A DNA stretch of 64,000 nucleotides, taken from Polytrichum commune. Lineage: Eukaryota > Streptophyta > Polytrichopsida > Polytrichales > Polytrichaceae. This document shows positions 1-64,000 of the stretch, piece by piece. How positions within the stretch are numbered: the first letter of the stretch is position 1; every line of letters starts with the position of its first letter. The notes under the pieces are model-generated. The model was not told the DNA's origin, did not search any database, and saw nothing but the letters and a program-made list of their open reading frames with translations. The translations under genes were made by a program, and so were the position numbers. The stretch lies in contig OX485805.1 in assembly GCA_950295325.1 (NCBI GenBank), forward strand, positions 39,917,501-39,981,500, written 5' to 3'.

Positions 1-2440
1 AGTTCTTCTTTCATACAACAGAAACAAAGGATCTATCACATTAGCATTACAGATCGTGAATAGCAACATGTGTGTTTGCTCTGACAAAAATTAGTCCATG
101 GATGGACGCTGTGTGGAATTCCTGGAAAGTAGTAATCTGAGGTAAAATTTATGTGGCTTTAAAACCACCTCCTCTCCACCTGAGATGCTCACAGATGAGT
201 CTTGAAATTCGAGGCAAGCAACAGGAGTGGTTCAGCCTCTAAGTAGGTCCATTATGTCAAGGTCACCTATTGGAAACCATTGAGATCACAATGGACCAGA
301 AAACATTCTTCCAGTCCCAATACCTATAGGGCACACGTAAGCAAACAGTGGAGAATAATGCCTCCTCTGCCGTGCGACCACGGGGTTTACATAGAGGAAT
401 AATTGAGATCCAGTTCCTGAGATAGGAGCTGGAATCATGTTAATTGTTAAACAAAACATCATACCACATCTTAGAATATGTGCTATGATGTGATAGACTT
501 GAAGGACTGCTCTTTGGAAGACAGATATCTCACTAGGGATGCACCAGGTTGTGCCTTGTCACCAGTCCTCCAGCAACAGAGGAATTTGCGCCAAGACAGA
601 ACTCTCTGATGTCGCTCTTAAAAGGTAGAGTCGATTGAGATAACCCTTGCAAAGCGATATTGAGGTCAAGGAAGGGACAACGAACACTGCGGTTACCTTC
701 CCCTGTATGTAGTTCCTAGACTAACATTACGGTGACTCTCCCGAATGTTTCAAAATGTTTGCACGACCAAGTTTCATAAGAACAGGGTACCGCACGTCGT
801 CTTCGACAAACAACCAGGTCTAGTTTCACGAACAATCTCGAATAGGAGACAGCCAGAACCAATAGAGTACATCAGTGTATATCCAGATTTGCGCACCAAA
901 ACTGCACGGAACCAGCTCCAACAGAGAAATCGACTTCTGGAGTTAAACACCAGAACCAGAACCTCAATTGGAGCACAGGGAACCGAAAGCGAGGAGATAC
1001 TTGGAGAAAGAGAAATGCGTGCAATGAAGTTCATAAAGAAGTAACTGAGAGGCGAATGGCTTAACCCAAACGTCAATAAGAATCATGTCTCGGCACAACA
1101 TCCGTAAACCATAACAGAGAATTTAAAACGACAATGAAGCAGAAGCCCCCTGACGCACTCCGATTGGTCTCCTTAGATCATCGCGCGATGACTACAGAGA
1201 AGTAAACAGACAGAAAAATTGACTTGAGCACCCCATCCGGGTGAGAGGGCAAACGACACCCAGATACACTTGACAACAAACTCGGATGAGCCTCTCGTAT
1301 TCCAATCTATGTTATATACTCCCAAGATGCGATGCCCGAAAAGAGTGTGAAGTAATAGCAACCGCGGAAACTGACCAGAATCTTATTCCTGACCGCATCA
1401 CCTAACCAGAAGAATCTCAGCACCCAAGCGTAAAACGCCGCATCTATGCCACCAGCATTCTCTACTCCCACGCGAGCTTGAAGCGTTGGAGGTGAAGCAG
1501 CCAGGTTCACTGAATCCTTTAAAACCTTAAATCATTTCTCCCCTGTACAGACGTCTCAAATCAAGTCAAAACTCTGCACCACCATAATGTCACCAGCTCT
1601 ACGCTTTCACGTCCACATCCTAAGGAGTCGATAGCCACTTCACGCAGCCCCGAACCGTTACCAATTTCGCTTTCCTTGACCGCAAGCCGAAGCTTCAAAC
1701 AGCTAATAAACCTCGCGTCGAACTGCGAGTAAATCACCTACATCCAATCCCTCTCTAAGATTCGAAACAAGATGTTCCATCCAGGAACTTAAAGCAAGTT
1801 CACGCAGCCGCGAAACCAACCCAAATTTCGCTCCCTGAACCACATACGGAGCCAAAAACCACGAAATCAATCTCAAACCGAGCCACGAAAATTCCCGCCT
1901 CGCGCATTTCTGATTGTTTTCATCTGTGTGAGGTCCGTCGAGATGTGAATGGAGGAGAGAGAACGGCAAGGCTTGCCGAAGAGCGGAGGCGAGCAGGGGG
2001 ACATGCTCTTGGTGCCTGCCGAGAGCAAGTTTGTGTTGGAGGGCTTCCTCTTCCTTTTTTCAAAAGACCTAGCAGTGGTAAGCCCAGTGAGCTCCGCTCC
2101 CAGTCGCCGTCCACGGGTTCCAGCCCCTCGACCCCCGGTAGGCGGACCTCGTTTAATTTCACAAACCACCTTAAGCACGAAGCCCGGACGGCGTTCGGAG
2201 AACGGTGGGAGAGTCCGGCGGTCGGGGCGGAGTAGGTTTGTGCTCATCCCCCTCGCGAAATTTTGAAAATGGGAAGGGAAGGCAGGGAGCCAATGAGGAG
2301 TTTGTTGGCCACCTATTTCCCAGGGCATTATTATTGGGAAGGAGGTGGACCGGCCTCCCATTGGATACTACCCTAATTCAATCACATTCAAATAATAATC
2401 AAACCTTCAACCATGCTTAATTCCTGGGTTTCATTCATAA
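1..2440. other. GC-richer, gene-like stretch without an identified gene
   Basis: Base composition is clearly higher in GC than in most of the window, especially 1.6-2.3 kb, and the segment lacks the dispersed repeats that fill the rest. Short open frames exist (for example + strand 745-1044, and two overlapping ones at 1945-2235 and 1949-2266; minus strand 1873-2361), but none has a domain I recognise. A good splice-donor-like GTAAGC sits at 2080 on the + strand, so 1949-2079 could be a first coding exon whose partners lie elsewhere. It may be the 5' end of a gene or an unmethylated promoter region. This is composition evidence only. Confidence 0.2.
1641..1841. repeat. Diverged direct duplication
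   Basis: The roughly 40-bp block at 1641-1680, starting CACGCAGCC and containing AATTTCGCT, recurs at 1801-1841 with several substitutions. The spacing is 160 bp. It looks like an old local duplication in the GC-richer region. No function is evident. Confidence 0.4.
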
Positions 2441-4208
2441 ACATCAGCCTTACTTAAGTTGTAATTTCGTCACACAGCTTCATAACAGTATTCGGATCCA
2501 TAACCGTGTTATGTGGGACTGACAATATTCCACTGAATATCCTTCACATTTTATGGAATCTTCTGTTATGGATATGAATAATGTTATGTTGAGACAAAAC
2601 TTTATGTCGGAATTATTTCAAGGGCGGCAAGGAGGCCCCAGAAGCAAAGCATAATATTATTTAGGAGTAGGGTCGGGAATTTTTTGAGCATTATGTCCCT
2701 TTTGTGTCGGGATTCTTTTACAAAATGAACGATATTGAACGTGAGTATTGTTCACTTTGCCACACTGGACCAACATGTAGGAATTGCCGGGATTAGAATG
2801 TATCTTTGGAGTGTCAAAAGTTATGTCATTGGGTTCCGTATGGGGGGCACTTGGATTGCAAGTCAGTAGGTCCACGAAGATGTGGCTAGTGAAGTGGACT
2901 ACCTAAACCCCTCCCCCTTTAGAAAGGGACATATTACTATATGTTTAGTAATGTGTTATGAATTTTTTTTTAAATTCTTAGCAATAATCCAAATTTTAAT
3001 GACGAGTTCAATCATTGAGAATCGTCGCTAAGATTTTTAAATTCATGAGAATCTTAAGACATTTCAAAAGTTTTTTAATGGTTGAGAAATGAGTGGCAGT
3101 CTCACTTTGCTTTACACTTGGTCACCTAAAATAAGAATGTCCACGGGTAAGCGTGTCAAAATGTGAATGAAAAAAAAAAGACATAAATAAGGATGACCGT
3201 GTCGTACAAAGTCTTGTTCTAAGAAACTTATAATTCACACACATCTCATGTTAATACTATTCATTTTTAAGTCATTTAAAAATTTAAACACTATATCCCA
3301 ATCTTAGTCCGCTTTACACTATGACATATTACTAAAGTTTTTAACATGTGACATGGATTTCTCTTGGTCATGGTCTTCGGACCGATAACCATTACCACGA
3401 GAATTTCTTTTTTTCTCATGGTCATCGGTCACGAGTGTGAAACGGCCCTTAGTTCACTTGCTTGTATTATTGTAACATTTAAATCACTTTGACAATGACC
3501 TAAGTTAGATCATGTACCAAGGGTATGTTTGTACCTGCACGGGGCTCGATGGATAGTGTCGAAAGAATACAAATGCAAGAAATGTGAATATAACCGGGCG
3601 AGATACCCAAGGTCTGTGGAAACATGACATGTTGTGAAGACCAATATGTTACATTTGTGTACGTACAAAAGCGAGAGGCTTCATCCACAAGCTTTTGGAT
3701 GTCGGATTTCCAAATTTCATTCACACATCAAACCCACCATGAACACTACGTGCTTGAGGTGGCGTTTTTGGATTGGGGAAGAGGACGTCTTCTAGAAAGC
3801 AAAACCCCCTTCCTTTACAGTCCTCAATCTAGGCCGTCGATCTCCATGATTGGAAGGTCCAAAGAAGAGTGCGTCAGAATGGTTGTGCCCGGTAATGTCC
3901 AACAGTCGAGGACCCTGAATCCGTTTGCTGAAGTAAATTTAAATTGGGATGAATCACCAGTCAACCTATAGAAGGGGCAAGTTTCTAGTTCTGACCCACT
4001 CAGTAGGTGTTACGAAATCGAACCCCTCTTGATGTGTCTAATCAACACGTTTCCTTGCAACCCTTGATTGTGGTGAGAACTTGCAATCTTAGACCATTTT
4101 CCATGCCATGTTTATTCTTCACTTCAAGTGAATTCAAGGATTACAAAATAAGTACATATCTTAAACCCCACTAGGATTATTTCGAAAGTGTTTACTCAAC
4201 TTGAGGAG
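2441..4208. other. Intergenic, no gene seen
   Basis: AT-rich sequence with only short open frames of no recognisable content (the longest, 3624-3971 on +, 115 codons, has no motif I know). Around 3.45-3.75 kb there is weak similarity, in reverse orientation, to the dispersed family seen at 39.5 and 47.9 kb. Nothing else is supportable. Confidence 0.4.
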
Positions 4209-4410
4209 CACACCGTTTATGGTATTTAGTGTCACATGCGTAATCGTGTCACTTACCCTACTTTGAGGTGTATGCTAGGTTACACTAATGATCAACAACT
4301 TCACCATCAGTGTCACCTCATGACACTTGCATTCAAGTGTGCTTAGTCCTAATATCTTGGCATGAGTACAGTCAACAATGTTATGAGGCGCATATCCATG
4401 TTACACCTTA

Positions 4411-4737
4411 GGCCCTTCCCACACGAGAGGCACCGGAAGTTTCACAACTTCCTCCAACGTGGCATCTTGCCCAAGAAAAGTCTCATTTTCCTCATTTTTC
4501 TCCTTATATTGTGGGACTTCCGGGCACTACTCCCCGGTAGTTGCGAACTACATTTATTGTGCCATGTCACTCTACTTTATTGCCAAGTAGATCCCGAAGC
4601 AAGATCCAAAGCAAAATCCGAAGCTAAAAAGTCATTGTTGCCACTCCCCATACTTCCTCTCATGTGGCAACCACTTGCTCATTTGAACCAATGCTATTCA
4701 TCCAACTCATTGCCGTTCCTCCCGTGTGGTTTGGGCC
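4411..4737. mobile_element. Harbinger-like MITE, copy 1 of a tandem pair
   Basis: A 327-bp unit bounded by TTA trinucleotides (4408-4410 and 4738-4740). The left terminus GGCCCTTCCCACACGAGAGG is matched by the reverse complement of the right terminus, GGCCCAAACCACACGGGAGG. TTA target duplications and GGCCC-type ends fit the PIF/Harbinger (Tourist) superfamily. Because 327 is divisible by three, an accidental reading frame of 241 codons runs through both copies (4362-5087). I treat that frame as non-coding. Confidence 0.7.
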
Positions 4738-4740
4738 TTA

Positions 4741-5067
4741 GGCCCTTCCCACACGAGAGGCACCGGAAGTTTCACAACTTCCTCCAACGTGGCACCTTGC
4801 CCAAGAAAAGTCTCCTTTTCCTCATTTTTCTCCTTATATTGTGGAACTTCCGGGCACTAGTGCCCGGAAGTTGTGAACTACATTTATTATGCCATGTCAC
4901 TCTACTTTATTGCCAAGTAGATCCCGAAGCAAGATCCAAAGCAAAATCCAAAGCTAAAAAGTCATTGTTGCCACTCCCCATACTTCCTCTTATGTGGCAA
5001 CCACTTGCTCATTTGAACCAATGCTATTCATCCATCTCATTGCCGTTCCTCCCGTGTGGTTTGGGCC
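4741..5067. mobile_element. Harbinger-like MITE, copy 2 of a tandem pair
   Basis: Nearly identical to the preceding 327-bp unit and in the same orientation. It shares the TTA at 4738-4740 with copy 1 and ends at the TTA at 5068-5070. The high identity implies that copy 2 arose recently, either by insertion at the terminal TTA of copy 1 or by tandem duplication. Confidence 0.7.
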
Positions 5068-5714
5068 TTAGTCGACAAGTTGACTAAAAGTGTACACAAG
5101 TGGCACATGGCATTAGTAAGTTCAAAAACATCTTCTTCTTCTTTCATATTACAATGCAGACACATGCCACTTGCCATTAGTATGCTCAATAATATCTTTC
5201 CCCTTGCACACTAGAATGCAAAACTATCCTCTCGAGGGTATCCAATGTGCTACGGTTAATGTCATGATGTAAATAACTTTTCCAGTTTAAAAAGTTAATG
5301 TGTTGACGAATAGTATCGTATTGGTGATTAGTGGACGTGACACTTTGAGACCTCTAGGCATCTAGTTTAGGCCTTTTCGCGACTAGTGTACGTGACACTA
5401 AATACCATAAATCGGTGTAGTACAAACGGGCATATGGCTCACATGTTGCTTTCTGGTTTACCAATTGAGTGCCAAGAAAGTACTTGCTGGGAGGAGGGGT
5501 TCCATAAGGCCTCACCCAATAGGAACCCAACATCTGGCCAATCTCTTCGAACGTTTTAGCTTCTCTTTTAACTTTTTTTTTTTTTTTGGGAAGCAATTGG
5601 GAAGTTCAATTGCACATAGTAAATTGTTCGGTGTATGCATTCTTTGTTGTAGTTATATGTATTTATGCGCCATTTGTGTTGATATTGTAGAGGTCTTTCT
5701 ATTTCATCTTACTA

Positions 5715-5840
5715 GTGTCGGGATGTAGTTTCCAAGTGGGATGCAAGAAGTTCTCAACCAATGTAAGATTGACACGCGACAAAACTTGAGGAGAAAACAA
5801 TTAATTTATGTCAAAACAGAGAGCTCTCTACGGTATGTGT
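5715..5840. repeat. Dispersed repeat shared with 38.76-38.89 kb
   Basis: The block containing GTAGTTTCCA and CTCAACCAATGTA, followed by CTCTACGGTAT, recurs in the same order and orientation at about 38768-38885. It is an old dispersed repeat with no coding potential seen. The surrounding 5.43-6.24 kb holds nothing else recognisable. Confidence 0.5.
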
Positions 5841-6239
5841 CATGTTGTTGTGGGATTGTATATGCACCCTTGTATGCTCGTTTGCTGTAATCTTTTGATG
5901 TGGTTGTCTAGTCCCTAATAGATATTCTAAAGCCTCGTTTACCCTCAACCCCAATAATTTCGCTTCAATCCAACGTTTCTAACAAGCTTACCCTTTTATT
6001 TTAACTAAGTCCTTCCACGGGTTATAAGTAGTAATAGTTTAGAAATAATCAACTCAATATACAAAGTACAATAACTATAACAATACGATTCATTAAAATT
6101 CAAAAGGATGGCATAATATTGACCACCCCCCCCCTCTTACTGCAATAAATTATCCCTTAAGACACATGTATACCTCAAATCATCCTATGTGACATCCCCG
6201 AGAGCATAAATAGATAAATAAATAAATAACCAACGTCGA

Positions 6240-6450
6240 GAAATTCGATGTGAATTTGAATGTGTGGGCCCTACCATACTCAAGAATCCCCTTGGTACGA
6301 GATGGGGTTTATTGGGTTCTTGGCTTCCTACCTACCTGGTTATTTTTTCCATCGAGTAGAGAGAAGATTTCACAACAGGAATCGAACTGTCACCCACTCC
6401 ATTTGGAAATGGGCACCTCTCCACTATAACCTGGTAGTTTAGGGTCATCT
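6240..6450 (-). mobile_element. tRNA-derived SINE-like sequence
   Basis: On the minus strand a B-box-like AGTTCGATTCC (6378-6388) lies about 40 bp downstream of an A-box-like GGTTATAGTGGAGAGG (6416-6431), the spacing of an internal RNA polymerase III promoter in a tRNA. The intervening part does not fold into a clean cloverleaf and no proper acceptor stem is seen, so this is not a functional tRNA gene. It is most simply a SINE head or a decayed tRNA pseudogene. Ends are approximate. Confidence 0.4.
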
Positions 6451-7482
6451 CGGACTTTGCCCAAGAGCACTCGACAATGTTACACAAAAAGCAACCACAC
6501 CTAGCTGCAAAAGTAATTGCAAACACTTGAAGGGGGAGTGGTGGACCAACAAAGTTCCCACCACACCGAGGTGCCATCAAGATGGAATTATACCAAGTTT
6601 TGATTTTGATTGTCTAAGTCTAAAGTTAAAATAGGCACAAACATGGCAATTGATACACTCCCTTCTCCAATATCATGTTTGTTTATGGGTTTTATGAGTA
6701 TATGCATGTTGGTTGCACAAATGCATAACGAGGAATGTCATTTGACTCTTTTTTTTTGTTTAATCCGGTTTTACACCTTTAGGACAATAGGATGTAATTT
6801 TTCCTAAAATTTGGAGTTAGGTTGTAGGGAAGGAGGTATAATGGTTGATTTGTCAGCCACAACATATGTTATGTATGTTACATTTGATGCATAGTTGGCA
6901 CTACCCCACCAAACAACGTTGCTTCGTTGGTTTTTTTCCACATGTATTTCATGTTTTGTTCTAATAAAAACATTACTATTTTCATTACAATTTGGCATCA
7001 CAAAACCCAAGAAAAACACTATGGTCCAAAATGTGTATGTATATAGTTATATATCAAATACTTATTTTATTTTTTAATAAAAAAAACCCACTCAAAATTA
7101 ATGCAATTAGAATGGGGCCTCTGCACGAGACAAAGTGCCTCTATATGCTAAAATCCTCACATTTTAAGATAGTTGAAGTATTGAACCCAACATCTTGAGA
7201 AGATTTACTGGTTGTAGCAAAAAGTTATCATGTATGCATCAAGTGCATGTAATCCTCTTTACCTAGAACGAGACATGTCACTTAGTAAAGCTCAAATGGG
7301 CATAAATGGAACATGGGCCAGTCATGTCATCTTATAATGTAATAATTCATAAAGATCGCTAGGTGGATACTAGTCGAGACTAAACTTTTACATTGTGCAA
7401 AAATCTAACTTATCGTAAGTCAACCGCTTCCAATAATGACAATAGGTAAGTCATTGCTATGGGTTTGGATACCAAGTGGTAT
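6450..7482. other. Intergenic, no gene seen
   Basis: AT-rich sequence with short frames only and no repeat ends or RNA genes that I can recognise. The last nine bases (7474-7482, AAGTGGTAT) look like the left target duplication of the element that follows. Confidence 0.4.
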
Positions 7483-7565
7483 GGGGAGTGCTATCATGTG
7501 AGTTGTGAGCGGTGAGCAGGGAGCGGGGAGCAATGAGTGACAACATATGAGCAATGAATGAATAA
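7483..7565 (+). repeat. E2 left TIR with TGAGC-type tandem motif
   Basis: Starts GGGGAGTGCTATC and continues with GTGAGCGGTGAGCAGGGAGC and related units up to the ATGAGCAATG block. The same layout is found at both ends of E1. Confidence 0.7.
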
Positions 7566-8399
7566 ATTCCAACAATAATACACACACTATTATCCGATAA
7601 CCGTTTATTCTTTTTTCTTCCCCCCCCCCCCCCTCATAGAATGCTTATGTGTTTGCACATGAATGAGTGTTATTGAAGGTGGTCATTTTGATAATTTTGA
7701 ATACTTGGTCCATTTGTCACACCTTTTAATGATGGATGTAGTATGATTTCAAGCACATGTGTTTTGAGGATTGTGGCCCAATTACTAACATATACACACC
7801 ATTTTCCACACATAAATTTGTGAATATTCAATCAAGTGTCTTTGAACTACTTAGCCTCGAAGTTCAATTATACATGGCGGTAGCTAGGCAAATAATAAGT
7901 CTTTGATATAAAGGGTGCAATGCATGATGATGAAACAACGCACATTAACATGTTGAATAATTGTGCTTCATTCAATAGCATTAAGAACATTAAAAAATCA
8001 AAACCAATCAACATCTATCATAATCATTTTCCTCATGTGCCTCACCGTCTATACATGAATTGCGAACAAACCGTCGGGACCTACAAGGAATGGGTGTTAG
8101 ATTGTTGCCACAACCTTAGCTACACGCTCTACATATATACGGAGCTTCACCGTACTAATAGGTGATGTGGTTTTTTTCTATCATAATTCAACAAGCACCA
8201 AATCCATCAATTAGATGTTGGAACCAATATGAGATAGAAATCCTTAATTGCATCAAGCCGAATCGGTTATGAAATAAACATCAAAACTTACTTATTCATG
8301 TGTGATTGTTTCGCCACCTTCCAAACATGTGCATGCTTATTCGAAAGGGATGTAGTCTAAGGCACATTTCCACCCGTCACAAGAGGATTAGCTTTGCAT

Positions 8400-9280
8400 A
8401 AAGGTGCTATTATTGCCTTTAATATATTAGAGTCTCCCTCCAATGCCACCAAGTGTCACCCACTTCATTTAGAAGCATGGATAGAAGCCCTTGGAAACCA
8501 TAATGAGAACCATCAATTAGCAAATTGGACTAAATTCAAACACATGTACTCAAATAGTCATAAATGCAAAGCGATGGTTGTTGTTACATGTGGATGCATA
8601 TGCATCAAGAACTACAACACTAGGTTTAGTCAGTGCCTTGATGAAGAGTTCTATGAATTTAGAGTCTTTCTCCCGTGCACCTCTCCAAAGAACACCTTTG
8701 TTAAGGAGTTGAGTATTAGTTGTGGTCAGATTAAAAAATGTCGGTGGGTCCAATATCCACATCCGACATGGAACTCTTGTGTAAAACAATAGGTGTTGTA
8801 GATTTCATCTTGTGTTTGAAGACCAAAATGCAGAGTCTACATAAGGCATACAAATACATTAGAATAAATGAACAATTGTTCAAATGACAATAACAATGGA
8901 AATTATAATAACCAAGTCACAAAATGAGAAATATGAAGTCCATACCGTGAGAGTCTTATCAACACCTAAACATAAAGACATTTCCTTGATGCCCTGCCAA
9001 TCCTTTGTTATTACAAATTCATAAATCATTGCATACGTCATAACATCATGCTTAACTCTAGACATAAAGACAAACATGCACACATCCTCATGAAGGTATG
9101 CATCAACAAATTCAAAAAGGTCCTCAATGTGAGAGGATGAACACAAATTCCATTTGGAAAAAAGGTGATGAGACAAATGGAATGGGGAGCCCTTCCAACA
9201 AGTTTGCAATAATAAGGTCAAATGTACAACCACCAAAGGATGCATGCAATGTATATTGAAACACATTTCAACAAACAACC
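8400..9280 (-). pseudogene. Beta-class DNA amino-methyltransferase-like relic in E2
   Basis: Read on the minus strand, 9230-8940 encodes a stretch with FVDAYLHEDVCMFVF, the strand-and-turn usually following motif IV in N4/N6 amino-methyltransferases (E1 counterpart CKSILSDDGVLIVF). 8790-8550 contains LWRGAREKDSKFIELFIKAL and then VVVLDAYAST, the motif I position. After about 110 unrelated bases, 8470-8400 contains HLVALEGDSNILKAIIAPL, matching HLLAFEGDNDMFEHILKPL of E1. The order (motif IV region, then motif I) is that of the beta class. The DPPY signature is not visible at the expected place (about 9200). Frames are interrupted and an intron is likely between 8945 and 8800, so this is a pseudogene. 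The N-terminal part of the E1 protein is not seen here. Confidence 0.65.
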
Positions 9281-9483
9281 ACTGGTATTGATTGTGACTC
9301 CCATTGACCTGACAAAGTGAACTACTTCATTCCTTGCCGTAACACCTAGGTGAGTCATTAACACATGGAGGAGTCTTTGAATTCGGCAAAGCTTGGTGTG
9401 ACACATACCACATCGGTGCTAGAAACTGATTGCTTTGATTCCTAGTGGCACATTGGAAGATTGGCACCCAACTCTACTAAAAG

Positions 9484-10480
9484 ATGTCGGGCAATGCAAG
9501 CCATACATGTATTTTATGCAATGCAAAAGTTGGTACTAGAAAACATGGCACTCCTATTCCAACTTACAAAAGATTGAAGAAAGAATTTCGTTCCACCAAC
9601 AATGTGGAGTACAAGTTTTGGTTTTGCCCTGACAAACTCAAGTATTGTGTAAGTGGCAACAAAAAGAAAGATGTGTTGGATTGGCCTATATTGCCCAACA
9701 CTTGGCCAATGAAGATGGGCACTAGTCTCGCTCTCAAGGAGACATTGGCGCTTGAGGACACGTTTTTTCAACTGCAATAGGGGAAGGCATTTTCACCTCA
9801 TCATAGGATGTCATCAATTGTGGCCCTACCCATCACTTGGTCACATTTCCACCAAGCACAAAACCTAGACACCCACCTAACTTCCAAGATTAGGAAAACA
9901 ATGTGTTGCACTCTAACAGCGTTGACAATGGATCATAAAAACAAATGGGAGAGTGCTTGACTCACGGACAAATATTATTTAATAAGGGTCATTGTCATTC
10001 CATATCCATGATTTGGAGTGTCAATTAACATTGTCTCCAAAAAGGACATTGCATATTGTGTCACAATTGGGGAAGTCCTTCATTGCACATGCCCTACTTG
10101 CTCGGGGGGTTCACTGGCGAAAATCGTAGAACAACGTGCGATAAAAAATAGGGTCCAATATATTCATTGTAGATAAATTTTGTAAAAAATGTACATGTAA
10201 AATAGGGGATTTTAAAATAGTGAAACATGTTTACATGTAAAATACCATCACATATAATATTTTTAGGCTTTTTACATGTAAAATACCATCACCTTATAAT
10301 CTTTTCTGCAAGGTAAATAACCCCCCCCCAATAAATAGGTCCCAAACGCACGTGTATGCAAAATATAAGAGGGAGTGAACCCCCCGAGCCTAGCTGAATT
10401 AATGAAAACCTCATTTCATGTTTGGGAAAGAAATGATAATGGGTATAATGGGTATAATGGGTATATTTGAGTAAGTGACA
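9484..10480 (+). pseudogene. SWIM-type zinc-finger protein relic in E2
   Basis: An open frame at 9484-9780 (98 codons) begins with a CxxC (CILC) and is followed, with frame breaks, by a region at 9930-10100 reading WESA, LTDKYYLI, VSKKDIAYCVTIGEV and CTCP. A CxCP followed by GKKxxWV after the inserted MITE (about 10410-10440) resembles the SWIM zinc finger found in Mutator transposases and plant FAR1/FHY3-like and other nucleic-acid-binding proteins. Several stops occur, and a TGGGTATAA triplication lies where the W-V-C-K-H part should be. It is transcribed away from the methyltransferase relic, with heads about 200 bp apart. It could be the remains of the element's transposase, but no catalytic DDE motif was found. 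Confidence 0.45.
10104..10385. mobile_element. G-run TIR MITE nested in E2
   Basis: A 282-bp element with ends GGGGGGTTCACT on both strands (10104 and 10385), flanked by CCTACTTG and CCTAGCTG, a likely decayed 8-bp duplication. Its two subterminal regions match, in reverse orientation, those of the 628-bp element at 15763-16390, including GCGAAAATCGTAGAA and CTCCCTCTTATAT. It interrupts the SWIM finger of the E2 relic right after CxCP, so it is younger than E2. Confidence 0.7.
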
Positions 10481-10669
10481 TGTAATGGTGTTGATTTTTA
10501 TAATAAACATTAGTAATGGTCATATTGTACTTTGAAGTATCCATGATAATAGGACCCTTTCACTCGAGTTCTTTGGAAATGTTAGTACTTTAAACTTGAA
10601 AAAATACAATAAAATGAGAACCAAATTTAGATTGTGTACCTTATGACCATGGACATGTACTAAAATTGG

Positions 10670-10761
10670 ATGCATCGTTCATGTGTTACTGCTCACCACT
10701 CATGTGTCATCCTTCACCGTTCATTGCTCACCATTCATCGCTTATGGCTTAGCTTCCTTCT
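10670..10761 (-). repeat. E2 right TIR with TGAGC-type tandem motif
   Basis: On the + strand this reads as repeated GCTCACC/GTTCATTGCTCACC units. In reverse complement it matches the E1 left TIR and its subterminal sequence. It is more diverged than the left end. Confidence 0.65.
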
Positions 10762-10770
10762 ATATGGTAT

Positions 10771-12445
10771 GGGTGTTGTATGCTATCACAAGACCACAAA
10801 ACAATCCAAAGCATTTAAAGAAGAAACATTAAGGTTTTGTGATATTCAAGGATATTCTTAAATTAAAGGTGTATTATAGAGGTTGATAATCTATACATAA
10901 TTTGGTGTTCAATAGGTATACCAATATATTGTCAATGGAAAGTCCTAGACTACATCCATATAATCAAAACTACATTTGTGTAACAACGATATCATTGATC
11001 TTCACCACTTTAAGTATTAGCCTCTTTGTAGGAAGTGATGAGAGCCCGGGTGGGCCTTGGGGTGTGGTTCGAATTAGGGAAGGATGGCAATTTTGTAGGC
11101 GATGTTTGTTTAGCATAAGCATAGCGATAAATCCATGCATTTGATTGTTATTCAACGATTGGAAAGTATTGGAAAGTTTTGTATGTTCCATCAACAAAGT
11201 ACTAGTTCGATATGCCTTTCGTAGTTCTTAAATTAGTGTGGGCCACACTAATTGACCCAAATTAAAATATCATATTTTGGAACATGCATTGGTCACTTTT
11301 GCTTCAGACAAAAAGGCCATTTAAGGAGTTTTTATAAGTGCTTATGTACTTATGCAAGGGCATTGGAAAGGAGAAGGTTGAGTTTATAGTAATATTCTTG
11401 GAATTTAGATCTGAGTGAGTGATTTTTTTACCAAATTTATGCTACAAATACAGAATAATGATTATGCAATATTTTATCATTGTATGCTTATATATATATA
11501 TATTTATATATCATGCAATATTTATCATTGTATGCTTACATATATATCAATAAAAGCAAAGACATGTTGAAGAAGTTGTGTGTGAGAAATAACTATAAGT
11601 TTACAACACAAAGTATATGTTAGATGAAGATATCACTTTCTAGTTTTTATACTACCGTTAGAGCATAGGTATGATTCGAGCATGTTCTTGGTTTTAATAT
11701 ATACCATGTGGGTTTAAACGATAAGCAATAACTTTCGTATCTAGGTAAATTACCCTAGCAACAAAGTGATGTTGCGGAGTGTAATGGCTCAAATAATGAC
11801 TCAGTATACAAGTATTTTTATCATATACACTAATTATGGTAGGCTATGTGGCATACATATAGCGTGACTTCCAATGAGTAGTTATGTAGTGTGGTTTAAA
11901 AAATACATTGTCGTGCAATATTGCATATAGCGTGACTTCCAATGAGTAGTTATGTAGTGCGGTCCAAAAAATACATTGTTGTGCAATATTGCAATGTGCA
12001 ACCCTAGTTAAAACTTGAATCTTCAACTACTCATCATGGTATGACTATTTTACTTCTAGTTGTGGCAAGATATCCTCCATGTATCAAATGAAAGTTGGTA
12101 AGAATGCGAATTCAAAGAGTCTACTTTCGATTGGCTAAGAGTTAAAGGAGATAATGGTGTGTAAGGAAGGAATTTGACAAGCTTTACAAGATGGATTATT
12201 TGTTCATAAAAAATAGATTTGAAGGAAACATCATCATTTGAAACAATTGGAGTTATTTTTTAAGGTAGGTTTTGGTGGGGAACACGTGAGCACCACCTTC
12301 ATGCCCTCCCTTCAAAGAGAGAGAGAAAAAAACCTATAAAATGAACCTCTAATGTTTAACATTGTGAATTGGTAAAATAGAGTGAACTGACATTATTATC
12401 CCCTATGGTTTTGTGCGAAAATAAGCTCAATATTCCAACCCACAA
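10771..12445. repeat. Intergenic with two small tandem duplications
   Basis: No gene seen. A 68-bp unit beginning CATATAGCGTGACTTCC is present twice at 11856-11991 with few differences. A roughly 53-bp block with TATCATTGTATGCTTA is duplicated at about 11465-11550, separated by a TA run. The rest is featureless AT-rich DNA. Confidence 0.6.
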
Positions 12446-12449
12446 TATC

Positions 12450-12695
12450 TACCATTATCAATGTACACCAATTATGCTATTAGATGCCATTTGCTCTTCG
12501 AAGTTACGTAATGCTATAATATTTTGCTCTAGAGTGTAAGTTCTTACCAAATAAAGTCATTTATGTTGTATAGTGTCCATAACCTATTTCATCGTTGCTC
12601 GTAAGAAAGTGAAATGTGTAGTAAAAAATTGTAGCCTGGTGTGATTCCAAATGACAAAGTGACACCAAATACCATCAACAATGTAACAATACCCA
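12450..12695. mobile_element. Short MITE of the TTTATGGTATTTAGTG family (decayed)
   Basis: Right end GTGACACCAAATACCATCAA resembles the right ends at 5393-5427 and 37530-37561, and internal AAGTTACGTAATGCTATAA resembles the equivalent part of the 37.3-kb copy. The left end is diverged, so the limits are approximate. Confidence 0.4.
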
Positions 12696-13129
12696 CCAAG
12701 CACCAATATTTGACCGGTATTACAATTTTGATTTAGGTTTTTGAAACCATTGTTGATACAAAGCGTATAAAATACCATGCATGTTTACTAGTCCACCGTT
12801 GGTTTGAAGTTGCGATATTTTATGTCCACTTGGCCCCTTTTTCGGGTGTTAAATAACTTACGGCAAAGAGGCGGTCCGATCGTTACAAACCTATCTCGCC
12901 TCACCGCCATCACCTTCAGGTCAACGTTCTTCTATCTTAGTTGGGTCACACTAAAAGTTAGGAAAGTTAGTCCAAAGTCTATAAAGTCGGCCACCTAAAA
13001 TATTCCAATGATTCCCTCACGCGTTCCGAAAGTCAAGGAAGTTCACCCGTTTCCACATTCAAATGTCATTTCAAGTGCCTTACGTGGCCACTCTTCTTAA
13101 CCCTTGAGGTAAGGCATGTGTTATTAGGA

Positions 13130-13470
13130 CACTTTTTCTCTTTGCACCCACTTCTTGTAGGATAAAGAAACACGCAATTTGGGCATGTTGATTAGCAAAT
13201 CCAAATCGTGCATGTAGCCATTTGTCTTATACTTTCTGCAGTTCACATGAATATCTTAAATGTTGTCAAAGTGCAAATCTTTGTGCTCGTCAAGTGGTCA
13301 TATGGTCATATAACCTTTCTCCCTTTAACCCCCCCCCCCTTCCCAATCATTGAGCATGCCATAGTTAGCATGTTTGAGAATGTAGTCCAACTTTTTTTAA
13401 CACGATACTTGTTGGTGTTTGTTCTTAGATCCACACTTCACCACATACCATTGAAATTTAAGTGTGAATA
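13130..13470 (+). repeat. Dispersed repeat family A, diverged copy
   Basis: Contains the ordered landmarks of the family: CCCACTTCTTGTAGGAT, TTAGCAAATCCAAATCG, GTCAAAGTGCAAAT, TTGGTGTTTGTTCTTAGATC and CCACACTT. Better-preserved copies with inverted ends are at 39.5 and 47.9 kb. The flanks 12.7-13.1 kb show nothing recognisable. Confidence 0.5.
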
Positions 13471-15762
13471 TTATTGCTTTGTCAGATTTAGGCACGTGTA
13501 CATTAAACGCCAAGAAGCTCTTTGACATCACATCACATGAGTTGTTGTGTGGGTCCAAGAATATTAGTATCATTATCTCAAATATATTCTTCGCGACCAT
13601 AAGATCCGGGTTGTATATTGTGGGGCATGGCTCGGGGCCCATCGACGTGTGTTGGCCACCCACCCCGCCATTGCCTCATGTCAACTCTTTGTTACTGATC
13701 CATGGTCATGTCTTTTGCCAGCCATGCACCCTACCAATGTGCACCATGTTCCCAAGTAGCTTAACTAGTGGGGCTAATAAACATACGGGAGCCTAAGCCC
13801 AATTGGGAATGGCTGAACTCAGGTTGACATCATATGGGCTTATAGGCTCACATATTTAGAAAGGAAGTTGTTGGATGGGCTGACAAGTATTCTAAAAGGG
13901 CCTTTGGAGAGAATAAAATGGCAACAAACTCATTGTTGAGCACTTCAATTTCAATCATTTATTGGAGAATCGAACCTTATTGAAATAACTTTATTCCTCT
14001 AACAAGATTCTTTGATTCAAGGGTTAGGTTGAAACGATGGTGCAAATATGGTCAATATGTGAAGGAACCATGTACAACCGTGTGCAATATATGTGATTTT
14101 GAGCCATCATTTCTACATATTACCTTATTTCCTCTTTCTTCGATTTTTTAGCCTCGGGACACAATCTAAACAAACGATGCATGGCCAACGATTTTATTTA
14201 TTTATTTTTGTAAACGCAAGTTTAATCTAATATTATATGATTATGTTGGCATGTCAAGTGGTTATGAAGTTGTAGCCTTCAAAACGACTTGCAACAACTT
14301 ACAACGTTCAAACTTTGAAAGTCTTCCATCTCAAGTCATCTAAATTTTTAAAAAACAACCATTGGCGTTGGAGGCTTCATTAGACAACTGGGTTTGAGTG
14401 GTATATGGGTAGGGTTATTGTTAGGAAAGTTTACATCAAACATAGACGTTTTTCGATGAGATTGGTCTATGTTCTCAAATATATACATCATTCTGGATTT
14501 TAAATGTCAACATAGTTGGGCACGTCTATACGAGAAGGAAATGGCAATGTTTGCATCAATCTCCACAATGACCCCACTAGGATCACAATATTTGATATGA
14601 CAATATGGGTGGCTCGCAATTGATAACTTGATGAAACATCTATCAATTCAATCCAATGGTCAAAAGTGGTTATGAAATTGAAAGTGCTTAGAATAAGGCA
14701 ACACACCAAACTGAATTCGAATACAATATGATACACTATAATGTTGAGACCCCACATGCACGTATATATGTGCATGTTTGTTTGACTCACACCAATCATC
14801 TTGTCGTAATATTTCCATAGTAAAAGTTTGACTGACCTCCATGATAATTTAAGCATCCATGACATGGTCACGATTTGGTACTACTAATAAAATTGAAATA
14901 GATACATATAATTATGGTTCTTTTATATCAAAATTATCATGAAAATTAAATTATCTCATAAATACCAAGTTTTATGGACATTTTATCGTAGAATACAAGT
15001 TTAACAAGGGAGAACTTGGAACTTTAAGTATTCAATTTTTATGTTCAAAACCACCCTAGTAGGACAATATCCTTTCACGCTTTTCTTAATGAATATGACC
15101 CACACATTGAGTCACATAATTAGTGTGAACTATCTTAAGCAAAGCTTAACACTCTACATATTTATAACCACATCGGCTCTGTAGAATTAGGAATTATCAA
15201 AGTCAATGTGGCCTTCACATCATATGCTTTACAAGTGGGCCTAATTCAGTTACTTGTCTCTGATGGAAACCTATATATATATATATATATATGGGTTGTG
15301 GTTAAGTTTAGATCTAAGAACATATAATAGAAAGACACATGTTCAAAAAGAAAAATTGAAGGATTACATGTTCAAAATTATTAACCTATATAAACTGAAC
15401 ATGTAACATGATTGGATGGAACCTATATGATCATTTAATGAGAAAGAGTATCCTCACTTTGACACTGAATAGGATGGACTCCATAAATTATGAGAAAAAA
15501 TTGGTTAAGGGTATTATTTGGATACACCAATTATCTTAAAATAATCTCACATTAAAACCTCCAATCTTATTTAATCTCATGTTGCTTAAGAGAGAAAGTG
15601 TTCATTTAAAATCCGCTTTCCATAAAGTCTTTGGGCACATGGAGGATGTTGTTGGCTAGTAGTAGGCACCAATGTGTACGTTTGACAAGTTTCCTTTGAC
15701 GTTCAACTTCAAATCCAAAGTGCCACGTGACATTTTTTTATAACAAAACAAAATGTCAACTT
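13471..15762. other. Intergenic, no gene seen
   Basis: Only short frames without recognisable motifs (for example 14500-14871 minus, 123 codons). A (TA)n microsatellite lies at about 15271-15291. 13.6-13.8 kb is slightly richer in GC but codes for nothing I can identify. Confidence 0.35.
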
Positions 15763-16390
15763 GGGGGGGGGTCACTCCCTCTTATATAAATGCATACACA
15801 TGCGCTCAAGACCTATTTATTGGGGGGTTGTTTACTTTACATAAAATATTATAAGGTATGGTAATTTTTAAAAATAAAAGTAAATGCTTGTATTTTAATA
15901 CACCCTATTAGTAATTATAAAATTTTGGGGAATCATTTAAAATATCATATTTTACATATACTGCCAAAGAAAACTGGAGAGAAGGTTGCAATTCAAACAA
16001 CGCGCTGAAAATTTCCCTCCCGGCATGTAGGTAGCGAACATTTACTCCACATTGGATATGTTGGTTTAATAAAGTTCAAGCTAGCCAACATGCGAAGTCA
16101 TCCATCCAAGCTTTTTCAACGAAGAATTACCTCTTTTCATCCACTAGCACAGACCCTACCCTAGACTTGTTGTCCCTAGTAATTGTTTTCATGTTATTTT
16201 ACATGTATTGGCGAGATAAAATAGGCCATTATATGTGATGGTATTTTACATGTAAACATGTTTCATTATTTAAAACCCCCCTATATTATATATACGTTCT
16301 TTTGCAAAATTTATCTACAATAACTATATTAGACCTTTTTTTTTAATCGCATGTTGCTTCTACGATTTTCGCTAGTGACCCCCCCCCCCC
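15763..16390. mobile_element. G-run TIR MITE, 628-bp copy
   Basis: Begins with a G run followed by TCACTCCCTCTTATAT and ends GCTAGTGACC plus a C run. The reverse complement of the right end (GTCACTAGCGAAAATCGTAG) pairs with the left as a short TIR. Both subterminal regions match the nested element at 10104-10385 in opposite orientation, including GATGGTATTTTACATGTAAA. It is non-coding. Confidence 0.7.
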
Positions 16391-16545
16391 ACCAGAGAAT
16401 GTCAAACGACATGTACATTCATTCTAAAATGTCACCCCAAATTTGGCTTACACAATATTTCAGAAAACTAATAGTATACCTAATAAAAAATATGCTTTAT
16501 TTTTAAATTTTTATTTATTTACTTTCATCAATTGAGCATAAGTAT

Positions 16546-17060
16546 CCTTCAATCCAGCATATTTCTCCAAATGTTGAAGATGGTAGGCCAATCCATTGCA
16601 TCCACTTCAAATCTATAAAGAGAGACATGCACAAGAGCATCAAGGGTCTTCAAGTTCAACCAATTGCACAAGTGGCTTTTCATTGTGTTTAGCTTTGAAA
16701 ATCCTTGCCCACAAATAGCTATTCTTGATGAAATGAATGTATAACCTTTTGCCAAAATTGCGGAAGGTTAGGCCAATTTATATGCCACTCCAAATTGCTA
16801 CCACATACATGCCAAGCCTCAAATATCGTTTTATTCTCATGCTCATGTTGAAGTGTTTATGTAAATTCTAAAAAATACCCTTGCACGTGTCACTTTCTTA
16901 TGCAATATATTGGAACTTCAACAATATCCATTTCGAGCCATAATTCAATATTTGTGGTTCAATCACTATCATCACTTGGATAACGACGAGGGTTGAAAAG
17001 TTTAGATGCATTAAAAACTAGAAGGTTCGGGAAACGATCATTCAAAGCATGATGTTAATT
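16546..17060 (-). pseudogene. hAT transposase C-terminal relic
   Basis: The minus-strand frame at 16755-16549 (68 codons) reads SSRIAICGQGFSKLNTMKSH, then LDALVHVSL and DWPTIFNIWRNM. This is the arrangement of the hAT dimerisation region, in which a conserved E-R-x-F-S-x-M-N helix is followed by L-D-A-L-M-R. The conserved E-R is replaced by C-G-Q-G. Weak similarity continues upstream with interrupted frames (NLLVFNASKLFNPRRYP near 17.03 kb). There is no intact catalytic core and no matching TIRs nearby. It is a dead fragment. Confidence 0.55.
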
Positions 17061-17552
17061 TTTGCACATAATAAGTTGCACCCAAGAACCTGCATGTGCA
17101 AGTGTTATGAGACATATTTAAGCGAAGTCTACAATCCATTGCAAAGTTCTCCATCTAGTATGAGATTTATTTGAGCTGCTTGTTAGTACAAGTCACTTCA
17201 ATTTCTAAAGTGTCAATTGACATGTGATTTTTTTCTTCCGTGTCACACTATTTGTTAGATTTTAAAATGTGCGTGTCAATAATTGTGCATTTTTTTTGGT
17301 GCAAGTTTTGCATGTCCAATGTCAAAAACTTGCAAAACCTTTGTCAAAAGCACACACTTAGAAACAACTAGTATATTATCATATCAAGAGCATTAACAAG
17401 GTTGTTACAACTCACGAGTCAAGATAGAACTTTGTCACATTTATTGCAAGAATTATCAAATGATAGTAAATAAAATGTTGACTATGCCTATGCTTTGAAG
17501 TTCATGTCTCGTTTGACCCCAAAACTATAGAGCCTTCAAGGCCGACTTCACT

Positions 17553-18297
17553 ACAGTTTAACCTGGTTAATACGACACCCTCATTATTATGACACATTTT
17601 TGCGAAGCCAAACTTTCAAACTTTATACTTCAAAACTCCCTCTTCTATACAACTACAACATTCGCAAATGCGACATTTAGAATCTCCGTTTTGTCATATT
17701 AAAGAGGTAAATTCTTTTCATCTTTGTTATGTACATTTCAAATACATCCATTTTCACTTGGGAACTACTAGGAAACTTCACTTATCATTGGGAACTTGAT
17801 GATAATTAGGGTCACTAGAATAGAATGGACATGGTTGGTGTTAGAGTGACATCCTACTTTGTATGTTGTCTTGTACACAAGTAATATAGTATCACCAGTA
17901 TCTTGATGCTAAACGTCATGCATCATTGTTGTTTAGTTTCTTATTAGAGAATTCTTTCTATTTTGGTGTTAATCAAATTATTAGTTTTCAAAAGTTAGTA
18001 GGGAAGTTAGATAAGATGACAGTTGCTAACTTGGGTAGGCAACACCAAAGATCTTTGGACTCCTATTTCAAAAGTTCTTGAGAATATTTGTATTTGTTTG
18101 GAGTTATAAGTTATTAGTTCATACCATCTATATTGCTTGAACTCGTTGCATATATTTCTAAGGTCATATTACTTATGATTTCGTATTCCCTCAATAATAC
18201 GATAACTCTATGCCATTTGTCATATTAATGAGAAGACGTCACCTCGATAATACGACTTCTTTGTGTTTCCCAAACGTGTCATACTAAAGAGGGAGAC
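17553..18297. mobile_element. pogo/Tigger-like element relic
   Basis: Starts CAGTTTAACCTGGTTAATAC, the style of pogo/Tigger termini. A subterminal CCTCATTATTATGACACATT is matched by the reverse complement of the right end, CCTCTTTAGTATGACACGTT. TAATACGAC and GTCATATTAA motifs recur at 17570-17710 and 18190-18240. No transposase is recognisable in the roughly 450 bp interior, so it is a non-autonomous or deleted copy. Confidence 0.5.
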
Positions 18298-18299
18298 AA

Positions 18300-21200
18300 T
18301 ATCCATAAGGTAGAGGGTGCTAAAGCTAAAACCAACACCTATAAATGCCTCCCAAATGCCAACACTCTACTACTTTGAACCGTTCCCCATGGTGCAGAAG
18401 TGTCTGGGCTCATGCAGTTACGGTTTTAGGTGCCATTAGTGGCGCCACCTCATAGCGGCCTCCACTCTATCTCAGGTGGTTCAAGATGGGTTATGGGTGG
18501 GTTGTCAATGTCTATTCTAGCCATTCTATTCATTGTGGGGGGGGAATTCTAACCATTGTATTCACAAAGCCAAGGAGGTAGGTCTGCAAAGCACAAAGGG
18601 GGTTAGGTCTAAGGATACAAGGTGAAGATTTGCAAGTGAACCAGGTGGGATCATGGAGGTGGCCATGTACTGATGCGCATCGTTACTAGTTGGGCTTTGA
18701 TCTAGTTTGGGTCCAGTACCCAACTATGTTGTGTTGGTTCTAGGCAATGAAGGTGGGGGACCTCATCATATGCAAGGTCGTCAAACACCGAACTTGTGGA
18801 TTGGTTTAAGGAAGCTAGTGGTTTTGACTTTGAATATTCATCGAATATTCAATTGAGGCTACAAATATAATTAATTTTTGTATGCCTATGTTTAGCACAA
18901 AGACTAGTTTGAGTTATATATATATATATATATATCAACCACATAGTCATATGTATGTGCAATAGCTGAAAGTGTTGGTTTGAGCACCTTATACCTTAAT
19001 GGGTGCTTGCTCATTTAAGAGTGGGGTTCTCAAGAGGTCAACTCCTAAGGTAAGTGGCTAGACTTATATGTACCCGCGTACTTTTCTCCATGCACCCACT
19101 TGTTGTAGGATATGAATCACAAAATTAATGCAAGATATTAGCACATTTTGGAGCTTGTATGAAGATGTAATCCATTGTCAAAGTGAAGATTCTTTGCGTT
19201 ATTGACACGTAACTTTCTGGAGCGTATTGTGGTTTCATTAGATCATCTAAAAAATAAGTTTTCTAGAGCTCAATTTTATTGTACCTAAAAAAAGAAAACA
19301 TGTTGCTAATGACTTTAAGATCACATTAGTATGGTAGCAACATTGAGTAATTTTCATGATTTTTAATAATTAAAACTTAATTTTTTGCAAAATATAAATA
19401 AATAAATAAAGTCAGTCCAAACTTTAAAGATTATATTAAGAATGGATATACACCTTGAGGTAAGAAAAAGAATATGTAAATTTGACAATTTTGAATGAAA
19501 ATAATATGAAGATACTATATATAATGATGTATCAACAAAGGGAATAAGTAAGTTCATTATTGACTTTAAAAATATGTTGCGAACAATAATCTTTTTTCAT
19601 ATTGGAATGGGACCATTGCCATAGAGAAGAAAATTTCATGAGGAACACAATGAATATTAGTGTGACCTTCCTAGCACCTTCCAATTGGATGAAGTGGCCT
19701 TCAAGAGTCATAAGCCAAAAAATGGCATCTTAGGAACTTATGTGTTACATAATCATTTATTTACTAAAGTAAATTATCATAAATTATCATTATTTCTTCC
19801 CATATACTACCTTAGTACCTTTACCACTTTGGCACTCCTTAGACTATTTAAAAAACCCTCAATTTTGAAATTTGTATTTTGAAAGTCTCTAAATTACTTT
19901 GTTGACTACTGTATATGTTGACTGATGCATTTAAAATGCTTAATAAAATGTAAGCACATACAAGACATTATTAAGCATCTAGATGATGGTCTCTTTGCAA
20001 AGAAAGAGGACGTGATTAAGAAAAACTATGATAAATTATAGCTGCACAACCATAGTGATCCGATCCCCATAATTGAAGAAAATTAATAATTAAAGGAGAG
20101 TTATGCTCACTTGATACTTGGTCCCAAGAGATTGAGCAATGTTATGTAGTCCAATCAATTTTACACATATGTATTTTTGGTGTCCATTTCTAGAATCACA
20201 CCCAACCATACACCATCTAGATATAGGTGTTTGTTTCAAATCGGACATTGAGTAGGCACATCTACCTTCAATGAACTATGGAGTTTGGGGTCATGAATGG
20301 GTCAATCCAAGCCTATGTAACTTACCAAGAATTTTCAAGGGCGATTGAGTAACTAAGTCGTTTAGAGCCATACCATTGCATGGACGAAAACCATGGAGTC
20401 ATAAAACTTCATAATGTTTTTCAATCATCCATTTGGCATATTTTGTAGCATATAGTGGATATTGGGGTTGGATGTTTTGTTTGTACATTTTAATTATGTT
20501 GTTTATTTGGGTAGATAAAGTGACGAGTTATATATATATACACACACACGAATTATTATTATTATTATTATGGAAAATTGCAATGCCAAAACCCTAAAAA
20601 TGATCTCAAATTTATTTTTCCCACATATGATATATGAGTGTATAGACATTGAAGCCCGAATGTTTTTATTATTCACTTGAGAGTATCCTTAAAAAATATA
20701 CTCATTTGAGGAATATCTAATATGAAAATCACCCTTCCCAAGTAGAGGTGGTTTGAGGATGAATTTATCATGAGAGGTTTGCCTTAAATCCAAGATCTTC
20801 CTCATCACTTCACATTATGATCAAGTCACAAATATCAACACATCAGGGTTATATTTTCAGAGCATGGTTGCCATGAACCTTAAGCCTAGATAGTGCCTTT
20901 TGAACCACGTAATTAAGTATGGTGAGATTGAGTTGGGATGAAACAACCATTAATCTAGGTCTCCGTTTAAGACAAGTAACTAAATTCCCTCACACTACAA
21001 GACGATGTAGAATGAAAAGCTCTTGAGCTTCCCGATGCGTGGACAAAGCATGTCCTGGCCACGAGCATGTTCAAAGAGAGAAATCTCTCATACCCTTGTA
21101 TTTCTCATGCATTCAACGTAGAAACTCGACCCCCTAAAATTTTGTAGTCAGTTCATCTCAAATGAGCCCTTCTAGAGTTTCTCAAGGCTTTTGAACTTGA

Positions 21201-21412
21201 ATCAAACACCATTTCTTATTATTGCTTTCAATAATTTATTCACAAAATGTTGGATGAATGAGAGATATTTTGAAATGAGAGGATTTTCTCTTTTAACATG
21301 CCCACGGCCCAACCGAACATGTTGCCCACACATCGGGAAGCGCGAGAGCGTTTAACTTTATGAGGTCTTGTAATGTGAGGGCTTCAAATCAGGCCCACTT
21401 AATTACTACACT
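18300..21412. other. Intergenic; simple repeats and a diverged family A copy
   Basis: 18.38-18.80 kb is GC-richer but without a recognisable frame. (TA)n runs lie at about 18917-18936, and a (TA)n(CA)n followed by (ATT)n tract at about 20528-20572. 19.07-19.25 kb has landmarks of dispersed family A (CCCACTTGTTGTAGGATATG, TGTCAAAGTGAAGATTC), as does about 20166-20280. No gene seen. Confidence 0.4.
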
Positions 21413-21593
21413 AATTATCCCAATTAGTGCGTGTTACGATCTGGGTTTACACCATGCAATGATGAGTTCAATTTTTACTATGTTTGGACATTATAAAACA
21501 AAAATGACTTTGCTTAGTAAAATATTAGATTCTCATTAAATAGTTACAAGAATGTGTAACTCTGAATAGTAACACACACTAATTGGGATAAGG
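21413..21593. mobile_element. MITE with ATTAGTGyGTGTTAC TIRs
   Basis: The left end ATTATCCCAATTAGTGCGTG and the reverse complement of the right end, CTTATCCCAATTAGTGTGTG, form a TIR of more than 20 bp in a roughly 181-bp element. The core AATTAGTG plus GTTAC is shared with the TIR of the MITE at 36519-36730. It lies about 400 bp upstream of the GC-rich promoter region of the CH/LysM gene. Confidence 0.6.
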
Positions 21594-21839
21594 AATTTAT
21601 GTTACCTTGGAGGTATTAAAGGCATTTGAAGCCGTTCTCTTTGTCCCCGGGAAAGAGACATTTGGTATTAGCTTACTTATCTCCGATTTCACAAGAGGCT
21701 ACATACCAGTATAAAATCCACATGATGAAGTTCTATGAGTTGCCAGCTGGGAAGAAAGTCCAGAGACGGCCAATGGGTAGGAGCCACGTTTGCATGGCGA
21801 TCAGGCAAGGAGCGCTCCCATTGGACAATAAAGCAGCTG

Positions 21840-24279
21840 AGCTGTGGCATCTTGGCCTGCCATGGCCATGGCCATCCGCCATAGCCAAACCCCATACGCA
21901 GTAGCCACCTGCGACGCTCACGTCCGTCTCGAGGCACGGGACCTCGCTTTTCTACGCACGGGCGCAGCCGCGGGAGCATCAGGGAAAATTGGATTTTATT
22001 TATTTTTCTTTATTTTTCCGCCTCTCAAATCTATTATCTCTCGGATTTTTCTTCTGCCATTTTGTCGTAGCAAGCGGATAGTTAGTCACTGGCAGGGGCA
22101 GGCAGAGGTGATTGCGAAGTTTGGCATTTCGATTTTGTGGCGGCTCTGGTGGCGCGGACGGAGGAGGAGCTCGTGGGAATGTCGGTTGGTTGAGGTGCGT
22201 GCTTCTGCGTTGGATTTGACGGTGTTCTCGTCAGCTGAATTGGTTTTCGGTAGCCGAGGGGTGGCATGAAAAGAGTGTGTGTATCTTTCGGTTTCGTCTA
22301 TCACAGTGGAAGATTTCGTCCTCGTTTTGGTCTGCCAGGCGACAGGTCCACTGATCTCTTCGAGGTTTCCGCCGCGGGTGCGGTATAGCATTGTCGCCTG
22401 CTGGTTTGGTTAATTTCGTCACGAGTTCTTGTGCATTGGCGTCGCGGAGTATCGTCTTGTTTCTGCGTTGATGACCTAATCTGCTAGTGATCGTGTGTAG
22501 GAACGGAATAGTAGTCCGCAGGTCTAATATTGGTCGAGTGCCAGTCACGTGAAGCACGAGCAGTCTGGCTCTCTTTTAGCATCTCTGAAGTAAGTAGCTC
22601 GTATTGCCTTGTCAGGTGAATGCATGGCAAGTCTGCGAGAGCTACAGTGTGTTGGTTCTCAAGTTTGTTGCAAATCGTTCTTGGAATTTCCGTAGCAAAC
22701 CAGTGAGTTCCATTCACTAGAGCTGCTGATTTGAGGGGATGTTTTGGACGTCTCCGGAGTTTCTTGGAGAGATCCACGATAGGTTCTCGATATTACGTTA
22801 CGCCGGGGTTTCCGTGATAAATGCTCTACTTCGACGTGAGCTATAATAGCGCATGTTGTGGTCTGACGGTCAGCATGGTATGTGTTGCTATGCCGGTTGT
22901 TAAGGAAGTGGTCTGAGAGCTCTAGATATGGCTTTTTCTTTACTACGGTTTCCCACAATTGTCTTGGTTTTGGAGCTTGTTTATCTTATGGTTGTTTGCT
23001 CGCGGTGCAGACTTAGAGGCCTTACTTGGAGTGCCTCTGGAGGCTGCATAAACCTTGTATACTCCGCTTCCGGCTCCTGCCTTTCAAGGTAAGGCAGTGT
23101 CTGTATCTTGAATGCACTATGTCCTCTATCCAAACGAAGTTAGATATTCTATTATTAGATGATTCTTGGCATAAATAATTTTAAGAGGGAGAGGAAAATA
23201 GTTTGCGCTGTAAGGCTATCCTCGGTTTGGCTGACCAGAAATGTTGTCGTATGAATTACGGGTAGCTTGAACGTCGTCTGGAATATTCACTCCGGGAATT
23301 TATCGAAGCAAGCAAGTCCTTCAGTAAGAGAAACTCCTTAAGTTACATTGCCGATACGATGCAGCCAACGGAAATATTATCCTCTTCTTTTCTCGAATCA
23401 AATCAAGATAAGAGAAATAGATGTATTTCAAAGTCCAGAAACTAAAATCAACAACTCATCCAAGGGTTATTGATTTGAAAGAAGAGAAGTAGTGACGGAC
23501 TTTGCAGGCAGTTGTTATTTGAATTTGACGAATTTATCATCATCCATACAGGAAAGTGCCAATTTTTAAAATTGCAAAATATTTGTCAAGATTGTGGTCG
23601 GTAAAGCTTAGTTGTTAACAGGCTCCTTCCACCACTCGCCTCAGAATTCTACTTTATGAAGTAGGCGTGTCTACAAATGTGCAGGCAGATGTTTTGGAAA
23701 TATTCCGTTACGATTGTCCTGCTTGGAGGTGTGCGTTACAGCCAAACAAATATTAAAAAGAAGAATCGCTATTTAACTATCGAATGTTGCTTATGGCCTG
23801 TCTTATGGTTGAAAATTACTCGCACACTAATGGTTGATGCATTTAAAAAGCTGCACCCGAAGGCTTATTTGAGAGGGACGTACTCGAAATTGCTATTTGC
23901 ATGGGCTAAGCAGTAGTATGTAGCTATTTGATTATCATTCTCGGATTTCATTGTATAGTACCTCCTGGTGTACTTGTTGGTCTTTGTTTAGGGGCGAATG
24001 GTTGTCAAGAGTATATTGCATGCACATGGACCACTCCTTCCTTTTCTAAAAAGTGCTGGTATCATATTAGCTCCATCCTGTAACCTGGAACTCCTTGTAT
24101 AGCTTGGCTTGTTGCATATCTACTCAAGTGTGAATCGATGTAGTGGTCTGACTGGAGATGACAATATTGTCTGATGTAGAGTATTGATTGCAGGAGGCGG
24201 ATGCAGATGCTCTGCGTGGCTAAACGAGTATAGAACTCCTGGTCTGCAGAATACGTAGGAGGAAGCAAATAGAAAAGAG
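21840..24279 (+). other. GC-rich leader region with 5'UTR intron
   Basis: GC content rises sharply at about 21.8 kb and stays high to 23.1 kb, typical of a promoter and 5' leader. A strong donor (TTTCAAG then GTAAGG, intron from 23089) and an acceptor (TTGATTGCAG, ending 24193) predict an intron of about 1.1 kb in the 5'UTR, with the second exon starting at 24194 and the start codon at 24280. The transcription start is not visible. Many accidental frames cross this region on both strands. None looks like a protein. Confidence 0.55.
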
Positions 24280-25617
24280 ATGGAGGGCCCCACAACTCCT
24301 GGAGCATTGTCCTCAAGCGCTTCATTTCGAGAGTCTGATGTGGAGTTCCTGCAAGATAAAGCTAGGGAATGGCTAGAGGCAGTGTTGGAGGAGAAACTTG
24401 ACCCAGAAACCAGCTTACAGGAGTTGTTGGCCGATGGAACTATTCTGTACAGAGTCTCACAGATTATCAAAGAAGAGACTGGACACATAGATGGTTCTCC
24501 TGCTCATGTATTGGCATCTCCAGAAATTCCCAGGAAAAACAGCCTAAAGTATCAACCCTACCCATATGTAGAGGCGTTTCTGAAGGTTTGTAAGGAGGTG
24601 GGGTTGTTGGATGTGGACTTATTCAACCCTTCAGATGCAGTTGACCAGAAGGACATTAGGCATGTGTGTGTCTGCTTGCGAAGGTTGTCAAAGAAAGCAC
24701 GAACACTTAATATTCAAGTGCCTGACTTTGATAACGTGAAGCACACATTAACACCATCTTCACACAAACATCCCATGTCCACTGAAGCTGTGCACCATAT
24801 CCGGGACTCCCTTCAGCAGTCATCTAACAAGCCGACTTCAAGGTTCAGTACAAATGGTGATCTGAATAAAGACACCTCATCAAGTATTGCTGATTTGAGG
24901 AAGGACGAGCCTGATGTCAACTTGGAACCTGGTAGTGATAGTGTTACATTCGAAAAGGTTCACCAGGAACTGGATGAGGCTGCTGAGAAGCGACAACCTA
25001 TTGTTACAGAAGCAAACTTTACTGTGAATGTGGCAGAGCCAGGTGTGGAGGCTATTCCTTCTGTGTCTGAATCTGCAGGGAAGAAGAATGAGGACTTCAC
25101 TGCGGACAATGTGTCTGAACAGAACTCTCATCTTGCAACTGAGCAGCTTGCAAAGGCTAGAAATGCTGAGTCAGTCAGCAAGTCGGAAAGTGAGACCAAC
25201 CTTGTGAGAAAGGCAGGGGAGATGAGAAGTGAGGAAAAAGTGTCAAGCAAAACAACGACATTCTCATCACCACTTGAAGAGAAGACACAGACGAAGCTAA
25301 CAGGAGAGGGTAAGAAAGGGCAGTTCATTACAAAGCCAGAGGCACCAGAGAGGTCAGACGAGGCGAAACCTCGCAAGGGGGGGTTCTCATGGTTACCAAT
25401 GGTGGCAGGAGTAGTTGTTTTTGTTGGTGCCATTGTGGCTATGGTGGTGGTCAGGGAGAGGAGACCTTCCGCAGAGGTGTATGAGGTGAAACCAGGGGAC
25501 ACACTATCTGAGATCTCAAGAAGGTCTGGGAAGTCATCCTGGCAAGAAATAGTGCAAAATAACCCGAAGATTCAAAATCCAAATCTCATCTTTCCGAGTG
25601 AGCGACTCAATCTGTAG
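24280..25617 (+). CDS. Membrane protein with N-terminal CH-like domain and C-terminal LysM
   Basis: An uninterrupted 445-codon frame. Residues about 18-140 are predicted helical and resemble a calponin-homology/CAMSAP-type fold (AREWLEAVLEEKL, LLADGTILYRVSQII, NPSDAVDQKDIRHVCVCLRR). Residues 140-365 are low-complexity, Ser/Lys/Glu-rich and probably disordered. About 370-391 (WLPMVAGVVVFVGAIVAMVV) is a single membrane span followed by RERR. Residues 399-445 are one LysM (VKPGDTLSEISRRSG, then NPNLIFPSERLNL), complete to the stop. There is no N-terminal signal peptide, so it is likely tail-anchored or single-pass with the CH part in the cytosol; the side of the LysM cannot be told. CH domains bind actin or microtubules and LysM binds N-acetylglucosamine polymers, so a cytoskeleton-to-membrane or glycan role is possible but is inference. 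The start is the first ATG after the predicted leader intron. Confidence 0.8.
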   Translation: MEGPTTPGALSSSASFRESDVEFLQDKAREWLEAVLEEKLDPETSLQELLADGTILYRVSQIIKEETGHIDGSPAHVLASPEIPRKNSLKYQPYPYVEAFLKVCKEVGLLDVDLFNPSDAVDQKDIRHVCVCLRRLSKKARTLNIQVPDFDNVKHTLTPSSHKHPMSTEAVHHIRDSLQQSSNKPTSRFSTNGDLNKDTSSSIADLRKDEPDVNLEPGSDSVTFEKVHQELDEAAEKRQPIVTEANFTVNVAEPGVEAIPSVSESAGKKNEDFTADNVSEQNSHLATEQLAKARNAESVSKSESETNLVRKAGEMRSEEKVSSKTTTFSSPLEEKTQTKLTGEGKKGQFITKPEAPERSDEAKPRKGGFSWLPMVAGVVVFVGAIVAMVVVRERRPSAEVYEVKPGDTLSEISRRSGKSSWQEIVQNNPKIQNPNLIFPSERLNL

Positions 25618-26724
25618 AAGTTCACTGTTGATTGTAGTTTCAGGCTGTGTCTTGCTTCCAACTGAAGTCATGCCACACAGACTTGGATTTTAGTGAATAA
25701 GTTATTTGGATCCATTATTAGGAAATTTGATATATTCTGTGTCCTTTTTCATCTTAGTGTACTATTCTGGATTCATGTGAGGACCTGTTTATTATCTCAA
25801 TGGTTTCTCGTCCGTGTGCTCTCGTAAACACAATAGAGAAAGAGAGACAGCTTGAGGATCCTCTTTATGAGCCACAGGTTTTGATTTTTCTGTGTGAAAG
25901 TAAGCTCTTGGGGTTTTGCCCCTTAGTTTCAAACTACGCGGACCAACCATGTAAAAATGTAAAACGGTCCATTATGGTCCTGACCTTTACTTATTAACAA
26001 CCTTATAGCTCATTTTTCAACCTCTACCTCTCACGGTGTTCTTTTGTACCAGACAGTCAAGAAGTGGGTTGAGAAAAGTGCTTAAGATGCTGCAGTTTTG
26101 TATTATAAGGTGTGCCACGGAGACGTTGCTGACCATCCATGGCCTGCTGTGCATTCACAGCTTGGTACGACACTTATATCATACTGTCTCTCCCCCCAGT
26201 CCCATCTCCCAATTGTGATCTTACAGCATTGTCTCAGAGCTCTGTACTTTCCTCATGGAAGAGAGCAAGCAACGTAGACCTAATTAATCCACTGACAACA
26301 AACTGGTGAAATGAGCCTTGGACTTATCCAGGATGTCATTGATATTGTAGTCAAGTTGGATTTATTGTTAGAACCCTGATCACCCTTACCTCTTGTATTG
26401 GTTAAGTTACTAATTGAAAGTGGTTCATGTCATGTTCCTCACAAGAATGTCATTTACATCGTACTTTGATGTAACAACCGGTTTTGAATTGGTATCATCT
26501 TTTTTCTGATACCATTGGGGTGTACATTTTCAGGATTTCACTATATTTGTAAATTTAAAATTTTTACTGGTAAAGGTATGGGTATATGAGAATATTTTTG
26601 TTTTTGATACCATTTGGGTCTTTATACCATCCAAGAACCTCCACATCTAGGGAAAATTTCCCTAGTATCATATGATATTATGATTGTATCGACTCAAATA
26701 ATGACTTTATTTTATTCTCCTAGG
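25618..26724 (+). other. 3' flank of the CH/LysM gene
   Basis: The immediate 3' sequence (to about 25.8 kb) is probably 3'UTR. No canonical AATAAA was pinned down, although AATAAGTTATTT occurs at 25695. Beyond this only short frames are seen, with no recognisable gene. Confidence 0.35.
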
Positions 26725-27050
26725 ATACTAAACATGTGATGGATGGTTGGCAAATCCACAGTGAGGCCATGGCTATTTCTGGCGTCATTTCTGGAGCACG
26801 TTTGAAATATCTTACTCATTTTCAGAGTGAAGATTCTTGTTCTTATGAAATGATTGATATAAGTGTCCCCAAAATTATGTTTGACTTTTGAACCTAAAAT
26901 GAACATGTAGTCTTATAGCTTCAAAACACGGCTTCTTGGTGTCCGTTCTTAGATCCACACCTAATCGCACACCACTCACACATAGGTGTTCAGTTAAGAT
27001 AAGTAACTGGAGTAGGACCGTTTTACCTCACCTAATTCCTAAATGCCTTG
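26725..27050 (+). repeat. Dispersed repeat family A, copy
   Basis: Landmarks in order: GTTGGCAAATCCACAGTGAG, TTCAGAGTGAAGATTCTTGT, TTGGTGTCCGTTCTTAGATC and ACATAGGTGTTCAGTTAAGA, then AGTAACTGGAGTAGG. It matches the copies at 39.5 and 47.9 kb. Ends approximate. Confidence 0.55.
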
Positions 27051-30000
27051 AGTGCACCTCTGCATGCCTTTTTATAAGGAGTTTTGGCTTCGTGGACTCG
27101 AATCAACTTCATTTCATTTCATTGAAGAGGGAGTCGGGGCATCATCACAGCATTTAGACTCGCCAGAATTCAGGAAGGCCATAACTCTACTCTGGTACGT
27201 ACCATTTGGTTCCTAGTACATACATATGCTCCTGGCCAGATGACAGATTCACTGCACGTATCCACAAAAAAACTTTCAATGCAGAGTTTCATAATGTTCA
27301 AGACACATTAATCTCAACGCACTGACATCCATAATGAAAGACAAGAGAATGGTTGACAGATTCGTGTTTTTGTTTATAAGTGCCGAACTCAATTTCTCTT
27401 TATAGGCCAGGCTTTTGATAAGATTGTAAGGTACAGGGCAGTTTTTTGTTAAAATAAATTAAAAAAAAATTGTCATCCCTCCTCCCCACTCCCCCCCTAA
27501 GAACATGCAAGCCACAGGGAAGTGACCATATCATATACATACACAATTACGAGCAAATGGGCATAATTGTAAAGAAAGTATGGCAATGAAAGTATGGCAA
27601 TGATTCAACAATGTCTTTGGTCAGCAAGTGGTGATATGTTCCTTGCAGGAGTAGAGTGGAACCGCCTATTTCCGATTTGGATTCCATCGGGAATTTTATT
27701 TTTTATTTTTTATTTTTTAAAATTTTATGATGATGATCAACACCCTTCTTGCCAACTTGTACACCAAGAGTTCCTTGGTTTCTAAGTCTCCAACTTCAGT
27801 TATGGTATCACCAGGGAATTGATAGTGGCATGACACATGTCCCTGGTTTTGAGTGCTAAAGTGAGGAGGAATTTGTCTCAAAATGAGTGGTTATGGCAGG
27901 TCTAGAACATTGGTAATGTGTTTGGGTCAACTTTTTGGTTCAAAAACTTATAGAAATTTCAATTTCAAGAAATAAAATTATCAAAAACTTGTAATCCTCC
28001 TAATTTCTACCTCCTACAAGGGACAAATTCGCACCGCCTTTACTTCTCCAGAACTGGCACAAAATCTCTTAAGTGATTAGATATGAGCGGCTCTACCTTA
28101 GTGCTAGTTGTGACTACATAGAAAAGAGAGAGTGAAATAATTGGTGAATTTAAGCAATTTGCATATTGACCTTTGTGGTCAAATTTTTTAACAAGCATGA
28201 ACTACTATGATAGTTGCAATAAAGTTGCCCCATGCTAATTTATCAACATTCCCCATCATTTGCAATATTTATCTCTGCAATAACAAAAGACAAAGTTTTT
28301 TTATTTTGGGAGGGGGGGGGGGGTTGTTGTTCTCATTATACATATGATCAACAAAGTAAATTCCTTTGTGATCTGATTTTGACCCCAAGGTAATTTGTAT
28401 GGGGTAAAGAGGCAACCTAATTGCACATACCATTGGAGATATTTTCAAAAATTTGATTATCCAAGTTTGGAATAAGTCCCATAGGGGAATGGAATCCCAA
28501 CCCAAAATGGCTATGCCCATGACAATGTGAAACAACCTGCAAAACCCAACCACATTAGTATCCACAAACAAGCCCACAATTAGTCATTACTCTTAACTTA
28601 ACCATGAAGCAAATTGTTGTTGTAGGTTTAAGGTCGAGGCATCCATAGTTGACCAAACCCATTTAACTGCTCACTAGGGTCATGTAATGTCGACATAGAT
28701 GAGATCTATGTTTTTTAGGTGAACAAAATTAAAGTTTAGAGTAGAGGCACCCATAACCAATCACCGAAGAGATTCTACGTCAAATTTGGAGAAGTATAAG
28801 GTGGTGTAATTTTTTCCCGTGTAGGAAGATAGAAATAAGAAGGACTACAATTTTTTTTGGTAATTTTACTCCTTAAATTGAACTTATTGTGATTTTTTAA
28901 GCCAAAAGTTGGCCCGTACATATTACCAATGTCTAGAGTCCACCATAACCCCTCATTTTAACCACTCATTCCTCCTCACTTTAGCACTCATATTAGGACA
29001 TGTGTCATGGCACTATTGGTTCCAGCCCCATCAAAATTTAATCCTAGCCTGATCGAAATTGTGGTACACTATGAATTGCTAATGGGGTCCTGATCGGGAA
29101 TAGGTGCCTCTACTACATGTGGTGGTCACTTGTGATTGATTACCCCCATAAGAGTTTTGACAATCATTGTAGCCAAAGAGCAACATTGAGATGAGCGGTT
29201 ATGGATTAACCTATAGATCAACTATGCGCACCTCTAAAATTCACGCTTCGAACTTTGTAGCAATTTCCATATCCATGAATTTACAAAAAAAAAAAAAAAA
29301 AAAACCCTGCAATCTCCTTAGAATTTGTTTCTCTTCGCAAGAAAAATAATTCACGGCTATTACTCCTCCTAAACCTATGCAAACTCTCTTATTTTTTTAA
29401 GTTCTAAATTCCTCAACTATTCTTTAATGTGGAGCTCCAATATGCTTCGGTAATCAACTCCTGAGCTCTCCCACACACTCAATGGCGAAGGGTGCTAATT
29501 TATATCCAGATTGGAACCTACTTGAAGTAAATGCGATGGACACTGGGGAAACTTGGTGTAGCCATAAACGTAAATTCCTTATACCATATATTAAAAGTGC
29601 TGAATAATTCCAGCTCGGAATGCTTTACAAGAATATATGGCAGTTGAGTGAAGTGTGGGAAAAAAAGCTCACCACTTGGACTGCTGATCACTCCCACTAA
29701 CCTCAACTCATAACTCTCACAAATTGCAGCATGCACCTGCAAATGGAACTCTGGCACTCCAGAATACACCTTGTGAAATTTCAGGTGTAAGGATATCTCA
29801 TAGACATCCACAAGCAACTACACGAAACTGCAAAACTATATCTCCATAGCTACAAGCTGAACTCCGAACTTCAGAGGTTGTCATCTTCCCCATATCTTGT
29901 GTCTTTCGCAGAAGGTCTGTAGAAGGTACATGTGTTTTTGCCTTGCTTAAATTTTTGTTGTTTTATTGACTTCACTATAGAGTCATGGGCATTTTTGGCC

Positions 30001-30985
30001 CATGACTGTGTCCTTAAAATAAATGGGTGGAGAGTGTATCCGTGCTTATTTTATTCATCGTTTAGGAATGTACTGTCAAGACTATGGACATAGATTGTGA
30101 GTATCTATGATGACATGAATCACAGTATGTTACCAAATCGAAGTGCAAATGTGGAGATTGGGGATTTGTTTGTCGGTTTTATTTCCCTTGATACATTACC
30201 GTGAATTGATTCATTGGGTACAGCCTCACGCACATAGCACCTTGTTTTTGGTGTGTCTTTGTGTACCTTGGTACCATTGGAAAGCTTTGAATGAGGAAGA
30301 GGGATATTGCAACAGTTTTTGGGCAGTTGCACAATTGAAGCACCTTGAAATTCGAGGCTTTTTAATGCGTATTGATGCAAGAGTTAGCACTAAATTCACT
30401 AAAATCAAAATACAAGCCCCAAAGTCTAGAAGATCCCTTTGCAACATACAGATAGTTGGGTTAGCTTATCCATTGAGTCCTCAAAGCGAGTCCCTATATT
30501 TACCATTCCCAACTCCCATACCCATGACTAAAAACACCTGTTCATTGAAACTTTAATTTGCTTCAATTCAGAGACTACAATTTTGGACAAAGGAAGTGGC
30601 CAGATTCTTAGGTATATGAAGATGAAACATGTCACCATCTAAAACTCCAAGAAGCCCTCCCAGACTTTCTGGAAAGATACAAGATTCCTGAAAGAGGTTT
30701 ACTGCTGAGAAGAAGCACGTTTTGATTCAAGCTGAATGCAAGCACTGGAAGTTTCTAGAAGGCATTTCATTGTTGCCTCTGAGAAACAATGGTTACAATG
30801 TTTGGGGATAAATGTGGCATCTTTGCATTGATCTCATGTGAGATTATTGGCAATTAGAACTATTACTCATGGTGGCCACTAGGATTGCCTTCAATAGGAT
30901 CCTGAGCCACCAAAAAAATAGATGATTACACTAAAGAGGGGCTTTCAGAGCCAGACTATACAGCAGCCAACCATATCCTTCTATA
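27051..30985. other. Intergenic, no gene seen
   Basis: Only short frames, none with a recognisable domain (the longest is 30143-30556 on +, 137 codons, low complexity). Homopolymer tracts occur at 28308-28322 (G) and 29284-29303 (A). 29.4-31.0 kb is somewhat less AT-rich and could hold decayed genic sequence related to the sigma-factor copy just downstream. Confidence 0.35.
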
Positions 30986-30989
30986 AAAA

Positions 30990-31250
30990 ATCAACACGCT
31001 GCAAATTCATCCTTCTGCCACAAAAGCAAGGAGTCTTATTGAAACTATGCAAAACTCAGAGCTCGCTCAACCAGATTTCTTCACCACAGCACAATCTGCT
31101 CCTTAATCAAGAAGGTATTGAATGGGAAGTATTGTCTGTTGCGTGCTGTTGAATCCTCAGAATCCCACTAAACCCTTCTTGGCAAAGCCCAAAATTCTGA
31201 TGTGCCAAAGAATGCAGAAGCTGGAAATTCGCTTCGACCTTGTTGCTTGT
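30990..31250 (-). pseudogene. Decayed copy of sigma-factor exon 5
   Basis: The minus-strand translation contains NKVEANFQLLHSLAHQ and then LCQEGFSGIL, matching MVEANLRLVHSLAHQ and LCQEGVLGLL of the intact sigma gene. At nucleotide level, + strand 30999-31242 runs parallel to 33177-33451 (shared AAATTTCTTCACC/AGATTTCTTCACC, TTCATCCTT, TGCCAAGGAATG-like blocks) with deletions and frameshifts. It is in the same orientation and about 2 kb downstream of its parent exon. No other exons are visible around it, so this is a partial segmental copy that no longer codes. An intact tandem paralogue would have left more exons. Confidence 0.75.
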
Positions 31251-31489
31251 CCTCTTTTTCCAACCTATACGCAATGTATTATCAGTCCACACAATATACT
31301 CCAGACTCACAATAAAGTCATTGACCAAATTCACAGATTGAGATGGAAGTTTTTTCCCAAATAGAACAAGGGGATGTGACATTTGTCAACATCGGCAGGA
31401 AGAAAGGGACTTGTATATGGCAAGCAGGCTTTAAATGGACGCTTTTTAGCTCTGTCCCGACTTCTAGTATGCAAAGCATGCAATTAGTG

Positions 31490-31795
31490 TGAGATGATTG
31501 CCAATTCCAAGTGGTGTCCGTAGCCATTTTCCTCATAATTTTTGGAGCTCATATGTATATCTTCTTCATTGTCAATGTGAAGATTCTTTAGCTCATGAAA
31601 TGGTGATATAGGTCCCACCAATTATGTTGACTGTGAAGTCTAGACTTGTTAACAAACTTTGAACAGTAATCCAATCTCTTTTCAACAATTGTCTTTTTGG
31701 TGTCCATTCTTAGATCCACACCCCGCTCAAATATAGCTGTCTGATTAAAAAAAGTGACCATGAAAAGCCTGCTTTACCTTACATGGAGATTTGCA
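31490..31795 (+). repeat. Dispersed repeat family A, copy
   Basis: Contains GTAGCCATTTTCCTCAT, TGGAGCTCAT, GTCAATGTGAAGATTC, AATTATGTTGACTGTGAAG, TTGGTGTCCATTCTTAGATC and CACACC in the family order. It abuts the 3' end of the sigma-factor gene, whose stop codon is at 31836-31838. Confidence 0.6.
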
Positions 31796-31835
31796 GTGAT
31801 AGGATGACATTTTTGGGAAGGTTTTCCATTGCAGT

Positions 31836-34800
31836 CTACTTCCAAAGACTGTCGTTAAGGTAGTCCATAAATGCATCATCTGTCACTGATTCTCGCAAGC
31901 TCTTCAATGCGCCCTTCTCTGTATTCCGTATCGTTTCATAAGTGACCCCAAGCACTTTTGCGACTTCGGACCTCGACAATGGAGGTTTGTTGCCAAGGCC
32001 GTAGCGCAAATGCATGATTTGTTGCTCTCGAGGTTTCAGTGTCTCAATCGCCCGTGCCACTTCTTTTCTTTGTTCAACGTCCCGGACACACAGCCAAGGT
32101 TGCAATGATGGGGTGGTGTCAACCAGCTGCCGGAATGAAGGGTTGTGTCCGTCATCACCCACATTTTGATCAGCTGATACAGAAAGTGTGAGTGTTAATA
32201 AGCTTTGGAAATAATAACAGTTGAGAAACATGTGTGTGTACCTTCAGAGTGGGTCCAAGACCAAAGAAAGTCCAAAAGTGAGCGATCCTATTGGTCAAGA
32301 GAAAAATTCTGGACCCAAGAACTTTGCACTAGGTATGCCTAAGACCACCAAGAAATAGAACTGCCTTTGACATATGTTTGATGCTACACATGTTTGAGTT
32401 TGTTTTCTTGGTTGGTTTCTATATCAGATAGTAGTCATGTAAGAAAACCGTAGGGCTACTTTCATGAGGGCCAAGTGCCATGACCATGAAAGTGTGAGGG
32501 CCCTTGAAACTCATCCAAAGGCTATAGCCTGGAAAATTGACATGAAATTTTGTGTGGTAACAGGCCTTCAAGTGTACTGTTAAGACATACATGACTGGGC
32601 TCTAAATTGAATGCTATTTCATTACCATCCAATTCATGTGGGCCCTTCTACACATTAAGTTATGTAAAATCAAGGGTGTGAGATTTTGAAGTGTCTTGGT
32701 CTCCTGGTTTTGTGTTAGTCCTACCCTTTTGAGACCATTAAACAATATCCATTGCATGACATATTTTAATCCATGAAGGGTTTTCACCCATTCAAACCTC
32801 CTTGGTACCTTATGCACTCAAGCTCTAGTGTAGAGTTAAGTAGGACGATCTCAACATTTTCCACCAATGAAAGATTTTAGATTTCAATGTCATGGGCCCT
32901 CAAGCTCTACTGTAAAGTGCCCCTTAATTCAATCAAAGACAAACTTCAGACAATTATAAGTGATAATGTTCTAATATACTTTAGCACAAACCAATGCCAG
33001 CTGCAAATATGGATGAAGGTACATGGTGAGCGTGAAAGTGAAAAGAAAAACAGACCTGATGCATCCAGTGATTTCACTGGCACTGTGATGCGGAAAACAT
33101 CTTGTACTCTCTTGGCATCCACTTCAGAGACTTCCACAAGCTCATCAAGTGTAGGTTTTCTACCATGTTCCTGTTCGAATTCATCCTTGTGCCGTAAAAG
33201 CAGAGACACAGTTCTTGGGACACTCTGTGCCATCCTCAAGGCTCGGCCAAATTTCTTCACCGCACCACCCATCTGCTCCTTCACCCAGAAGAATGCGTAT
33301 GATGAGAATTTAGTCTGTCGTGTGCAGTCAAACCGTTCAGTGCTCTTCAGAAGCCCCAAAACCCCTTCCTGACAGAGCTCTGTGTGAGAGAGTCCCTGAC
33401 CATGGAACTGGTGTGCCAAGGAATGCACGAGGCGGAGATTTGCTTCCACCATCTTCCTCTTTGCCGCTCGACCTCTTCCCATCCTACAGTTTTTCATTGA
33501 ACCTTAAAGGTCACAAGATGTTTCATAAAAATTTGAGATGACTTAGGGTGGATTTACACTAGGGTGCAAGACCAAAGAAATTCCAAGATCGAGTGATCCT
33601 ATTGGTTGAGAGAACTTTTTGGGACCCAGACAAAAGGCCAACCATCCAATAACCCGGGAGAACCGACTGCAAGTTACAAATGGACTGGTTGAGTTTGAGA
33701 AATAACGAGTTCAAATTCAAGACCTCAGGAAAATTACAGATCCATTTAGAGTAATTTACAGAAGATTACTCAATCTGATAAAAAGAAACTGAAATATGTC
33801 ATCATGTAACCGGTTGGTCTTGAAAACACTAGGATGTCAACCGATTATGCCCAAAAACCTTCCCGGACACTGCAACCAACCACAAGACATTGTGATCCGG
33901 GTAACAGATTTTATAAACCACATCAGAACCTTATTTGAAAATTCTATAAATTCGACCAAGTGCACAGACTATATTGAAGGTAGTACCTAGCAAAAAGGCG
34001 GAGTACACTTATCCCCACAGAGTCCGCCCATTCTTGCTCTGTTGGTAAGCGACCAAGTTGCTCTTCTAATTCTGATCTCTTGGCCTCCAGAGTGAGCAGA
34101 TCCTAAACATTCAAAAAACCAAACGTCCATACATTTCAGGTTGTGATAGTGGTTAATACAACCTATCAATTCTCAAATTGGAAAATGCACTAGATTGCTA
34201 ATGCTCTCTATTTTGCAAGTTATACCTGCACATATGCTGTGTATGTGGCTTCATCTTCAGCTGTCAATGGTGGTTGATAGCCAGCAACACCTGCCCAAGA
34301 GTCTGATGTCCATCTTCCGGCTGTCTCTAGGTCCAAATCCTTGTCTGATGACTGTGAATCCAAGTTTTCTGATTGTGCAGCATCTGAAAACTGATTTTTT
34401 TCTGAAGCATTCATACATACAGAAAACACAACATTATTATTCTCACCTGGTGTCTTATACCAAACACAGAGACCTAAAATGTTGGTAGCAGGACAGGGGC
34501 AATGAGCTATAAACCCTAACCCTGGGTGATGGCTGCTACAAAGGGAAAATTATGACATTATGGTTCTCTCCTAATGTCTTAGACCAAACACTGCAAACAA
34601 AAATTGGTGAGCAGGACAACGGCAATGAGCTATAAAAACCCTGGATAATGGACGCTGCAAAGGGAAGATTGAATATCAACTCCCACAGATTGATTTTTCT
34701 GTCTGACTTTCCATTCATACATACAGGAGTACATCATTATTACTCTCCCCTAACGTCTTATACCATACACGAAGATGAAAAATGTTGATCAGCAGGACAG

Positions 34801-35784
34801 GTGCAATGAACTATATTAACCCTAAACCCTGGATAATGGACGATGCAAAGGGAAAATTGAGTATCGATTCATGCAGATTAATTATCCGACCGACAGTGCA
34901 TTCATACATACATGAGTACGGATCATAGTTCTCCCATAATGTCTTATACCACACACTGCGAACGAAAATAGGTCGGCAGGACAGGGGCGGTGAGCCGTAA
35001 ACCCTAATCCCTAAACCCTGGGTAATGAACGCTGAAAAGGAAATTTGCATACCAATTCCTGCAGAGGATTCTTCATTTCCGATTGACGGTGCGTCCACGG
35101 TGGTGTTCACAGCCCGGCATGAGATCACAGGTCTTCGGGAGTCTTGCCCACAAGCTCCAACCTAGAAGAACACACAATCAAAAACCTTAGACCCTCCTAT
35201 TCGAGCTTTTCAGACAATGTGCTCATTGTTGCCAGGCATAAGTCCTCAATCCTGTTGCAGGTATAGAACCTACAACGGAAAGAAAAAAATTAAGCACATA
35301 GAAAGCCTCCACTTATTGATGAGAGAAATATATGCTTGCAATTCTTTCTTCCCAAAACATCGTGAGGCAATTTTGATAACAAGAGGATAGAGATGAAAAA
35401 CAGAGGATAATCTTGCAAACTCCACAACCACAGTGCACTTTGCAACACTGCTTCTGAGTCAGTGCCCGCAGCTGGAGTTAGCCCCTTCAAGATCTTCTCT
35501 GCTCAATTGCAACCTGCAATCGTATAGGCAATGTGGATAGTCTGGACCCTTTCAAGAGCGCACAAACAAGTTGGGCAATTGGAGAATGCGACAAAGTGAA
35601 GTGACAGGAGGTTATGTCGACTTACAGAAGAAACGCCAGCCCCGCAATTCTGATTTCTCCTTCTTCCCCCTCCGACAGCGACCAGGCACTCCTTGTTGGT
35701 TTCTACAGCATTACTCCCGCCACGGCGTGTCTCCACTCTTCCCAGACCCAAGCTCACGGCGCCATGGCCGACGAGACACTCCAT
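31836..35784 (-). CDS. Plastid-type RNA polymerase sigma-70 factor
   Basis: Six predicted coding exons on the minus strand: 35784-35626, 35161-35053, 34401-34226, 34102-33987, 33483-33056 and 32173-31836. All introns have GT-AG ends and the exons sum to 1326 nt, giving an uninterrupted 441-residue protein. The N-terminus is Arg/Ser-rich with a VISCRA motif (about residue 66), fitting a chloroplast transit peptide. Region 1.2 is about 133-187 (LEEQLGRLPTEQEWADSV). Region 2 is about 188-275 (MVEANLRLVHSLAHQF, LCQEGVLGLLKS, FSSYAFFWVKEQM), and region 3 about 276-345. Region 4 is about 361-425, with the helix-turn-helix at 395-422 (LSRSEVAKVLGVTYETIRNT). Such factors direct the bacterial-type plastid polymerase to promoters. 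Promoter-contacting segments are unusual: AYWWIRQ of typical factors is AFFWVKE here, TIRLP is ALRMA, and RERVRQIE is TYETIRNTE. The subgroup (SIG1-6) is not assigned. Confidence 0.88.
33655..33920 (+). repeat. Dispersed repeat in sigma intron 4, shared with 49.8-50.05 kb
   Basis: In the intron 33484-33986 the blocks GGGAGAACCGAC, GGTTGAGTTTGAGAAATAA, CATGTAACCGG and TATGCCCAAAAAC recur in the same order and orientation at 49791-50050. It is non-coding; it could be a solo LTR or other transposon fragment, but termini were not found. Confidence 0.6.
34408..35065 (-). repeat. Tandem repeat filling sigma intron 2
   Basis: About four copies of a roughly 150-190 bp unit, starting near 34408, 34550, 34708 and 34902. 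They are recognisable by CATTCATACATACA, GTCTTATACCA, GCAGGACAGGGGC and AACCCTGGGTAATGAACGC-like blocks. The last copy runs up to the exon 2 donor. Telomere-like CCCTAA/CCCTAAA units occur inside some copies. The array fills most of the intron between exons 2 and 3. Confidence 0.7.
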
Positions 35785-36214
35785 TCCTCTTCTTCACAAT
35801 AAGCACGCCTGGGAGCAATCTTCCTTCGGAAAATGCATACTTGCGTGCGGGATGCAATCGCCACTCATCGTGTTACCGGCCAGCCTCGGAGTTGGCAACA
35901 AGCACCGTTTGTTTTGAGCTGCGATCGGCGTTCTTGTTTAAGTTAGTGCATCAGAAGAATCGAAAGAATGGCGCGATCGGCATTCTTATTTAAGTTAGGG
36001 CATCGGAAGAATCGAAAGAAACGCGCGATCGAGCTTCGGAGACTTCGCCCATTCTTCATGGCTTTGGGGTTCCCTACAGAATGAGAAACCCCGAGAGCTA
36101 AAACCTGGGTTTCGCATCAAAGACCAGGTTCTGACATGGACGCAATAGCGGGTGTCAAAGTAGATCTGATCAAAAACCGGAGTTTAGGCCCCCCAGCCGT
36201 TTGGAATCTTTCCC
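35785..36214 (-). promoter_or_regulatory. Upstream region of the sigma gene with a 52-bp tandem repeat
   Basis: GC-richer sequence directly upstream of the sigma start codon. A 52-bp unit starting GCGATCGGC is present twice (35921-35972 and 35973-36024), with the start of a third unit (GCGATCGAG). The GCGATCG palindrome thus recurs at a 52-bp spacing. No TATA box could be placed with confidence. Whether the repeat influences transcription is unknown. Confidence 0.4.
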
Positions 36215-37160
36215 AGGTATATTTATCCTTTGGTAAGATGAAAACACAGAATTGAAAACTCAATTTCATGATTTAATAAACCAATTTAGCAATAGGTCCT
36301 ACTAATTTCACTGGAGTCATGAACCAAGTTCACTATATAGATAACCAATCTAACTTGAACTTGAACTTTCAACCAGCTTCACTATTTGTTGTGAACAATT
36401 TCATGATTTGGTATTCATATTCATAACTTCACAAAATCAATTTCATGAAGCATATAACTTTAACTCACAAACAACAGTATATCATGTGTAAGATTTTCTG
36501 AATCGCTTCCCACGACTACATTCTTTTGTTTAATTAGTGTGGGTAACCATTTGGAGTTACGTGTTGCTATAACTTTCTCCCGACATTTTCACTTTTTATC
36601 AACTAACATCTTCGGTGTGCATACTAACTACTTATCTTATTTGGGTAAAACAATGAAAATCTCGATAAAAGAAAAGTTATATCAACACATAACTCTAAAT
36701 GGTAACCTGCATTAATTAGACAAAATAGTGTAGCTCTATGTCAAGGCTAGAGGCTTCCCAATAAACACGTACTCCTTTGGTGAGATGCATTCTTTGCCTT
36801 CTTGTTGTTCATTGGTTCCTCTTTGTTATGTGTTTACATGGAAGCCTCTAGCCTTGATTGTAGAGCTAGTTGTGGGGAGCGATTAGGAGAATCTTATTCA
36901 TGATGTCATGTTCTTTGTGAAATAAAGTCTTACAATTCATGAAACTGATTTTGTGAGGTTGTGAATATGGGTACCAAATCATGAAATCATTCACAACATG
37001 TAGTGCAATTGGTTGAAAGTTCAAGTTAAATCGGTTATCCATAGGTGAACTTGGTTCAATATTTTAGTGAAATTGGTAGAACCTATTGCTAAATTGTTAT
37101 TTAAAATCATGAAGTTGAGGTTTCACTTCTATGAATTCATCTTACCAAAGGAGTATTATG
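36215..37160. mobile_element. Long foldback element with about 300-bp arms
   Basis: The left arm begins TTATCCTTTGGTAAGATG (near 36223). The right arm, in reverse complement from about 37160, begins TACTCCTTTGGTAAGATG, and the similarity continues for about 300 bp (for example AATTTAGCAATAGGT, AACCAAGTTCAC, TTTCATGATTTGGTA and GGCTAGAGGCTTCC on both arms). The central spacer is about 70 bp. The left arm is split by a 212-bp MITE absent from the right arm. There are no coding frames. It is a foldback or long-TIR non-autonomous transposon. Confidence 0.75.
36519..36730. mobile_element. TA-flanked MITE inserted in the foldback left arm
   Basis: The left end CATTCTTTTGTTTAATTAGT and the reverse complement of the right end, CACTATTTTGTCTAATTAAT, form TIRs of about 45 bp. 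TA dinucleotides flank it (36517-36518 and 36731-36732). The equivalent point in the uninterrupted right arm has a single TA (AACTAGCTC in that orientation). This fits a Tc1/mariner-type (Stowaway-like) insertion and gives an internal empty site. Confidence 0.8.
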
Positions 37161-37335
37161 ATTTTTAAGGAGTTGAAGCTTGTCCGGAGAGACTTTTGGG
37201 AAAATTAGTTGAAACCCAAGTGTTTACGAGTCCAACTAATCTACATGTGGATATCTTTTGGTTTCCCTTCATTAATGAAAGATATATTTTAGATTCCTTT
37301 AAAATGATTAATGACTTACCTAAAGTTTTGAACTT

Positions 37336-37561
37336 GAACTACATTGTTTATGGTATTTAGTGTCACCTAATATTCGGAGTTACACATTGCTATAACATTT
37401 TCTTGTTAAAGTAAAGTAAAGATGTTAATTTTATATAGTGTCCAAATTGAACCAATTTGACCATTTTTTTGGGTAAAAATGAGATGCATAGAAAAATGTA
37501 ATATAGCACAATGTAACTACAAATAGTTAGTGACACCAAATACCATAAATAGTGTAGTTAC
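37336..37561. mobile_element. Short MITE of the TTTATGGTATTTAGTG family
   Basis: 226 bp. The left end GAACTACATTGTTTATGGTA pairs with the reverse complement of the right end, GTAACTACACTATTTATGGT, and similarity extends about 60 bp inwards (GTTACACATTGCTATAAC and GTTACATTGTGCTATATTAC). It is non-coding and related in its ends to the long copy at 4209-5427. Confidence 0.7.
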
Positions 37562-39534
37562 TTTTCCGGCTCAACCAGTCCATCTGAAGTGCAATCGGAT
37601 ATCCCCATTTGTAGAGTTATGCCATGTTTAGCATTAGCATGTATACTTATAATAGAAATCATGTGTATTTGATGTTGATTTTTTATAAGATGACTCTAAT
37701 GTGAGTGCATCACATCTTCATATCATGTGGAAGTATGGTACATTTACTTCATCCATCTTGTAACAAAATGTGGGGATATTGGCCTAGGTTGATCATAAAA
37801 TTCAAATGACACATGCAACCAATGATTTTGAAGTTAACAATTGTTGGAATGACACATTTAAGTAAATATAGACATATTTTAAAAATATGAATTTTTTGAT
37901 TGCTTTGATATTATGGGTCAGTAATTGTTGAACAATGAAAATATAATCAAAACAACTACTATAAAATGAGCATAATCAATTGTGCACATTCTATTAGAAG
38001 ATTTTATCATACAATCTTATCGTAAGATCCTATGGTAGAATATCAACATGCTATGATAATGAACTTGAACTTAGTCAAGTTTCACTTAAATACGAAATGG
38101 ATCGAGTCCCCATGCCTTGGGTAATTTGGTGTGAAATGGTTTTTATGGGGAGTGGTGAAACCTATAGTCTCCACCGTTCCCTTTCCATTTTCAAGAATGT
38201 AATCCTACTCAATAAGCAAACTACAGTAGGAAGAAGTCAAAATGTCCACTTTAACCTTTGACCACACTCATTATATATTATATGACAATATACAAAGATT
38301 ATGAATGACAACCCCAACAACTATATTTTTTTGTATTATAAAACTTCAATGATAGCTCACTCTTGTACTATAAGTCTTGCACTAATTCTCATGTTGAGAC
38401 ATTTATATTGGTTTTCTCCGTACACCCACATTGATACTTTCCATAGTAAAATGTAATATGTCATGATACTCATGTATTAAAATCACAAGAATTGCCGCCC
38501 CAAGGGCGATTGATGCTGATACAAGTGTATCTAAAAGAATGCTTATTTCGATCCTATCCAAAAATTTGGGCCACCAAGGAACAATTTGAGAGGGCTCACA
38601 TGAGCTTCCCGCTCTTAACCTCATGCATGATGTGCCACAATTGATGAGGACTTGAAGGTTTAAAGTATACTACATTAACTATTTGGGTCTCTTGATGGCA
38701 TCGGCCCGGGAAACCATTCCGAATTACCATAGAAGGGCACTTGCTCTATGTCATCTTTCACTAATGTTGGAACGTAGTTTCCACATGGGATTCAAGAAGT
38801 CTCAACCAATGTAGGAAGGACACATGGCAAACTTTGAGGGAAACATAATTATTTTTCGTTGAATTAGAGAGCCTTCTACGGTATCTTGTGCAATGGGAGG
38901 AATATCGTTACTTAGACCTTGCCAATCCAAGAGCTGCCATCCACAAAAGACGTGGACAAAAAGGGTTGCGCTTCGGTGGCCGTCAGGTCTTTCGACCAAC
39001 TTACACGTCCGGTGGTGTTGGCACCAACGCCGGTGCACTGATATTGACCGTAATACACCGTCCTGTCAAAACATCACCGATTCATACCCATGAGTTTGTG
39101 TGTATCCACCCCCACCATATATACGATGGTGATCCCCTCCGCTAATTGCACTCATCATTAGTTTGATTTCGAGAATATTTATGGTGTGGGACAAGTGTTG
39201 CACATGGGACCCACTCCTTTCCACATGTTGTTTCTTTAAGTTGCCACATCACGCAACGTTTTGATGTCTCTACTTCCCTATTTCCCATTTTGTACATGAT
39301 AGTTTTCTACTATTGAAAGACCTAAACATGTGAAGTCATTACTTAAGATTTCCATAATGAATCTTTATACAAGGCGGCCTAGTGATCATTCAATCTTTGC
39401 AAACTTTGCTTGCTCTACTCCAAGAGAGATAAAGTCCCCTCTGCGACACTTTACCCAGATAAAATAGCATACCTGGATCTTAACAATATTGTGTAAGTCA
39501 ATCTTGAAGAGCCCTTGCAATCAACAGGGTACAA
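37562..39534. other. Intergenic, no gene seen
   Basis: AT-rich with short frames only. 38.76-38.89 kb is the partner of the dispersed repeat at 5.7 kb. 38.88-39.15 kb is GC-richer with a short open frame (38888-39145, +) that I cannot assign. No RNA genes seen. Confidence 0.35.
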
Positions 39535-39905
39535 ATGGGTCTCAAATGGTCTCTTTTTTCAACTAGCCCACTTCTCCTAGTAGGATATGAAGCACGTGAT
39601 TATTTTGAGATGGTTAGCTCATCCAAATCGAGGTTGTAGCCACTTTCCTCATAAATTTTGGAACTCTTACAAATTTCTTAATCATTACCAAAGTGAAGAT
39701 ATTTGTGCTCATTAAATGAAAATATTACCCCCCCAAATTATGTTGACTATCAAACCTAGAATGGTTATCATATTCTGAGCCTGCACTCCAATCTCTTTTA
39801 AACATGTATCTTTCTAGTAATTGTTCTTGGAACCACACCAGACCACATACCGCTCAAATATAGTTGTCCTAACAAGAAAAGTAACCAAATAAGAGAGGTC
39901 TACCT
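39535..39905 (+). mobile_element. Dispersed repeat family A, well-preserved copy
   Basis: Runs from AATGGGTCTCAAATGGTCTC through CCCACTTCTCCTAG, TTAGCTCATCCAAATCGAGG, GTTGTAGCCACTTTCCTCAT, CCAAAGTGAAGATATTTGTG and AAATTATGTTGACTATCAAA to AGAGGTCTACCTT. In reverse complement the end (AAGGTAGACCTCT) resembles the start of other copies (AAGGTAGATGGGTCT), so the family has short inverted ends and is MITE-like. Confidence 0.6.
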
Positions 39906-39923
39906 TGAATCGAAACGGAAGAA

Positions 39924-40590
39924 ATGGGTCCTTCTCGTGCCACTTAGATTAAGCTTATAATTCTGAAAGAGATGAGAGCGCGAGGGAGGGAGGGAGAGAG
40001 AGAGATTGAATGCTTGCTTTTGCCTTGCAGAATCGCCCCAGTTGAACCATCCCGCGGGATAAATGGGTCCTTTTCGTGCCACTTAGATCATAATTCTGAA
40101 AGAGATGAGAGCGCGAGGGAGGGAGGGAGAGAGAGATTGAATGCTTACTTTTGCCTTGTAGAATCACCCCAGTTGAACCATCCCGCGGGATAAATGGGTC
40201 CTTCTCGTGCCACTTAGATCTTAATTCAGAAAGAGATGAGAGCGCGAGGGAGGGAGGGAGAGAGAGATTGAATGCTTACTTTTGCCTTGCAGTATCACCC
40301 CAGTTGAACCATCCCGCGGGATAAATGGGTCCTTCTCGTGCCACTTAGATTATAATTCTGAAAGAGATGAGAGCGCGAGGGAGGGAGGGAGAGAGAGAGA
40401 TTGAATGCTTACTATTGCCTTACAGAATCGCCCCAGTTGAACCATCCCGCGGGATAAATGGGTCCTTCTCGTGCCACTTAGATTATAATTCTGAAAGAGA
40501 TGAGAGCGCGAGGGAGGGAGGGAGAGAGAGAGGTTGAATGCTTACTTTTGCCTTGCAGAATCGCCCCAGTTAAACCATCCCGCGGGATAA
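39924..40590 (-). repeat. 132-bp tandem array of the pectinesterase exon 4 end
   Basis: Five units with a spacing of 131-133 bp (GATGAGAGCGCGAG at 39971, 40104, 40235, 40366 and 40499). On the minus strand each unit carries the last roughly 40 nt of pectinesterase exon 4 (coding [13 protein letters not shown]), a GTAAGC donor, a (CTCC)n(CT)n pyrimidine tract, a TTTCAG acceptor-like site and GTGGCACGAGAAGGACC. Each unit therefore looks like exon end, mini-intron and exon start. The unit at 40499-40590 joins the genuine exon. Confidence 0.8.
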
Positions 40591-43500
40591 ATGGGAGCAT
40601 CGATTTCAGTGAGGAGGAAGACCACCCTCGAATAAGGCCCCCACGCACGGCCCAAGTAGATGGGTCCGTTTCCGGTGACGAGGCAGCGGACGAAGGAGAA
40701 CCCCGTAAGCTCCGACTTCTTCATCCTCTTCTGAGCTGTGAGGGAGCCGCTCCCGGGGTTGGCGATCGAGTGCAGATGGCACGTCTGCGCAAGGATGGAT
40801 CGGCCATGAGGTTATAGTGGACCATGTTATTCGGAGTCGTTTTTTTTCTTCTTTTCCTCCGGATCTTCTATTCTATTGATCATATTTGTGACGTCTTCAA
40901 ATTTTGTGTTGCATGAGCAGAGATCTATGATGAAACATCGACAAACAGAAATGCGCGTTTGTTGGTTCCTTAACTTTGACACATAGGTCTCCTTCCTTGG
41001 TGTTCACTTATTGAATGTGGAGTAGTTATTAAAAATTTGATGATGTAGTCTGATCTCTTTTAACCATGTGTTTGCATGGTGTTTGTTCCTCGACCCTCAC
41101 CTAACCACACACCCATCAATTATAGGTGTCCGTTCAACAAAGTAACTGAATATAACATGTCTGCATGCCTAACATGAAATCATAACATCAGCAGAAATTA
41201 GACTAGAATTACCCTTAGCAGCTGGGAATTATTGAACGACGATAAAGACATGTGTTAACAGGGGTCTTTAAATTACTGATCAATCTCGGTGAATAAAAAT
41301 TTCTATAGAGGAAAGTCAACCAATCAACTCATTTATCAAGCCAAAATACTTTGCCTTGTCGATTTTCTTGTCAACTTTCGACCGGACTTGCCTGAGGGGA
41401 AAAAAGTAGAAGGAGAAGGAAGTAAGGGAAATCTAGTAAACATCAACTGGACATTTTTGCAGTTGACCACACGAAGCCAATTAAACTAATTTGTGGGATC
41501 AATGTTTCGTTGTTTCAGATTAGACAGTTCCGGTTGAAATCGATTGGGTTTCTGTGATAGACCATAATTTTTAGAAATAAAATAAAATAAAAAATCTTTA
41601 TAACACGGGGATCATCATAGCATGAAATATGTAAACTCCGGTCGCAACATGGAATTAGTACCTCATAGTAGGACTGGCCGTCTCCAAAGATGAAATCAAT
41701 GGAGCCTTGAATGTAGCAATCCTTGAAGTAATGCTTCCCTTTCTTGTCATACAAGGTGTCTTGGGCGCCATAGAAAGCCACGCGGTAAAATTGGGCTTTG
41801 TCTCCGTCGATTCTGAATGCCACTGCTTGCTTTCCAACAGCTCCACCGGGTGGTGGAGGGGCAGTGTTCTGATCACACAAAGTCCACGACAAAAAATTCC
41901 AACCACGATCAATATTATACCTTTGAATTTTGGCCCCGGGTGGATTTCAAATTTCAATAAATGTTTTTAGAAAGGACGTACAAATAATAATTACCTAGGG
42001 GGGGGGGGTTTGGATGCATGGTAACCCACCCAATGCAATAGGAAATTTTCTTCGTATTCCCCATACTTTCACTTTTCATTCACAACTGTCCAAAGACTTA
42101 CACTTTTAGGAGTGGTACAATGCACTGGATATTGGACAAAGGCGATAAACTTGAAGCCTTGGAGGTTTTTAAACAACAACTACTTGTGCATGATCATTGT
42201 CATAAAGGGGGAACTACACTAAATAGTGTATATAGTGTGACTTACTATTTAGAGCTACTCAACGTTGTATCTTTTTATTATTGATGCATTTTCTTACCAA
42301 GTAAAGATGTTAATGTTTAAAAATGTCTAGACAACCAATTTGATCTTTGTTGACAAAAAATGAGATATACAATGAACACTTAAAGTATTGCGTCATTTTG
42401 AATAGTAAGTGACACTAAGTACAATATTTGGTGTAGTTACAATAAACGTGTGATTTTTGTGTGGTCCACACTATTCGTCATCGTTCCTCATTAATTGCCT
42501 TACAATCACTCAGTGACAACCGGGAGAAGGTGTTATATGACACTTGTTGATGTATGACAAGTCTTAAAAAACCAATCTAAGGTATGCACGTTTCTCATGG
42601 TTATCTTTTTCACTTGGACAATTCTATTTGAGTGGCGTGTGTGGTTTAGGTGTGGATTTAAGATTGAACACCACAACCACATGTGTGAGTTCAAAAGACA
42701 TCGGACTACACACACAAAATTTGTCAACTATTCTCGGCTCGATAGTCGACATAATTGGGTGGGTGGGGGACCTAAACGACCATTGAACGAACTCAAGTAT
42801 CTTCACTTTGATAATGAATAAGATATTCATACGAGCTCCGATTATAACATGGCAAATAGCTAAAGAAAGGATTTGAATCCAACAATCATCTCGCACTCAT
42901 AATTGCATGTTTTGCATCCTAGACAAAGTGGGTGCAGTGCTACAAGTGTCACCACATGGCACACTAATTCTAATGCCACACTAATTTAGTGTAGTACTCG
43001 AAGTCGAATTAACTAGGTTTGTGAGTTAGGAATTGTGGTGGTTAAGGTATAGTACCTTGAAGGCGATGTCCTCCGCGATGAAGAAGTCGGCTAAGATGAT
43101 GACCGAAGCGCTCTTGGCGGTGCCTCCAGCTTTGTTGGCATCATCTCCCCATTGGATGGTGGTCAGGCTCGCGCCGGCTCCTTTGAATGTAATGTATGTC
43201 TTGCCTGCTGCCACCGTCACCTTCTCACTACATAATTTAATCACGAACAAAAATTACTCGTTAGCATCGACCCGCATTTCCATCAGATTATGTTGTTTAT
43301 AAGGTTTGAAAGAAATTAAATAAGTATGTCCAGGGGAAGATTGTGGGCAAATTCAGTCGAGATCCGAGTGTTTCCAAGCCCTACTGGTTACATTTTGATA
43401 TCTTTCGTTTTAAAAAATAAAAATAATTTAAGATTTGTTTGGTAGATTCTTGAAAAAAGCGATCGGCAAATTTTGAACCTAAAGTTTTGAATTTGATGAA

Positions 43501-45226
43501 CCTGTTATTTCTGGGATTCAATTGGTTCATCCATTACTAGCAGTCGGATCTCCCCGTTCGTAGATCATAACGACGAGAGGTGCTAAAGTGAGTTTAGCTC
43601 TCATTAAACCGATATAAATTGTACTTCGTTCAAACTCCACACCAACTCCAATCATCCAGCGCAAACTTATCAAAACATGGAACGTGTTGTATGCAATCCA
43701 ACCAATTAACTCCTGATCAATAGGCCCATTGAATTAACAGATAACTCTAATTAAAAATTCACTTGTGAAAGCTCCTGGAAAGCTGAACTTGCGGGAATAA
43801 TTTTATTCAGGAGTATTCATTTAAAAATTTAATCCCTCTAGATCATCGACAGTTGTTTCAATATCACTTATTTGCTGCTTCTAATGAATCAATTCACGAT
43901 TTGTTATCTCATCACTAGGAGCAGCATGCATCAACATGCAATATGCGCGCTTGCAGAGAAGATCGTGGACATTGTGAGATAGTGATCAAAGCATCCATTC
44001 ACAGTGAGGAGATAGATAGATAGATGGCTAGATAGATAGATAGATAGATAGATAGTACCAATTGTCGCTGAATTAGAAAAAAGGTATACTTACCTGCAGT
44101 TTCAAACGGAGTTGATGTATGTTTTAAAAACTACTTAGTCTAAGCAGTTGTTTCCAGATTCATGGTACTTAGTTTCACTTGTAAAAATGTTTCAGGCATT
44201 ATTAAGCTGCAAGTCAACATTAGTGAGCATCCCACATTCACTTTCATGAGATGATTCCATGCACGGATCATCAGTACCTATGTGAAGAAATACATACAAC
44301 GTCGACAACGATGATATTATTCACTTAAAAAAATCTAAGGTATACGGGTGTTATCTGGGAAATCACTTTTCGTAATCGGACACCTATATTTGATTGTTGT
44401 GTGGTTCGGTAAGGATAAAGAAAAACACCATAAAGACATATGTGTACAAGAGAGTGAACTACGTCTTCAAACTTTATCGACTACGTGACATTCAACAGTA
44501 AACGCAATTGGGAGGACCTACGAATGTATTCAGTGAAGCGATCAACTAACATGCGCTTCCAACAACCATAACTAAATCAGGAGAAGTCCAATGGTTAATC
44601 CGATATTTCAATGCTTCATCGTACTAGATTTGCCAACGCGACACAAGAAGTTTCGTTGTGATGATGTAAATCTAATCGGTACAATAAGCTGGAGATCATG
44701 GAAATTCAACCGAATAATGCCCACATACCGTAGCCTCGCTCCATTGAAGTTGCCGCAGAGTCGATCGATTCTTGAGATGACCGACCACCCCTGAGGGTTT
44801 TAAATTTTATCAAGCAAGAATCAATCAAGTGCAGACAGACAGACAGACAGACAGACAGACTTACGTGTAGGTGCCAGCTGCGATGTAGATGACACATCGC
44901 TGCGAGTTTCCATTGGGGATGGAGTTGACGGCGTCCTTCACAGTGGAGTATGTCGCCCCGGATCCTTTCGGCCCCACTGTCCGGGAACACGTCGACGACG
45001 TAGATAATGGAGCCGCCATCGGAGCACTTCCCATAGTGTTGTCCATTGTAATTTGTTGAGCCTGCTTGGCATCGTAGGCTGCTCTGTGAGCTGCCAGCCA
45101 CGCCTTGTAATCCGCTTCGGAGTCCGAATCCACCGCCCAAGCTCCTCCTGTCGAAACCGCCGCCATGACCACCATCATCAAACACAGCCACGCCACAGAT
45201 CTCGAGGATCTGAAGAAGCTCGCCAT
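40546..45226 (-). CDS. Pectin methylesterase (pectinesterase), 3' end not resolved
   Basis: Four coding exons on the minus strand: 45226-44865, 43227-43056, 41868-41662 and 40784-40546. All have GT-AG introns and compatible phases, giving 326 codons plus 2 nt. The N-terminus [20 protein letters not shown] continues to a typical secretory signal peptide ending near GGAWA (residue 31). There is no long PRO/PMEI domain, so it is a group 2-type enzyme. Family motifs are present: GTYTE (118-122), QAVAFR (Q192), GAQDTLY (Q214, D215), DFIFG (D236) and LGRAW (R293, W295), which supply the known catalytic residues. It would de-esterify cell-wall homogalacturonan. The usual last part (an FYGxYxCxGPG-type segment and about 50 residues) was not found. 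Where it should follow, the exon 4 end is repeated in tandem, and the acceptor-like sites there lead to early stops. The copy may therefore be truncated or use an unrecognised exon. Confidence 0.85.
42211..42440. mobile_element. Short TIR MITE in pectinesterase intron 2
   Basis: 230 bp. The left end GAACTACACTAAATAGTGTA and the reverse complement of the right end, GTAACTACACCAAATATTGT, are followed by matching GTGTGACTTACTATT and GTGTCACTTACTATT. Same family as 37336-37561. It lies in the intron between exons 2 and 3. Confidence 0.65.
42600..42880 (-). repeat. Dispersed repeat family A, copy in pectinesterase intron 2
   Basis: In reverse complement this contains GGAGCTCGTATGAATATCTT, TTATCAAAGTGAAGATACTT, AATTATGTCGACTATCGAG and AAATCCACACCTAAACCACA in family order. 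It sits in antisense relative to the copies at 39.5 and 47.9 kb. Confidence 0.6.
44012..44056. repeat. TAGA microsatellite in pectinesterase intron 1
   Basis: A run of about ten GATA/TAGA units with one interruption. A second tetranucleotide run, (CAGA)n, at about 44834-44859 directly abuts the exon 1 splice donor (GTAAGTCTGTCTG on the minus strand). Confidence 0.8.
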
Positions 45227-45884
45227 CTTTCAATTGAATTCCAGAAGTTACTGGAATTTCGAGGATCTGGAGTCAGTTAGGTCGATCTGGAATGTGAAGC
45301 AAGCAGGTTGGAAGAAAGGAATATGGGTAACTATGATGCTGCTATGCAGATGTGTTCATCATGTGCATGATGAATGTGCTCCGAGGATATGTTGTCATAA
45401 ATACTAGCTAGCTTTGATGCTAGCGGGCTAGTAGGTCGACCCAGTGAAGATCGGGGCCGGATGAGGTGCGACTTGAGATCGGTGTTGTACAAAGCTGGGG
45501 TACAGATCGACTGCTTTATAGGAGATGTATAAGATGCCTTGATCGGTGGGAATCTTTAAAATGTGATGCGGAGGATTGGGGTGGCGGGGGGGAAGAACTA
45601 GTAATTGATATTATCTTGCATAATTGATCATCTGTACAACTTTACGACTGATTCATTCCGCTGATCATCACGGAGACCGAAACCGGGAGATAGACAGATT
45701 CCCGGAACAAGTTGATCCAGTGACTGATATATATCATGCGGTGAAATCAGAAAATGATGATGATGGTTCTTGATGTCTGGACAAACCCTGGACAAAATCT
45801 TAAGTTTCATGCCAGCTTGATCGTTGTGAGTTTTCTTTCTTTAGTTTGAATCCAGGGTTCTTCGTGAAATCGGTGAAGTACATC
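45227..45884 (-). promoter_or_regulatory. Upstream region of the pectinesterase gene
   Basis: Moderately GC-rich sequence upstream of the start codon at 45226. A TATAAATACTAGCTA-like segment is not clearly placed for the minus strand, although TATTTATGACAAC can be read at about 45400. No repeats of note. The promoter assignment is positional only. Confidence 0.3.
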
Positions 45885-46352
45885 ACATGCGTAATAGTGT
45901 CACTTACCCTGCTTGAGGCGTAAGCTAGTTTACCCTCATGGTCAACAACTTCACCATTAGTGTCACCTCATGACACTTGGCGTTCAAGTGCACTTAGTAC
46001 TAATATCTTGGCATGAGTACGTTCACTAGGTTTATGAAGTGTATATCTACGTTACATAATGATCTACAAGTTGACTATAGTGTACATAAAATGACACTTG
46101 GTTTTGATATGTTCAAGAATATCTTCCTCTTGCATACTGCAACGCAAAACTATCATCTCAAATATCTCAATGTGCTATTCTAAATGTCATAGCATAAACA
46201 TTTTTTTCACTTCGAAAAATTTCTTAGGTTGATGAATGGAATCATATTGGCAATTAGTGGGCGTGACACTTTAAGATCTCTAGGCATCTAGAATAGGCCC
46301 TTCGCAAATATTGTACGCGACACTGATTATCCATAAAACAGTGTAATACAGA
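45885..46352. mobile_element. Partial copy of the 4.2-kb TIR repeat, without MITEs
   Basis: CACATGCGTAAT, GTGTCACTTACCCT, TCAACAACTTCACCAT, TAATATCTTGGCATGAGTAC, GTGACACTTTAAGATCTCTA and AGGCATCTAG follow the same order as at 4236-5427. The position of the two Harbinger-like MITEs is empty here (GTTACATAATGATCTACAAG at about 46053 against GTTACACCTTA at 4400). The left TIR is missing and the right end is recognisable at 46318-46352. Confidence 0.65.
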
Positions 46353-47892
46353 CCATCTTTTCATCCTCTAATTACCCTGGAATAAAACGGTTTGATGGGC
46401 GGTGGCCAAACAGTCTGCAAAATGATGCCCTAACCCTCAAGATTCCCAGACGAAGTTTGACCACTTATATGAATAAAAAAATAAATGAATAAATATACTG
46501 ACCTCCATGTATTGACCCTCATCAAAGCTGCTCCTGTAGTGGAAGCATCTGCACTGAATCGTTGAATGTATGGATTGACAAACAATTTCATGGCTTAGAT
46601 GGTGATATTTCGGCCTATTTTTTTGGTGTTTGGTGAATCGGGGATCCTGAATCAAATTTGAGAGAGTATACCTATCGTCTGCCTACTGATCCTCAAATTA
46701 GCTCTCCAAGCCAAGGGGGGAAGTCCAAATGGACGTTTTCATGGGGACCTATTATGTGAATTCCTCTGTGAGCTCAAACTGATATCTCGACCTAAAGAAT
46801 ACTCATTGAGTAAGCTCGCCGGTGGCGCTAGCACTACTATGAGATCCTCAAATTCACAGAGAAGTTGTCAGTTGTGGTGCCATCATTTTACAGATCAATT
46901 AACCTGTGGCAGCGACAGTGGCAGGCATGATAATTGAGGTTAAATTGTGAAGCGGGCATGTAGAGGGGGATCGAAATTCATCATGCATCATTGCAACTTT
47001 AATTTCGACCGACCGAATCAACCTCAAGAAGATTCCTTCCGGGAAGAGGATGAAGTTAATCCAGTGGTCAATGACCACCTCCTCAAAGTTCGTATAACTA
47101 TTCAGTACGAATGAATATTGAAGGTGACTGCACACACCTAACCTGTAAGTTCATGGCTGAAACAATGTGGATGAGATTCTTTTGGGTGATTCCAGTATTT
47201 ACTTTGCGTCATTTCGAGGGAGTTAGAATCCCCTTCAAAGTCAACTGTGTTTTCGACATAGGATCCACACAGTGTGGCCATCAAATGGACCAAATCTCCT
47301 CCATTGTGCATGAGTACCGTAAGTTGATAGCAGGATGAGCAAAAATTGTCAATTAATTAATTTATTCCAGAAAAGGGCTTAAGTGGTATGTAAAAACATT
47401 CATAAAAGATTAGGTAAATATGTATACATATATATGCATATTTAGGCACATGACAAAATCTATCTACACTTTTTTTTGTTTTTTAAGTTTTTAGGACTCT
47501 TGATTTTGAGATGTTTAGTTTGTAATGTGTGAATGCCAACTTCACTACTTCGTGTGATGTCAAAGTGAATGCATATGACATGTACAGTAGTATTGTTAAT
47601 GCATGTGATTTGTCAACTTTGGCCTTATTCCAGAAGACACCGGATTCTCCTAATGTTTAGACATTTTATGATTATTTTTCTTTTCATTTTTAAGCTATCT
47701 AATTCATTAGTTTCCAAAAACATGAGGCTTGATTTTTGAAGTTATTTTCCGCCCATCTTGCTATCAACCTACGGTATTGAGATCCATCTCCAACATGATC
47801 AATAATCATACTTATTGAATAAGCTTGTTGGGAATCTTCTCATCTCATTCAATGAACTTCAGTATGAAAGAGAACTTACAAGTTGATTATTA
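46353..47892. other. Intergenic, no gene seen
   Basis: Only short frames, none recognisable. No convincing repeats, RNA genes or promoter elements were found. Confidence 0.35.
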
Positions 47893-48240
47893 AGGTAGAT
47901 AGGTCTTAAATGGTTAATTTTTCTGACTAGCCCACGTCTCCTAGGATATGAAACACATCATTTAGTACAAAATGGTTAGCAAATCCAAATTGAGGCCGTA
48001 GTCGCTTTCCTCATTTCAATGTTGGAGCTCATTTGAACATCTTGTTATTTATTCTTGTGCTTATTAAATGATCACATAGGTTATTATTATGTTGACTATT
48101 GAGCTTACGATGACTATCACATTTTGAGCACACAATCCAACTTTTTGATATTCATTCATGGAGCCACACCAACCCACATATATCACTCAGATGTAGGTGT
48201 CCGATCAAGACAAGTGATTGAATTAGGCACATCTACGTCT
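47893..48240 (+). mobile_element. Dispersed repeat family A with inverted ends
   Basis: Begins TAAGGTAGATAGGTCTTAAA and ends AATTAGGCACATCTAC, whose reverse complement GTAGATGTGCCTAATT echoes the start. Interior landmarks are those of the 39.5-kb copy (TTAGCAAATCCAAATTGAGG, GTTGACTATTGAGC, GGAGCCACACCAACCCACAT). The length of about 350 bp and the short TIR suggest a MITE. Confidence 0.6.
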
Positions 48241-48383
48241 TTATATGATGAAATGTAGTTTGTCAAAACATGAATGGCATACTTGGCATATTAAAGAACT
48301 TGACATTTTCATACCACCCTTGATGTTGAGGTCATTTGAGATCACTATTGGTAACACATGTTTGATCGATCAGCCACTTACAT

Positions 48384-48553
48384 GTCATAACATTATTTTG
48401 CAGTGCGTGTTCGTTCATGTGAGCCCCGAGAATACAACCATGGGATGTTGCAACTAGTGCAAATTCAGTCTTAATGTGCATTAGTTGCAACATCTCATGG
48501 TTGTGTTTTCGGGGTCCACATGAACAAATGCACATTGCTTAATAATGTTATGG
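48384..48553. repeat. Long imperfect hairpin
   Basis: Arms 48384-48461 and 48477-48553 are inverted copies of each other with about 15 nt between them (for example CAACCATGGGATGTTGCAAC against the reverse complement CAACCATGAGATGTTGCAAC). The resulting stem of about 77 bp has few mismatches. It could be a small foldback MITE or a hairpin-RNA precursor; the sequence alone does not decide. No flanking duplication was identified. Confidence 0.65.
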
Positions 48554-49790
48554 TAGAAGCCCATTTCATAATGAAGGCATGGAAACAAAAATATCATCAT
48601 TCCAACAAGATTTGAGAAGATCCAACAATCGCAAAGTTGAAGTTATCAAGTTGGGGTAGCTAATGAAAATTCTTTAATCTAAATGTGGACAATAGGATGG
48701 ATGTAGACCCTCAATAAAAAAAATATGCACATGTATAAAATTGGAAAACATACATGTGAGAATTGAGTTTTCATAATTGATTTTTGTAGGCCTCTTCTAG
48801 ACGCCATCAAAGTTCATTGACTGGATGATGGGTGTCTCACACATTGAAATTGAATGCCATATTTGGAGTATGTTTGCTATGGGTTGTTGATCAAACTACT
48901 AAAGATAGCTGATTTTACAAGGGGCAACACCCACAAGCAAGGAAACTTGCCTCCTCGCTCAAGTCTTAGTGATGTTCTACAAGGATCTAATAATTCACCT
49001 TGGAGCATCATTCTTCTTCGTATCATATCGATTTAATCTAACAAGACTTGCGCATAACATTATTCTGCTACATGGTTGCGTTCCATTCTATATTTAGCAT
49101 TTGACATGGGCCTCCACTATCTTACCTTCATGGGAAGAAACTTAGAAAATAAAAAGAAATCGAAACCGATATGAATAATGAATAGTGCATGCTTGTATAG
49201 TAAGAGTATTGTAAATAGAGTAAGCACATCCAAAGATTAAATGTAACACAAATAATTATTGTCAGGCTTCAACCCTCACTCTAATTGCAAGCTTTCTATC
49301 AACCTTGGAACTAACCTTAGGTTGGAATCCGGAACTAATGAACTTAATTTCTTTCAATGATTTCTTTCAAATGGATTTCAATTTTAGTGCTTTTGATCGA
49401 GTTAATCATACTCCTTGAATTTGTTGTTCTTTACTGGAGTACTTACTAGGGTGACATGCGACTTAGCAACCAAAAAATTCCTTATTTCAGCTTATTTCAG
49501 CTCCTACTGGATTGCACCTACTATATTACATCAATTGAACATGATCGCAGGCAGTGTGTTAGACCACTGCCTGGCAACAAAATCTCACAAAAGATGGTCA
49601 TGATTTCAACTCTATCATGTGAATAATGGGCAGTTATTCATATGACGGGTGTTCATTCATGAATTTACATATACAACAAGATGTACTCTCGTTTGCATGT
49701 ACAAGAAGCGGGTTCATAGTAATATTGAGTCAAAGAGGATGTCTCCTCCAAACCAACATTTCACACATATTGTTACAGGGATCTATGTCC

Positions 49791-50060
49791 AGGGAGAACC
49801 GACAGTTAGTTGCAGATGAACCGGTTGAGTTTGAGAAATAAACGGTTGAAGTTGGAGACTTCAGGAGAATTACCAATCATTTTAGAGGAATCTATAACAG
49901 AATATACCTCAAATGAATGAAGGCAAAACCGGAAGATGTCAACATGTAACCGGCTGGATTTAGAATCACTCGGATCTTGACCGACTATGCCCAAAAACTT
50001 CCCGGGCACTGACTGGGATGTTATTACCGGTCTCAAATGTAAACCGGGTGTTTGCTTTGA
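49791..50060 (+). repeat. Dispersed repeat shared with sigma intron 4
   Basis: Partner of 33655-33920: GGGAGAACCGAC, GGTTGAGTTTGAGAAATAA, CATGTAACCGG and TATGCCCAAAAAC in the same order. The copy here continues with further ACCGG-rich sequence to about 50.07 kb. No ends resolved. 48.55-49.79 kb shows nothing recognisable. Confidence 0.6.
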
Positions 50061-53000
50061 AAATCAAACCCCTCTTTTTGCATGTCTCAGCTCTCCTTTA
50101 AATAGACAAAAAAATCATCCGAATAACCAAGTGAATTTCGAGTTCTTGTTGACTAGATTTGATGTTATGAATCTCCCGTGGCAATAATATTCAGGCACCA
50201 AACTGTTGAGGTTGAGGAGTGCATATCATATTGGTCACGAACTTGTGGTCGACTTGCTTGGCTGGCAACTATCTCTAGGTCTTTGTTGGGATCTACGTTC
50301 TTTAGAGCTAACTAGAACATTTTTAAGAAACACTTTTCTGAAATTCCTTTCATACTGTAAGCATAGTGGAGACACTAAATTCTAGTAAGCAAACTTCAAG
50401 AAATTCTTTAAAATTAAAGTGAAATACCTAGGACCCTCAGTCTAGGTGGTGATTTCGATTAGTTCTAAAAGTGATATTTACAGTTACAATTCAAACACAA
50501 TTGATATTCACTAGGTTCCTCTCAATGCCCTCTTTTCACAACCACATTGCTCCTCTTTGTGATCATAACATTACTTAGTATAATAAGGTGTTCTACATCA
50601 CCAAGCTGACATTGTAACGTGAAATGTGAAAATTTGCAAGATGTTGCGATTACACTCCTAGGATTCCGTGGCCCACCCAACTGAAGGTGTGTGTTGACCA
50701 ATGTCATAAAATCACAAATCATCAATTCACCATAAACATCAAAATTGATTCTGAGTGGCTTTAGAGTGAGTTTGTTGTAAAAGGGGAGCGTTGCCTTATG
50801 ACCTCAAGACGTCATGCTAAGAAATTTCTACAACGTAAGTCGGAAGTTCTAAGACCCGGTCTTGATGATCTCCATCTCTAAGCCCCTCTCTCTATATATA
50901 TCTTCAATTATTGATTTCACAAAGCCTACCAATAAGTTCCGAACTTGGAGCATAAGATAAGTTGACAAGTTAGAGCCCAATCGGCAATCAAGTGTGTGCT
51001 CCGCAAGCACCCGTGGTAGACTTTACACACACATCCCTCGAGGACGACAAACGCTTAAAAAGTAGCCCCCCCCCCCCCCCTCAAACGCTTTCTTAATTGG
51101 GTTTCGGCAAATCATAAAGCCTACTTTGAAGCTCCTTAATTTAGACTCACCAATAATGTGCCATTCCCGGAATTTGGGTGTGGGTTCTCATAGGGCGGGG
51201 GTTTTTGTGTCTTGAATGCCACATGTTTCCTGCCTCTCTTGTCCTCCAAAACTGATCACAGCCTTGAATGTAGAGGCAAGGATAATTTGGACGTGTTAAC
51301 CGATGTTGGACCGGCATATAAGTGAATGCACGGTATCAAGTTACACAATATTAGTATTGGTATCAAAGAGCTTCGCAATCAATATCGAAATTATTGCACT
51401 GATTGCATGTTAATATTTGTTGGGTATCGTAAGATGAGAGAATTTATGTACACCTACCCCGGTTCTTATTTGGATCAATACTATTTTGATCTTATATTGA
51501 TACTATGGTACTTTTCCCTACCAAAACAACAAAACAACAATATCCTCCGATGTCCGTAGTACCATGCCGTATCAATTTTGTGGGGGTCAAACCCTCGTCA
51601 TATACACCCTAACCTCAATAATGTCCCTCCCTCTCTTATATCTTGAAACCCTAGGGAACCGACGTACTCAATTTAAATCTCCCTCCTTGTTGTCACATTA
51701 TTTTTCTCATATATCACAAGTTTTGACATTAAAGTAATCCACCAAGGAATTCAAATCACATGCTCACATGCATCACATTGCCCTCGTTGTAATTATTGTC
51801 ATTATTGCAATGTTGACTTTGTGTTATTTCATAATGTCACATGTGACACTGGTTCTCTATTATCATGCATCCATGTAAACACTACATACCTCCTTAATAA
51901 TCATGTGCACTTTGGTTGCCACATGCATGATATTAAGGAGGTTAGAGTGTATCACCATTTTCTACTTTTATTTTTATTTATTTAAAAGAATGGGTGGTAC
52001 CAATCCAACTTGAAGATTGGTTTTAACCTTTCCATTTAATTGGCCACTCAATCACACAGGGCTGACACTTAGTGTGACTTACATGAATCACATGCGGCAA
52101 GGGTACAATTGTTTGGGGGGTATTATCTTGCTCACAAGTAATTAAGTGACCCATTTAATTAGATAATTTTATAATTATGCATGTTTTGTAGTACCTTTTG
52201 TTTACTTTGAAACGTTAGGGTTAGTCATATTCATGTACCATATGTTTATCATATTTGCATAAATTTGCATATATATCTACACACACACACCATATATTTG
52301 CATGTACCATAGCACCTTCCAAGCAATTTCATAAAGCCACGATACAAAACATACATACACAAAATTGGAACGCACTCAAGAGCAACATGAAATGCATTTA
52401 TTGCAAAAGTATAAACCTATGACATCCCCAAGCAGAGTGATGAAAACTGTGCTAGATTTTTATTTATGTAAAAAAACAAAAAATATGCATTCCACATCAA
52501 ACTACTAGAAGGTATACAATTTGTAGATGCCAACAAAACACAAAACTCTAGGAAACTTTCCCTTAGCATATGATAATCTTGAAAGAATGGTATGGTGTGG
52601 GCAAAAGAGATGATGAGCTCATAGTGCCCCCTATAGTTGATGCACATCTTTTGGTAGAAACTCAACATAATTGCATTGTTGGCTTCATAACTAAATGAGT
52701 TTCACAAGCTTGCTGAGATTGCAGTTTTTTGAATCATGGGAAGTGTGGAAGATGAGAGGACACTTTCGATTCTAACCTTCATGAAAAACTCGGCTTACAA
52801 ACAACATGAGGGATCATGTGGACTTGGTCGCTCTGTCAGCCATTTTGGAGGCTAGATAACTATCCATTTGATGTCTTTAGATTTCATTTCCAACTTTTTT
52901 TTTTTTTTTTTTTTTTTCAACCATGGTAATTGTAATTGCCAATATGATTTTAACCCTAACCTTGTAGGATGGCAATGCAATTATCTTGGGAATGGACTCT

Positions 53001-53686
53001 TTATTGGAAACTTAAATGACATGTGTGGGTGACTATGAAGTTTTAACCCCCTATATACGAGCAGTTTATATACGTACTAACGTCATGCTAGAAAATGGAC
53101 TCATGTATTTATACTAAGCCTCCATTACATATAAAAAATAGAAATCATGAATTAAATCGTATTTTATTACATATAAAATTTACTTTTACTTTCCAATGAG
53201 AAAGTCATTGAATATTTTTCCATCCATAGCATGTAGCTCAATAATTGTATCAAACAAACAAAGACAAGAGCACGATAAAGTTAGCAACAATCCATAGAGC
53301 AAATCTCAAGGAAGCCCATGAGCGCTTCTAGGCCCCCTAATTTGTAAAAACCTAAAACTCAAATGCAAACTCTAACACAAACGAACAAGGTAGTCATTAA
53401 GGACTATGAATGTTTGACAACAATGGATGAAGCGTGAATTGGATGAAACTAACACATCAATTATCATTTTTTCCTCTAAACCTTAGGACCCCCTTTTGTT
53501 CATATATTTACTTCAAAAATTTAATAGCCTTTCTAGATATACGCACTAGAAAAAAATAACACCTCTCCCTTATGTATATAATGTACACTAATGCCTCAAA
53601 TAATACATCTTTTTGCACTCACGTTAGTTCGTACATGGTATGAAGAGTCCACCCTTGGGGATAGTCATGCATTATTGGTTCAAGAG
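50061..53686. other. Intergenic, no gene seen
   Basis: AT-rich. A short hairpin with ACCTCCTTAATAATCATG and its near complement lies at 51887-51943, a C run at 51065-51080 and a T run at about 52889-52917. Short frames only, none with recognisable content. Confidence 0.35.
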
Positions 53687-53701
53687 GAGTATCAAGGCTC
53701 A

Positions 53702-54038
53702 GGGGGGGGGGGGGGCAGTGTGTTAAAAAGTTAAGGATATAGGTGCGAACAACCACTATTTTATAGGGGGGTATTACTTTCAATTCTCTTCTTTTTTTCA
53801 CATGCTATCATTATGTAAATTTCTACTTTGGGTTAATAGAAAAATGGCTTGCATTACTTATAATTCCAAATTACCTATTATTCCATACCCTATAGTACTT
53901 TAAAGATGTTCAGTGCCATTTTTGATACCCTATATTACTCTTAAGTCCATTTATAATTTTTAGCCCCCATGTTTTTAAAATACCCTATCATTTGTTCGCA
54001 CGTATATTGCTACTCCAACCAATGACTACCCCCCCCCC
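53702..54038. mobile_element. G-run TIR MITE with 11-bp target duplication
   Basis: Starts with a 14-G run then CAGTGTG and ends GACTA plus a C run. Matching subterminal sequence (ATAGGTGCGAACAA on the left, ATACGTGCGAACAA in the reverse complement of the right) confirms the TIR. GAGTATCAAGG occurs on both sides (53687-53697 and 54039-54049). It is non-coding. The termini resemble the 15.8-kb family only in the G run. Confidence 0.75.
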
Positions 54039-54556
54039 GAGTATCAAGGTTGTGCTAAACTATACAAAAGTATCATGCATGTGTATAAATTTGTGTTTCT
54101 AGCCCTGTTGTTTCCATGATGTCAACTTACCAATCATGCTATGCAGGTTAGCTTTGTGCTATGGTCAAGCATGCTCTTTGGAGAGTGGGGTTCAATCCCC
54201 CCCCCCCATATAGCAATTTTAAAAATAAATAAACCTCGCAATTTTGGCGATAAGTAGTTTAGGTTTCTGCTAGCTCTCCAAAATAACCAAGGAAACAACT
54301 CATGGAACTAGGTCTCAAGGAAGACTAAGCTAGTGTCTATAAGGATTAGTTTCACATTGGATTAAGGATTCTCATAACAATCTAGGTTTTTTACTATGTC
54401 ATTCCTTCTTCATCAAGCTTAATCTCCACTCTTATGATTCATTGGTGTTTTTTTAGTCGTATACGAGCCTGCCCTACATGACGACTCCTATCATTCTAAT
54501 TTCATGCCTTCTAATTTAGTCGTGAAGCTCTTTAGCTTTTGCAATAGTCTTTTTCT

Positions 54557-54880
54557 TTGGCAATCATCTTTTGTTATATTGATTTGAACCAAATCACCAA
54601 GAATTGGGCGGACTTTATTAAGTTACATCTCAAACACCCGCTCAAAGATGAATTAACACTATTGAGAGGAGAATGTACATTCATGATGGAACTTGAAAGG
54701 GGAGAGCGGGTCATTGTTAAAGTTGAAAAAAAACTTTGAGTTGGTCACAAAGGAGCGAAATCTTCGACTCCACTTCAACACATTAGTATGCAAAAGCTAC
54801 TACAGAGGCCAACAACTTGAGTTCTTGACCTTGACAAAACTAGAAGTATTGAAGGATTATGCATTTCTTACTCTAGTCAC
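54557..54880 (+). pseudogene. LINE ORF1 5' fragment
   Basis: Two overlapping frames (54557-54739 and 54693-54899) make one protein-like stretch with a frameshift in the A run near 54728: WADFIKLHLKHPLKDELTLL, then FELVTKERNLRLHFNTLV and LEVLKDYAFLTLVT. No named domain is recognised. It is assigned to a LINE because it joins, across E1, to the sequence upstream of the RNase H domain. The continuation after position 54880 belongs to E1. Confidence 0.45.
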
Positions 54881-54970
54881 GAGGGAAACTATCTTATGAG
54901 CGATGAGCAGTGAGCGGTGAGCGGTGAGCAGTATCACATGAGCAATGAGCAGTAACATATGAGCAATGAT
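54881..54970 (+). repeat. E1 left TIR with TGAGC-type array
   Basis: CTATCTTATGAGCGATGAGC, then repeated RTGAGCGGTGAGC units to about 54970. The subterminal 150 bp match E2 in reverse orientation (GATACACAACCAAAATTTTG, GTGAAAGGGCCCTATTTCCA). Confidence 0.8.
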
Positions 54971-55094
54971 TCCAAATTTAGTAAAGACACACGGGTTTAG
55001 GATACACAACCAAAATTTTGACAAATTAATTGCATATTTTCAATTGTAAATTGCTAATATTTTAAATGAAGCACAAGTGAAAGGGCCCTATTTC

Positions 55095-55855
55095 CATGGA
55101 TCATTTAAAACACTTTCAATTCATTGCTGATTTTTATTATAATAATCCAAACCAATACATGTCATTTATTGACATCCTTATACATGTAGTTACAACCAAT
55201 ACTTGCACAACTACTCACATTCCACAACACCAGCAAATTTAAGTAGGTGCATAACCTCATTATACGTACATGTAGGTGCCATAATTGTGAGCCACTCAAA
55301 CTGCTCACGGGTTGAATTAAGGCCCAGAATCTACAAATGAAAGGAAATTAGATATTAGAAATAGTCAATATGTAGGTAACTACTAGGTTTTGAGACATCC
55401 GCCTGTGGATGCGAGTTGTGTAAGAGACTGGTATTAGGTTTGTATCAACCCGGGTTCGAATCCGGTTGGTTACATTGACTGGTGCTGTCCCAAATTGAGC
55501 TAGTGATAAAGCAGGAATAATCTATAGGCGGATACCAAGAAGACGTTACTACGCGGATGTGCGTAGAATCTTCTCAATTATTTTTTATTTTTAGAAACTT
55601 GTTATTATTTATCCATGTCAATCAATCAAACCGCTCACGGTTAGGTCGTAGTCTAAATAGAAATGAAGTTATTGAATCATTTGAAATACTTCCAGCCCAT
55701 TGCTGATTTTTATTATAAAAATCCAAACCAAAACATGTCATATTTTGACATTCAAATATATGGTACTTAATAGACCATTTGTAATACTACTCACACTCTA
55801 CAATACCAGCAAGTTCAAGTAGTCGCATGACCTCGTATAAGGTCATTGCCTAGCT
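55095..55855 (+). repeat. Direct duplication within E1
   Basis: The block with TTCATTGCTGATTTTTATTA, AATCCAAACCAA, ACATGTCAT, ACTACTCACA and ACCAGCAA at 55120-55260 recurs at 55690-55815. A second shared segment (CTCAAACTGCTCACGG at about 55297, ATCAAACCGCTCACGG at about 55625) lies between. The copies flank the SINE-like sequence. Confidence 0.6.
55390..55590 (+). mobile_element. tRNA-derived SINE-like insertion in E1
   Basis: A perfect B box, GGTTCGAATCC (55453-55463), within CGGGTTCGAATCCGG is preceded by a tRNA-like head (GCGAGTTGTGTAAGAGACTG). The body ends TAGAATCTTCTCAATT before a T-rich stretch. There is no complete cloverleaf, so it is not a tRNA gene. Exact ends and target duplication are not resolved. 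Confidence 0.5.
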
Positions 55856-55878
55856 AGAGGCTTCGCAAAGTTGGGCAA

Positions 55879-55910
55879 GTAGACCCTGTGCGTTAACGCA
55901 CAGGGTCTAC
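55879..55910. repeat. Perfect 32-bp palindrome, copy 1
   Basis: Each half is GTAGACCCTGTGCGTT, with no spacer, centred on GTTAAC. Flanking sequence (AAGTTGGGCAAG upstream; GCTGGCAACTTTC downstream) can extend the hairpin imperfectly. It lies 230 bp upstream of the palindrome array. Confidence 0.85.
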
Positions 55911-56140
55911 GCTGGCAACTTTCTAGCGGCTATACGGGGCCACGAAGAGCCACGCTAAATATGGCTGCAGGGACAAGTAGTATAAATTGCCACACCCCCA
56001 AAGCATTCAGTCTTTTTTCTCTCATCTGTCAGACCTGAGCTCGTTGCTGCAAGCTCTCTCATCTACAGGTGCAGTATAAGGTTTGTTTGCACTTTCGTGA
56101 TGACTGGGTAATTGCGCGTAATCTGGCGTAAATTGCGGAC

Positions 56141-56458
56141 AGTTTGGGTCATTCGACCCAAACTGTGAGCATGGTTAGGGTCGCTCGACCCAAACTGTGA
56201 GCGTGGTTTGGGTCGTTCGACCCAAACTGTCTGCCTAGTTTGGGTCGAACGACCCAAACTGTGAGCGTGGTTTGGGTCGTTCGACCCAAACTGTCTGCCT
56301 AGTTTGGGTCAAACGACACAAACTGGCTGTAGGCGGTTTGGATCGAGCGACCCAAATCACGCGCAGAAAGTTTAGGTCGTTCGATCCAAACTGGCTATAG
56401 GCGGTTTGGGTCGCTCGATCAAAACCGCGTGGACAGTTTGGGTCGTTCGACCCAAACC
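56141..56458. repeat. Array of ten palindromes of the GTTTGGGTCGNNCGACCCAAAC type
   Basis: Ten copies of a roughly 22-bp palindrome with core GGGTCGNNCGACCC start near 56141, 56172, 56204, 56237, 56269, 56301, 56334, 56369, 56403 and 56435 (period 31-35 bp, about three helical turns). Spacers are short (CTGTGAGCGT, CTGTCTGCCT, CTGGCTGTAGGC) and partly repeated. Variation is mostly single substitutions, often preserving dyad symmetry. The array lies about 280 bp upstream of the E1 gene start. Each unit holds two CpG sites. It could be a binding or modification array for an element-encoded protein; function unknown. Confidence 0.85.
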
Positions 56459-56494
56459 TCGCGCCCAACTTTACTAGACCTGTAGTTGGACACA

Positions 56495-56524
56495 CAGACC
56501 CTGTGCGTTAACGCACATGGTCTG
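56495..56524. repeat. 30-bp palindrome, copy 2
   Basis: Same core as 55879-55910 (GACCCTGTGCGTTAACGCAC) with one mismatch that breaks the symmetry (CATGG for CAGGG). It lies 37 bp after the palindrome array. The two copies bracket the array. Confidence 0.8.
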
Positions 56525-56734
56525 CCTTTGTAGTTTTGGGGTGAGCGGCCACCCTAATCGTACAGTATTTAAATGTGCAAATGGTAGTGTCTAGAATAAT
56601 TTTTGTTATTCTTCCCTGTGTTCGTGGTATTCTGTTGTTATTGTTGTTGCTATTGCTGTTGTTTTTGTAATATTATTGCTAATGTGTTGCTACTGGTTTT
56701 GAAATATTTATGAAACTTATTTCATTTGCTTTAG

Positions 56735-59700
56735 GACCAATCAATGGATTTGGAGAGAACGACTCCTATTTCTACTGATGATGATTCCACAATGCATTCA
56801 ATTCAAGATCGTCCATCTCAACAAGTTCATCACCATCAGGACATGTCGTCAAATCTTCATAATAAGAAAAAAAAGAAAATAAATGAATCCCTCGATGATT
56901 TTGACTCGGATGAAGATAATGATGGTAATAAGAAAACTTATCAAGAGAAAGTGTGGGAGCTTATGAACAAACGAAAGGTCAATTCCACTTCCACAATTTT
57001 GTCAATCCGTGCTGGACCTAATGCTCGCTTGCGTGTACCCTTATGTCGCATGGTTCCTATGCCGATTGTGCGTCCTGCTTTGAAGGATGACATTACTAAA
57101 TTGGAGGCTGATTTTTTCAATGGTTATCGTGATGGTGACCGTGTGTTTTATATATCGGCCACCGATTCTAAGGGAAACTTTCAATTCGTGGATGATGAGG
57201 TTTGCGAATCTTGGAGCCCAAATTGGGCTCAAGCCAATGCCCTGTTTGAATCTCAATTGGATACAAATTTGTCATTGACGTTATACAAGAACAAGATGTT
57301 TTTTATATGGGATGGAAATCACAAATTTTTTTTTGGAAAAATTATATTGACCGCGTATATACCGAAGATTATGAACGTCATGTCTTTGTGGATTCTATCA
57401 TTTTGACGCCCGAGCCTGACGACATTCCAAGTTTGTTGACTGCTATGTATGACATCAACAAGTAATGTTCTTACCTATTTTTTTACACTTATTTCTAGTT
57501 TATATTTTGTTTTCCAAATTATATCATCATGAATCTAATCAATTTAATGTTTTTTTCAGGTCAACCGAAAATTCTCATGTATCCACCAATTTGGTGCATA
57601 CTTTATAACGGATGCAAAGTATTGGCACCATATCTTTGACTTCTTTCAGAAAGCAACTGGATCCAAAGAGTTATAAACGATGTGAGGAGAAGTCTGTCGA
57701 AACTTGATATTCTTTGACACAACCAATTTTTTTGGATTACATGTACAGTGCAAGTTTTTCTACCATTGCTAATATGTGCATTATGTTTATTCATCTTCAT
57801 TTTACATTACATCTATATGTACTTATAAATATTGACTTTTGTTTGATTTTTCAGCAAGAACTTGCTGAGACTAACGATATTGCTCTCAACCAGGACAATG
57901 AAACTCATCTTCTTGAACGGACATCAGACGGAGTTTCAAAAGCAATGTCCGCAGCTGTCAACAAAAAACGTGCAATGTTATCTTCTAGTTTTACGAAACA
58001 ACTAGCGATTGCCGACATCAACCTTACCTCTGCTTTCCTTGAAGAAGTTAAGCACCATTGGGGTTCATTTTCGGTGCCTGAAATGCTACAAGAGAAACTT
58101 CATCGTGTTGCTGTCAGTAATGTGGATGCAGAAGTCAAAGTTGGATGGCTCAAGCTGTGGAATGGCAATAGATTTGACAAAGATGTATTGCATTTTCCGA
58201 AATCGCCCCTCTCTGATTCTGCACTTGATGATTGGTTATCAAAGTGTACATATTGGGCACAGTTGGAAAAAAATGCTATCGAAGAACTTCAAAGTATTCT
58301 TTCATCTCCTCTTCAGTTGCCTGCAGATGTGCCTACTCTCTCCGAGTATATCCAAATCTGGAAGTTTGCGACTTTCAATTCAATATTCTATCGTAAATTC
58401 CAAAGCGGAAAAGTTAAAAAACATAACGGTTGGGATGAGCAACCTAATATTGATCTTGCTATGAAACGTGTATTATACAGGTACAACCTAATCTTATTAT
58501 TTTTTTGATTTTTTTGATTCCATTTGTCAAATTGTCATGAAATATTTGACTTACAATATTTTTGTGTGTAGGTATTTTCGATATGTTTTGATTCCACATA
58601 AATGCGTTATAGGGGAACCTAATTTTTTCCAAATTGGCGTGAGACTGGTGCAGGAGATTCATACATGTTCACTACTGAGATTTGTTTGGATTGGTCGCTC
58701 CCACACTATGAGGATTGTGGTTGGTATCTTGATTTTCCTAAGGATGCATGTCCGTCAAGTGAGAAGACAATCCGTCAGATAAATGATGCTAAAAATGTGG
58801 ATCCGCATGATACTGCAATTTTGCAAGCACAAATTGTGCAGCTTAAACTTAGAGAGCCAAAACCAAAAGAGACAAAACATCGTAAGAGGAAACATGTCCC
58901 TGAAACCAAAATACAAGGTCAATCGGAAATTTCACAACATGAAGAATTGCTTGTTATTTCCAATGATTTGGATAAGAATCCACTTGGAGGCGAAAGTTCA
59001 AAGTCTGGGTGCGATGTATTGGAATTTCATTACTCCAGCACCTATGACGCTATTCATCGTGTGCCAACAAATATTTTGAGAAAAGAGTTATTCATACTGA
59101 AGAACTTTCTCACGCTCTCGTTTGCTCGATCTACTGCTGTCAAGAACAAGTCTGAAGGGATGGATATAGGCCCTCCTGAGTGGATCTAATGGCGGGAATT
59201 TATTGAAAACGTAAGTATTATTGTTTTGGTATTTTCTCTAATGTTCTTACTTTCATTTGGGTTTTATTTTGTGTCTTATATTGTGATATATTGTGGTATT
59301 TCAGTTCAATGACAATCGCGAATTTCATGTCATGGGAAGTCCGACTCCCTTTGCCGTTGACTTGGTTTTTCTCCAATTTCCCGACGGTCTTGACTTCAAC
59401 CTCTCCAATAGACCTGCTGAAATTCTTCTTTGGAATAAATATGACAAGAACTTGATGGTTGCAAGAATGTCCTTGTGCAAGTCCATCTTGTCTGATGATG
59501 GCGTCCTCATAGTATTTTGTGCTATCGATATGCAAACCAAGAAGGTTTTGAATTCAACTTTACACAACGGCAACATGAAAGTTCTTAGGACTTTTATTTG
59601 CCTCAATTCGTACATGGTGTTCAAGGATCCGGAGTCTCCAACCTACACCGTAAGTATAACACATCACAATTATTTCTATTTAATTATTTTGGTGTTATTT

Positions 59701-60560
59701 GCATTGTATATAGTTTTAACACAATTTACATTTTTTTGTAGACTCCAGCATTTATGGCTTATGTCTTGGTAAAGAATTTTACTACCACAAAATCCACGAG
59801 ACAACCAAACTCCACTTTTTTTGGCACTGGATTGAAAAGAAAAAACTTGCTTTTCAATTTTGTGGATGAAAAAAACATGCTTCTTAAAAAATCAGGAAGA
59901 CCTTGGAGGGGGCCATATCAAAAATCGCCGCGTTTTTTTCAAGATCTTATTGAATTGTTTACACCATCGAATGGACGCGTTGTTGATTTGACATGTTCCA
60001 CTGGAGCTTCTATCCTAGCAACACGCGCATGTGGTAGACATCTTCTTGCATTTGAGGGTGATAATGACATGTTTGAGCACATATTGAAACCGCTTTTGGA
60101 AAACGTTTTGAAAGAGGGGTCATCTAAGGAGAATATACAAGATCTCACAAAAGAAGATGATGACCTCTCGGATGAGGAGATGCTTGAATTTGAGTGAGAG
60201 TAAGTTTTAATACAATAAATTTTTATTCAATTCATTCGTTTCATTCAATTCATTGGTTCATTTTTATTTCTTCATATTATTTACATGTTTCATCGATTTG
60301 ATTTCAGGAATACGATTGGAAAGAGGACATGTCTCCCGTTTTGGGCACATAGACAATTCCTACGAAGTCCAAGCCGTAGCCCGCATCTCCCATCATATGC
60401 CGAGAATGTTGCAATTGCAATGTTGAATCTCGAAGATTCGGATCCAAATGAAGAATCTTGCTATAGTTCCAAAATCAATTCGCAATGCAAAGGTGCTCGA
60501 ATATATATAGATGATGAGGCAAAAGATAGTTTCATGTCTAGTGCTACTACTGATGAATAA
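56735..60560 (+). pseudogene. E1 gene: ParB-like N-terminus plus beta-class amino-methyltransferase-like C-terminus (disrupted)
   Basis: Predicted exons: 56735-57461 (ATG at 56744), 57560 to about 57700, 57855-58480, 58572-59210, 59305-59649, 59742-60193 and 60308-60560. All joins have GT-AG ends and agreeing phases, except the end of exon 2, which is unclear. The N-terminus is acidic, then VPLCRMVPMPIVRP, LEADFFNGYRDGDRVFYIS and FIWDGNH, which resembles the ParB/sulfiredoxin fold. A charged linker follows (about 58800-59000). The C-terminal part has AVDLVFLQFPDG where beta-class enzymes carry DPPY, ILSDDGVLIVFC, WRGPYQKSPRFF, VVDLTCSTGASIL (motif I position) and GRHLLAFEGD. Damage: frameshifts at a T9 run (about 57328-57336) and a T6 run (about 58621-58626), and stops at 57606-57608 and 59187-59189. 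It would act on DNA if the family is active. It looks like a broken copy. Confidence 0.7.
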
Positions 60561-60689
60561 ATTTTTGGACTTCATGTTGTTTATCCTTCTCAACCCTCTT
60601 ATTACTAAACCCTAAAATCATCATTTTTAAGGCCACAATTCCACGGTTATAGGATATTGGTGGCCCTATTACCAAAATTTTCATCTTCC

Positions 60690-60771
60690 TCACTGCTCAT
60701 AAGTTACCGCTCATCGCTCACCGCTCATTGCTCACCGCTCATTGCTCACCGCTCATAAGATAGCACTCCCC
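60690..60771 (-). repeat. E1 right TIR with TGAGC-type array
   Basis: On the + strand: CACTGCTCATAAG, repeated CGCTCATTGCTCAC units, then CATAAGATAGCACTCCCCC. It is the inverted counterpart of the left end. Confidence 0.8.
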
Positions 60772-60781
60772 CTCTAGTCAC

Positions 60782-61718
60782 CGAGGAAGCAAAAAACTCG
60801 ATCTTAGAGCACAACCTACTCCACAACCATGAGAAACTCAAGATTAGTGTAACATATGACCAAGACGCTGGCAACCCGTATTAGCAGAACATTAGTTGTC
60901 AACAACCTCCCCCAAAAGGAGTCCCAATTTGCCATAGTGAGAACCATCAAGAAGATATTTGGCGAAGACATCGTTGGAGTGAGCTTCAGACACACCCCCA
61001 AGTGAGGAGGATAGACAAGCCGGATGGTGCCACATACAATGTCTCAACACCGCGGTCTACACCAAGTGGTTAAACAAATCCGCCTTCATCCTCGAGAGGC
61101 GTGTCAACTTCACACCTCACCGCAGAATCATTGACGGTATGAACCAAATCAAACCGCCATTTGCATAGTTCAAGCTCCAATCAGAGAGGTGATTGCACAA
61201 AAATCCAAGCAATGCATAACTTTGCACTCACCAACCCACCGATCACTAAGAAGAGCTTCAACCAAACAATACAAGCTTGGGAGGAGAAGTTTGATGGAAA
61301 CTTTGCCATGATGATGTCTACAATCAACCTCAACACGGAAAAATGCGTGGAGACGACAGCTGACACACTCAAAGTTCAAACTACAGGCATTGCTACGGCT
61401 ATGAGAACAACGGCTATGGAGTTCCAACTCTCCGACCAACGCCTACAAATTATAGCACAATCTTTGACCACCACCCTCCCAAGCCTTCCGGCCCACAACC
61501 ACTTAACTGCCAACCTGTCAATGCACAATGGAAGAACATTCCCTCAATTCCAAGCCCCTCCGGGCTTCCACAACCCACCACCAACCAACAATAATAACCA
61601 AGGCTACAATATATATAGTGAAATAGATCCCTCAGAGGCTCACATCAATGATTTATTCTACTTACTTTGTGTACTATCCATATCTATATCAATAAAGAGT
61701 TCAAACTTTTTCCAGTGA
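60782..61718 (+). pseudogene. LINE ORF1 3' fragment
   Basis: After E1 the translation resumes with EEAKNSILEHNLLHNHEKLK, shifts frame to TLVVNNLPQKESQFAIVRTI (RRM-like strand and helix order), and continues with frame changes to a complete-ended frame at 61161-61718 rich in Thr, Asn and Pro (SFNQTIQAWEEKFDGNFAMM). This is the usual order of a plant LINE ORF1, although no zinc knuckle was seen. It is broken by several frameshifts. Confidence 0.45.
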
Positions 61719-62516
61719 TTCTTATCATCTTCCCAAAATGTATGCTACCAAAAAACACAATTACCCATGCCTAAACAAAACCACATCAACATATTGATAA
61801 AACAAACATATGCACCTAACCTCCATCCCAAACCCAATAACGTCCTCCAAAATCATATTTACCTCAAATGCATATTCCACGTTGTCATACTAATAAGTAT
61901 TTTTCATACCTCACACAAACATCCAACAACTACAAAGATCCTCAAAACCAACATCATACAATGGGAAACACACACCATGGAAATACCACCTATTACCAAG
62001 ATCGTCCCCTGGCCCAAATACACGACAACATGGGAACCTACCAAACCGTTATACCACTTGAAAAATTAACATGGCTCCCTCCTCACCTATACAAGACTTT
62101 GCCATTAAAATTCTCCTCCTCATTAACCGATACATCGAACCACTTCCAAGACATGAACCATCCATTGCCCCCCTCATCCATTACCATCACACATTTCCAT
62201 CATCAATTCTAGACAAACTCATACAAATCTTCCAAATCACACACTCATATTTCTCCAGTCCACTCACACGTCCCATGCAATTATCACATTACGACTTCCC
62301 ATATGAAAGAGATGTAATCTTTGACTCACTAGGCCCAACCTTCTCCACTCAAGGGAAAGGATGTGGGTACGCCCATATAACAACCCTAGACCTACGTCCA
62401 AAATTGATGGAATGGGCAAAACTAGCCACACACACAAATCACAACTCCACTACAATTATTACAATCACACATGATGATTAGACAAAAAAACCCAACCAAC
62501 CCACTTCAACAACCAT
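61719..62516 (+). pseudogene. LINE interior, uncharacterised coding-like segment
   Basis: Overlapping frames at 61767-62069, 61868-62212 and 62071-62481 are coding-like and C-rich/G-poor, like the RNase H segment, but contain no motif I can name (SSPLTRPMQLSHYDFPYERD is the clearest protein-like stretch). Reverse transcriptase and endonuclease domains would need about 2.5 kb here; only 0.8 kb exists. Confidence 0.35.
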
Positions 62517-63645
62517 ATGGAACTCCTATACTTACCATCCCACCCCTCATTTTACAATATACGGAACATTGCCCTTCCCCGCATACTACAACAACAAAGA
62601 ACCCTACTCAGTGCTCACCTCTATTCTAATACTCCCCCCCCCCCCAAACCAACCGTAACATCAATCCTCCCCCTACGCTTCCCACCCGCCCAATCCTACT
62701 ATACATGTGGCTCATTCACACCATCGGATGAAGAAGGAAAATGCAATATCACAAGAGCCGAAGTTTTCAATGGACCACTACAAGTCAATATTGTTGCTTG
62801 CCTACCCAGACACCCCAATATTCTCATAGTAGAGCTATATGCACTCATGATCACCACAAAACACACCAAAACACTCCCAACATATACATTCATATTCACA
62901 GATAGCCTCAACAACATATATATTCTCCTCAACCACATAAGAAACCCATCCTCCCAAGATAAACTCCTCATAACTGGAATCGTAAATGCGCTAAAAACTT
63001 CCCACCACAATATCACCATTCATAGAGTCAAAGCCCACACAAACATCGTTGGAAATGACAAGGTTGTGAAATTGGCCAAACAAGGATTAGAACAACCCCA
63101 CATTGTAGAATCCCCTTTCCACCTCATCGGCCATCAGACACCGTACTGGCCATCTATCACCCCGACATCCACACAACATGGCAGCTCAATCTGCAACCTC
63201 CAAAACTATATAGAAAAAGAGTATGTAAGCTCACCCATCTCCCATGCATTTGTCTATATATTATGCATCTTAGGAGCCCCACCTACAGATAAACCACCCT
63301 TCACACCCAACACAAACCTCAAAGTACAAATAATTGAATTCTCTTACTATATTGATAGATTCCCCATAGAAGTCACCAACCGAAAACTTGGTAAATATGC
63401 CATTCTCCCTCCCACTCCTATCCCAACTAGGATGGATTGTACTACCACCCATTATAATTACGGCATGAATAAGGGGCACTATACATACAACAACCATTAA
63501 ACTCCTTCAAGACCTACAAATCCCCAACCCCAAAATTCATTAACTAATGGAATCCTTCTCCCAAATTGCTATAAGGTACCTAACACACAATATCCTAAAC
63601 AAGAGGAAATTAGAAAAGAAACAAGCCCCACTCCCACTTGACTAA
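62517..63645 (+). pseudogene. LINE ORF2 C-terminal RNase H domain
   Basis: A frame of 327 codons (62517-63500) contains the RNase H order YTCGSFT, VELYALMITT, FIFTDSLNNIYILL and HRVKAHTNIVGNDKVVKLAK, with acidic residues E, D and D at the second to fourth catalytic positions. The first position, normally YTDGS, has Cys instead of Asp. The sequence continues after a frame change to an end with IAIRYLTHNILNKRKLEKK (stop at 63643-63645), typical of LINE ORF2 tails. It is not functional. Confidence 0.65.
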
Positions 63646-63834
63646 ACACACTTACTAACACTAAAATCCAATTCTAACATATACCACATAGCCCTAACAA
63701 TAACCACACGGTCCACCTATGAAAATAGGCACTAAGATGCCACCACTCTCATGCTCACACATACATGTGTGGGAGGCAATGAACGGACATCGCATGTTAG
63801 GGTAAAAGACATTGACGTTCCTTTTTCTTTCTTG

Positions 63835-64000
63835 TAAGGTAGATGGGTCTTAAAAGACTACTTTTTTTAAAAGTAGCCCACTTCTCCAAGGATATGTAAC
63901 ACGAGGTTACTACAATCCAATCGAGGTTGTAGCCACTTTCCTCATCATTTTGGAGCTCATGCAAATATATGGCTCATTATCAAAGTGAAGATACTCATGC
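63835..64000 (+). repeat. Dispersed repeat family A, cut by window end
   Basis: Begins AAGGTAGATGGGTCTTAAAA and continues with CCCACTTCTCCAAGGATATG, TCGAGGTTGTAGCCACTTTC and TCAAAGTGAAGATACTCATG, identical in order to the 39.5- and 47.9-kb copies. The right half lies beyond the window. Confidence 0.65.

Follow-up and report, generated by a model that had tools for sequence, protein, structure and literature searches.

What does a methyltransferase-like gene do inside a plant transposon, and does it still modify DNA? The question is raised by E1, an element with terminal inverted repeats (TIRs) that spans positions 54881-60771 of the window, i.e. the whole 64,000-nucleotide stretch of Polytrichum commune DNA analyzed here. 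ParB-methyltransferase accessories of transposons have already been reported in brown, red and green algae, according to excerpts of PMC12477816, and self-marking of the element's own DNA is the role proposed for methyltransferase-like accessories. A domain kept by selection while the catalytic motif is absent from every copy seen would instead argue that selection keeps recognition, not methylation. This genome contains open as well as dead copies, so that recognition can be tested directly against methylation.

The transposon family and its copy in the window

The ends of E1, as read from the sequence, are built of TGAGC-type tandem units whose best arms of 54-67 nt are 79-85% complementary, with GAGGGAAACTATCTTATGAGC as the left tip and GGGGAGTGCTATCTTATGAGC as the reverse complement of the right tip. 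A perfect 10-bp target duplication, CTCTAGTCAC, lies on both sides (Table 1), so that the inverted ends and the duplication described in a sequence-only reading of this DNA are both borne out. Relative to the L010 element, about 6.46 kb are missing internally, including the bulk of the transposase gene and exon one of the accessory gene, and the accessory frame is broken by two 1-base indels (frameshifts) and four in-frame stops. The window copy is a dead, internally deleted remnant without transposase; that it might be a full element is ruled out by comparison with L010 and other longer relatives.

Table 1. Features of the window copy E1 (positions in the window)
Feature	Position	Strand	Remark
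Left target-site duplication CTCTAGTCAC	54871..54880	.	identical letters at 60772-60781
Left terminal inverted repeat, TGAGC-type tandem units	54881..54969	.	sequence, repeat alignment
Retained left end, aligned with L010 element positions 1-932, 91.6% identity	54881..55834	.	
Internal deletion joint region; about 6.46 kb absent relative to L010	55835..55866	.	
P2 palindrome AGACCCTGTGCGTTAACGCACAGGGTCT; several copies per element in fetched relatives	55881..55908	.	
P1 palindrome array, type TTTGGGTCG-NN-CGACCCAAA, spacing about 32 bp	56141..56460	.	
P2 palindrome, second, imperfect	56496..56523	.	
Exon 1, frameshifted in E1; ParB-like motif region WDGNHKFF	56744..57461	+	
Exon 2, GC donor in E1	57560..57749	+	
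Exon 3	57855..58480	+	
Exon 4	58572..59210	+	
Exon 5; motif IV place reads VDLVFLQFPDG	59305..59649	+	
Exon 6; SAM-binding motif I VVDLTCSTGAS	59742..60199	+	
Exon 7, C-terminal tail	60308..60559	+	
Right terminal inverted repeat	60690..60771	.	
Right target-site duplication CTCTAGTCAC	60772..60781	.	

E1 belongs to a mobile family, as had been proposed. The genome holds 29 places, E1 included, that match it over at least 2.6 kb, and the right end was seen in 19 of the 20 other copies fetched, each of these 19 with a different flank. The tip GGGGAGTGCTATCTTATGAGC occurs genome-wide at 367 sites (176 + 191) with at most 2 mismatches, whereas its reversed control has 0 sites. Full-length relatives measure 11.7-12.3 kb and carry two divergent genes, a transposase gene and the accessory gene, the latter on the opposite strand in L010, L015 and L025. 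Perfect 10-bp duplications were found in all four elements with two ends read (the window copy, L010, L015 and L025). The full-length elements that were read have the TIRs as well as the accessory gene; a separation of the two at every other locus had been named as the finding that would speak against a transposon-borne gene. Both genes have open frames in two fetched elements, L015 and L025, each with matching duplications; a look for full-length copies of this kind had been suggested in the sequence-only reading. The internal deletion of the window copy, and the transposase and 5' exon of the full element, had gone unremarked in that reading.

The transposase of full-length members has 1167 aa and shows Mutator-like motifs, namely C-x2-H (CLFH) and CxC...CxH patterns spotted by eye, which we take to be characteristic of such transposases. 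None of the Pfam MULE models matched the exons of the L010 copy at E <=10, and a SWIM match in these exons (E 0.076-0.15) was below its cut-off. Target-site duplications of Mutator elements (MULEs) are about 9-11 bp long, and the E1 family has both the 10-bp duplication (4/4 elements) and long TIRs (alignments for four elements). The E1 family, two-gene TIR transposons with long TIRs and 10-bp duplications, most probably belongs to the Mutator type. In these duplications and in a transposase that looks Mutator-like rather than Sola1-like, the family differs from Sola1-1_Ec32 of Ectocarpus as described in excerpts of PMC12477816; in the algal cases, too, a TIR transposon carries its accessory gene and its transposase on opposite strands (PMC12477816, same excerpts).

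The accessory gene and its methyltransferase-like part

The seven-exon gene announced for E1 could be confirmed by its splice sites, with five GT donors and one GC donor and six AG acceptors, in a frame that is broken in the window copy. Full-length relatives have one extra 5' exon, which encodes a basic RPKRRRRK-type stretch; the introns and this exon are common to the copies of the gene. Stops and indels are absent from 4 of the 21 copies (L009, L015, L017 and L025), and among these L015 and L017 have all 12 splice sites canonical while L025 has one altered donor (AT). Between open copies of two subfamilies, dN/dS is 0.14-0.15 (0.14 at dS 0.197 for L015-L025), and the transposase of the L015-L025 pair gives dN/dS as 0.011/0.066. 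Judged by its substitution ratios, the accessory gene evolves under purifying selection.

Gene capture is known for Mutator-type elements, and the accessory gene might be a functionless passenger, taken from a host or a virus as in Pack-MULEs (elements named in excerpts of PMC12477816). Purifying selection across subfamilies, an open accessory frame in elements whose transposase is open too, and the common introns and 5' exon all argue against this, and we hold a functionless passenger to be very improbable; a decaying passenger is accordingly disfavoured.

The C-terminal part of the accessory protein is shown by sequence homology to be related to DNA amino-methyltransferases. It matched phrog_67 (E 1.5e-7) and phrog_3008 (E 3.5e-4) in PHROGs, and hhalign placed it with two phage methylases on the motif I side (probability 85% with pairwise E 6e-6 for one, 91% with 1e-6 for the other). 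All four plasmid records retrieved by tblastn, at E 0.04-0.5, are annotated as DNA methyltransferases. In Pfam, only PF01555 and PF15458 appeared at E <=1, the former at E 0.02 with 15.3 bits for a cut-off of 26.7. The NCBIfam scan of the accessory protein gave no match, solved structures (PDB) gave nothing at E <=1 for the methyltransferase part, and a scan of viral contigs for relatives returned 8 pattern matches, 0 of them confirmed. The query for Pfam, NCBIfam, PHROGs and the viral contigs comprised 1075 of the 1076 aa, without one serine near residue 302.

The catalytic motif IV, [DSN]PP[YFW], was found in none of the 21 copies, and LQF[PS] stands in its place in all of them. Motif I has the sequence VVDLTCSTGAS in 18 of the 21, and the acidic residue that follows it is also kept. 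The stretch covered by the HMM match begins directly behind the place where motif IV would be expected and extends to motif I; the two best-covering matches start only at residue 773, past that place (742-752). Of the beta-class order proposed for this gene, the matched span stands, and a working modification enzyme finds no support in the 21 copies. This seems to be a methyltransferase-like domain without its catalytic motif; since that motif has seemingly been lost, DNA recognition would be a more likely role than methylation.

The protein could nonetheless methylate DNA, as an amino-methyltransferase whose motif IV is non-canonical, and set 4mC or 6mA marks on the element itself, in line with the sequence-only reading. 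The profile match together with purifying selection and the retention of motif I and its acidic residue are consistent with this, and self-modification has been proposed for the Sola1 ParB-methyltransferase protein of Ectocarpus (excerpts of PMC12477816). Against it stand the uniform LQF[PS] replacement, the methyltransferase-like half being not visibly more constrained than the N-terminal half (few differences there), and the bdelloid rotifer enzyme, in which a change of SPPY to APPA abolishes activity (PMC8885841, in excerpt). We therefore consider methylation unlikely. The rotifer N4CMT likewise has an N6_N4_Mtase-type (permuted) domain in a eukaryote; unlike the E1 accessory it retains SPPY, is active and, joined to a chromodomain, belongs to the host and to no transposon (PMC8885841, in excerpt). 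Compared by description, the E1 family also departs from the algal ParB-methyltransferase accessories in that every copy seen lacks the catalytic motif (PMC12477816, in excerpt).

The N-terminal half and the ParB question

The accessory proteins of Sola1-1_Ec32 and of red and green algal transposons have a length of about 1100 aa and combine a methyltransferase domain with a ParB-like one, and the E1 accessory is built likewise, its ParB-like part being only suggested (excerpts of PMC12477816). The assignment comes from one motif recognized by eye, DGNHR, in 19 of the 21 copies; the open copy L025 reads DGNYK at this place. The ParB-like part had no match in Pfam, PHROGs or tblastn and nothing below E 0.7 among PDB sequences, and the eight phage records at E <=10 (best 1) include none labelled ParB. 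Structure prediction gave nothing for it either, and both models obtained were too poor for use (pLDDT 34.9 and 34.4). Of the two profile assignments that the sequence-only reading had put up for checking, amino-methyltransferase homology held (phrog_67, E 1.5e-7, with PF01555 below cut-off) and ParB failed every profile test. A gene in the P1-rich locus L034, read by eye as a second ParB-methyltransferase gene, was rejected: Pfam gave no match at E <=1, PHROGs nothing below E 0.12, and the scores of hhalign and blastp against E1 did not exceed those of shuffled or reversed controls.

No other part of the protein differs as much between subfamilies as the N-terminal half, which is nevertheless under strong constraint (codons 81-540: dS 0.29-0.50, dN/dS 0.06-0.13). 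Its far higher divergence suggests module exchange.

Possible roles: recognition, anti-silencing or help in transposition

We favour, at roughly even confidence, a nuclear DNA-binding protein that serves the element as a recognition or anti-silencing helper and contains a non-catalytic methyltransferase-like domain. It would enter the nucleus through the basic stretch of the 5' exon and bind DNA through its N-terminal half; the methyltransferase-like domain, canonical catalysis being lost, may now be a SAM- or DNA-binding module, and the help might be VANC/VANDAL-like. A more specific version, which we put forward tentatively as doubtful, is that in this transposon lineage a methyltransferase has given up catalysis and become a factor that recognizes specific sequences, has a DNA-reading N-terminal half open to exchange, and releases the lineage's own copies from silencing by the host. 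This would be an anti-silencing system that has no sequence relationship to VANC and arose independently of it. C-to-T changes, found in every context, show that family copies go on decaying, so that any protection must be partial or have ceased in dead copies.

Maize MURB is a transposition helper, needed for integration or transposase function. An accessory protein of this kind, without silencing role, would fit the divergent two-gene plan and the accessory frame that is open beside an open transposase. Pfam named no helper family, however, and no finding here sets this apart from the favoured recognition or anti-silencing helper; we rate it as rather improbable.

VANDALs are Mutator-type elements, and the VANC-type protein domain is DUF1985; the Pfam scan of the accessory protein at E <=1 contained no such domain. 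According to excerpts of PMC5735166 and PMC10398659, VANDAL elements of Arabidopsis, like the E1 family, carry an accessory gene beside the transposase, and in both, short motifs recur in tandem within introns and noncoding stretches of the element (PMC5735166, in excerpt). A target of the VANC type should be a repeat motif concentrated in the element and scarce outside it, which P1 of the E1 family is not. Of 9,731 exact P1 sites in the genome, only 114 fall within the element portions of the 21 copies fetched, which lack most transposase-side arrays; since P1 is not confined to the E1 family, its role as an element-specific target is weakened. One full element contains 21 long palindromes for 0.33 expected, all outside coding exons, and these resemble the layout of VANC targets given in excerpts of PMC5735166.

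The E1 family and its full-length elements

A TIR transposon and a mobile family carrying a gene between its TIRs had been proposed from the sequence alone, and both proposals are borne out. E1 has CTCTAGTCAC on each side as a target-site duplication and ends in inverted repeats of tandem TGAGC-type units, whose tip GGGGAGTGCTATCTTATGAGC gave 176 + 191 matches at up to 2 mismatches in the assembly searched (408 Mb, 64 contigs; the window is G000:C3:39917501-39981500) and 0 with the reversed control. Using E1 as query, we found at least 29 genomic places (E1 counted) matching over at least 2.6 kb, and analysed E1 together with 20 of the 28 others (21 copies). The right tip is present in 19 of the 20 fetched relatives and is followed by 19 different flanks; no right tip lay within the stretch fetched for L017. 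The relatives align to E1 only from about window position 55846 rightward and continue leftward of this point into other element sequence. Left ends were fetched for three elements, and perfect 10-bp duplications occur in 4 of the 4 elements with both ends read (E1, L010, L015, L025), both genes being present in the full-length ones. The E1 family is a real two-gene transposon family that includes young copies. E1 itself corresponds to positions 1-932 plus 7390-12344 of the L010 element, so that about 6.46 kb are absent from it. The frame of its accessory gene is interrupted by two 1-base indels and four stops, and one donor reads GC; E1 is a dead, deleted member.

Features of the E1 family and its surroundings
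Feature	Location	Strand or orientation	Description
E1	window 54881-60771		duplication CTCTAGTCAC
L010 element			12,344 bp; duplication AGTTGGCATG
L015 element			11,727 bp; duplication CTGCCTACAC
L025 element			11,674 bp; duplication CTAAAAGGAC
Transposase gene	left side of full element	minus	two exons, 1167 aa
Accessory gene	right side of full element	divergent from transposase	seven exons, 1076 aa, plus 94-aa 5' exon
P1 array	window 56141-56460
P1 cluster	G000:C1:616089-626109
P1-rich locus L034	G000:C1:1181300-1191200, at 4828-9497		nine P1 sites, long open frames
P1 sites in right flank	L015 6738-8501		nine exact sites
B-box-like stretch	window 55400-55560; L029 5140-5300		contains GGTTCGAATCC
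Direct duplication	L029 6832-7264		118 bp
hAT-type domain	L029 1247-2353	minus	PF05699
Open frame	window 24259-25617	plus	452 aa

L015 and L025 have an open transposase frame, L010 a broken one. In Pfam the transposase matched nothing but a SWIM finger, below threshold at E 0.076-0.15; by eye it shows C-x2-H and CxC...CxH patterns, which we take to be Mutator features. The dN/dS figures between L015 and L025 were 0.011/0.066. In L029, the stretch around the left side of the L010 element, the P1 array of this gene lies between the two copies of a direct duplication (93% identity) covering the end of the intron and the beginning of the exon, and the gene thus has two acceptors. A hAT-type dimerisation domain (E 1.1e-6) lies some 2.3 kb to the left of the L010 element. 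The left end of E1, like that of the full element, contains a B-box-like sequence; read by eye, this stretch is possibly a tRNA-derived SINE, and ARAGORN found no tRNA in it.

The accessory gene and its methyltransferase-like domain

The seven exons of the accessory gene are free of stops and indels in 4 of 21 copies (L009, L015, L017, L025). All splice sites are canonical in L015 and L017, while one acceptor is altered (AA) in L009 and one donor (AT) in L025. Since the transposase side of L017 lies outside the stretch fetched, L015 is the only element read in which both genes appear fully intact. A pattern search for the 5' exon, which has an RPKRRRRK-type stretch, was positive for 17 of 21 stretches and negative for E1, L012, L016 and L026. 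In L027 this exon is out of frame, and in L010, L022 and L028 the beginning of the fetched stretch cuts into it. Its in-phase joining to exon 1 is a prediction.

The claim of a DNA methyltransferase-like gene is supported as to relatedness; a working modification enzyme is not supported. The C-terminal part matched phrog_67 (E 1.5e-7) and phrog_3008 (3.5e-4), PF01555 remaining below the cut-off (E 0.02); NCBIfam gave no match to the protein, and no PDB sequence matched the methyltransferase-like part at E up to 1. With this part, tblastn returned 33 phage records with E values of 1 or less (best 0.003), the best 20 comprising 15 methylases or methyltransferases, 3 helicases, 1 hypothetical and 1 unannotated, and 4 plasmid records (E 0.04-0.5), all annotated methyltransferase. 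The motif I side was aligned by hhalign with two phage methylases, and 18 of 21 copies share VVDLTCSTGAS as motif I. At the expected place of motif IV (about 742-752), all 21 copies have FLQF[PS][DN]G. Bdelloid N4CMT is described as requiring SPPY (PMC8885841). We infer that canonical catalysis would have been lost: the gene is methyltransferase-related and its product probably non-catalytic. For the ParB-like part, profile, PDB, phage and structural tests gave no support for such a domain in the accessory protein; the motif seen by eye is DGNHR in 19 of 21 copies, DGNHK in E1 and DGNYK in L025. Among the matches listed from open-licence literature (titles and abstract starts), there was no report of a methyltransferase-like accessory gene in a Mutator-type element.

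Selection, mosaic structure and decay

The accessory gene is conserved. Its mean over 210 pairs, broken copies counted, was dN 0.027 and dS 0.081 (ratio 0.33), and L015, L009 and L017 against L025 gave ratios of 0.139-0.154 at dS 0.19-0.20; the 5' exon (0.027/0.074) is too short to carry weight. Between two subfamilies (L009, L011, L012, L015, L017 against L021, L022, L025), dS was 0.27-0.50 over codons 1-540 and 0.076, 0.205, 0.032, 0.042 and 0.020 in five segments from there to codon 1075, with dN/dS of 0.06-0.13 in codons 81-540. Inside the first subfamily, dS was 0-0.037 throughout; against six older copies it was about 0.05 over codons 81-540, with no such step, 0.18 over codons 1-80 and 0.11 over codons 681-760. 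This comparison took in 14 of the 21 copies. Across the whole element, L015 and L025 are 84-86% identical from late exon 1 to exon 2 and mostly 91-99% elsewhere, with further dips to 83-89% in the repeat arrays and to 86% near intron 3. Either the N-terminal half might have been swapped with a diverged relative, or the remainder might have been homogenised.

In the 21-copy alignment, C-to-T or G-to-A accounts for 367 of 633 singleton changes and the opposite direction for 64. Per-site C-to-T decay is nearly equal in CG (0.21), CHG (0.26) and CHH (0.22), about nine times higher than A/T transitions (0.024). Dense methylation of cytosines in every context would explain such decay, as might other causes.

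Palindromes and a further open frame

Palindromes of 20 nt, allowing a single mispair, number 21 in the L010 element (30 first-order Markov shuffles: mean 0.33, maximum 2). P1 sites lie in the 5' region of the accessory gene and between both transposase exons, and P2 sites are mostly intergenic. VANC proteins are described as binding motifs that have built up in tandem arrays within the introns and upstream regions of VANDAL elements (PMC5735166; PMC10398659). P1, a 20-bp palindrome (TTTGGGTCG-NN-CGACCCAAA), does not serve as a signature of E1: it has 9,731 sites in the assembly (reversed control 0), of which only 114 fall in element parts of the 21 fetched copies, where the transposase side is mostly absent, and is therefore a genome-wide motif. 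The first 100 places listed are clustered, at varied distances from one another (e.g. 32, 36, 57, 64 and 78 bp), and extend well outside the E1 family. More sites lie beyond the L015 element. The open frames at L034 had no Pfam match, nothing below E 0.12 in PHROGs and no detectable similarity to E1. Elsewhere in the window, the 452-aa frame, read by eye, begins with a putative calponin-homology region, has a single putative transmembrane stretch and ends in a LysM-like part.
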